DNA of 35,465 bases from a virus, in the IMG/VR virus record IMGVR_UViG_3300042546_000214, positions 1 to 35,465 of that record; one strand, given 5' to 3'. Shown piece after piece: positions 1 through 35,465 of this stretch; positions within the stretch are counted from its first letter, which is position 1, and the number at the start of each line of letters is the position of its first letter. A program made the translations under genes and the position numbers. Under the pieces are notes generated by a model, which was not told the origin of the DNA, did not search any database, and was given only the letters and a program-made list of their open reading frames with translations.

Positions 1-1
1 T

Positions 2-1066
2 AATCCGGCTGGGTATTATTACAATGCAGTAAATGGACATTTTTATAGACCAGTTTCTACTACAATGTTTTACAGTGCAGCAAAGTCATCAGCTGCATCA
101 GAAGTATTCAAGGGTGTTAGTGGTTATTTAGTGACTATTACGTCACAGTCAGAACAAGATTTTATTGTGGCTAACGTGCCACAGAATAACATATGGTTTG
201 CATTATCAGATGTAGCACAGGAAGGTTACTGGAGAATAGATGCAGGTCCTGAGAATGGTACGTTAATTAAAACTGCTAACGGACAAACAGCAGGAAATAT
301 ATCAGGCCAGTATAATAACTGGTGTGGTGGTGAACCAAACAATGCTGGTGGTGAACACTATGCTGTTACTAAATGGGGTGGTGGTGGATGTTGGAATGAC
401 CTACCTAATAACTATAACTGTGCATATATAGTAGAGTTTGGTACTTGGACTAATCCAGCTGACGCTACCTTTACAGGTTTTTATACAGCAAATACTATAA
501 ACACTGTTGCTATAACAAATACTTTATCAGGGACAGTAACTATACCTACTTTAACATCTCGTCCTCTTTTAACTCTGTATAGAGTTGTAAACGGTTCAGA
601 TGTACTAGTTGACTACAAGACAGTAGCAACAAATGGGACTTATACTTTTACACTGCCTTATCAGAACTCAACTTATAAGTTAGTACCATCTTTAACTGTA
701 CAAGGTATAAACTCTACAGATTTTACACTTGCACTTAGTGAGGTTTTAAACATAAATACTCCTAATAATACTGCTCCTGGATTAGTTCTTACTGGAACTA
801 GACAGTGGAAAGCAGTAGATGTCAACCAAAACGGGGTACTTGACTTTGGTGACGCATATCTTATAGCCGCTCATAATACAGGTATGAGACTTATCACAAA
901 TGTTTTGTGGTTTGACTCCGGCACTTACGACACTATAACCAGAACTAACTTTGGGTTAGTTAATCCTGTCACATTTTTCACAATAAATGTTACAACATCT
1001 AATGTAACTCAGAACATAAAGTATTGTATACTAGGAGATACTAATCTATCTTCTTCATCTAATTAG
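2..1066 (+). CDS. C-type lectin-domain adhesin with dockerin-like C-terminal segment (5'-truncated)
   Basis: The frame is open from the left edge, so the gene starts outside the window; the first ATG at 65 is probably internal. The N-terminal part reads as a C-type lectin domain: GYLVTITSQSEQDF, then WFALSDVAQEGYWR, the EPNN sugar-binding signature and the closing WND with cysteines. About 150 residues of Thr/Asn-rich beta-type sequence follow. Near the C-terminus DVNQNGVLDFGDAYL resembles a calcium-binding dockerin/EF-hand repeat. Such domains on phage virions bind surface glycans, so this is probably a tail fibre or adhesin. It is the last rightward gene before a terminator and is probably late. 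The fold assignment is by motif; the virion location is inferred. Confidence 0.75.
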   Translation, partial: NPAGYYYNAVNGHFYRPVSTTMFYSAAKSSAASEVFKGVSGYLVTITSQSEQDFIVANVPQNNIWFALSDVAQEGYWRIDAGPENGTLIKTANGQTAGNISGQYNNWCGGEPNNAGGEHYAVTKWGGGGCWNDLPNNYNCAYIVEFGTWTNPADATFTGFYTANTINTVAITNTLSGTVTIPTLTSRPLLTLYRVVNGSDVLVDYKTVATNGTYTFTLPYQNSTYKLVPSLTVQGINSTDFTLALSEVLNINTPNNTAPGLVLTGTRQWKAVDVNQNGVLDFGDAYLIAAHNTGMRLITNVLWFDSGTYDTITRTNFGLVNPVTFFTINVTTSNVTQNIKYCILGDTNLSSSSN

Positions 1067-1090
1067 TCCCAGCAGAGGATACAGTAATAA

Positions 1091-1120
1091 AAGACCGGTG
1101 AGAGAAATCCCACCGGTCTT
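1091..1120. terminator. Bidirectional intrinsic terminator between convergent genes
   Basis: A perfect 10-bp stem, AAGACCGGTG paired with CACCGGTCTT around a 10-nt loop. A run of T follows it on the plus strand and a run of A precedes it, which gives a U-tract on the minus strand. It sits between the converging adhesin and VWA genes, so it can end both transcripts. Confidence 0.85.
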
Positions 1121-1126
1121 ACTGTT

Positions 1127-2638
1127 TTATTTGGTTACTGTATTACCTTGTTGATCTACCAAAGATATCTTAGATCCGTCAAATACAATTACTTGACCTT
1201 TCTGAGAATATTGTCTGATAACATCAGAAGCAAAACTATTGAAGCGTGCTCCTTCTAAACCTATAAAGAAAGCTTTATCAGAGTAGATACTGCAATGATC
1301 TTCAGCATCTGTAATAACCAGTGCATTACGGTCATTTCTAACAATACTATCAACTGCAGTATTAATAGTTGTACCGCCACCACAGTCTATCATTGCAATA
1401 GACATGATGTCGTTACGCCATTTCTTAACTCTGGTATCAAATAAGTATACTTCGTTAAGCATATCCATTTCTTTAAGCTTGGCTATCATAGACTTAGCAA
1501 AGTCTATACGTCTGATGTGACCACCTTGTTCATCTCTTGCACCACAGTTACTAGACATAGATCCTGAAATATCTACATAGACATCTATTTTGCCAACATT
1601 CTTGGTTTCTTTAACCTGAATGTCTTCGGCAAAGATTTTACGTAGTTTAGGATGGAGCAGTTCATACTCGTCTAAACCAGATACATCTTGTGCATTGAAT
1701 AGATCATCATAAGTAGTAATCTTACGAGAAGAAAAGTAACTGGTACTCTTATCAAGTATCTTCTTTAGCTTCTCTTTAAGACTATTCATAGACATCCTAA
1801 TATTAGCTAGCTGAGCTGCAACTGTTCTAATATAATCAGGACTTACTTTTGCTGCACCATTGCTACTACCAGGTTCAGATGCTTGTTCAAACATACGTTC
1901 CTGTACCTCATTTTCCATGTTATCATCTAACTGATTACATGTTTGCTGAGCTTGATCCATTGCACGATCCAATGCACGTTTACTATTTTGACTGTTAAAG
2001 AGTTTATCAAGTGCTTGTTCACAAGCATTGTTAAAGTCATTACCGTCTTGCATAGCATTCTGAATATCTTGAGCAGCATTTGGGTCAACATATTCAAGCT
2101 GAGTTAACTGCATTAAATAATATAACATCATGTTACGGGTAAATACAGCTGACTTAAGATTACTATGTTCAGTCATAATTTTACCTACAGGATTGTTGGC
2201 TTTTTCCAAGAACTTATATCTAACCTGATTCTCTGCTGTACGATCTTCAAACTTAAGTCGGTCTATCTTATTGTAATACATCTTAAAGATGTCGTATTTA
2301 AGATGCTGAGGAAACTTCTTGTAGTTATCCTGAAGTTTTTGCCAAAAAGCATTCATATCAGGCTTTTTGTCTTCATCTAGCTTTTTAAAGCTGACAGTTT
2401 GAGAGAAGTGTTTAAACTCATCTTTCATTGAGTTCATGTCAGCAATAGCTACATCAACGATCTTTTTCAGTCTTGCTTCGTCAATATAGTGAATGTGAGG
2501 TTTAATAAGATCAGGTCTTTTGTAAAACTGAAGCTTACCAAACAAGCCTTCACTGTCCTTATAGTGAGTCTGTATCTCACCCTTTTTTACTTTTTCAAGA
2601 ATGGTATACACATTCTTGTACTGTTTGGCACTTGCCAT
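1127..2638 (-). CDS. VWA-domain protein, partner of the adjacent MoxR-type ATPase
   Basis: 503 residues. The first ~340 are helical and charged. The C-terminal part is a von Willebrand factor A fold with a complete MIDAS metal site: DISGSMSS (residues 356-363), a GGGTT loop (420-424) and ITDAED (442-447). A MoxR-type AAA+ ATPase lies directly upstream on the same strand. Cellular pairs of this kind (MoxR/VWA, RavA/ViaA, CobS/CobT) remodel proteins or insert metals; what the phage pair does is unknown. The gene ends 7 nt from the shared terminator, so it is the last gene of the leftward transcript. The domain call is firm; the function is inferred. Confidence 0.85.
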   Translation of the reverse strand: MASAKQYKNVYTILEKVKKGEIQTHYKDSEGLFGKLQFYKRPDLIKPHIHYIDEARLKKIVDVAIADMNSMKDEFKHFSQTVSFKKLDEDKKPDMNAFWQKLQDNYKKFPQHLKYDIFKMYYNKIDRLKFEDRTAENQVRYKFLEKANNPVGKIMTEHSNLKSAVFTRNMMLYYLMQLTQLEYVDPNAAQDIQNAMQDGNDFNNACEQALDKLFNSQNSKRALDRAMDQAQQTCNQLDDNMENEVQERMFEQASEPGSSNGAAKVSPDYIRTVAAQLANIRMSMNSLKEKLKKILDKSTSYFSSRKITTYDDLFNAQDVSGLDEYELLHPKLRKIFAEDIQVKETKNVGKIDVYVDISGSMSSNCGARDEQGGHIRRIDFAKSMIAKLKEMDMLNEVYLFDTRVKKWRNDIMSIAMIDCGGGTTINTAVDSIVRNDRNALVITDAEDHCSIYSDKAFFIGLEGARFNSFASDVIRQYSQKGQVIVFDGSKISLVDQQGNTVTK

Positions 2639-2672
2639 AAATAAATGTTTTAAGGTGATCCCTATAAGGTAA

Positions 2673-2689
2673 CCGGGAACTAGTCCCGG
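2673..2689 (-). other. Hairpin between ATPase and VWA genes
   Basis: CCGGGA and TCCCGG form a short perfect stem in the 75-nt gap between the ATPase stop and the VWA start. No U-tract follows on the minus strand, so it is not a classical terminator. It may be an RNA-processing or attenuating element; nothing shows which. Confidence 0.3.
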
Positions 2690-2713
2690 CTCCTAAGGGT
2701 ATGCTACTAGGGC

Positions 2714-4036
2714 TTACATGTTTGTTTCTGCTTCCATCAAAGCGTCAAACTCCTCGCTAGACTGGTAGTCTTTACGAGCTGGATGTGTGCTTAGGATATA
2801 CTGCATAGAGATCTCAATTTCTTCTACCTGTGTTTCATCCATAATACCACGGGAAACATAAGTATTAACTAGAGATTCTATATCTGCAATAGACAGTTCT
2901 AACTGTTCATTGGTAGTATAGCTGTGAAGCATTTCTACTTTTGACATTACAGCTTTGACTTCAGGACTCATCAGTTTGTTCTGAAGTTCAGAACCAGCTG
3001 ACTGTGAGATCATTATCTGAGCTGTTTTAACTAAAGCCTTGTCTACACTGATATCCCATATATAGGATACAGCTTTAGCAAGCCTTGGTACAAATGTCAA
3101 AGTACGATCTGAGCTACCTTTGTAACCAACTTCTAAGTACTTCTCAAGCTTATTTACTGGAATTTCTACCTGCTCAATTTCTGCACCAGATGGAATACCA
3201 ATAGTAAATTTCTCACGGTAGTTACGTGCTCCTTTGTTGTAGTACTTAACAAGCTCACCTGCAGATACACGGTTAACTGTCATTTTCAGCATGAAACGGT
3301 CCCAGAAAGGTGAGTTGGTCTCATCTTTAGGGATCTCATTACAGGTTGCAATGAATAGCTTCCATTTACAGGGGATCTTGTGTTTACCATTAAATAAGAA
3401 ACGCTCGTTCATAACACCGAGCATTGCGTTACGGATAGCTGAGCTGGCTTTATCTACCTCGTTAATGATTACTATCTCTGCGTCTGCTATAGGAGTATTT
3501 AGCTCGTATTTGTTTTCAGTAAAGAGCTTACTTAAATCAGGAATACCTTTTACTTCTGATGCTTTGGTTCCTTCATCAGTCTCCAGGATATAAATCTTGT
3601 TAGCAAAATCCTGGGCAGTCATCTTTCCGTCTTTGTTCAGCCAAGCTTTGGCATACTCTAAAACAGTTTTGGTCTTTGCAACACCGGGTTCACCAATAAG
3701 CAGACAGGGAAGACCTGTTGATTCTGCCAATGCCAGCATTTTAAATACCTCTTCTTTGTTAATTAAAGAAGTTTCAATGTTACGCACTTCTTGCGTTGTT
3801 CTTTTAGTGATAGTCTTCACTTTAGACATGTTTTCTTTGTTTGTAATGTTAGGACTTGGATTTACTTGCGTCTGTACAGATTGCTGTACAGGATTTATAT
3901 TTGTTGTAGGTGATGTATGTCTTACCCACCTTTGTACTCCGTTATAGTTTCTGGTTATCCACCAGTTTCCATCATTGCCTCTTCTTACAGTATTTTCTGA
4001 AAAAGATGTAGCACTTTCTGTAGGACTTGGTCTCAT
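2714..4036 (-). CDS. MoxR-type AAA+ ATPase
   Basis: 440 residues from the chosen start. The first ~70 are Ser/Thr/Asn/Gln-rich and look disordered, with one aromatic patch (NWWITRNYNGVQRWVR). The AAA+ core has Walker A GEPGVAKT (about 115-122), Walker B IVIINEVD (188-195), sensor 1 FIATCNE (228-234) and an arginine finger in FWDRF (about 247). The order and spacing fit the MoxR/CbbQ clade, which works with VWA proteins such as the one encoded next. The frame stays open to an ATG at 4186, but that start would overlap the upstream gene by ~146 nt; the ATG at 4036 lies 4 nt after that gene's stop and is preferred. Confidence 0.85.
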   Translation of the reverse strand: MRPSPTESATSFSENTVRRGNDGNWWITRNYNGVQRWVRHTSPTTNINPVQQSVQTQVNPSPNITNKENMSKVKTITKRTTQEVRNIETSLINKEEVFKMLALAESTGLPCLLIGEPGVAKTKTVLEYAKAWLNKDGKMTAQDFANKIYILETDEGTKASEVKGIPDLSKLFTENKYELNTPIADAEIVIINEVDKASSAIRNAMLGVMNERFLFNGKHKIPCKWKLFIATCNEIPKDETNSPFWDRFMLKMTVNRVSAGELVKYYNKGARNYREKFTIGIPSGAEIEQVEIPVNKLEKYLEVGYKGSSDRTLTFVPRLAKAVSYIWDISVDKALVKTAQIMISQSAGSELQNKLMSPEVKAVMSKVEMLHSYTTNEQLELSIADIESLVNTYVSRGIMDETQVEEIEISMQYILSTHPARKDYQSSEEFDALMEAETNM

Positions 4037-4040
4037 GGTG

Positions 4041-4397
4041 TTAGAGGTTGACGAAGGCTGAGAGGTCGTCTGCGGTTTGATCAGCTCCCACTGTTGTGTA
4101 CTTGTCATCCACTGGTACCACTGGTTCATGTGATAAACTTGTTGTCCTAGTAGGTTTCGATATTTCGGTTTCCACAGTGGTCTCATTAGTATCGTCTATT
4201 ACATTAAAGATGATTACAGATGTCTCAGCATCTTTTAGTTTAGGATGCTTACGGATCATAGCAATCTGCTGATCTTTAGCTCCGTATTTCTCTTGGATAC
4301 TTCCATATCCAAGGTCATCACGTTTTAACCAAGTAAAACCGTTATTGAGGTCTTCTAAGATCTGTGATACATACAGATCTACTTTGTTTACTGCCAT
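4041..4397 (-). CDS. Hypothetical protein, 118 aa
   Basis: Not recognised. The first ~60 residues look folded (MAVNKVDLYVSQILEDLNNG, then a basic KDQQIAMIRKHPKL stretch). The second half is rich in Thr, Asp and Val and is probably flexible. It is tightly linked to the ATPase (4-nt gap), which suggests co-translation and perhaps a shared role with the ATPase/VWA pair. The leader before the ATG is AT-rich with no Shine-Dalgarno, as elsewhere in this genome. Confidence 0.7.
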   Translation of the reverse strand: MAVNKVDLYVSQILEDLNNGFTWLKRDDLGYGSIQEKYGAKDQQIAMIRKHPKLKDAETSVIIFNVIDDTNETTVETEISKPTRTTSLSHEPVVPVDDKYTTVGADQTADDLSAFVNL

Positions 4398-4423
4398 AGT
4401 AGTTGTTATTAAAAATTATTAGA

Positions 4424-4999
4424 TTAATAGATTTCAAAGCCTCCACAGTTTCTAAGGAATGTAATCCATTCTTTTATTCTGCCGTAGCTAGTACTGTGAG
4501 ATGTCTGCATTATGAGACCGTCTTCCATTACTACAGAAGCATGGAGTACAGTTCCAAATGGATATTTTTCGTTAAGTATATCTTCGGTTTCTTTACCTAC
4601 AAACCGACCGTCTGTAGTAACCCAGCAACCAAGGTTTAGATATATTATATCGTCATCTTCTTTAAGATGTTGACTTAATTCAGAGTTGATATAATCTTCT
4701 ATACAATCTGCCAACTTATTACACATTTCAGGATTGCGTAACCCTCCTCCGGAGTTTTCACCCCAACGAGATGTATTAATCCTAAGCTTATACTTTTGCT
4801 GTACTACGTCACAGATTGCATGTATAGGTCTCCAACCCCACCAGTTTGAAGAGAAATATTCACCGGGGTTTTCTTCACGGTATTTACTCCATGCTTCCCA
4901 GTAAGATTCTTTTTCTGCTTCAGAAGCAACACTATGATCTATATGAGCTGGACGTTCTGAATTTATTACAGGATTCAGTCCTGTGATATCTACTCCCAT
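4424..4999 (-). CDS. Conserved-looking phage hypothetical protein, 191 aa
   Basis: No function recognised. It begins MGVDITGLNP and carries several Trp- and Gly-rich blocks (NWWGWRPIHAICD, RWGENSGGGLRNPEMCN) and ends with an SHSTSYGRIKEWITFLRNCGGF block. The composition suggests a soluble globular protein. No signal peptide or membrane segment is visible. It lies one nucleotide after the UDG stop, so the two are probably co-translated in the replication/repair block. Confidence 0.7.
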   Translation of the reverse strand: MGVDITGLNPVINSERPAHIDHSVASEAEKESYWEAWSKYREENPGEYFSSNWWGWRPIHAICDVVQQKYKLRINTSRWGENSGGGLRNPEMCNKLADCIEDYINSELSQHLKEDDDIIYLNLGCWVTTDGRFVGKETEDILNEKYPFGTVLHASVVMEDGLIMQTSHSTSYGRIKEWITFLRNCGGFEIY

Positions 5000-5000
5000 G

Positions 5001-5717
5001 TTACCATTGGATTTTGTACTGAGGACCGTTCATCTTTACAATAAGCTCATTGGCTTTATTAAAGATGTCGTTACAGTCCCAGGTGGTTTTAGTATATGCA
5101 GCCGATGCAGGATGGCTTGCTTTTAAGATGTAGTGATTTTGGCCTATAATAGATTCTAGTTCTTGGGCTTTGGCTCCCAGTAACATAAAGATTAGACCTG
5201 AATTAGTCAGGCTTAACATATCTATTACATAAACTATAAAGTCTTTCCAGATATCATAGTGTGTACCTACCTTATCCATCTGCGTTGTTAGTGCACTGTT
5301 AAGAAGAAGTACGCCTTGATTAGCCCATCTGGTTAGATCTGGATCTTGATGTGTAGGGTATCCTTGATATACCGTTTCCTCTATGGCCTCAAATATGTTT
5401 TTAAGGCTGGGTTGTGTCTTCATAGTTAAACCGCAAGAGAACGCTAGGCCATCTGCTACGCCAAAATGTGGATAGGGATCTTGACCTATAATGATGACTT
5501 TAAGATCTTTCTCAGGACATTCTTCAAATGCCCGGAATACGTTTTTTAGTGGGGGAGTGAATCTCTTTCCCGCATCTCTTTCTAGAAGAAGGGCGTCAAG
5601 GATCTTGTCAAAGTCAGAGCTTTGGATAAAGCTTCTGAGCTTTGTAGACCACCCAGAAGGCGTTAGTTTTTCAACAAGCTTGCATTTTATTTCTGCAAGG
5701 TCTACAGTTTGTGTCAT
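5001..5717 (-). CDS. ung: Uracil-DNA glycosylase, family 1
   Basis: 238 residues, the usual length for family 1 UDG, which removes uracil from DNA in base excision repair. The water-activating loop GQDPYPH is at 78-84 with catalytic Asp80, followed by GVADGLAFS. LLLNSALTT (about 138-145) matches the uracil-binding strand, and the DNA-intercalating loop is HPASAA (202-207) in place of the usual HPSPLS, keeping the catalytic His. UDG is a recurrent gene of crAss-like phages. It overlaps no neighbour and is followed 1 nt later by the next gene. High confidence. Confidence 0.95.
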   Translation of the reverse strand: MTQTVDLAEIKCKLVEKLTPSGWSTKLRSFIQSSDFDKILDALLLERDAGKRFTPPLKNVFRAFEECPEKDLKVIIIGQDPYPHFGVADGLAFSCGLTMKTQPSLKNIFEAIEETVYQGYPTHQDPDLTRWANQGVLLLNSALTTQMDKVGTHYDIWKDFIVYVIDMLSLTNSGLIFMLLGAKAQELESIIGQNHYILKASHPASAAYTKTTWDCNDIFNKANELIVKMNGPQYKIQW

Positions 5718-5753
5718 AAAAGTTGTCTAAATTTGTTACAAAATATTAAACGT

Positions 5754-6044
5754 ATGGCTAACATCTACACAACGATAAAGAGAGATACTACCTTTGATAT
5801 AACTGTTGGTGGCAACACTCTTATCAATTTTCAGAGCTTACTTCTTTTTCTTTTATCTGATAAAACACAGGAAGAAATAGATATTGCTCGTGAAAAAATT
5901 ATGAAACAAGAGTATGATGAAGAGTGGTATAAACACTTTGCATTTATTACTATTATGATTAACGTAATAGAACGCACTGCTCATGAAAAAGGACTTACTG
6001 TTCAGGAAAATCTTGATGAACAAGATTCTACTACCACACAGTAA
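5754..6044 (+). CDS. Hypothetical protein, 96 aa, on the opposite strand to its neighbours
   Basis: Not recognised. It is the only plus-strand gene in the first leftward block. The frame is open from 5709, but that start lies inside the UDG gene; ATG 5754 (MANIYTTIKRDTTFDITVGG) follows an AT-rich leader. The protein has a hydrophobic LLLFLL segment, a helical charged middle and an acidic tail. It overlaps the 3' end of the convergent 6031-6426 gene by 14 nt. Coding status is supported by composition and a clean start, not by homology. Confidence 0.55.
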   Translation: MANIYTTIKRDTTFDITVGGNTLINFQSLLLFLLSDKTQEEIDIAREKIMKQEYDEEWYKHFAFITIMINVIERTAHEKGLTVQENLDEQDSTTTQ

Positions 6045-6426
6045 ATCCTACTTCTTCTCCTATTTCTATACAAGCTTGTATAGCTAGGCTAAGTTCTTCT
6101 CTTGAACATTCACCAAAGCTTTTAGCAAGAAAGTATTCTTTACCAGATACTTCTCTTGCTATACACAAGCCTGCTCTATCTTTTACAAGTAGTTTCATAT
6201 TTTCTACTGTTTCTCCTACATGCATAGCAAGCTGTCTGATTATTACATGCAGCTTAGCTAGTTGTGGAAGGGTACCATCATCATGTTGTGTCTCATAAAA
6301 AGACTCAACTATAGTACCGTCAGGTATATGGCTTACAAACAATTCATATTGTTTGGAAAACCCGAGCGTTTGTAGCTCGAGTCTTCCATTACGTTTAATA
6401 TATTTAGCTGTGAAGTGTTGGTTCAT
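6031..6426 (-). CDS. Putative NinB-like recombination protein
   Basis: 131 residues. The pattern of a short beta N-terminus, the helix LPQLAKLHVIIRQLAMHVG, then SREELSLAIQACIEIGEEVG is reminiscent of lambda NinB/Orf-type recombination mediators, where a similar C-terminal helix pair is followed by a gene-end GF or GV. It lies next to the helicase and one gene away from UDG, which fits a recombination role. It overlaps the helicase stop by 23 nt. The resemblance is weak and by eye; a structure prediction could settle it. Confidence 0.4.
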   Translation of the reverse strand: MNQHFTAKYIKRNGRLELQTLGFSKQYELFVSHIPDGTIVESFYETQHDDGTLPQLAKLHVIIRQLAMHVGETVENMKLLVKDRAGLCIAREVSGKEYFLAKSFGECSREELSLAIQACIEIGEEVGFTVW

Positions 6427-7537
6427 AGGATGAAAGGTTTACTTCATGATACTTGATCTTTGTAGGATCAAGATCTTTAAGAGCTTCGTTTACCCAACGC
6501 TCATCTACAGTACCTTGATAACACAGGATATGGATTATAGCTGTATCATCAGGATTAAGTCTGAGTAGTCTTCCTATTCTTTGGGATGACTTACGTTCAT
6601 TACCGTATGCATGTAAGATTATACCGGCTCTTAAATTAGGTATGTTTACACCTTCATTAAGCTGTAATACACAAGAGAGTTTATCTATTTGTCCTTTCTT
6701 GAACTTTTCTAGATTCTCTTCTGCGTTTGGATTCTCAGAGTGCACACTGTGTTTACATAATCTGTCTGCCTGAGCTTGGGTATTACAGAATACTATACAT
6801 TTATCTTCTATCTCAGTTAGTAAATACTTGGCATATGTTTCTTTGGTTTTAAAATCCATCATAACTCTCATACGCATAACAGAAGCTATCTGTTCCTGCT
6901 TTTTTGTTTGAGCTTCAAGGATTCTACGGCTCCAGTAATCATAGCTTTTCTTTTCTGAAGTATAGAAACTACTGTCTTTTAGATTTACAGGTATATTATT
7001 ATCTGATCCTAAGGGTAGCTTGTGTATAAAAATTCTATAATCGTTTAAGATATCATCATCTATAGCATCATCAGTAATATACTTGTACATGATAGGGCAG
7101 TATTTCATAACCATACGGCCTTTTTCACTTTGAGCATATCTTGGAGGAGTACCGGTTAATCCCAGTATTCTACCTTGATAGTTTGCCAAGAATGTTTCAT
7201 GTGATTCTAATAGACTATGACATTCATCCAGCACAACTACATCAAAGTTGTGAGGGTTAAATTTGTTTAAAGAGAGATACGTTGTAAAGGTGGTTTTATC
7301 CATTACTTCTGTAGGTATACCAAACTTTACAGCGTCATCTTTCCAGGTTTCAAATATGCTAAGCTTAGGTGCTACTACGAGCACGTTAAGCTTATACATA
7401 TTATTTTCTTGTAACTGATTTAGGTATCTGAGACCAATGAGAGTTTTTCCAACACCCATGGAGATACCCATACCAGAACGGGTATACTTTGTAGCTATAT
7501 CCAGGGCTTGTTGCTGGACTTCTTCTCTTTTATTCAT
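6404..7537 (-). CDS. SF2 DNA helicase (UvsW/SNF2-like)
   Basis: 377 residues with both RecA-like domains. Motif I is SMGVGKT (26-32), motif II DECH (104-107), motif III GLTGTPP (126-132), motif IV around CIVFCNTQ (247-254), motif V LNEGVNIP and motif VI QRIGRLLR (319-326). This is an ATP-driven duplex DNA translocase, of the kind used for origin melting, branch migration or fork remodelling; crAss-like phages usually carry one. The compact size and the DECH box favour a UvsW-like enzyme over a full SNF2 protein. It overlaps its neighbours at both ends (4 nt upstream, 23 nt downstream), so it is translationally coupled. Confidence 0.9.
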   Translation of the reverse strand: MNKREEVQQQALDIATKYTRSGMGISMGVGKTLIGLRYLNQLQENNMYKLNVLVVAPKLSIFETWKDDAVKFGIPTEVMDKTTFTTYLSLNKFNPHNFDVVVLDECHSLLESHETFLANYQGRILGLTGTPPRYAQSEKGRMVMKYCPIMYKYITDDAIDDDILNDYRIFIHKLPLGSDNNIPVNLKDSSFYTSEKKSYDYWSRRILEAQTKKQEQIASVMRMRVMMDFKTKETYAKYLLTEIEDKCIVFCNTQAQADRLCKHSVHSENPNAEENLEKFKKGQIDKLSCVLQLNEGVNIPNLRAGIILHAYGNERKSSQRIGRLLRLNPDDTAIIHILCYQGTVDERWVNEALKDLDPTKIKYHEVNLSSYEPTLHS

Positions 7538-8016
7538 AGTTCAAAATCTTCTTCTAAATACTGATCTTCTTGAAACACTACTTCTATTTTCATAAGGTCT
7601 CCGTAGTCATCATATACTGCATAGACAGGATAAAAACCATCACCCCAAGCAGTACGGAATGCTACACCTGCTCCTTCGTGTCCCATTTTAAACTTGAGAG
7701 AACCATGACCTCTATCTGATAAAGTAGCTTTAGCACAAGCGTTGTAACTAAATGGATTGTTTACTGGGTGAGCCTTCATTTCTTCCCATTCACCAGTTGC
7801 ATTAAGTTGGTTCATTGTTAAACCATACTTAGGTATGACTTGCTCGTAATTAGCAAAGTCTTTACGGTATTGAAGAGTATCACTAGTATCTTTATGTTTA
7901 TAGATACGTATGTCTTCAAAGTCTTCTTTTTCCCACTCGCTATCTATATAGCAGGGATCACATAAGAGCAGCTGACCTGAGTCTACTGCTACATGGCCGA
8001 TGAGTTCTAGTTCCAT
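7534..8016 (-). CDS. DUF4241-like hypothetical protein
   Basis: 160 residues. The opening VAVDSGQLLLCDPCYI and the closing GAGVAFRTAWGDGFYPVYAVYD resemble DUF4241-type proteins found in bacteria and phages; the function of that family is not known. The protein is soluble with no signal peptide. The stop overlaps the helicase start by 4 nt (ATGA-type coupling), placing it in the replication operon. Confidence 0.65.
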   Translation of the reverse strand: MELELIGHVAVDSGQLLLCDPCYIDSEWEKEDFEDIRIYKHKDTSDTLQYRKDFANYEQVIPKYGLTMNQLNATGEWEEMKAHPVNNPFSYNACAKATLSDRGHGSLKFKMGHEGAGVAFRTAWGDGFYPVYAVYDDYGDLMKIEVVFQEDQYLEEDFEL

Positions 8017-8022
8017 GTTTAA

Positions 8023-8409
8023 TTAGTTTAATCGGTTTTCTGATAGACCAAGTTCTTTAGCAGCTTCAGGATTTTCTTCTATCCAGCGGTGACAAGTTCT
8101 GCATACAGCTAGCCAGGTAGATATCTTAAGATGATTCTCACCTCTGCCTGCCATATGATGAACATCTGTTGCATCACCAGTACATCCTGGTAGTTTGGCT
8201 TTACATCTAGGATAGATTACAAGAAATGCTGCACGTTTTTTAGAGTATTCATCCATTGTCTCACGCATCTTTTTAGATACAGGTGAGATCTTTTTAGGAG
8301 GCTCTAATCTGTACCAGCATTCCTTGCAATACTTTTCCTTACCGTGTGATTTCCAGATTGTTTTTTTCTCTTTACAACCATTACAGGTCTTGAGTTTCGT
8401 TTGTAACAT
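8023..8409 (-). CDS. HNH-type zinc-binding nuclease (NinG/Rap-like)
   Basis: 128 residues. The N-terminal zinc ribbon has CNGC and CKEC pairs. The C-terminal HNH fold is visible as CKAKLPGC (zinc knuckle), DVHHMAGRG (first His pair) and LAVCRTCHRWIEENP (second zinc pair plus catalytic-region His). This arrangement occurs in lambda NinG/Rap-type recombination nucleases and in phage HNH proteins. A role in processing recombination or replication intermediates fits the neighbours. A homing endonuclease is less likely because the gene sits inside a tight operon. Confidence 0.75.
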   Translation of the reverse strand: MLQTKLKTCNGCKEKKTIWKSHGKEKYCKECWYRLEPPKKISPVSKKMRETMDEYSKKRAAFLVIYPRCKAKLPGCTGDATDVHHMAGRGENHLKISTWLAVCRTCHRWIEENPEAAKELGLSENRLN

Positions 8410-8611
8410 CTGGATCTGATTTAGTTGTTTTTCTACTAATGATAATGCTGCTCTTAGAACTTATACCTAGAACACTGATTGGTTCACGACTAACCTGTAG
8501 TGTTACAGTATCTAGATCTACTAATCTGTTAAGAAGAAGAAAATCTGTTTCGTTATCCGGCACCAGTATTAACTGAGTGGTATCATCATTAGTTACAAAT
8601 GCATGTCTCAT
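8381..8611 (-). CDS. Hypothetical protein, 76 aa
   Basis: Not recognised. A small protein of mixed beta character (TQLILVPDNETDFLLLNRLVD) with a Ser/Lys/Thr-rich tail. It overlaps the downstream HNH gene by 29 nt in another frame and is preceded by a 15-nt gap from the next gene, which supports its being a true operon member. Confidence 0.6.
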   Translation of the reverse strand: MRHAFVTNDDTTQLILVPDNETDFLLLNRLVDLDTVTLQVSREPISVLGISSKSSIIISRKTTKSDPDVTNETQDL

Positions 8612-8626
8612 AGGATGGATTTAGTT

Positions 8627-9148
8627 TCAGGCTAGCTGAAAGAAATTTTGAGGTAGGAATCCAGCTTCTATAAGTTTATTAGCTATTTTATCCGGACTTA
8701 AATTGAGTTCTTTAAATGTGTGACGGTCTGTATAAGCACGGTCATAGCTTTTTACAGCACACATGTCTTTAACGAACTTAGATCTTGGAAATAGCTTTGT
8801 CAGAATACTATTGACTTCTGAGTCTATAATTTCCTGCTTCCATTTGTTTAGAAAATGCTGAACTTTTCTGTGCAGATAAGCAATCTTAAGCTTATCTTTT
8901 TTACTAATAGTAGCCAGTTCTTCAGGCTTGTATAGTTTAAGCCCGTAAATAAGCTCTCCGTAGAGCTTTTGCTGCGTCCTGTTAAGTACAGGTTGGTCAA
9001 GCTCTTGGTATTTAACCGTGCCGTAAAGCTGGATTTTTTCTACAGCTTTACATTTGTAGGCTAAGTACCTAGGCTTACCTGAGTCTCCATAGGATATAAC
9101 AATACCCTTAGAGTTTGCAGTAATGGTTTTGTTAGGGTTGTAAGACAT
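8627..9148 (-). CDS. Hypothetical basic protein, 173 aa
   Basis: Not recognised. Lys/Arg-rich with long helices (NRTQQKLYGELIYGLKLYK, KLKIAYLHRKVQHFLNKW), so it may bind nucleic acid. The frame is open upstream to a TTG at 9181, but ATG 9148 (MSYNPNKT) is preferred because it lies 4 nt after a promoter-like TTTGTAGA motif with an AT-rich leader. It is the first gene of an operon running left through UDG, after a terminator that ends the transcript from its right. Confidence 0.65.
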   Translation of the reverse strand: MSYNPNKTITANSKGIVISYGDSGKPRYLAYKCKAVEKIQLYGTVKYQELDQPVLNRTQQKLYGELIYGLKLYKPEELATISKKDKLKIAYLHRKVQHFLNKWKQEIIDSEVNSILTKLFPRSKFVKDMCAVKSYDRAYTDRHTFKELNLSPDKIANKLIEAGFLPQNFFQLA

Positions 9149-9151
9149 ACT

Positions 9152-9200
9152 TCTACAAATTATAGAGGTGAAGGTATACAATTATGATGAGTTCTACAAA
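9152..9200 (-). promoter_or_regulatory. Two copies of the TTTGTAGA promoter-like motif
   Basis: On the minus strand TTTGTAGA occurs at 9200-9193 (within TATTTGTAGA) and 9159-9152 (within ATAATTTGTAGA), between a terminator and the first gene of the operon. Bacteroidota promoters have a -7 element of the form TAnnTTTG, which the motif resembles. No clear -33 element was verified. The same motif recurs at 10109-10128, 16986-16993 and 34954-34961. Confidence 0.5.
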
Positions 9201-9203
9201 TAA

Positions 9204-9231
9204 AAAGACCCGAGATTTCTCCCGGGTCTTT
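9204..9231 (-). terminator. Intrinsic terminator after the 9250-9726 gene
   Basis: A 9-bp stem AAAGACCCG / CGGGTCTTT with an A/T flank on each side. On the minus strand it follows the stop of the 158-residue gene and ends in TTTTTA. It could also work on the plus strand. Confidence 0.85.
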
Positions 9232-9249
9232 ATTATAAACTATATAGAA

Positions 9250-9726
9250 TTACAGCTCTGCTACAGTTTCTCTTTTGAAGTTCTTCAATGCTGAAACAGC
9301 TTTTTGTGCTGCCTGAACTTCTTTGATTTCCTCTGCATTAGTATGCGTAATCAAGTGATCATTAAGCTCTTGATTAGTTGTGTAGAAGGTTTGACGATAA
9401 ATAGGTTCATCATCTATACGGCATACTACTCCTGTACCACCTGCAATTTTAAGGTCACGGTCAGGATTTTGTGTGTTAAAAGGAGTCAGGGATTCTACTA
9501 CTACAATCTTACCAGGAAGTTCCTGGCCAGAAGTGAAGCCAGCTTCTACTAAGTCTTTAACAAGACCTTTAATTAAAGCTGAACGTTTGCTAATACGGAG
9601 CCAACCTTGATCGTTAATAAAAGCTCCAGACTGTTCTACCCGTACGTAACCGTACTCAGGATTGTTCTCAGATACGCCAATTACATTACCGTTAGCGTCA
9701 GCGGTTACCACTACTTTACTTTTCAT
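9250..9726 (-). CDS. Hypothetical protein, possibly replication-associated, 158 aa
   Basis: No family recognised with confidence. A basic beta-rich core (GWLRISKRSALIKGLVKDL, LPGKIVVVESLTPF, GGTGVVCRIDDEPIYRQTF) is followed by a helical, charged tail. The shape, a compact beta domain with a charged tail, would suit a single-stranded DNA-binding or accessory replication protein, but this is inference. It forms its own transcription unit, with a terminator on each side, which implies strong or separately timed expression. Confidence 0.65.
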   Translation of the reverse strand: MKSKVVVTADANGNVIGVSENNPEYGYVRVEQSGAFINDQGWLRISKRSALIKGLVKDLVEAGFTSGQELPGKIVVVESLTPFNTQNPDRDLKIAGGTGVVCRIDDEPIYRQTFYTTNQELNDHLITHTNAEEIKEVQAAQKAVSALKNFKRETVAEL

Positions 9727-9750
9727 AGTGAGTGTGTTTTTATGAATGAT

Positions 9751-9790
9751 TAAAAAATAAAACCCTCAGGACATTTCTATCCTAAGGGTT
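9751..9790 (-). terminator. Intrinsic terminator
   Basis: Minus-strand stem AACCCTTAGGA / TCCTGAGGGTT with one mismatch, followed by TTTATTTTTTA. It lies between the 9813-10076 gene and the 158-residue gene and separates their transcripts. Confidence 0.8.
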
Positions 9791-9812
9791 TGATAACAAA
9801 TTGTTTATAAGA

Positions 9813-10076
9813 CTATTCGTCTTCTGGTTTATAGTCTATATCAGTATAGCTTATTTTGTCTTCGTTAGGTATATTAGTTAAGTCAGGTAGTACATCTGGT
9901 ACATCTTCATGATAGAATGGAGTCTCTTTTTTATTAAGAACGGAGCCAAACCAAGGGTCTTCCAGGCAGTCTCCATAGTTATATGCAATAAGATACTCAA
10001 GTTCTTCATCAGACATTTCAACATACTGCTCTGTACTTATCTCAATTACCTTACCATTTGGTAACTGGTAGAGCAT
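9813..10076 (-). CDS. Small acidic hypothetical protein, 87 aa
   Basis: Not recognised. Strongly acidic, with an ordered first half (MLYQLPNGKVIEISTEQYVEM, then EELEYLIAYNYGDCL) and a disordered Asp/Glu/Pro-rich tail. Two promoter-like TATTTGTAGA copies lie 33-52 nt upstream and a terminator follows, so it appears to be a single-gene unit. Small acidic phage proteins often bind host enzymes or mimic DNA, but nothing here proves that. Confidence 0.65.
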   Translation of the reverse strand: MLYQLPNGKVIEISTEQYVEMSDEELEYLIAYNYGDCLEDPWFGSVLNKKETPFYHEDVPDVLPDLTNIPNEDKISYTDIDYKPEDE

Positions 10077-10108
10077 AGGGTTAGTATTATAATACTATAA
10101 AACTAAGC

Positions 10109-10128
10109 TCTACAAATAGATCTACAAA
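10109..10128 (-). promoter_or_regulatory. Tandem TATTTGTAGA promoter-like motifs
   Basis: Two copies, 12 nt apart, read CTATTTGTAGA on the minus strand just upstream of the 87-residue gene, which is followed by its own terminator. The position, orientation and spacing suggest a doubled -7 element or an operator-like repeat. Confidence 0.5.
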
Positions 10129-10176
10129 TAGCTGAGGACAATAAGTACGGATAATAGGGCTATAACTTTCTAACTG

Positions 10177-10341
10177 TTAACGGTTTTTGCGTAAAAGTTC
10201 GTTAACTCGTTTCTTCCAGTAGGCATTAGTCTTATTTATTGCCTGCTGTCTTTCTACCAGTTTTTCTTTAAGCTCGCTGTTTTGCTGCTCAAGTACTTTA
10301 ATCCTGGCCCACGGGAAAATTTTACTCAAAAGTTTTAACAT
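10177..10341 (-). CDS. Small coiled-coil protein, 54 aa
   Basis: A clean short frame from ATG 10341 to TAA 10177. It starts MLKLLSKIFPWARIKVL and continues as a charged heptad-like helix (QQNSELKEKLVERQQAIN) ending NELLRKNR. The N-terminus is hydrophobic and amphipathic, so it may associate with the membrane or dimerise. It lies 8 nt after the helix-turn-helix gene stop and is probably co-transcribed with it. Function unknown. Confidence 0.6.
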   Translation of the reverse strand: MLKLLSKIFPWARIKVLEQQNSELKEKLVERQQAINKTNAYWKKRVNELLRKNR

Positions 10342-10349
10342 AAGTACTC

Positions 10350-10709
10350 TTAGTATTTAATATACACCTTATCAGGGGTAACATTAACGTGTTTAGACCC
10401 CGTAATATCTATTGTAGTGTCATTAACAACCAGTGTAAATGGTCTGTTAGCTACTGTTTTTACAACTGTAGGTTGCATAAACAGATTTCTTTGATTGAAA
10501 GCAGCTTTTGCTACTCTTTTCTTTCTTCTTGTAGTGTACAAGGGACTTAGAATACCAGCTTTAACAAGCTTCTTACGATAGTAGCATACGTTTTGATAAC
10601 TAAGGTTATTTTCCTTTGCTACTTTTTCAAGGCTACCGCCATTGATCAGATCCTGATTAACTTTTTGCAGGGTCTGTTTGTCCAGTTTACTTTTGAACAT
10701 AGTTTTCAT
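10350..10709 (-). CDS. Small helix-turn-helix protein, paralogue of the 10774 and 17933 genes
   Basis: 119 residues. The N-terminal half is a helix-turn-helix of the insert/resolvase type (SLEKVAKENNLSYQNVCYYRKKLVKAG). The C-terminal half is a short beta unit (FTLVVNDTTIDITGSKHVNV) also seen in the 120-residue protein just upstream and in outline in the 17933 gene. The longer reading to 10748 runs through a terminator stem, so ATG 10709 (MKTMFKSK) is chosen. Likely a DNA-binding regulator; targets unknown. Confidence 0.7.
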   Translation of the reverse strand: MKTMFKSKLDKQTLQKVNQDLINGGSLEKVAKENNLSYQNVCYYRKKLVKAGILSPLYTTRRKKRVAKAAFNQRNLFMQPTVVKTVANRPFTLVVNDTTIDITGSKHVNVTPDKVYIKY

Positions 10710-10719
10710 ATTGGATTTA

Positions 10720-10753
10720 AACAAAAAAAAAGCGTGACAAATTATCACGCTTT
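10720..10753 (-). terminator. Intrinsic terminator between the two helix-turn-helix genes
   Basis: AAAGCGTGA / TCACGCTTT stem (9 bp, 7-nt loop) followed on the minus strand by nine T residues. It ends the transcript of the 10774-11136 gene. Confidence 0.9.
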
Positions 10754-10773
10754 ACAGAGGTTAATAAAAGCTT

Positions 10774-11136
10774 TTAGAAATTAATCTCCATGCTATCTTT
10801 ATTTATATTAATATTCTTAGCATGGCCAGAGATTTGTACAGAAGTTCCATTGACAATAAACTTGTAACTATCTGAATTAATCTCTTTTGAGTTAGATGAA
10901 ACAACTTGTCCTACAGGTTTATAAGTTGCAGCAGTTGCTGTATCTACTGAACCTGTTGGACGCTTACCTTTTACAGAAGGAAAACTCATTCCTTCTGATT
11001 TAAAACGGGCCTTATAGTTGTGTACTGATGATATAGCTACATCAAAATGTTTAGCAATATCTTCAGGAGCCACTCCTTGTTGAACCATTTTTTTCATTTG
11101 GTTAATCTGTTCCAGTGAAAGACGTTTTTTAGCCAT
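10774..11136 (-). CDS. Small helix-turn-helix protein near attP
   Basis: 120 residues: MAKKRLSLEQINQMKKMVQQG, then GVAPEDIAKHFDVAISSVHNYKARFKS, a classic helix-turn-helix, a Pro/Thr-rich linker, and a C-terminal beta unit (YKFIVNGTSVQISGHAKNI) shared with the next gene. It lies just left of attP and is transcribed away from the integrase. By position it could be a repressor, an excision factor or a nucleoid-type protein. The single-gene unit ends at a strong terminator. Confidence 0.7.
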   Translation of the reverse strand: MAKKRLSLEQINQMKKMVQQGVAPEDIAKHFDVAISSVHNYKARFKSEGMSFPSVKGKRPTGSVDTATAATYKPVGQVVSSNSKEINSDSYKFIVNGTSVQISGHAKNININKDSMEINF

Positions 11137-11211
11137 AATCTACATTTATCGGTTTACAAAACTACATCTTTTCACAGGATTGATGGATTTACTTATCTTT
11201 AATGTGGTTAT

Positions 11212-11392
11212 TTTGTTAGAGGTCTGACGTAACTATTTGATAATCATATATTTTATCTGCCTTACAAGCAGAGGGTCGGCGGTTCGATCCCGTCAACTCC
11301 CACTGATTATCAGATAGTTACAAGCAAATTAGAGGTAAATACCCTCTAACACCTCTAACAAATTTGTTAGACCCTAGCTTGTAACTATTTTT
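11212..11392 (+). other. attP: Phage attachment site (attP) built on the 3' half of tRNA-Val(TAC)
   Basis: Positions 11255-11303 reproduce the 3' half of a tRNA-Val gene: anticodon arm TCTGC-CTTACAA-GCAGA with anticodon TAC (11263-11265), variable loop, T-arm GGCGG-TTCGATC-CCGTC, and the acceptor strand AACTCCC plus A73. The 5' half is absent and AT-rich DNA takes its place. Integrating phages carry just such a 3' half so that insertion restores the host gene. The integrase begins 92 nt downstream and the core is flanked by inverted and direct repeats. Host tRNA-Val genes of Bacteroidota have a similar 3' half from memory; an exact host match was not tested. Confidence 0.9.
11229..11321. repeat. 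18-bp inverted repeats flanking the attP core
   Basis: GTAACTATTTGATAATCA at 11229-11246 and its reverse complement with one mismatch at 11304-11321 bracket the tRNA core. The first half recurs as GTAACTATTT at 11381-11390, each time after TTTGTTAGA (11212-11220 and 11363-11371). A perfect 18-bp palindrome, TCTAACAAATTTGTTAGA, lies at 11354-11371, and TTAGAGG/CCTCTAA occurs four times. These have the layout of integrase and accessory-protein binding sites. Confidence 0.8.
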
Positions 11393-11394
11393 TT

Positions 11395-12489
11395 ATGCAT
11401 ATAGTACCACATGTTGTCCCTTCAGATTGGCGTACAAACCCTAAAAGTATTAAAAAACCTTGGTACATCTGGTACCGCATAGGCTCTAAGCTTATAAATA
11501 TAAGAGGTATGAACCATCATAAGGATCATGCTGAAAGAGTAGCCTGTACCCAAAACTTAATAGATAACATAGTACCTCCTACTTCTAGCTGGGTTAAAGA
11601 AACTTCTGATACAAATGCTATTACTCTTCCTAGAGCTTTACAATATGCTTATGAGAAAGTAAGAGTATCTGAAAAAACACTACAGTGTATAGCAAGTACT
11701 ATAAAATATGTTATACAGGTTATTGATTTCTTAGGATATAAGCTTATGCCTGTTAAAGAAATCAGCCGTAAACATATAAGATCTATTCTGGATGAATGTG
11801 AAAAACGTAGGAAATTTTCAGCCAGAAGCTGGAATGCTTACCGTACTTATCTATATATTTTATTTGAAGAACTTAAAGAACATGAAATAATAAACAGTAA
11901 CCCTGTTAAAGATGTCAGTAAAAGAGAAGAAGAACAGTCTATCCGAGAGCTATTAACTGATAAACAAAGAAAGCTTTTGGTAGAGTATTTAACTGAAACA
12001 GATCCTATATTCTTAAGATTCATACAAATATTTTTTCATTCCGGTGCCAGACGTTCTGAGCTATTAAGCTTACGTATAGAACAAGTCTATCTAGAAAAAT
12101 CATACTACCAAGTCTATGTTAAAAAAGGGCGTAAAAAACGCTGGGTAACTAAAGTCATTAAAGACATAGCTATGCCATATTGGAGAGAGCAGATTGGTAG
12201 TAATATGTCTGGATATGTATTTTCTGTTGGTTTATTACCAGGGACTCAAAAAATAAGAGATGAACAAGTTACACGTAGATGGAAACGCCACGTTAAAGAT
12301 AAGCTAGGCATAACAGCAGACTTGTATAGTCTTAAACATTTAAATACTGATGAGATGTCAGAACAACTATCGCTTGCAGAGGCAGCTAAACATAATTCTC
12401 ATAGTATTCAAATGGCTAGAAAACATTATGCTGTTAATGAAAGTATACGTGAGATGAATAGAGTAAAGAAACTTAAGAACCAGCTTTAA
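11395..12489 (+). CDS. int: Tyrosine recombinase / phage integrase
   Basis: 364 residues: an N-terminal arm-type and core-binding part (about 70-180) and a catalytic domain (185-350). Box I Arg lies in FHSGARRSELLSL (about 213-225), the beta-hairpin Lys in VKKGRKKRW, and the nucleophile Tyr345 in MARKHYAV. The usual HxLR box appears as SLKHLNTDEM (312-321), the form with a Lys in place of the Arg-bearing motif, and the second Arg position is also altered (AKHNSHSIQM). It faces attP across 92 nt and converges with the 12473 gene by 17 nt. It probably catalyses integration at a host tRNA-Val gene. Confidence 0.92.
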   Translation: MHIVPHVVPSDWRTNPKSIKKPWYIWYRIGSKLINIRGMNHHKDHAERVACTQNLIDNIVPPTSSWVKETSDTNAITLPRALQYAYEKVRVSEKTLQCIASTIKYVIQVIDFLGYKLMPVKEISRKHIRSILDECEKRRKFSARSWNAYRTYLYILFEELKEHEIINSNPVKDVSKREEEQSIRELLTDKQRKLLVEYLTETDPIFLRFIQIFFHSGARRSELLSLRIEQVYLEKSYYQVYVKKGRKKRWVTKVIKDIAMPYWREQIGSNMSGYVFSVGLLPGTQKIRDEQVTRRWKRHVKDKLGITADLYSLKHLNTDEMSEQLSLAEAAKHNSHSIQMARKHYAVNESIREMNRVKKLKNQL

Positions 12490-13012
12490 ACTTTTTAAGC
12501 AGTCCTGTAAATCTACCTCCCCAACCACTAGCTTCTTTCATGTCTTTTTCTATAAGTTCAACGTGATCGACTATATCACCGTCTTCAGTAACTTGTTTAC
12601 CGTTACGTTTGATATCGTAGACAAGCATCTCACTTTTATTCTCAAAGTCCATGTTGACCATAAGGATCTCGCCATCTATGGGTATTGTTTTCCAGTTATC
12701 TGGAACACCTTCTTCTTTGCCTGCAGTTCTTACCCAAGCTTCAGAAGTCCATGCTATACCATAAGGATCAAAATCTATACGAATCTTCTCAGCAATCTTT
12801 GGAAGAATAGTATCAACAAACTTATCTTTTAACTCCTCTGATTTCATTAGTTCATCAGGTATAGGTATGTGTATGATGGCATCTTCTTCTTGTCTTTTAC
12901 TTTTGCCATATACAGTAAGATGGGGAAATATTCCTCCCATATCTGTCATGTAATTCTTAACATGATCTACATGTCTAGTTTTAATTTCTTGGTACTTTTC
13001 TTCTGTAACCAT
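12473..13012 (-). CDS. Hypothetical protein, 179 aa
   Basis: Not recognised. A soluble alpha/beta protein with a clear N-terminal helix (MVTEEKYQEIKTRHVDHVKNY), a central IIHIPIPDELM strand, and a basic C-terminus (GGRFTGLLKKFKAGS). The GTG at 13033 would overlap the upstream gene; ATG 13012 follows its stop by 11 nt and is preferred. It converges on the integrase, with ends overlapping by 17 nt and no terminator between them, which is unusual for two opposing genes. Confidence 0.65.
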   Translation of the reverse strand: MVTEEKYQEIKTRHVDHVKNYMTDMGGIFPHLTVYGKSKRQEEDAIIHIPIPDELMKSEELKDKFVDTILPKIAEKIRIDFDPYGIAWTSEAWVRTAGKEEGVPDNWKTIPIDGEILMVNMDFENKSEMLVYDIKRNGKQVTEDGDIVDHVELIEKDMKEASGWGGRFTGLLKKFKAGS

Positions 13013-13023
13013 AGTTTTTAGTT

Positions 13024-13608
13024 TTAATCCCACCAGTGATTTATTTTGTAATACAGTAACTTCCAGAAAATACGTTCACACTTTTGTTGATTATACTCTG
13101 ATACTCTTAGTGCTAGTTTCTCTGTTTGTGATACTTTTAGTTTATACTTCTTACGAAGTTTCTTGGCTGTACGTTTATACTTAGCCAGGTATTCATCTAG
13201 ATGATCTTCTAGAATTGTTTCTTCCATGGTGAGGTAATCACCGGTTGCATCTGCAGGTTTCCAGTCATATGATTTTTGGATATAGTCATACATCTCTATT
13301 TCATAATAACCGTATCTAATACGCTCTAAAAGATTTAGAGCTAGAGTAATGTCTTTATTTACAGCTTCTACGCCAACAAATCTGTTTGCGTTTACTAATT
13401 CTTCTCTGGTAAACTCAAGCTTTTTCTGAAGAATATCAGTTATAAAAGAATGATCCCAGTGTCTGTCACGATAGATGGTAGGTGTCCATCTAATAATGTT
13501 ACTTAGTCCTTGTAAGAACTGTTTAAGCCATATGGGTATATAACGTAACCATTTGTTTCTGCTCCAAGCTGAATCTTTAGGAACCAGAAGCTGTTTGTAA
13601 TGTCTCAT
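13024..13608 (-). CDS. Conserved-looking phage hypothetical protein, 194 aa
   Basis: No function recognised. It is aromatic- and charge-rich: IIRWTPTIYRDRHWDHSFI near the N-terminus, a helical middle, and a FWKLLYYKINHWWD ending. Proteins with an R-W-x-P-x-I-Y-x-D-R-D/H-W-D-H opening and a WWD ending are, from memory, widespread in large phages with no assigned role. It overlaps the zinc-ribbon gene upstream by 32 nt. Confidence 0.65.
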   Translation of the reverse strand: MRHYKQLLVPKDSAWSRNKWLRYIPIWLKQFLQGLSNIIRWTPTIYRDRHWDHSFITDILQKKLEFTREELVNANRFVGVEAVNKDITLALNLLERIRYGYYEIEMYDYIQKSYDWKPADATGDYLTMEETILEDHLDEYLAKYKRTAKKLRKKYKLKVSQTEKLALRVSEYNQQKCERIFWKLLYYKINHWWD

Positions 13609-13759
13609 CCGGATTAGGTTTACTGTCTAGATAAACCGGTGTTTCACAGGTTTCACCTTGACAACATGGTTGGATATTGTTTTTACAGACACTGCATTGT
13701 ACATGTCCGTGAACATCTACTGGAACGTAGGGTTGATTACAGATTGGGCATAAACTCAT
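13577..13759 (-). CDS. Small zinc-ribbon protein, 60 aa
   Basis: The sequence begins MSLCPICNQPY and has paired cysteines (CPIC, CSVC) plus a CC and two more cysteines in CCQGETCETP. This fits one zinc ribbon with a second cysteine cluster. Possible roles are nucleic-acid or protein binding. It overlaps the downstream gene by 32 nt and follows the small membrane protein gene by 3 nt. Confidence 0.6.
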   Translation of the reverse strand: MSLCPICNQPYVPVDVHGHVQCSVCKNNIQPCCQGETCETPVYLDSKPNPDETLQTASGS

Positions 13760-13762
13760 AAG

Positions 13763-13870
13763 TCAAATAAATTTTAGAACAAGTAAAGTCACAAGAAGTA
13801 ATACAGCTGACCAGAAGAATAACTTCTCACTAGATTTTACTTGATCAGGACGTCTTCCTTGGTTTTCCAT
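13763..13870 (-). CDS. Tail-anchored membrane peptide, 35 aa
   Basis: Starts MENQGRRPDQVKSSEKLF and ends in one hydrophobic helix, FFWSAVLLLVTLLVLKFI, so it is probably a C-tail-anchored inner-membrane peptide. The frame is open further upstream, but that stretch is the tmRNA 3' end and its terminator; ATG 13870 lies just after the terminator's U-tract. Small phage membrane peptides can act in lysis timing or exclusion; nothing specific is visible. Confidence 0.55.
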   Translation of the reverse strand: MENQGRRPDQVKSSEKLFFWSAVLLLVTLLVLKFI

Positions 13871-13885
13871 AGGATAATAGATTAA

Positions 13886-13917
13886 AATAAAAACCCAGGG
13901 CGTAGAAACGCCCCGGT
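13886..13917 (-). terminator. Intrinsic terminator of the tmRNA
   Basis: Minus-strand stem ACCGGGGCGT-TTCT-ACGCCCTGGGT followed by TTTTTATTTTAAT, 32 nt after the mature 3' end of the tmRNA. It shows that the tmRNA is transcribed leftward and ended separately from the genes that follow. Confidence 0.85.
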
Positions 13918-13948
13918 AACGATTGCTTGCTTGCCTTTTTAAGGGCAG

Positions 13949-14588
13949 TGGAGGTGAAGGGAGTCGAACCCTTGTCCAATAATGAAGTCTGTACATACAG
14001 CTTCTCACATGCTTAGTACTGTATTGCTACTGCACCGTAAGTTTTGATCTGATAGGCCCGGACATGTAGGCTATGGGGTTCTTCACCTTGAGCTTAATGG
14101 GTGTCATAGCGGTTTTATCTACTGTACACCTTTTCTTCACCATCTGATCAGTATCTGGTTTTACGACTTCCAGCAAAACTTTTGAATGTCAACACGCCAT
14201 CAGTATCCAGTAGCATAACTACCATCATAGGACTTTGTACCATTCAGTTTGACATGTCGGGAGCAACTGGAAAGATTTACGTTTTGGGAACATAGTTCTT
14301 AATACGAAGGCTAACTCTGTTTATAGCTCCTTTCTCCTGGGCCTATCCAGGGTTCCAACCTTAAGGCATGTCGGTTTACTATTTTCTGTTGCCAGGGATA
14401 GATCCCCCGTAGGTTAGGCAGCAACGGCTACTTCACCGAAGATAGAAGCCAAGATGGCCTCACCTTCTGCTACACGCTCAGACTGAGTCATTGCGTTTAT
14501 TAGTTGATTCCGAGATTAAAGTGGTTGGAGAACCATCCCACTGCATGTGTACATACCACTCACACTACTGTCAAAACCAGGCACCCCC
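13949..14588 (-). ncRNA. ssrA: Phage transfer-messenger RNA (tmRNA)
   Basis: Both tRNA-like ends are present: 5' GGGGGTGCCTGGTTTTGACAG (14588-14568, shown here in part by its pairing GGGGGTG) and a 3' end with ACTAAGCATGTGAGAAGC, T-arm AAGGG-TTCGACT-CCCTT and acceptor CACCTCC plus A. The acceptor arms pair over 7 bp. CCA is not encoded. The tag frame runs from GCA at 14494 to TAA at 14414: 26 residues, beginning AMTQSERVAE and ending EVAVAA; the other two frames stop at once. The upstream AATAAAC-GCA resembles the E. coli AATAGTC-GCA resume site. At 640 nt it is much longer than the usual ~350-400. It would rescue stalled ribosomes and tag the peptides for ClpXP-type proteolysis. It lies 7 nt after a tRNA-like gene. 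Confidence 0.93.
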
Positions 14589-14595
14589 ATAAGAA

Positions 14596-14694
14596 AAGTC
14601 AGGACAGGATTCGAACCTGTAATGATACAACCATATCTGACGTTTCGGGATTACTCCTTACTATGCCTACGTCTACCAATTCCGCCACCTGACT
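14596..14694 (-). tRNA. Leucine-type tRNA-like gene with abnormal centre
   Basis: 99 nt. Acceptor AGTCAGG / CCTGACT pairs fully; the D-arm GCG-GAATTGGTAGA-CGT is typical of class II tRNA-Leu; the T-arm is ACAGG-TTCGAAT-CCTGT. CCA is not encoded. Between the D- and T-arms lie 49 nt in which no standard 5-bp, 7-loop anticodon arm forms. A variable-arm-like hairpin GATAT-GGTT-GTATC is present, and GACGT / ACGTC could pair instead. The anticodon therefore cannot be assigned. It is 7 nt upstream of the tmRNA, so both probably come from one precursor. It may be degenerate or specialised. Confidence 0.65.
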
Positions 14695-14702
14695 ATATTG
14701 TT

Positions 14703-14804
14703 CTAAAGTAATTTTGACCAAATTTTAATCACCATATCTCTTTTAGGTGATGGTTTTAATTTTAACCATCTATCAATCCAAAATTTAATCTCTTTTTTAG
14801 TCAT
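14703..14804 (-). CDS. Small basic peptide, 33 aa
   Basis: ATG 14804 to TAG 14703: MTKKEIKFWIDRWLKLKP then SPKRDMVIKIWSKLL. Basic and rich in Trp and Lys. It is supported by its leader: the 19-nt sequence around its ATG (minus-strand ATTAAAAACAAATAATATG) is identical to that of the 14822 gene and nearly so for the 15161 gene. Function unknown. It lies directly upstream of the tRNA-like gene and tmRNA. Confidence 0.55.
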   Translation of the reverse strand: MTKKEIKFWIDRWLKLKPSPKRDMVIKIWSKLL

Positions 14805-14821
14805 ATTATTTGTTTTTAATG

Positions 14822-15145
14822 TTAGGGGAAGATGTCAGGACTTCTGGGCACAATCTCATAAGTTGACTCAAATATTTCTTTTTCTACCAACCATCTTTCA
14901 CCTTTAACTCCAACACATAGATATTCTCTACCAAAACCGTGACTCATATGTCTTTGATTTTCAAGTGTAGATACATATGGTACTTTGATTTCGTGTTCAC
15001 CAATAAGACCAGAAGTGTGTATGCAACCATCCTCATCAACATCTTCATCGTTGTAATACCTACTTATAAATCCATCTTCATCTCCTTCTTCAAATAGTTT
15101 AGCTTGAACTGTTGCTGTTTTTCTATATGTTTTAAATGCTGTCAT
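14822..15145 (-). CDS. Hypothetical protein, 107 aa
   Basis: Not recognised. A beta-rich, acidic protein (LFEEGDEDGFISRYYNDEDVDEDG; CVGVKGERWLVEKEIFESTYEIV). The KGERWLVEKEIFESTY block looks like a short phage/plasmid domain that recurs in small proteins of unknown role. It uses the repeated AATATG leader shared with its neighbours, so the three genes at 14703-15376 may be regulated alike at translation. Confidence 0.65.
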   Translation of the reverse strand: MTAFKTYRKTATVQAKLFEEGDEDGFISRYYNDEDVDEDGCIHTSGLIGEHEIKVPYVSTLENQRHMSHGFGREYLCVGVKGERWLVEKEIFESTYEIVPRSPDIFP

Positions 15146-15160
15146 ATTATTTGTTTTTAA

Positions 15161-15376
15161 TTAAAGTAAAGTAAATACGTGAATGACAAGGTTTACTACG
15201 ATATACGATGATATGGCTAATAAAACAAAACCTAAAATATTACATTTACAATTTTCTTCTATTTGGTTTTCATCATCTTTTGAAATCTCTTCATTTTCTC
15301 CTTTGCTAAATACATTTTTTAATATATCATCTGAATATTTGTCTACTCTTTCAAGGTATTCTTTATCTTTTTTCAT
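15161..15376 (-). CDS. Single-pass membrane protein, 71 aa
   Basis: A charged N-terminal 45 residues (MKKDKEYLERVDKYSDDILK) then a CKCN motif and a C-terminal transmembrane helix, ILGFVLLAISSYIVVNLVIH. It is probably anchored in the inner membrane with its N-terminus in the cytoplasm. The leader AACAAATAGTATG is a variant of the repeated leader. The next gene upstream also encodes a single-pass membrane protein; the two could act together. Confidence 0.6.
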   Translation of the reverse strand: MKKDKEYLERVDKYSDDILKNVFSKGENEEISKDDENQIEENCKCNILGFVLLAISSYIVVNLVIHVFTLL

Positions 15377-15396
15377 ACTATTTGTTTTAATGTTTA

Positions 15397-15765
15397 TTAA
15401 CGATTTCGATATTCTTCATATTGACTATACTGTCTATACGGAGTTACCCAACTTATAACAGTTTTTTTATAGTTTGGTGCATAATCGCATAAGTATCCAG
15501 CTAATTGGAATGGTTCATATCCGTGGTCTACTATTATTTCTTTGATGAGTTTTTTAATGTATGTCTCATCATCTCCACTCTTATAGTCTTTTAAAATCTG
15601 TTCCAACTCCGTAATTTTATAAAACTGCGGAGATTTCAAAAACTCTTCGTGTCTGTCATTGATATTCTTAATAGCAAAATACTCGTATAACTGTACACCT
15701 GTAAATATTATTACAAGTATAAGTACAACATCTGTAATGAGTTTAATAACTTTTAATGTTTTCAT
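15397..15765 (-). CDS. Single-pass membrane protein, 122 aa
   Basis: An N-terminal signal-anchor helix (LITDVVLILVIIFTGVQLY, about residues 9-27) is followed by a charged soluble domain ending PYRQYSQYEEYRNR. No cleavage site or lipobox is evident, so the domain is probably exposed to the periplasm while the N-terminus stays inside. It precedes a second small membrane protein. A role in superinfection exclusion or lysis control is possible but not shown. Confidence 0.6.
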   Translation of the reverse strand: MKTLKVIKLITDVVLILVIIFTGVQLYEYFAIKNINDRHEEFLKSPQFYKITELEQILKDYKSGDDETYIKKLIKEIIVDHGYEPFQLAGYLCDYAPNYKKTVISWVTPYRQYSQYEEYRNR

Positions 15766-15810
15766 AGTTTAAGTTTAATGGGAAGCTCTGTCACAGCTTC
15801 CCGTTTAGAA

Positions 15811-16095
15811 TTAATCTTCAGCTCTAATGTGTCTGACTTTTAAGAAAGATTGCATCTCATCATAGTTATCAAACCATACAGTAACACCTGATACTGTTGC
15901 TGTCTCTGCATCACGACCAAGGCTAATCATTAGCCAATGTCCTTTAGAGCAGTTACAATTACCAAGACCACATCCTCCTTCATCAGGAGACATTCTTATG
16001 CAGGGTTTCGTGTGAACAGAGCCATAAGGTTCTCCATTTACTAATGTTACGCCATCTTCTCTGACATTCTCGTGTTTGAATTGTTCTATTTTCAT
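15811..16095 (-). CDS. Hypothetical cysteine-containing protein, 94 aa
   Basis: Not recognised. Contains CIRMSPDEGGCGLGNCNCSKG, a cluster of four cysteines that may bind a metal, between beta-like segments. A stem GGGAAGCT / AGCTTCCC lies just after the stop (15780-15803), with only a weak T-run, so it is an uncertain terminator. The gene overlaps nothing and follows the 59-residue gene by 4 nt, so the two are one operon. Confidence 0.6.
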   Translation of the reverse strand: MKIEQFKHENVREDGVTLVNGEPYGSVHTKPCIRMSPDEGGCGLGNCNCSKGHWLMISLGRDAETATVSGVTVWFDNYDEMQSFLKVRHIRAED

Positions 16096-16099
16096 AAGA

Positions 16100-16279
16100 T
16101 TAGTTTGCTGGTTTAAAATTGATTGTTACGTTTACTAATTGACCATCATCTTGTCTAGTCCAAGTTATGCTATCTACGCTGACAAGATTAATACCCATAT
16201 TGTTTGGAATTACACCGATTGGGAATGGGCATTCTGCCCCATTAGTAATCTCTTCTACTGTTTTTGTTTGTGTTTTCAT
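16100..16279 (-). CDS. Hypothetical protein, 59 aa
   Basis: The frame is open to 16378, but the upstream part has no credible start and overlaps a non-coding tract. ATG 16279 has the leader AAATAAATAAAATG and begins MKTQTKTVEEITNGAE. The protein is short and beta-like (ISWTRQDDGQ-type segment near the C-terminus, NVTINFKPAN end). Not recognised. Confidence 0.55.
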   Translation of the reverse strand: MKTQTKTVEEITNGAECPFPIGVIPNNMGINLVSVDSITWTRQDDGQLVNVTINFKPAN

Positions 16280-16295
16280 TTTATTTATTTGGTTT

Positions 16296-16664
16296 CGCCA
16301 CCTGACTTTTATAATATACATTGTTGACGTATACAAGGTCACCATCTGTTTAACGCCACAGATACGGTAATACGGCATCTAGTTATAGCCTATTAGCTAG
16401 GCTTTCCTTAAAGCTTTTCATAATAAGATCATAGTCCATCTCAGGGACTGCTTTCAAGATTCCGTTGGACGTGCTACTTCATATTGTAAGATCAACTTCT
16501 GCAGAGGTAGCTTACAGATACTACTAGAGGAGGTCGCTTGGAGACTTACTTACAGGCTCCTGAGATCAGACTATATCCATTTTTCTAACCATACTGAACT
16601 ATCGTAGCAAACCAACGCTGGACGAGGTCCTCTGACTTACTCGGTGTTACTATAATCAGTGCAG
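16296..16664 (-). ncRNA. Candidate structured non-coding tract, 16.3-16.66 kb
   Basis: About 370 nt with no gene that passes inspection. A long-range stem is visible: ATAGTC plus TCTCAGG at 16431-16445 against CCTGAGA plus GACTAT at 16558-16574. Smaller hairpins occur, for example AGCCTAGCTAATAGGCT. A short frame ending in SFKESLANRL* (TAA near 16390) looks protein-like but has no good start. The right end of the tract carries the 12-mer AGTCAGGTGGCG, identical to the 5' end of the 14694 tRNA-like gene. No clean terminator was found. Either a small RNA, or the remnant of a gene or intron. Confidence 0.4.
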
Positions 16665-16952
16665 TTATTTTAAGAGGATGGTAATTTTAGTTTTACCTCT
16701 ACCTCTATTAATTCTTTTAATGATACCACTTGTTTCTAAAGATTTCAGAGATCTGATAACTGTAGAAGAACTGGTATTTAGCTCGGAAGCTGTCTTGTAC
16801 ACACTTACAGTAGTCTGATTTGTTTGACTATCTGCAAAAATGCACAGGTATGCATACACCGCTTTATCCCGCATCGGCAGGTTAGGATCTCTCATAACAG
16901 AGCTACTGCATTGACCAAATCCGTCTCGTAATCTTGGATTAAAGATAGGCAT
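16665..16952 (-). CDS. Winged-helix DNA-binding protein, 95 aa
   Basis: The N-terminal part (FGQCSSSVMRDPNLPMRDKAVYAYLCIFAD) and the helix-turn-helix (VYKTASELNTSSSTVIRSLKSLETSGIIKRI) resemble the replication-initiator/DnaD-type winged helix (HTH_36), here without any replication domain. A TTTGTAGA motif lies 34 nt upstream and the terminator of the 17044 gene precedes it. Probably a regulator or a truncated initiator; which is not clear. Confidence 0.75.
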   Translation of the reverse strand: MPIFNPRLRDGFGQCSSSVMRDPNLPMRDKAVYAYLCIFADSQTNQTTVSVYKTASELNTSSSTVIRSLKSLETSGIIKRINRGRGKTKITILLK

Positions 16953-16994
16953 ATTGTAGAGCTAAATTAGAGAACTTTTCTAACTTCTACAAAA

Positions 16995-17034
16995 AAAATG
17001 TACCGGAAGCCCCAAAATATTGAGGCCCCGGTAC
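16995..17034 (-). terminator. Intrinsic terminator after the 17044-17613 gene
   Basis: GTACCGG with GCCCC pairs to GGGGCCCCGGTAC-type partner across an AT loop (17000-17034), followed on the minus strand by ATTTTTTTTG. A TTTGTAGA promoter-like motif (16993-16986) overlaps the end of the U-tract, so termination and restart are back to back. Confidence 0.88.
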
Positions 17035-17043
17035 TTACCAACC

Positions 17044-17613
17044 CTAATCCTCATCGTTTAGTATGTTCTTCAGGAGGTCATCTATATCTGGATCTGTAGA
17101 CTTACACCACCTGTTAAGCATGTTTATATAGGTATCAAAGTTGTAGTGACTATTACTTACAAACTCACACCTTTTAATCATGCTTTTACGGTCAATTTGA
17201 TCTATAAGATCATCTTCGTCCTCTTTTTCTTCCTTGTTATGCAGTTTTTCTAAAAGATCAAAGAGCTTAATCTTTAAAAAGTCTTCTTTGTCTACTCTTT
17301 TTTCTTTCAGTGCCTGATACATACCAACACTTTGTGATGCTGTTCTTTGTGCAGAACTGAAAATAAGAAGAGTATACTCATACTCTAAAGGATCTTTAAT
17401 TAGACGCAGGCAACGTTGAAGGTCACCAGTTACTGTACGCAACTCTTTTGGAGCGTCATCTTCATCTTCAAATAGTTCATTTCTTTGAAGTGCGTTAGCT
17501 ATTGTAGAAAAGAATACTCTTTCTCTACATTTTGTACGAGAGTTTTCTGAAACTCCTAATGCTTCATGAAAGCTATCAAGCTCATGATTAAGTTCGTTGG
17601 TAGCTAGTACCAT
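17044..17613 (-). CDS. Acidic hypothetical protein, 189 aa
   Basis: Not recognised. Strongly acidic and helical, with two Glu/Asp runs (FEDEDDAPKEL; HNKEEKEDEDDLIDQ) and a compact C-terminus (NFDTYINMLNRWCK). It begins after the terminator of the candidate RNA at 17635-17932, in the CACC-type leader seen at other unit starts. Its own terminator follows. Single-gene unit; function unknown. Confidence 0.65.
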   Translation of the reverse strand: MVLATNELNHELDSFHEALGVSENSRTKCRERVFFSTIANALQRNELFEDEDDAPKELRTVTGDLQRCLRLIKDPLEYEYTLLIFSSAQRTASQSVGMYQALKEKRVDKEDFLKIKLFDLLEKLHNKEEKEDEDDLIDQIDRKSMIKRCEFVSNSHYNFDTYINMLNRWCKSTDPDIDDLLKNILNDED

Positions 17614-17634
17614 AAAATAAGTTTTTAGATTAGG

Positions 17635-17932
17635 TGAAAAAAATAACCAGCTTCACGTACTGGTTGTGGGCGGAGGAGTTTCCTACATCTGAATAGCTAA
17701 ACTATTAGGTTCGGTATTGTATGTGCTACTGACGCAATACTGGCTAATATGGACCTAGTCCAAGGCAGTATAAGTTGTTCGCTTGCCCCCATTACGACAG
17801 CCATAGAGTATACACCACAGATCAGTTTGTGGTTTCATCCTCTTCATCTGTTGTAGCTCATAGTTGATCAGGCTTGATACTAAGGTTTGGCTAAGAGCGT
17901 AGCCATTCTAGTTTGCACTAGACTCACCAAGT
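17635..17932 (-). ncRNA. Candidate non-coding RNA with its own terminator
   Basis: About 290 nt between two genes, without a credible frame and rich in short stems. The left end is a textbook terminator: AACCAG-loop-CTGGTT followed by TATTTTTTT (17635-17665). It contains CGAACAACTTA (17781-17771), an 11-mer also found in the large tract at 21638-21628, with CCTTGG nearby in both. Its transcript would run leftward from the end of the 17933 gene. Identity to a known RNA class was not recognised. Confidence 0.55.
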
Positions 17933-18310
17933 TTAACCGTTCAGAATATGCAGGTTATTGTTTTGATCAACAACAAGACGAGCCATAGTTTTCTTATGGA
18001 TCTGAACAGTAAAGTCTTTAAAATATACTGTACGATATTCAATTACTGGTGTATTCTTATCCTTTACAGTATTTGGAATAAGATCAGTAATATTTACATC
18101 TACAACCTTTTTGCTTTTGTAGTACTGCTTGATAGATTTTGATAATGCAGTTTCAGGTAACAGACCTTCTTTTCTAAGGGTAGAAACGGTCATGTATACA
18201 TCATGTGGATTCTTAAACTTATACTTCTGAGCTAATTTTTTAGCTGTAAACTTCTTAGACTTGTAGTCTGAGATAAAGTTTTCTTTTACGGATTGAATAA
18301 GGAATTTCAT
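17933..18310 (-). CDS. Small helix-turn-helix protein, third paralogue
   Basis: 125 residues: MKFLIQSVKENFISDYKSKKFTAKKLAQKY, then KFKNPHDVYMTVSTLRKEG, a helix-turn-helix like those of the 10350 and 10774 genes, and a similar C-terminal beta unit (YFKDFTVQIHKKTMARLVV). The similarity is in layout (DNA-binding half plus short beta half of the same length) more than in exact residues. Likely DNA binding. It lies right before the candidate RNA 17635-17932 and may drive or regulate it. Confidence 0.6.
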   Translation of the reverse strand: MKFLIQSVKENFISDYKSKKFTAKKLAQKYKFKNPHDVYMTVSTLRKEGLLPETALSKSIKQYYKSKKVVDVNITDLIPNTVKDKNTPVIEYRTVYFKDFTVQIHKKTMARLVVDQNNNLHILNG

Positions 18311-18331
18311 TTGGATTTAGATTTGGATTTA

Positions 18332-18931
18332 TTAATTACTAAAAACATAGAGAGACATAGGAGCTAAGCTTCCTTGATTTTGATACTTAAGTATCTTACT
18401 CAAGGAAAAGTTCGGGTGTATAATACGACCCATTTTAACTAACATCTTTGGAAATACATCATATCTAAAGTGATTAATGTCTGTACAGTTGTACATTTCG
18501 GTAAATATTTTACCTCTTTGTTCACGATGTGATGATAGAGTAAATGCAAAGACGCAGTTTTTCTTGAGTGATGTTTGGACAGCTGAGATAAGATTATACA
18601 GGTTGCTTGTACTTAGGTTGCCGCATAGGTCTAACCATATAACATCGTACGTGTTTGGGTTTGCCTGTAACTTATCAAAGATATCACCACACTCATAGTT
18701 TACCTTACAAGGTAATTTATCTTTTACCTGACGGTATAACACACGGTCTATCTCCATACAATCAATTGTTGCATTAGGATAGCGTTTGAGTACCATCTGT
18801 TCAAAGATGAAGTTATCTGCCGGCAGTGTTAACAACCGGGGTTTTCTTTTCTTTAACCTAGGAATCTGATCCAGGATATACTGCCTGGTTTTGTGTTTTT
18901 CTTGGGAGTCATGTACTGTAAATCTTCCCAT
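18332..18931 (-). CDS. Methyltransferase-like (Rossmann-fold) protein, 199 aa
   Basis: A class I fold is suggested by LLTLPADNFIFEQ (in the place of motif I), the acidic end of beta-2 in ATIDCMEIDRVLYRQ, ECGDIFDKLQ and YDVIWLDLCGN (motif IV position), followed by CVFAFTLSS. The glycine-rich SAM loop of motif I is degenerate, so activity is uncertain. A role in modifying nucleic acid or protein, or a scaffold without activity, are both possible. Not assigned to a known subfamily. Confidence 0.55.
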   Translation of the reverse strand: MGRFTVHDSQEKHKTRQYILDQIPRLKKRKPRLLTLPADNFIFEQMVLKRYPNATIDCMEIDRVLYRQVKDKLPCKVNYECGDIFDKLQANPNTYDVIWLDLCGNLSTSNLYNLISAVQTSLKKNCVFAFTLSSHREQRGKIFTEMYNCTDINHFRYDVFPKMLVKMGRIIHPNFSLSKILKYQNQGSLAPMSLYVFSN

Positions 18932-18955
18932 AAGATTTAGAATTTGGGTTAGAGA

Positions 18956-18981
18956 TAAAAAGACGGTTTAAAGCTTACCGT
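18956..18981 (-). terminator. Intrinsic terminator after the 56-aa gene
   Basis: Minus-strand ACGGT-AAGCTTTAA-ACCGT stem followed by CTTTTTATC. It separates the 19024-19194 gene from the methyltransferase-like gene. Confidence 0.7.
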
Positions 18982-19023
18982 AAACTGCCGGTTGGATAAA
19001 GTTCAACTGGTCAAAGCCCTGGC

Positions 19024-19194
19024 TTAGAAGTGAACCGCATGTTTACCATGCAGCATAGAAACCCTGAATTCATTTACCCAGTCTTGATAAGCTGGTTGGT
19101 TTTCAGGATAGGTGGATTTGAAGCTAACAAGCAGCTTCTGGTTTTCACAGGAGGTTGGCTTTATAAAGCCGAACCAAAGAAGGATCTGTTTCAT
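19024..19194 (-). CDS. Hypothetical protein, 56 aa
   Basis: ATG 19194 to TAA 19024: MKQILLWFGFIKPTSCENQK..., ending HGKHAVHF. The residue mix is protein-like (several Trp, Tyr, Pro, Phe), the start is AT-led (CCAATATATG), and a terminator follows the stop. A plus-strand frame in the same place is a shadow. Not recognised. Confidence 0.55.
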   Translation of the reverse strand: MKQILLWFGFIKPTSCENQKLLVSFKSTYPENQPAYQDWVNEFRVSMLHGKHAVHF

Positions 19195-19203
19195 ATATTG
19201 GAT

Positions 19204-19656
19204 TTAACAGGATTCAATAAGAGGAACTAGTTCCATAGCTTGACTATAAGAACGAGCCCATATTTTGTAACCATGAATCACCCACATCTTTTTACCTGTC
19301 TCTAAATTGATTTGATTAGGTGGTGGTTCTAACTCACCACTTCCCCAATCAGATTCTGGACGAAGTATACAGAGTGGAAACCACATATTTTCTGATTGTA
19401 CACCACGAGATGTAGGATATACAATACAGTTATGTGTTAAGAAATCTAGCATACCTTCATTTTCTGAATAGTCTTTGATCAGTACTTCACCTTCCTGAAG
19501 TAAAACATCTGGAAGATTTACAGTAGCTGTTGCATAAGGTTCACCGTCACTGGCGTCAAACAGCTGTATAGCTGGACGACCATTAGAATAATTTCTCTTG
19601 CGGACGGTAACCTTAGTAGGATCTGAACCATCAAGAGAAATGAAGAAGTTCTTCAT
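19204..19656 (-). CDS. DUF4313-like hypothetical protein, 150 aa
   Basis: The C-terminal GKKMWVIHGYKIWARSYSQA followed by MELVPLIES resembles DUF4313 proteins common in Bacteroidota mobile elements, whose function is unknown. Beta-rich N-terminus (VTVRKRNYSNGRPAIQLFDA). The start overlaps the upstream PcfJ-like gene by 26 nt, indicating coupled translation. Confidence 0.6.
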   Translation of the reverse strand: MKNFFISLDGSDPTKVTVRKRNYSNGRPAIQLFDASDGEPYATATVNLPDVLLQEGEVLIKDYSENEGMLDFLTHNCIVYPTSRGVQSENMWFPLCILRPESDWGSGELEPPPNQINLETGKKMWVIHGYKIWARSYSQAMELVPLIESC

Positions 19657-20710
19657 GTTCTTGGAATTTTGTTTTTAAAAGTTGTTTGTTTGTATTGTAA
19701 AGCCAGCGTTTTACATATTCGTGTAATTCTGCTGGTGCTTGTGTATTATGTGGTCCGTATAGTTGGTTAAACTTTAATTCTTTTTGGTCATAGTTTAAAC
19801 CTAATGTGTATGTACCTCCACTGTATGTTATATTGTAAACAACATACATTTCATGTCTTACACTGGACCAATAGTTAGTAAATACACAGTGAGACATTGT
19901 TTTACCTTCAGCATACATTTCTCTCTCACTATCTATAAGTGTAAACCCTTCAGGTGTATGTGTACGAAGTTTATCTAACCATTGAAGTTTATCAGTTGAC
20001 AAACTATCTGCTTCAATATCCATAATCTCACGGGTCCACATTTTATGCTCTTCAGTCATACGTTTTTGAGACCATTTAAAGTCTACTTTACGCTCAAGAA
20101 TAATAGCCTGCTGACATAGATCACTATAAGTATGATCTAAACTATTATCTTGTAAGTACTCAAAGAAATGATCTAGATTCTTTGCAGTTTTAATACCAAG
20201 TAATAGTGTTGATTTATTAAAAAATGTATTTGCTGTAATACATTTACTTAATAAAGCAGGTGAACCTTGAACTCTGTACATCTTAAGTATTGCTTTACAC
20301 AGATCATGTGGATTGGTTATTTTACCAACAATAATTTTACCAAGCAAGGAAGGAGTAATGTACTGTAGATAACAACTCTGAACCCACTCTCTTTTAAGAT
20401 GTTTAAGAACCTCATCTATAAATGGAATCGTTTGAAGTTTAGCATTAAACCATAATCTCATACGTCCATTTGGTTCTACAGTGAAACCTGATTTACTATT
20501 AGGCTTTAAGAAATACTTTACACCTTTACTAATTTTGTAGGTGTTATGGGAATAATGAATAGTCCCATCATCTTTTATCAAGATGTTAGCTTTTGAAGCG
20601 TGGTTACCAGAAAAACTACGGTTATAAACTATATTTTTCTTAATACCATCAGGCATTGCCAAGAAATCTTTAACTTCTTGACGTACGTCAGCAAGTTGAA
20701 TCGTTTGCAT
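19631..20710 (-). CDS. PcfJ-like protein, 359 aa
   Basis: The signature of PcfJ-type proteins is seen near residue 265-285: EMYAEGKTMSHCVFTNYWSS, with a conserved EG..M.HCV..Y pattern. The rest is helical and basic. PcfJ is named from a conjugative plasmid and homologues occur in many phages and mobile elements; the function is not established. The gene follows a strong terminator and is coupled to the DUF4313-like gene. Confidence 0.7.
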   Translation of the reverse strand: MQTIQLADVRQEVKDFLAMPDGIKKNIVYNRSFSGNHASKANILIKDDGTIHYSHNTYKISKGVKYFLKPNSKSGFTVEPNGRMRLWFNAKLQTIPFIDEVLKHLKREWVQSCYLQYITPSLLGKIIVGKITNPHDLCKAILKMYRVQGSPALLSKCITANTFFNKSTLLLGIKTAKNLDHFFEYLQDNSLDHTYSDLCQQAIILERKVDFKWSQKRMTEEHKMWTREIMDIEADSLSTDKLQWLDKLRTHTPEGFTLIDSEREMYAEGKTMSHCVFTNYWSSVRHEMYVVYNITYSGGTYTLGLNYDQKELKFNQLYGPHNTQAPAELHEYVKRWLYNTNKQLLKTKFQEHEELLHFS

Positions 20711-20729
20711 AAGAGTTTTTTACGGTGAA

Positions 20730-20761
20730 ATAAAAAACCTGGGTAAATAATATACCCAGGT
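20730..20761 (-). terminator. Intrinsic terminator after the receiver-domain gene
   Basis: Perfect 9-bp stem ACCTGGGTA / TACCCAGGT with an AT loop, followed on the minus strand by TTTTTTATTTC. It lies 3 nt after the stop of the 20765 gene. Confidence 0.9.
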
Positions 20762-20764
20762 CGA

Positions 20765-21154
20765 TTAAGAAAAAAGGTTTGTTATATTTTGATACCCAGC
20801 AGGATTTTGGGTGTGAACTATTATCTCTGGTAGTTGAAGATTATTTACAGCATAGTACTGCTTAAACCATTTAGCACAATCATATCCTGTTTTCTCTTTG
20901 AAAGTATTATACAGTATGTTATATATCTCTGTACCTCTATACATATCTGGATGATAATGTTCATCAGATAAGTCGTGGTCAAAAGATATATGTGTGATAC
21001 TACCTTTGTTTTTTTCTATGGCTTCAACAAACTCATCGTAGTTAGTAACTACATTCCACTTTTCTGTATAAATCTTTGGATCAACTCCTGGTCTGTCATA
21101 CATATATAACAGACAATCATCAGGTACACGCATATCATCAAGAAAAAGTTTCAT
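20765..21154 (-). CDS. Cyclic-phosphate-processing receiver-like domain protein
   Basis: 129 residues. It has the marks of this receiver-like family: MKLFLDDMRVP at the start (acidic pair DD), HISFDHDLSDEHY (acidic/His motif), YDCAKWFKQYY, and IIVHTQNPAGYQNI near the end. The family is predicted, not proven, to act on cyclic phosphate ends of nucleotides or RNA and often sits near RNA-related genes. Here it lies next to the 1.07-kb RNA candidate. The spacing and all motifs are intact. Confidence 0.7.
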   Translation of the reverse strand: MKLFLDDMRVPDDCLLYMYDRPGVDPKIYTEKWNVVTNYDEFVEAIEKNKGSITHISFDHDLSDEHYHPDMYRGTEIYNILYNTFKEKTGYDCAKWFKQYYAVNNLQLPEIIVHTQNPAGYQNITNLFS

Positions 21155-21183
21155 AGGCTGGTTTATTTAAAATAGTTTAATGG

Positions 21184-22266
21184 TGAAAAGAAATAACAGG
21201 ATGAGGGTATGACCTGTATTGTTATCATTTTGGGTGGTTTCCCACTTGCTCCACAGATTGTATTACTACAACCTAGATAACATAGCCACGGTTATTAACC
21301 GCTAATACTGTATTACAGCATATAGATTACTTACTTTCTACAACTCCTTGCGGGTTCAAAGCCTGCCGGCTCTTAGTTAGTAGATCATGTTCGTCTCACC
21401 ATCAGTCTTGCGAACTTCTGGGCCAACATATTACAGCTGGATAAGGCTATTGTGCCTGTAACACCGTGAACACTTTTGCTTTATTATTAATTTAATTGGT
21501 ATGGCATTCAAACCATAAAAGCTCCAATAGTCTGTAGACAGGACGTGGTCCACGTTTGTAACTTGCCACCTTTTGAGTGGTTTAGCTACGACGCCCTGTT
21601 ACTTTCCCCCGCCAAGGGTACTTGTTGTAAGTTGTTCGTTATCCTATCATTTCTGAGTCCGGCACCACCCGTAGACTGAGGTATTGGTATACCTTTTAGG
21701 ACGAAAACTAGTACTTACTTACGCAATAAGCTTGGCCGGCTTTTTACATAAGTTCATATAGTATCTGTCGGGATCACTCCCCAAGCTGACGTGACTAACG
21801 CCAGCCTACAGTGCTTTCAGGTCTGCCCGACCTTACTCCACACCGCAGTTAACCATACGGTTTTCTGATGACCAGGAGCTATACTCCTGTACAGGTAGGC
21901 TTGGAATGCCTTCCCCATTTTCCTGGCTTATGAATTCACCAGTTATTCTAACGAGCCGAAACCGCCCGTGCCAATTAGTTCAGAGCCACAAGGACTCTTT
22001 AACGCATACACCGTGGATAGTTTTAAATCCTGTAGGTTTGGACAAGTATGCTTTTCACCATGTTGTACTTACAACTATGGTGGATAGACGTTCAGGTCTA
22101 TCAGCTTACACTAGACATAACTCACGCCTAGTGGTGGCCGGTAACTTACCGGATAGTGCTACGTATTCATTAGCTGGTTCGTCAACCAACTCCCCGGTAG
22201 CACCCAGGGCAAGCTTTAAGGTGAACCAGGTCCCAATAAAGGGATACCCAGTTCACCATAATAGTT
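21184..22266 (-). ncRNA. Candidate giant structured non-coding RNA (~1.07 kb)
   Basis: No gene is supported here. A 132-residue plus-strand frame has the look of an accidental frame in RNA. GC is higher than in the genes and strong hairpins are dense: GATAGAC / GTCTATC (22083-22101), GTGCTAC / GTAGCAC (22156-22203), CACCAT / ATGGTG, CGGTAACTTACCG, GTGAAC-GGTCCC / GGGATACC-GTTCAC (22220-22256), ACAGGACGT / ACGCCCTGT (21538-21599). The left end is a terminator (stem 21196-21217 plus U-tract 21184-21195) on the minus strand. Size, phage origin and nearby tRNA genes recall GOLLD and ROOL RNAs; no match could be tested. Confidence 0.7.
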
Positions 22267-22452
22267 TTAGAATCTTGTTGGTCTTGATATACCAAATGCT
22301 TTAATCCAGTTTTGTCTGATTGTACGCTTGTAGTTAAATACTAGCTTATACAGATCTTCAAAATCAAAATCCCATAGACCTTTAAAGAAGTCTATTGCAA
22401 GCATTGGAATAACGATAATAGATAGGGCTACTATCTTCAGAAGGTATTTCAT
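22267..22452 (-). CDS. Small membrane protein, 61 aa
   Basis: MKYLLKIVALSIIVIPMLAI forms one N-terminal transmembrane helix, then an amphipathic aromatic stretch (DFFKGLWDFDFEDLYKLVF) and a basic tail. A TTG at 22473 would add 7 residues; ATG 22452 is preferred. It lies one nt upstream of the giant-RNA tract, so the RNA may be transcribed through it or have its own promoter. Function unknown. Confidence 0.6.
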   Translation of the reverse strand: MKYLLKIVALSIIVIPMLAIDFFKGLWDFDFEDLYKLVFNYKRTIRQNWIKAFGISRPTRF

Positions 22453-22469
22453 ATGTTTAGGTATTGATG

Positions 22470-22508
22470 ACAAGTTTAAAATGTCCGTCCAGTATAAACC
22501 GGACGGAC
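22470..22508 (-). terminator. Intrinsic terminator after the lipoprotein gene
   Basis: Perfect 8-bp stem GTCCGTCC / GGACGGAC around an AT loop (22483-22508), followed on the minus strand by ATTTTAAACTTG. It lies 18 nt after the lipoprotein stop. Confidence 0.85.
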
Positions 22509-22526
22509 TAGAGCTGGCGTGTTAAC

Positions 22527-22895
22527 CTATTCATTGTCTTTGATAAAGATGCTGTCAAGTACACCGATATCTTTGTAGCTGACAACTGCTACTTTACGAT
22601 TGCGGTCGTTAATGTGCAGACTATCAGGTTCTAAGGTAACCTGGTAACAAGACATAGGTACTAGTGTCATATCTTCATCATACTTCCATTTACCATCTAA
22701 TAAACCTTGGGCTATCTCTTCTGCATATACGTGTTGAAGAGTAGTACCATTAGGAAGCTTGACAGTAAACATAGGACGACCGTCGTTATCAGAGTGTTCG
22801 CTGATTATAATAGCGTCAGGACGGTTACTAACGCTTTCTACTTTACAGGAAAATAAAGTGACCATTACTATGATCAAGTAGATAAAGTGCTTCAC
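22527..22895 (-). CDS. Phage-encoded lipoprotein, 122 aa
   Basis: Starts at GTG 22895: MKHFIYLIIVMVTLFSC, a type II signal peptide with lipobox LFSC (Cys17). The mature part is about 105 residues with a beta-rich domain (MFTVKLPNGTTLQHVYAEE). It should be exported, lipidated and anchored in an envelope membrane. Phage lipoproteins commonly change the host surface or block superinfection, but this one has no recognised family. The leader (CACCAAATCCTCAATATA then GTG) matches that of the 23415 gene. Confidence 0.75.
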   Translation of the reverse strand: MKHFIYLIIVMVTLFSCKVESVSNRPDAIIISEHSDNDGRPMFTVKLPNGTTLQHVYAEEIAQGLLDGKWKYDEDMTLVPMSCYQVTLEPDSLHINDRNRKVAVVSYKDIGVLDSIFIKDNE

Positions 22896-22912
22896 TATAT
22901 TGAGGATTTGGT

Positions 22913-23040
22913 GAAAAAGATAAACCTAGTACTAAGGATCAGGGCCGTTTAACTAGGATAAGCCACAGGCTGAAAGTTAGCCAGCTTCTGTACGATACCG
23001 GTCACGAACCGGATAGCTTGAAGGTTTGTTAGATCATAAA
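22913..23040 (-). ncRNA. Candidate small RNA with terminator
   Basis: About 125 nt between two genes, with no frame. It holds hairpin CCGGT-TCGTG-ACCGG (22998-23012), a pairing AAGCTGGCTAACTTTCAGCC region, and ends in a terminator: CCTAGT / ACTAGG (22925-22957) followed by TTTATCTTTTTC. It could be a small RNA or the long 3' leader between units. Confidence 0.4.
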
Positions 23041-23043
23041 AGT

Positions 23044-23304
23044 TTAATCACCCATATCCACGCAGTGTATCTGCTTGGTAGAGTGAGACACATAGATAGT
23101 ATAAGAACCAGTATCATTTTGGTATTGTTCCATCCAGTCATCAAGAGCCGGTGGAATAACACCACCATTAACCCAGCCAAGGTTTGTATATCCGTGTTGA
23201 TCTACTAAAAGTTCCATTACATGGCGCGGATAGTAGTGGTGTCGAGATACTTTTCCTTGTTTACACATATCTAGTGTGAGTTCAGGAATAGAAAAACTAA
23301 TCAT
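23044..23304 (-). CDS. Hypothetical protein, 86 aa
   Basis: Not recognised. The frame is open to 23349 but the region 23305-23412 is an inverted-repeat element; ATG 23304 has the shared leader CACCAAAACCTCTTTATATG. Protein begins MISFSIPELTLDMCKQGKV, is rich in His/Tyr in the middle (SRHHYYPRHVMELLVDQHGY) and has beta-like C-terminal strands (YTIYVSHSTKQIHCVDMGD). Confidence 0.55.
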   Translation of the reverse strand: MISFSIPELTLDMCKQGKVSRHHYYPRHVMELLVDQHGYTNLGWVNGGVIPPALDDWMEQYQNDTGSYTIYVSHSTKQIHCVDMGD

Positions 23305-23334
23305 ATAAAGAGGTTTTGGTGACAATTTTAGAAG

Positions 23335-23412
23335 TGTCACCCATGACACCTATAACATAGGAAAACTATAATATAGTAATGGTATGTTATAAGAAGTATC
23401 ACGGGTGACATG
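23335..23412. repeat. Long interrupted inverted repeat between two accessory genes
   Basis: Two nested pairs: TGTCACCC-type with GGGTGACA-type arms at the outside, and TATAACATA / TATGTTATA (9 bp) inside. The centre is AT-rich (TATTATAGTTTTCC). Half of the outer arms also form a direct repeat ending GTGACACTTC/GTGATACTTC. It fills the gap between the 23044 and 23415 genes and may be an operator, an RNA hairpin, or a small mobile-element scar. Confidence 0.55.
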
Positions 23413-23414
23413 TC

Positions 23415-23618
23415 TTAGTTGAGCTTTTCTTCCACGTCTATACAGACAATGATGGATGGAATCCAGCCAAATACCAGCATAAAGACTGCTATACCTCCAG
23501 AACTGGAGATTTCACGGAAACTTGCGTTATCAGATAGCAGATAAGCAAACAAAGACAAGGTGAGCCAGGTGGCTGCTAGCGTACCTAAGAAGGTAAGCAT
23601 CATAAGAGTACCTTTCAT
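23415..23618 (-). CDS. Two-helix membrane protein, 67 aa
   Basis: MKGTLMMLTFLGTLAATWLTLSLFAYLL forms one hydrophobic helix and a second (GGIAVFMLVFGWIPSIIVCI) follows, with a short acidic tail. The frame stays open to 23753 (112 aa), but the ATG at 23618 has the leader CACCAAACAACTCAATATATG, like the lipoprotein and 23044 genes, and is chosen. The extra 45 residues upstream would be basic; if used, they would be cytoplasmic. Confidence 0.6.
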   Translation of the reverse strand: MKGTLMMLTFLGTLAATWLTLSLFAYLLSDNASFREISSSGGIAVFMLVFGWIPSIIVCIDVEEKLN

Positions 23619-23824
23619 ATATTGAGTTGTTTGGTGACTTGTATATGTCCCCTCTGCGTTCAGCTCCCTTGCTAATGCCTTGGTGTTAGCCAAGGATACT
23701 CTTACATAGATTGTCAGGAACTGCCTAGCCTTGGGAACTAGGTTGTGACGCATTAAACAAATGTTATAGCTATCTTATCCGCGGCCGAGGTTGGTTGCGG
23801 AAGCTGATTATACAGAAGTAAATA

Positions 23825-23876
23825 AGAACGGGTAGTGGTTGCCACTCACTCAGAGTAACACACACAAACCCGTTCT
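23825..23876 (-). terminator. Terminator-like stem after the 29-aa gene
   Basis: Nine-bp stem AGAACGGGT / ACCCGTTCT with a 34-nt loop that contains a small hairpin. On the minus strand it is followed by TATTTACTT. The weak U-tract makes this uncertain. The stretch 23763-23946 has no gene. Confidence 0.5.
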
Positions 23877-23946
23877 AATTCCTTGGTGATCAGCGTTTTA
23901 TTCCTTTGCGGATTACTGGATGACGCTTATAAACCAGCTTGAGAGC

Positions 23947-24036
23947 TTACGCACTGCGTAACTCTTCTGCCAATGCTATCATAGCAGTTATACCTGCTAC
24001 GGCTATGACAGTTCCGCTGGTGGTGATTACCAGCAT
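23947..24036 (-). CDS. Very small membrane peptide, 29 aa
   Basis: MLVITTSGTVIAVAGITAMI then ALAEELRSA: one transmembrane helix with a short tail. It follows a terminator (24055-24087) by 19 nt. A 60-residue frame overlapping it in another phase was judged spurious. Small size makes this uncertain. Confidence 0.35.
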   Translation of the reverse strand: MLVITTSGTVIAVAGITAMIALAEELRSA

Positions 24037-24054
24037 AGTGTAAAAAAAGAAGTT

Positions 24055-24087
24055 GAAAAACCGGTTCTGTTGCCAGGCCTATCCGGT
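24055..24087 (-). terminator. Intrinsic terminator
   Basis: ACCGG / CCGGT stem (24060-24087) with a following TTTTTC on the minus strand. It ends a transcript from the 24160 gene before the 29-residue gene. Confidence 0.6.
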
Positions 24088-24116
24088 AAAGGGCCCCGAG
24101 CTGAGTCATGTTAACC

Positions 24117-24144
24117 TAACAGGCTGACAACTATCAGCCTGTTA
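24117..24144. other. Perfect 11-bp hairpin
   Basis: TAACAGGCTGA pairs with TCAGCCTGTTA around a 6-nt loop, 16 nt after the 24160 gene's stop. No U-tract. It may stabilise the 3' end of the mRNA. Confidence 0.45.
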
Positions 24145-24159
24145 TGCCTGTCCCTACTA

Positions 24160-24420
24160 TTAGATCGTAGCCTTAATAGTAAGCGGACTGCCTTCGGTAC
24201 TGGTATTAACCAGGCAAGCGGAAGACAGGTCACCGTCAGGAACCAGGAAAGCCATATGACCTTGAGGGTCTATATCCTGTTGGCAACGATAGAAGCTGTC
24301 TTCATCAGCAAGGACCGAAAGTTTGTTTGACTTTTCGTTATGAACGATGTCAAGACGAGAGGCACCGATTGCTTTTTTGAATCCTGCAACCGAAAGGAAG
24401 GAAATCTTTTGCTTTGTCAT
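24160..24420 (-). CDS. Hypothetical protein, 86 aa
   Basis: Not recognised. MTKQKISFLSVAGFKKAIGA then a beta-type segment (NKLSVLADEDSFYRCQQDIDP, HMAFLVPDGDLSSACLV). It is the first gene of the leftward accessory block, starting at the divergence point, so it is transcribed away from the HxlR regulator. Confidence 0.6.
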   Translation of the reverse strand: MTKQKISFLSVAGFKKAIGASRLDIVHNEKSNKLSVLADEDSFYRCQQDIDPQGHMAFLVPDGDLSSACLVNTSTEGSPLTIKATI

Positions 24421-24701
24421 TTTGAAGCATTTTAAGATTAAGAAATAGAGTTTACGAACACGCTGAACCTAAGCGGGTATACGGAGTTTCAGAAGGTGGT
24501 GGGGGACCTTCTGCGGGGTGGTACTCACCCCCTCCTACATACTAGTTCTACAGTACCGGGGGTCATAGAAGGATATAGTACCCGGGGGGTAGTTTATGGT
24601 ATAAAACATGACGGGGATTGGAAATAGGAACCCCTTGGTTATTAGCTTACCTGCTGGTAATCATGGGTACTCTGTCTATATAAGGATACCTTACAAGGTT
24701 A
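24421..24701. promoter_or_regulatory. Divergent control region (281 nt)
   Basis: Between the leftward 24160 gene and the rightward HxlR gene. The strands differ sharply in composition (C runs on one, G runs on the other: ACCCCCTCCT, TACCCGGGGGG), unlike the rest of the window. One clear hairpin, CAGAAGGT / ACCTTCTG, is present. Promoters for both directions must lie here or nearby. No known operator was recognised. A 24-residue minus-strand frame (24535-24609) is probably chance. Confidence 0.6.
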
Positions 24702-25037
24702 ATGATTACCAAGGAACTACAGGATATAATAGATTTTAAAAGATCTTTACTCTATAATAAGTGGAGTATAGAGTGTATCCTAGTACTGGGAAATGGAGAT
24801 CCTCTTAGGTTTAATGAGATCCATGATAACCTTCCCGGCTGCTCAGCCAAGGTACTTACCCAGACTTTAAAGAGGATGGAGAACCAAAAGTTAGTTACCC
24901 GCACCTCTTATAACGAGGTCCCCCCAAAGGTTACCTACGAGTTATCAAAGACCGGCCTATCTTTACTTAGTTATCTAGAAAGCTCCTTAGAATATTTTAC
25001 TATGGCTTATAAGCTCTATAAGGCTGAAGAAATTTAG
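24702..25037 (+). CDS. HxlR-family winged-helix transcriptional regulator
   Basis: 111 residues. The HxlR pattern is clear: NKWSIECILVLGNGDPLRFNEI (helix plus wing start), LPGCSAKVLTQTLKRMENQK (recognition region), TRTSYNEVPPKVTYELSKTG (wing). The C-terminus is a short dimer helix. HxlR proteins lack a sensor domain of their own beyond this fold and usually bind near their own promoter. Here it is the first gene of the rightward structural block and faces the accessory block, so it is a candidate lysis-lysogeny or early-late switch. Confidence 0.88.
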   Translation: MITKELQDIIDFKRSLLYNKWSIECILVLGNGDPLRFNEIHDNLPGCSAKVLTQTLKRMENQKLVTRTSYNEVPPKVTYELSKTGLSLLSYLESSLEYFTMAYKLYKAEEI

Positions 25038-25235
25038 TTACTCACCATTTTATAGTTATAACTCACTAAACAGTAACTGACCTCTACATACTACAAGCAT
25101 CTTTTTCTGCGTTTTTGTTGTTTTTTACACATGTGTTGAAAAGTTAAAAGCTAACCTCTATAATTAAGAAGGTAAATTTGGAGAGTTTAAACTTATTAAG
25201 TATATTATAAGTGTAGACCTTAATAAACCGACCTT
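25038..25235. promoter_or_regulatory. Intergenic region with palindrome ACACATGTGT
   Basis: About 200 nt, AT-rich, with no gene. It contains GTTGTTTTTTACACATGTGTTGAAAAG, in which ACACATGTGT is a perfect palindrome. It precedes the first conserved gene of the packaging block, so a late promoter or operator is likely here. No terminator is apparent after the HxlR stop. Confidence 0.45.
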
Positions 25236-25526
25236 ATGATACACACCTGTAACATCCATTGCCATACGATGGATTTAGATAGAGCCGATCTAATGGGCCT
25301 AACTGATAAAGGTAAGTGGCTACCTTTTGCTTTCCACCTAGATATTGTTGTTGCCTGTAAGTTAACTACTGACGATGAAGAAGAGACAGTGTATAACTGT
25401 ACCACTGTCTTTACTGACCAGGGGGACTCTTATATTATAGATACCCCGTACACAGAGTTCCAGACTATTTTTCAATTATATCATACTCAGGAAGGCTCTA
25501 AGCCGGCTGAGGATCTTAACTTTTAA
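25236..25526 (+). CDS. Conserved-looking hypothetical protein, 96 aa
   Basis: Not recognised. Begins MIHTCNIHCHTMDLDRADLM and is mainly beta with a short acidic stretch (TTDDEEETVYNCTTVF). It is the first gene of a run of small genes leading to the terminase, a position that in crAss-like phages holds short genes of unknown role. There are six cysteines. Confidence 0.65.
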   Translation: MIHTCNIHCHTMDLDRADLMGLTDKGKWLPFAFHLDIVVACKLTTDDEEETVYNCTTVFTDQGDSYIIDTPYTEFQTIFQLYHTQEGSKPAEDLNF

Positions 25527-25537
25527 AACCAACCTAT

Positions 25538-25792
25538 ATGAGCACTGAACAACTAGAACAAGAAGAGCAAAAGACTCCTCCAACCAAAGAAGAGGTAATA
25601 GCATTCTTCCAAGAACAAATTGAGGTAAAGAAAGTACAGCTTGAGCTTCAGGAACTAAATACTGCAATGGCAGTAGGTAGAGCTGAAGAGCTCAAAGCAC
25701 TGGCTTTTATAGCTCAGCTTACTAATCCTGCGAGCCAGAACGAAGAAGATGATGAACCAAAAGCACCCCGGTCCCTGAAAAAAGATAAGTAA
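25538..25792 (+). CDS. Coiled-coil protein, 84 aa
   Basis: Long helix EEVIAFFQEQIEVKKVQLEL plus QELNTAMAVGRAEELKALAF, preceded by an acidic N-terminus and followed by an acidic-then-basic tail (EEDDEPKAPRSLKKDK). Likely a dimer or trimer; no family known. Its stop overlaps the next start by one base (TAATG). Confidence 0.65.
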   Translation: MSTEQLEQEEQKTPPTKEEVIAFFQEQIEVKKVQLELQELNTAMAVGRAEELKALAFIAQLTNPASQNEEDDEPKAPRSLKKDK

Positions 25793-26223
25793 TGAACACG
25801 CTCTATAAGCTTAGAGACTACAGAGAGACATACATCTTTGAGCGTGAGCATCCCAAAGAACTACGTTGGGACGAGAAGTATAAAGTATACATGCTCAACG
25901 AAAACAAAGAGTGCCAGGGTATTTGGTTTAAGGACAAAAAAGGTCTGGCAGCAGAAGCTATCATGACCTGGCAAAGTGATAACGTAGTACACATAGATAG
26001 TTTTACGGTCCTGCCATTTCACCGCGGTCAAGGTCTGGGTTATCAGTTGATCACCACCGTTCTGGACTGGGCAAAAGACATGAGATATGAGTATCTAATA
26101 GGAGAAGCAAGGAAAGGAGCCAGCTGGCACATCTTTGAAAATCTTGGAGCAGAACCGGTAGTGCTTCATAAAAACTGGGGTAAGACCGGAGAAGATTATA
26201 TGAGTTTTAAAATGGAAGTATAA
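25792..26223 (+). CDS. GNAT-family N-acetyltransferase
   Basis: 143 residues. Motif A is LPFHRGQGLGYQLI (the R/QxxGxG/A acetyl-CoA binding signature), preceded by DNVVHIDSFTV and followed by a C-terminal IFENLGAEPVVLHK. It transfers an acetyl group from acetyl-CoA to an amine. The target could be a host protein, a toxin or a phage protein; none is shown. It lies in the packaging block and overlaps both neighbours by one base or less. Confidence 0.85.
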   Translation: MNTLYKLRDYRETYIFEREHPKELRWDEKYKVYMLNENKECQGIWFKDKKGLAAEAIMTWQSDNVVHIDSFTVLPFHRGQGLGYQLITTVLDWAKDMRYEYLIGEARKGASWHIFENLGAEPVVLHKNWGKTGEDYMSFKMEV

Positions 26224-26588
26224 TGGCAATAGTTAATCAGGTGGAAAAAAGAGTGAGGATGAATACTTGGCAAGCTGTCAAGTATCAAATTCTTACGCAC
26301 TGCTACCTGTATGATATACCGGTAAGTGAAGCAGATCTAAACTGTCTGACTCTACTTGCTATAGAAGGAGACCAGGAATTAACAAGTTTCTGTAACAAAG
26401 CATATGAGAAAAAGATTTTTTCTTCTACTCAGTCTGTACGTAACTGTCTGACCAAAGCCGAGAAAAAGAATTTGATAAAGAAAGAAGGCAAAAACAAGAA
26501 GAAGATCTATATCCATCCGGACATGAAGGTAAGCTCTGCAGGAAACATATTACTGGACTTTAAATTCTTATGCGTTGCGTCCTCGTAA
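26223..26588 (+). CDS. Winged-helix protein, 121 aa, of the packaging block
   Basis: A helical N-terminus, then SSTQSVRNCLTKAEKKNLIK (winged-helix recognition region), IYIHPDMKVSSAGNILLDFKFL (beta end). A similar protein is, from memory, found next to IHF-like genes in crAss-like phages. The position before IHF and nuclease suggests a role in genome packaging or late expression. It ends inside the next gene by 14 nt. Confidence 0.65.
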   Translation: MAIVNQVEKRVRMNTWQAVKYQILTHCYLYDIPVSEADLNCLTLLAIEGDQELTSFCNKAYEKKIFSSTQSVRNCLTKAEKKNLIKKEGKNKKKIYIHPDMKVSSAGNILLDFKFLCVASS

Positions 26589-26985
26589 AGCAAAAGAGTT
26601 TATACCCGAAGTAGCAAAAGATACTGCTCTTAGTGAAGAAGCAGTTTCAGCTATTGTTTCTTATTACTGGCAAGAAGTAAGAAAAAGCTTGAGTAGTTTG
26701 AAACACCCCAGAATACATGTCTCAAATCTTGGAGATTTTGTGACAAAACACTGGAAGCTAGATGACAAGATTGATATGCTTGAGAAGTTTGAAGAGAATA
26801 ACAAACAAAAAGGATTGCAGAAAATAACAGCAAGGTATAAAACTGCAGAAACTTTGTTTGATCTAAAAAATTTAAAAAAGCTTATGGCAGAGGAAAGCCA
26901 GAGAGCTGAGTTTATAAAGATGCATAAAAATGAGTCTAAAAGAGAACATAATACGGATCTGGAAAGCAAAGAATCAGATACTTGA
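26575..26985 (+). CDS. IHF/HU-like DNA-binding protein
   Basis: 136 residues from a TTG start (no ATG is available downstream of the in-frame stop at 26530). The helical N-terminus (IPEVAKDTALSEEAVSAIVSYYWQEVRKSLSSLKHPRIHV) and the turn SNLGDFVTKHWKL, which matches the beta-sheet entry GxF of HU/IHF, are visible. The DNA-embracing arm is replaced by a longer helical region, and a Glu/Ser-rich tail follows. DNA-bending proteins of this kind are typical of crAss-like phages. Confidence 0.7.
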   Translation: MRPRKAKEFIPEVAKDTALSEEAVSAIVSYYWQEVRKSLSSLKHPRIHVSNLGDFVTKHWKLDDKIDMLEKFEENNKQKGLQKITARYKTAETLFDLKNLKKLMAEESQRAEFIKMHKNESKREHNTDLESKESDT

Positions 26986-27259
26986 AGGTGTTACGAACTC
27001 CATCTTTAAAAGAGAAGATGTTGAAGAAATAGCTAAAGAAAGAATGAGTATCTGCAGAAAGTGTGACCTCTACACAGAGGCAGACTCTGGGTGTGTAGTT
27101 GCAGGTACAACTCCGTGTTGTAATCAGACAAAAGGTGGATGTGGTTGTTCTCTTGGATTTAAAACCAGATCATTAAGCTCTGACTGTCCGCTTGGAAAAT
27201 GGAAAGCAGAGATGAGTCAGCAAGAAGAAGATTATCTAAATCAGAAGCTTGGCCTTTGA
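26930..27259 (+). CDS. Small zinc-binding protein, 109 aa
   Basis: A helical N-terminus followed by CRKCDLYTEADSGC, TPCCNQTKGGCGCSLGFKTR and DCPLGKW. The cysteine spacing is that of a zinc-ribbon plus second cluster. It overlaps the preceding and next genes by tens of bases, which shows tight packing. Function unknown; a DNA- or protein-binding role is possible. Confidence 0.7.
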   Translation: MSLKENIIRIWKAKNQILEGVTNSIFKREDVEEIAKERMSICRKCDLYTEADSGCVVAGTTPCCNQTKGGCGCSLGFKTRSLSSDCPLGKWKAEMSQQEEDYLNQKLGL

Positions 27260-27639
27260 GACCGGAAGAAACGATAGCACTAGATGTAGTTCACTCAATC
27301 TACAAGACAAAGACCATCTATCAAAAGATAGAAGGTGGTGAGCTATATCCAGAAAAAAAAGAGGTCCTGGTCAAACAGATCAAGGTAAAAAAGTGGTTTA
27401 AAAAAGATTGCATCAGCTCAATAGAAGAATACGTAAACAGTAAAAATAAAATAAGTAAGCACCGCTCTGTGGTGTTTGATAAATTCTCAGGAAGGTTTTA
27501 TGCAACCTTTCATAGTCCACAAGAAGTTTTACGTCAAATATCCTCCACCCCTATGAATAACCCAATTGGATTCAACCATGATAATAACGTTCACTCCTCA
27601 ACATCACAAATACAGCAGTATAGAGCCAGACGGAATTGA
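27199..27639 (+). CDS. Basic hypothetical protein, 146 aa
   Basis: Not recognised. Basic and mixed alpha/beta (YQKIEGGELYPEKKEVLVKQ, KHRSVVFDKFSGRFYATFHS). ATG 27199 gives a 61-nt overlap with the previous gene; a TTG at 27256 overlapping that gene's stop (TTGA) is an alternative start. The C-terminal 25 residues overlap the nuclease gene. Confidence 0.6.
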   Translation: MESRDESARRRLSKSEAWPLRPEETIALDVVHSIYKTKTIYQKIEGGELYPEKKEVLVKQIKVKKWFKKDCISSIEEYVNSKNKISKHRSVVFDKFSGRFYATFHSPQEVLRQISSTPMNNPIGFNHDNNVHSSTSQIQQYRARRN

Positions 27640-28408
27640 CTGGCTAAGTGTAACCTCGTTTATATCAAACTTTAAACAACCATTTGACGCTGACACTATA
27701 GCTGCTAAAACAAGTAAAAGTAAAAAATCTAAATGGTACGGCATGACTCCAGAAGCTATCAAAGAAGCTTGGAAGTCAGAAGCAAATAGAGCAACAACTC
27801 TTGGTACCTGGTATCATAACTGCAGAGAAAGAGATATATGTGAACTGTCAACTATGGAAAGACATGGCTTTGTAGTTCCTGTTGTAAAGCCAATAGAAAA
27901 AGATGGTATTAAATTATCTCCAAATCAAAAGCTTGCAAATGGTGTATACCCTGAACACATGGTATACTTAAAATCAGCAGGACTATGTGGTCAGTCAGAC
28001 TTGGTAGAAGTAGTAGACGGAGCTGTACACATTACAGACTATAAGACAAACAAAGAGATTAAAGTAGAAGGATTTACAAACTGGGAAGGCGTTACTCAAA
28101 AAATGCTTGCTCCTGTTTCTCATCTTGATGATTGTAACTTTAATCATTACGCTTTACAGTTATCTCTTTATATGTTTATTATTCTTAAGCATAACCCCAG
28201 GCTTAAGTTTGGTAGTCTTACTATTCATCACATTCTTTTTGAAGAAGTAGATAAAGATAAGTTTGGTAATCCAATCACTGCACTAGATACAAATGGTGAT
28301 CCAATAGTAAAAGATATTGTACAATATGATCTTCCTTTTTTTAAGCAGGAAGTAATTAGTCTTTTACACTGGTTAGAAGATAACCGTAATAAATTAAAAG
28401 CTAAATAA
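27578..28408 (+). CDS. PD-(D/E)XK nuclease, RecB/Cas4-type
   Basis: 276 residues. The catalytic core is visible: Glu126 region (YPEHMVY), GQSDLVEVV with Asp141, then HITDYKTNK with D154-x-K156 and the downstream NHYALQLSLYM, in which Gln and Tyr complete the RecB/Cas4-family active site. The protein cuts DNA, probably during replication, recombination or packaging; crAss-like phages have one next to the terminase. ATG 27578 is preferred over the TTG at 27566. It ends one base into the next gene. Confidence 0.85.
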   Translation: MIITFTPQHHKYSSIEPDGIDWLSVTSFISNFKQPFDADTIAAKTSKSKKSKWYGMTPEAIKEAWKSEANRATTLGTWYHNCRERDICELSTMERHGFVVPVVKPIEKDGIKLSPNQKLANGVYPEHMVYLKSAGLCGQSDLVEVVDGAVHITDYKTNKEIKVEGFTNWEGVTQKMLAPVSHLDDCNFNHYALQLSLYMFIILKHNPRLKFGSLTIHHILFEEVDKDKFGNPITALDTNGDPIVKDIVQYDLPFFKQEVISLLHWLEDNRNKLKAK

Positions 28409-28650
28409 TGATTGTACAGACTATACATGAAATACTTAATCCTTTTGATGTAGAAGTCAGAGAGCTTGGTTATGGTGTTGCCCTGTTTATGATTGCCGGC
28501 TCTATTCATTCTAATCCACAGTTTATTGTTAGGTTTTATCATAGTGGTGAATTAAGAACAGTAGACCAAAATGATATACGTGTGTATGGAAATCCAACAG
28601 CAGGAGAAACAATAAAACCTAAACCTTTTGAAGATGATAAGACTATTTGA
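28408..28650 (+). CDS. Hypothetical protein, 80 aa
   Basis: Not recognised. Beta-rich, starting MIVQTIHEILNPFDVEVREL, with FMIAGSIHSNPQFIVRFYHS; the end is charged (GETIKPKPFEDDKTI). It begins on the nuclease stop (TAATG) and overlaps the next gene by 23 nt. Confidence 0.6.
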   Translation: MIVQTIHEILNPFDVEVRELGYGVALFMIAGSIHSNPQFIVRFYHSGELRTVDQNDIRVYGNPTAGETIKPKPFEDDKTI

Positions 28651-29146
28651 TATACAAAACGGAAAGGTAACAGCATCAGAACACTGCTATACCTTAAAGT
28701 TTTTAAAAGATATAATGGATGCATATCCAACTGAACATTTACAGATATATGCTTATCTGTTTTATATGACTTGTCCTAACCCTGACCTTAATCCCTTTTT
28801 TGATGTACCGGAAACCGAGAAAGAAGAAATTATTCTTAGAGAGATTGACGCTGATTTCTCCCTTGATGATGATCTTATTGCAAACGGCATTAAGATGTGT
28901 GAAAAGCTCTACCAGACACCAACGTATAGAGCATACATGGGTATTAAAGCAATGCTTGATAGGCTTGCGAAGTATATGGAAACCACAGAGATTGAACACG
29001 GCAGAGATGGCAACATTACGGCTCTTGTTAATGCAGCCGCAAAATTTGAGTCCATCAGGCAGAGTTTTAAAGGTACGTTACGAGATCTGGAAGAAGAGCA
29101 GCAAAGCCAAGTAAGGGGAGGACAGAACTTAGCTTATGATCAATAA
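28628..29146 (+). CDS. Helical hypothetical protein, 172 aa
   Basis: Not recognised as a known family. Largely helical and acidic (LRDLEEEQQSQ near the end; NPFFDVPETEKEEIILREID). The order PD-(D/E)XK, 80-aa gene, this gene, terminase fits a small-terminase position, and a helical ~170-residue protein before the large terminase could be the small subunit (TerS), but no helix-turn-helix is evident. Its stop abuts a tRNA-like gene. Confidence 0.6.
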   Translation: MKMIRLFDIQNGKVTASEHCYTLKFLKDIMDAYPTEHLQIYAYLFYMTCPNPDLNPFFDVPETEKEEIILREIDADFSLDDDLIANGIKMCEKLYQTPTYRAYMGIKAMLDRLAKYMETTEIEHGRDGNITALVNAAAKFESIRQSFKGTLRDLEEEQQSQVRGGQNLAYDQ

Positions 29147-29290
29147 TGTAAGGTGACGAAACTGGCAGACGTGCCCTCTTGTCTCGAGGGTGTGGACGCT
29201 CTGATAAAGACAGGATAATGGGTTGACCACAATACTAGTAGCTGTCCTGATCCTAAAGACCACATGGTTGTTCGACTCAACCCCTTACAG
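29147..29290 (+). tRNA. tRNA-like gene with very long variable region
   Basis: Acceptor TGTAAGG / CCTTACA (7 bp), D-arm TGACG...GGCAGACGT like class II tRNAs, anticodon arm CCCTC-TTGTCTC-GAGGG and T-arm GGTTG-TTCGACT-CAACC are clear. The anticodon reads GTC, which is Asp, yet the D-arm is Leu/Ser-like and position 37 is T. The variable region spans 75 nt (29191-29265) instead of 5-20 and contains TGTGG / CCACA, CAGGAT / GTCCTG and an approximate repeat (CTGAT...TAAAGAC). CCA is not encoded. It starts on the preceding stop codon. Confidence 0.65.
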
Positions 29291-29306
29291 CTAAAGCGGA
29301 TAAAAC

Positions 29307-29342
29307 GTGCAGTAGCCGCAGGGGTGACGTCTCCCACTGCAC
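29307..29342 (+). other. Hairpin between the two tRNA-type genes
   Basis: GTGCAGT / ACTGCAC (7 bp) with an inner GGGG / CTCCC stem, followed by TCTTTATTG. It may separate or process the two RNAs; the T-run is too weak for a confident terminator. Confidence 0.5.
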
Positions 29343-29349
29343 TCTTTAT

Positions 29350-29420
29350 TGTGGGGTAGTGTAATGGTAGCACACTGGGCTCATAACCCAGGGATCTTAG
29401 TTCAACTCTAAGCCCCGCAA
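29350..29420 (+). tRNA. tRNA-Met (CAT)
   Basis: 71 nt with a full cloverleaf: acceptor TGTGGGG / CCCCGCA (one G-U), D-arm GTG-TAATGGTAG-CAC, anticodon arm CTGGG-CTCATAA-CCCAG, variable loop GGAT, T-arm CTTAG-TTCAACT-CTAAG. The anticodon is CAT (elongator Met, or Ile2 if modified). CCA is not encoded. It lies just upstream of the 29438 gene and the terminase. Confidence 0.9.
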
Positions 29421-29437
29421 CTATAAACTTATATTTT

Positions 29438-29650
29438 ATGGAAGAAAGTACACTTTATGATTACGTGTTTCACTATAACACATTTACCAAGACTTGGGCA
29501 GCTATTCCACGTGATAAGTATACAGCATACTGGAGTGAACCAGATGTTCCTGGAGTATTGCGTAGTAAGTCTATTTCTACTCTTACAGAGTTATTAATAA
29601 AAACTGGCGGTGAAGTAAGTAAGATTGCAAAGCTAATTCGTGAAAAGTAA
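29438..29650 (+). CDS. Hypothetical protein, 70 aa
   Basis: Not recognised. Contains HYNTFTKTWAAIPRDKYTAYW, then SISTLTELLIKTGGEVSKIA. It overlaps the terminase GTG start by 11 nt, so its translation is linked to terminase. Genes of this size occur just before terminase in related phages. Confidence 0.65.
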   Translation: MEESTLYDYVFHYNTFTKTWAAIPRDKYTAYWSEPDVPGVLRSKSISTLTELLIKTGGEVSKIAKLIREK

Positions 29651-31844
29651 TTACTACATAGAAGTTCCTACTTATGATAAAGGTCAATGGGACCTTACTA
29701 CTTTTTATACAAGAGAAGAGTTTAGGGACTTCGTATTGTTTTGTTTTAAAGAACCTGGTAAATATCAGTTTGATGAAAGTAGTTTAATCTTTAATGCTGA
29801 AGCAAGAAAGTACCAGAAGAATGGATATTACTGTCCAGCTCCTGTAAAGACTAAAGATTTTATAAACTACTGGGATGATCAGAAACTGAAGTGTAAATCA
29901 GGCATTATTGTCAAAAACAACGACAATGTATGGTATATCAGTCGGGACTACTACATGTGGCTAAACTTTCTTCCTATCTATGACAAAGAAGAAAAACGTT
30001 TTGACTTTGCTAAAGTAAGAGACGCTCAGTATCACATGGCTTTATATGAGCTGCTTGCTGAATTACACTACAGGCACTCAGCTATTCTAAAAAAACGTCA
30101 GATAGCTTCTTCATATTTTCATGCTGCAAAGCTTATAAATATGTACTGGTTTGAAAATGGTGCTGTACTAAAAATAGGTGCTAGTCTTAAAGATTACATT
30201 TCAGAGAAAGGTACTTGGCGTATGCTTACTGAGTATAGAACTTTTTTGAATGAACACACTGCTTGGTATAGACCAAGTGATCCAGATAAAGTATTTTCTT
30301 GGCAACAACGTATTAAGGTAAGGATTGGAGGAAGAGATACACATAAGGGTAATAAATCTATTATTACTGGAACCTCTTTTGAAAAAGATCCAACAAATGG
30401 TGTGGGTGGTCCGTGTACTTACTTCTTTCATGAGGAGGCCGGCATTGCTCCAAAGATGGATCTTACCTATGAGTATATGAGACCAGCTATGCAGAGTGGT
30501 ATGATTACCACTGGTATGTTTATTGCTGCCGGCTCAGTGGGTGATCTTGATGCATGTGAACCATTAAAACTAATGGTACTTCAACCAGAAGCAAATGATA
30601 TCTATGCAGTAGATTCTAATCTTATAGACAAGGAAGGTACACTTGGAAAAACAGGACTGTTTATTCCTGAGCAGTGGAGTATGCCTCCCTTTATAGATGA
30701 GTATGGTAACTCAAAAGTTGAAGAAGCTCTAGAAGCAATCATAGAAGAAAGAATAAAATGGAAAAGAGATCTTACTCCTGAACAGTATCAGCTTCGTATA
30801 TCTCAGAAACCAACTAACATAGAAGAAGCTTTTGCAACAAGAAAAGAATCTAAGTTTCCTCCGCATCTTGTATCTAAACAAATACAGCGTATACAGGATA
30901 AAGAGTATTCTGTTGAGTATTTAGACTTATCAAGAAATGCAGAAGGAAAGATCATAGATAAACCATCCAGGAAGATTCCTATTATGGAGTTTCCTATTTC
31001 TAAAAAGACAGAAGATAAAGAAGGTGTTATTTGTGTGTATGAGAGACCTGTAAAAGATCCTCAGTTTGGGATGTATTATGCATCGGTTGACCCGGTGGGA
31101 GAAGGAAAGACCACTACATCAGAATCTCTTTGTGCCATCTACGTTTATAAAAACCCGGTGGAAGTAATCAAAGATGAGGGCAATGGAAAGGTTACCAACA
31201 TTATTGAGCGGGATAAGATAGTGGCAAGCTGGTGTGGCAGGTTTGATGATCTTAACAAAACTCATGAAAGACTTGAGTTGCTTATAGAGTGGTATAACGC
31301 CTGGACTATAGTGGAGAATAACGTAGCTCTGTTCATCCAGTACATGATATCAAAGAAGAAACAGCGTTACCTAGTACCTAAAGACATGATTCTATTCTTA
31401 AAAGATCTTGGTGCTAACCGAAATGTATTCCAAGAATATGGCTGGAAGAACGTAGGAACCATTTTTAAAGGAAACCTCTTGTCCTATGGGGTTGAATATT
31501 TAAAAGAAGAGCTAGACCATGAAACCAAACCAGATGGAGAGATTGTAAAAACAATCTATGGTGTAGAGAGGATTCCGGACATCATGCTTTTAAAAGAGAT
31601 GCAAGCTTACCAGGAAGGAGTCAACGTTGACCGGCTGGTAGCTTTTTGTGCTCTTATAGCTTTTGCAAAGGTTCAACAAGCTAACCGAGGACTGGCTAAA
31701 CGTGTAGAGGTTAGCGAACAAAAGTTGGATAACTCCCAGAAATTTAGTAAATTAAATTGGGGACCTTTTAGACATATAGGGTCCTCTAAAGGAGGTTCTA
31801 ACGGTATGAGACTACCTAGATCGCCCTTTAAAAATATAAAATGA
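29640..31844 (+). CDS. terL: Large terminase subunit (TerL)
   Basis: 734 residues from a GTG start. The ATPase half has a Walker A-like KKRQIASS (about 151-158), Walker B with catalytic Glu in YFFHEEAG (261-268) and GMFIAAGSVGD (about 293-303). The nuclease half (RNase H fold) has YYASVDPVGEGKTT (about 477-490), WTIVENNVALF with its Glu (about 560), and C-terminal VDRLVAFCALIAFA. The length and IASS form of Walker A fit crAss-like terminases. It packages DNA into the prohead. Closely followed by the linker gene and portal. Confidence 0.93.
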   Translation: MKSNYYIEVPTYDKGQWDLTTFYTREEFRDFVLFCFKEPGKYQFDESSLIFNAEARKYQKNGYYCPAPVKTKDFINYWDDQKLKCKSGIIVKNNDNVWYISRDYYMWLNFLPIYDKEEKRFDFAKVRDAQYHMALYELLAELHYRHSAILKKRQIASSYFHAAKLINMYWFENGAVLKIGASLKDYISEKGTWRMLTEYRTFLNEHTAWYRPSDPDKVFSWQQRIKVRIGGRDTHKGNKSIITGTSFEKDPTNGVGGPCTYFFHEEAGIAPKMDLTYEYMRPAMQSGMITTGMFIAAGSVGDLDACEPLKLMVLQPEANDIYAVDSNLIDKEGTLGKTGLFIPEQWSMPPFIDEYGNSKVEEALEAIIEERIKWKRDLTPEQYQLRISQKPTNIEEAFATRKESKFPPHLVSKQIQRIQDKEYSVEYLDLSRNAEGKIIDKPSRKIPIMEFPISKKTEDKEGVICVYERPVKDPQFGMYYASVDPVGEGKTTTSESLCAIYVYKNPVEVIKDEGNGKVTNIIERDKIVASWCGRFDDLNKTHERLELLIEWYNAWTIVENNVALFIQYMISKKKQRYLVPKDMILFLKDLGANRNVFQEYGWKNVGTIFKGNLLSYGVEYLKEELDHETKPDGEIVKTIYGVERIPDIMLLKEMQAYQEGVNVDRLVAFCALIAFAKVQQANRGLAKRVEVSEQKLDNSQKFSKLNWGPFRHIGSSKGGSNGMRLPRSPFKNIK

Positions 31845-32152
31845 TGGAAAATATCCCATTACATGCCCAGAAAGTAACCATTCTTTCCCGTTTGATTAAA
31901 GAAAGCTCCTTGACTTTAGAAGAGGCTTTACTGCTTTTAAAAGAAGAGGAGGAGGAAACTGAGCCTGTTATTACTTCCCCTAGTTACCTGCCAGGTACTA
32001 CCACACCGTGGACAATTCCTGTAAGCCCTTATGGTTCAGGTATTAGTACTGGAACTATTACTTGGAGTGGCAGTGGATCTGGAACTACGACAATACCAGC
32101 TAACTCTTTTTTTACGGCTAAGACTGAGGCTGAAACTGACCTAAATAATTAA
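31841..32152 (+). CDS. Linker protein between terminase and portal, 103 aa
   Basis: A helical N-terminus (LTLEEALLLLKEEEEETEP), then a Gly/Ser/Thr-rich low-complexity half (GSGISTGTITWSGSGSGTTT). The ATGA overlap with the terminase stop shows coupled translation. Position suggests a minor head or packaging protein. Not recognised as a known family. Confidence 0.6.
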   Translation: MMENIPLHAQKVTILSRLIKESSLTLEEALLLLKEEEEETEPVITSPSYLPGTTTPWTIPVSPYGSGISTGTITWSGSGSGTTTIPANSFFTAKTEAETDLNN

Positions 32153-32157
32153 TTATC

Positions 32158-34902
32158 ATGCAAGTATATAATGCTCTAGATCTGAAGGCTGGCAAAAAGG
32201 CCGACTATAACAAGATGGGTACTCTTACCCAGCCTATTCAGTTTCTTTCAGAGAAAGAAAAGGATGAAGAGTGGAGAGCGTGGAACCTGGATTGGCTAGA
32301 GTTTCAGGGCATGAAGCAGCTTAGACGTAATGCAAGACGTCTGATGAAGAATTATAAGCTGGCCAAAGGTATTATTGATAAGACGGATTATATTGTAGAG
32401 GAAGACAATGAAATGGCAGATCTTATAGACACTCTGACTAAAGAGGACGTTTCTGCCCTGGAACTGAAGTTCTATCCTATTGTTCCAAATGTAATCAATG
32501 TACTATGTAATGAGTTTGCCAAAAGATCTTCTCGTATTATGTTTAAAGCTGTGGATGATATTTCTTACAACGAAATGTTGGAAGAAAAAAGATCCATGGT
32601 AGAAAAAGTTCTTTTAGAAGATGCTGAAAGAAGGATGCTTGTTGAGATGTTAGGCATGGGTATAGATCTAGAAAGTGAAGAAATGCAGAAGGCAATGTCT
32701 CCTGAGAACCTAAAGCAGCTTCCTGAAATAGAATCTTTCTTTAAAAAAGATTATAGATCAATGATTGAGGAGTGGGCTAGCCACCAGATGAGTGTAGATG
32801 AAGAACGTTTTAAAATGCAAGAACTTGAGGAAAGAGGCTTTCGTGATATGCTTATTACGGACCGTGAGTTCTGGCATTTCCGTATGATGGAAGATGATTA
32901 TGAAGTAGAGTTATGGAATCCTTTACTTACTTTCTATCACAAGTCTCCTGATGTTCGTTACATTTCTCAAGGTAACTGGGTAGGTAAGATGGATATGATG
33001 AGTGTATCAGATGTGATTGACAAGTTTGGTTGGATGATGACTCAAGATCAGTTAGAATCTTTAGAAGCTATATATCCTGTACGTTCAGCCGGCTATGCTA
33101 TTCAAGGTTATCAAAACGACGGAACTTATTATGATCCTACTCGTTCTCATGAGTGGAATACACAAATGCCATCACTGGCTTATCGTCAATTTACTTCTGT
33201 ATATGACGCACAGTTTGGTACCGGTGATATAGTAGAATGGATTATGGCTGACTCTGAAGACACTGTTGACTTTGGTAAAAGTCATTTACTTAGAGTTTCT
33301 ACTATCTATTGGAAATCACAACGTAAAGTTGGACATCTGACAAAAATCACAACAGAAGGAGAAATCATACAAGATATTGTTACTGAAACTTATAAAATAA
33401 CTGATAAGCCACAGTATAATACTATTTTATATAAACAAAAGTCTAAGGATAACTTGGTTTTTGGAGAGCATATTGATTGGATTTGGATCAATGAAACCTG
33501 GGGTGGTATTAAGATCGGACCTAACCGTCCTGCCTTCTGGGGTATGAATAATCCAGGTGGTATAAATCCTATTTATTTAGGTCTTAATGGTGGTAAACCA
33601 GGTAAAGTTCCATTCCAGTTTAAAGGGGATCACACTCTTTATGGCTGTAAGCTACCGGTGGAAGGTGCTGTATTTAGTGATCGTAACACCCGCAGTATTT
33701 CACTGGTAGATCTTATGAAGCCATATCAGATAGGCTACAACATTGTCAATAACCAGATTGCAGACATCCTGGTAGATGAGCTTGGTACGGTTATTATGTT
33801 AGACCAGAACGCTTTACCACGTCACTCTTTGGGAGAAGACTGGGGTAAAAATAATCTGGCTAAAGCCTATGTGGCAATGAAGAACTTCCAGATGTTACCT
33901 CTGGATACATCTATTACTAATACAGAAAATGCTCTTAATTTTCAACACTACCAAGTTTTAAACTTGGAGCAAACCAATCGTTTGCTTTCTCGTATTCAAC
34001 TTGCTAACTATTTTAAGAACCAAGCCTTTGAGGTTATTGGTCTTACTCCACAGCGTATGGGTCAACAGATTGCCCAACAGCAAACGGCTACTGGTATAGA
34101 GCAAGCCATGAATGCTTCATATGCTCAAACAGAACAATACTTTATACAACACTCAGATAATTTAATGCCAAGAGTTCACCAAATGAGAACTGATTTGGCC
34201 CAGTATTATCATTCAAAGAAGCCTAGTGTAAGATTAACTTACATAACAGGAAAAGATGAGAAAGTAAATTTTGAAGTTAACGGTACAGAACTTTTATTAA
34301 GAGATCTAAATATATTTTGTACTACAAAGACTAACTCACGTGCAATTATGGAGCAGCTTAAACAGGTAGCTCTTAATAACAATACTACTGGAGCATCTAT
34401 TTATGACTTAGGAAACGTAATTAAATCTGAGTCTATTGCTGAACTTACTGGTGTGTTAAAAGCAGCAGAAGAAAAAACTATGGCTCAGAAACAAGCTGAA
34501 CTTCAGCAGCAACAACAAATGCAGCAAGAAATGCTTGAAAGCCAGGAACGTCAAAAACAGATGGATCTTGAGTTTAGATCACAAGAAAATGAACTTAACC
34601 GTCAGAAAGATATTACTGTTGCTGAGATTAGAGCAGCAGGATATGGTTCTATGGTTGATTTAAACAAGAACCAACAATCTGATTTTCAAGATGCTTTAGA
34701 AGGTATACGTAATGAGCAACGCTATCAAGATCAGATGAATGTTAAAAGAGAACAGTTGTTGACTCAAAAAGAACAAGGAAGTTCTAAGCTACAAATAGAG
34801 CGTGAAAAGCTTCAGACTCAAAAGGAAATAGCAGAGAAACAATTACAGATAGCCCGTGAAAACAAGAACAAGTACGACAAACCGGGTAAAAAAGCAAAAT
34901 AA
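32158..34902 (+). CDS. Portal protein
   Basis: 914 residues. Position after terminase and size match crAss-like portals. The N-terminal half has QEWRAWNLDWLEF-type and YPIVPNVINVLCNEFAKR regions (portal crown/stem style), a large central beta-alpha domain (MADSEDTVDFGKSHLLRVST, GPNRPAFWGMNNPGGINPIY), and the last ~170 residues are a Gln/Glu-rich coiled coil (AELQQQQQMQQEMLESQERQ; repeated KEQ). The portal is the DNA channel at one head vertex. No homology search was run; assignment rests on order, size and composition. Confidence 0.85.
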   Translation: MQVYNALDLKAGKKADYNKMGTLTQPIQFLSEKEKDEEWRAWNLDWLEFQGMKQLRRNARRLMKNYKLAKGIIDKTDYIVEEDNEMADLIDTLTKEDVSALELKFYPIVPNVINVLCNEFAKRSSRIMFKAVDDISYNEMLEEKRSMVEKVLLEDAERRMLVEMLGMGIDLESEEMQKAMSPENLKQLPEIESFFKKDYRSMIEEWASHQMSVDEERFKMQELEERGFRDMLITDREFWHFRMMEDDYEVELWNPLLTFYHKSPDVRYISQGNWVGKMDMMSVSDVIDKFGWMMTQDQLESLEAIYPVRSAGYAIQGYQNDGTYYDPTRSHEWNTQMPSLAYRQFTSVYDAQFGTGDIVEWIMADSEDTVDFGKSHLLRVSTIYWKSQRKVGHLTKITTEGEIIQDIVTETYKITDKPQYNTILYKQKSKDNLVFGEHIDWIWINETWGGIKIGPNRPAFWGMNNPGGINPIYLGLNGGKPGKVPFQFKGDHTLYGCKLPVEGAVFSDRNTRSISLVDLMKPYQIGYNIVNNQIADILVDELGTVIMLDQNALPRHSLGEDWGKNNLAKAYVAMKNFQMLPLDTSITNTENALNFQHYQVLNLEQTNRLLSRIQLANYFKNQAFEVIGLTPQRMGQQIAQQQTATGIEQAMNASYAQTEQYFIQHSDNLMPRVHQMRTDLAQYYHSKKPSVRLTYITGKDEKVNFEVNGTELLLRDLNIFCTTKTNSRAIMEQLKQVALNNNTTGASIYDLGNVIKSESIAELTGVLKAAEEKTMAQKQAELQQQQQMQQEMLESQERQKQMDLEFRSQENELNRQKDITVAEIRAAGYGSMVDLNKNQQSDFQDALEGIRNEQRYQDQMNVKREQLLTQKEQGSSKLQIEREKLQTQKEIAEKQLQIARENKNKYDKPGKKAK

Positions 34903-34906
34903 ACTT

Positions 34907-34956
34907 AAGGACTAACGGAAATTATAGCTCTATTATCCGCACTTCAGGTCCTTTTT
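34907..34956 (+). terminator. Terminator after the portal gene
   Basis: AAGGAC / GTCCTT (34907-34953) with inner ACGGA / TCCGC pairing, followed by TTTTG. The T-run overlaps a TTTGTAGA promoter-like motif (34954-34961). Confidence 0.65.
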
Positions 34957-35008
34957 GTAGAGCAACTTTAAATTTTTAGAGTTTAAAGTTGTATATTTTT
35001 ATTGTAGA
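34954..35008 (+). promoter_or_regulatory. Promoter-like motifs and perfect 10-bp hairpin before the last gene
   Basis: TTTGTAGA at 34954-34961 and ATTGTAGA at 35001-35008 flank an inverted repeat, CAACTTTAAA (34963-34972) and TTTAAAGTTG (34982-34991), which is followed by TATATTTTT. The motif is the same as on the minus strand near 9.2 and 10.1 kb. A transcript for the 35036 gene probably starts here. Confidence 0.5.
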
Positions 35009-35035
35009 AGTACACCATAAAAAACCAAGTAACTT

Positions 35036-35465
35036 ATGGAAAACCAAACCACTGTACAGACTAATGTACAACAAGTAGATGTAGACATTGATAGCTGGCT
35101 CGGAGCCCCTGGTGCAGAAAGCATCGTAACTCCTACAGCAGCTGAGGCTAAAAAGCCTGAGGCAAAGCCCAGTATCTTTTCTAATAAGGATGTAGATCTA
35201 AGTTTTATAGATCAGTCTGAAGAAAAAGAACAGGAGCCTGAAGACAAGGGAGAAGATAACAAAGACACAGAACCCCCTGTTTCTCGTGAAACATCTACAA
35301 ACGTATTTGATGAACTAGACCAAGAGGAACAAGAAGACGCTAAACCTAAAGGTGGTCGTCCTCGAACAGAAAAGTCCGGACTGGTTGAGTTTCTTAAAAA
35401 ACGCATTGAGTCAAAGGAAATGTTTGCCTTTGATGACTATGATGAAAGTAAACAATCTCTTGATG
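35036..35465 (+). CDS. Acidic head-module protein, possible scaffold (3'-truncated)
   Basis: Runs off the right edge; 143 residues visible. Strongly acidic and Pro/Glu/Lys-rich: DVDIDSWLGAPGAESIVTP, then EEKEQEPEDKGEDNKDTEP, a GGRPRTEKSGLVEFLKKRI patch. An acidic, disordered N-terminus directly after the portal and before the expected capsid gene is typical of a scaffold or head-decoration precursor. It has its own promoter-like region. Confidence 0.6.
   Translation, partial: MENQTTVQTNVQQVDVDIDSWLGAPGAESIVTPTAAEAKKPEAKPSIFSNKDVDLSFIDQSEEKEQEPEDKGEDNKDTEPPVSRETSTNVFDELDQEEQEDAKPKGGRPRTEKSGLVEFLKKRIESKEMFAFDDYDESKQSLD

What the first reader, a model, noticed from the sequence alone, without database searches (positions are those of the whole stretch)
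21184..22266. Giant structured RNA of about 1.07 kb
The longest stretch without a credible gene. Stable stems are dense, GC is raised, the end is a clean intrinsic terminator, and the only long open frame lies on the opposite strand and looks like noise. Known precedents are the large phage RNAs GOLLD and ROOL, which are found beside phage tRNA genes. No sequence-level match was possible. It may be a new class or a divergent member.
Basis: partly seen in the sequence, partly recalled or inferred. Interest (0 to 1): 0.85.

Follow-up and report, generated by a model that had tools for sequence, protein, structure and literature searches.

The report
Divergent GOLLD RNA in crAss-like phage
The 1.1-kb gene-free stretch encodes, on the minus strand, a divergent member of the known giant phage RNA class GOLLD (one member of which self-assembles into a hollow RNA cage), from a branch, apparently unrecorded, that is carried by crAss-like phages and in which many relatives have a ribozyme or tRNA right at the RNA's 3' end.

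Summary
Window 21184-22266 is a gene-free, GC-raised, strongly folding stretch; the RNA is on the minus strand. Rfam GOLLD (RF02032) matches 21198-21599(-) over its full length (1-416) at 103.5 bits, E=8.6e-28, but below the curated cut-off of 150 bits.

Relatives show a well-supported sister branch of canonical GOLLD: 16 sequences, window included, score 72-134 bits, and one more scores 81. Their 3' domains covary strongly: 53 of 72 pairs change on both sides, 95% of cells pair, and none of 500 shuffles reaches this. Fifteen show a shared 5'-domain module not found in canonical GOLLDs. Most lie in crAss-like phages (TerL phrog_6681 in 13 of 18 records). The RNA is accessory: a phage with 92% identical TerL lacks it, and only 1 of 50 TerL relatives has it.

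In many relatives the 3' terminal stem is followed within about 15 nt by a Pistol ribozyme, a tRNA or an unclassified twister-like element. The window's own copy has only a weak U-tract there.

Verdict: a real giant RNA, GOLLD-type, new divergent subfamily. Cage assembly is inferred from the family, not shown here.

The parts
21184..22266 (-). GOLLD-type giant RNA, about 1.08 kb; 5' end near 22266, 3' end near 21184 (ends inferred)
   Evidence: No credible gene; fold z -4.4; Rfam match; relatives
21198..21599 (-). 3' (ring) domain, homologous to the full RF02032 model 1-416
   Evidence: 103.5 bits, E=8.6e-28; 53 of 72 pairs with double changes in 13 relatives
21523..21604 (-). First helices of the 3' domain with the conserved UCAAAAG loop
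   Evidence: Covarying helices 2-4 of A4; clade model R1, 79.9 bits
21195..21217 (-). Last stem (P27 position), ACAGG/CCUGU with 12-nt loop, followed by the U-rich stretch 21184-21194
   Evidence: Helix 13 of A4; Rfam alignment; not called a terminator by the scan
21600..22266 (-). 5' region, taken as the cap domain by analogy with env-38; fold provisional
   Evidence: 25 consensus pairs, 15 with double changes; window/L062 joint fold
21954..22055 (-). Conserved 5' module AAGYAUAC..GUAUGCGUUAA shared by the clade
   Evidence: Alignments A3 and A5; also found without GOLLD in L028, L032, L041
22220..22257 (-). 5' terminal hairpin GGUGAACUGG..CCUGGUUCACC
   Evidence: Recurs at the 5' side of GOLLD in L062 and L160

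Best explanation
The stretch is the gene of a GOLLD-type giant non-coding RNA on the minus strand, from a divergent branch carried as an accessory module by crAss-like phages. Shown here: the 3' domain is homologous to Rfam GOLLD over its whole length, its helices are maintained by compensatory change, the clade has its own conserved 5' module, and the RNA is present in some phages and absent from close relatives. Inferred: as for the GOLLD env-38 RNA solved by cryo-EM, the chains self-assemble through the 3' ring domain and a 5' cap into a hollow homo-oligomeric RNA cage during infection. The least certain step is what the cage holds or does. In related loci the 3' end is probably cut by a neighbouring ribozyme or by tRNA processing; the window's own copy may end at its weak U-tract or read on to the hairpin at 20762-20736.
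For: RF02032 full-length match E=8.6e-28. Sixteen records, window included, match the full model at 72-134 bits. 3' domain: 95.0% of cells paired, 71.6% shuffled, 37-45% when slid; 53 pairs with double change, 0 of 500 shuffles. Clade support 1.000 in the tree, with L011 (180 bits, above the cut-off) branching between canonical and clade. crAss-like TerL in 13 of 18 clade records and 0 of 5 canonical ones. Empty site in L080. Cage, ring/cap division and rise of GOLLD expression during lysis: PMC12286853.
Against: The score is below Rfam's cut-off. Mean 3'-domain identity to canonical GOLLD is only 42%. A small clade-only covariance model does not find canonical GOLLD, nor does the 5' profile. 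The window-only fold tested on L062 gives 4 compensated but 14 broken pairs (random 0.5 and 21), so the 5' fold is uncertain. No expression or assembly data.
Confidence: 0.85

Rival explanations
1. A separate class of giant RNA that shares only the 3' ring domain with GOLLD, has its own 5' domain and assembles differently (another copy number, or no cage).
For: 5' profile finds no match in canonical GOLLD loci. All clade members fall below the GOLLD cut-off. The clade model of the UCAAAAG region does not find canonical GOLLD.
Against: The full-length 3' match with conserved order of motifs. PMC12286853 already describes the GOLLD 5' region as less conserved than the 3' region. L011 is an intermediate above the cut-off.
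Confidence: 0.12
2. The stretch is a protein gene missed by the reader (the 132-aa plus-strand ORF 21906-22304).
For: The ORF exists.
Against: No Pfam match; frameshifted and interrupted in the nearest relative L062; it lies in RNA conserved on the other strand.
Confidence: 0.01
3. A non-functional remnant of a GOLLD RNA.
For: Patchy presence among TerL relatives; weak end without ribozyme.
Against: The joint fold with L062 keeps 318 pairs with 7 compensations and none broken (fitted to both sequences); 3' helices intact.
Confidence: 0.02

Closest known systems
GOLLD RNA (Rfam RF02032; cryo-EM of env-38, PMC12286853)
   Same: Full-length 3' domain with its motifs (UCAAAAG, AAAGCAAAAGU, CGCAAG, last stem); two-part architecture; length over 800 nt; phage-borne
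   Different: Below the curated score; about 42% identical in the 3' domain; its own 5' module; carried by crAss-like phages; order of the two small GC-loop hairpins appears exchanged relative to canonical copies (by eye); no tRNA beside it in the window
ROOL RNA
   Same: Large structured phage RNA that forms a cage (PMC12286853)
   Different: No ROOL match listed for this stretch up to E=10
Theta ribozymes of gut phages (PMC10879173)
   Same: Small self-cleaving ribozymes placed beside a phage-encoded structured RNA, as Pistol is beside GOLLD in some relatives here
   Different: Theta ribozymes are HDV-like and sit beside tRNAs; here Pistol (RF02679) or an unclassified twister-like element follows GOLLD, and not in the window's own copy

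Membership tests
GOLLD | Conserved 3' domain over the full length of the family model | tested here: met
   RF02032 model 1-416, E=8.6e-28
GOLLD | Helices of the 3' domain kept by covariation | tested here: met
   53 of 72 pairs with double changes, 0 of 500 shuffles
GOLLD | Score above Rfam's curated inclusion cut-off, 150 bits (a search threshold rather than a biological feature) | tested here: not met
   103.5 bits; whole clade 72-134 bits. Hence filed as a divergent subfamily, not as a canonical member
GOLLD | Separate, less conserved 5' domain | tested here: met
   Clade-specific 5' module, no match in canonical loci
GOLLD | Phage-borne, often near tRNA islands | tested here: inconclusive
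   Phage-borne, but the nearest tRNA is over 6 kb away
GOLLD | Assembly into a homo-14-mer cage | not testable with these tools
   Needs in vitro assembly
ROOL | Match to the Rfam ROOL model | tested here: not met
   Not listed up to E=10
twister ribozyme (element at 23649-23755, not part of the GOLLD) | Match to Rfam twister-P1, -P3 or -P5 | tested here: not met
   No match at E<=0.1 for P1 and P5; for P3 only one match, E=0.19, in another record. Called twister-like only
twister ribozyme (element at 23649-23755, not part of the GOLLD) | Self-cleavage at U-A before P2 | not testable with these tools
   Needs a cleavage assay

The most novel reading that the evidence does not exclude
crAss-like phages carry their own GOLLD lineage with an exchangeable 5' cap domain, and use small self-cleaving ribozymes (Pistol and a so far unclassified twister-like family) or tRNA processing to set the 3' end of the RNA that builds the cage.
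Probability: 0.45. Interest if true: 0.75.

Novelty: new variant of a known kind. Interest (0 to 1): 0.55.

Why it matters
GOLLD env-38 forms an RNA-only cage whose function is unknown. A divergent branch in crAss-like phages extends the class, shows which part of the RNA is kept (the 3' ring) and which changes (the 5' cap), and offers natural pairs of close phages with and without it for asking what it does. Ribozymes or tRNAs right at the 3' end suggest that an exact end matters, which can be tested directly. Rfam's cut-off at present hides the whole branch.

Tried and rejected
Plus-strand gene: rejected. ROOL: rejected. Close DNA relatives in phage records: none. Relatives of the neighbouring cREC protein in viral contigs: none confirmed. 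The GOLLD pattern in bacterial genome contigs gave six hits, none with GOLLD by Rfam. GOLLD in nine phage records, seven of them classed as Crassvirales, and in Leptolyngbya phage Lbo-JY46: none, while the control record L003 rang. Rfam twister models on the twister-like element: no significant match. A clade covariance model of one region did not find canonical GOLLD; kept as evidence against. Literature: no paper held with both GOLLD and 'pistol ribozyme'; among the GOLLD papers listed none is about crAss-like phages by title or abstract; the library is open access only.

Full report
Observation. The stretch 21184-22266 lies between two minus-strand ORFs: a cREC_REC-domain protein at 20765-21154 and a 68-aa ORF at 22267-22473. 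It has raised GC and folds better than shuffles on the minus strand (z -4.4; plus strand z -2.2). The only long ORF lies on the plus strand, has no family and is broken in the closest relative.

Identity. cmscan at a permissive threshold matches RF02032 GOLLD at 21198-21599(-), model 1-416 of 416, 103.5 bits, E=8.6e-28, under the curated cut-off of 150 bits. That is why the default scan missed it. No ROOL match is listed up to E=10.

Relatives. A pattern from the 3' domain found 19 viral contigs: 14 carry GOLLD above the cut-off (180-332 bits), four nearly identical ones score 117-123 bits, and L020 scores 122.6. A pattern from the 5' domain uncovered further members: RF02032 rings in 16 of 30 records tested, window included, all full length and all 72-134 bits. 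One more, L158/L160, scores 81 bits; it lacks the 5' module but has the 5' hairpin. L020 starts inside the RNA, so 15 of the 16 show the module. The nearest relative is L062, 97% identical in the 3' domain.

Covariation. On 13 sequences the 3' domain has 72 consensus pairs, 53 with at least one double change. Of the cells 95.0% are paired, against 71.6% in shuffles and 37-45% when partners are slid; none of 500 shuffles reaches any measure. The 5' domain alignment gives 25 consensus pairs, 15 with double changes. The joint fold of window and L062 has 318 pairs with 7 compensations and none broken, but it was fitted to both. The window-only fold tested on L062 is weaker: 4 compensated and 14 broken, against 0.5 and 21 at random. 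The 3' fold is firm; the 5' fold is provisional.

Place in the family. A tree of the 3' domain unites the clade with support 1.000, with L011 (180 bits) branching between it and the other canonical copies; mean identity between the groups is 42%. A small clade-only covariance model does not find canonical GOLLD, and the 5' profile does not match canonical loci. I therefore file it as a divergent GOLLD subfamily.

Phage. The window's TerL and portal are crAss-like. TerL family phrog_6681 rings in 13 of 18 clade records and in 0 of 5 canonical ones. Two clade TerLs are only 20-23% identical to the window's, so the RNA spans more than one TerL lineage. The RNA is accessory: of 50 records with TerL of about 70-92% identity one has it, although many are fragments. 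In L080 (TerL 92%) the genes on both sides are conserved, and GOLLD with the cREC and PcfJ genes is missing.

3' end. In clade members the last stem is followed within about 15 nt by Pistol (L006, L017), by a tRNA (L160), or by an element UAAUGCAC..UUCCCAAG..GUGCAGAGGG (L052, L054/L020, L059, L061, L063 and, with one change in the loop, L065). In 115 of 120 distinct copies all five P2 pairs form, with compensatory variants; the best of several possible 3' strands was chosen, so this is slightly favoured. P4 is 98-99% paired against 58-79% shuffled. It recalls a twister ribozyme (from memory), but Rfam's twister models do not match it. The window has one at 23649-23755(-), about 1.4 kb upstream of the RNA and not at its 3' end. 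In L005 and L015 Pistol lies about 280 nt further on.

Mechanism. In env-38 (PMC12286853) the 5' part forms the cap and the 3' part the ring of a 14-mer cage. This clade keeps the ring domain and changes the 5' part. Cage formation by this RNA is inferred, and its role in infection is unknown; [quoted passage not shown]

Limits. No expression data, mostly fragmentary contigs, unknown host, open-access literature only.

Noticed in passing
window 23649-23755 (-); also L052, L054, L059, L061, L063, L028 and at least 120 viral contigs: A conserved twister-like element (UAAUGYNY..UUCCCAAGG..GAGGG) with compensatory P2 and P4, not matched by Rfam twister models; in several relatives it directly follows GOLLD. 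Cleavage untested.
   Followed up: partly
window 13946-14588 (-): A phage tmRNA (RF00023, 66.2 bits) that ARAGORN misses, with about 306 extra bases in one stem region and an apparent tag ending in VAVAA; the nearest relative's record G023 has a matching hit.
   Followed up: partly
L028 6599-6680, L032, L041 2240-2316: The clade's 5' GOLLD module occurs without a GOLLD 3' domain, in L028 and L032 followed by the twister-like element, so other RNAs may use the same module.
   Followed up: partly
L005, L006, L015, L017, L020, L065: Pistol ribozymes (42-56 bits) downstream of GOLLD: directly after it in L006 and L017, roughly 170-400 nt on in the others.
   Followed up: partly
L002, L003, L007-L010, L012-L014, L016, L018, L019: Canonical GOLLD copies mostly have a tmRNA within about 2 kb, usually on the opposite strand.
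   Followed up: no
window 19631-21154 and L080 1404-2830: GOLLD, the cREC_REC gene and the PcfJ-like gene are missing together between conserved flanks in L080, so they may move as one module.
   Followed up: partly
L010 8352-8942: A group I intron match (RF00028) overlaps a weak tmRNA match in a canonical GOLLD phage.
   Followed up: no
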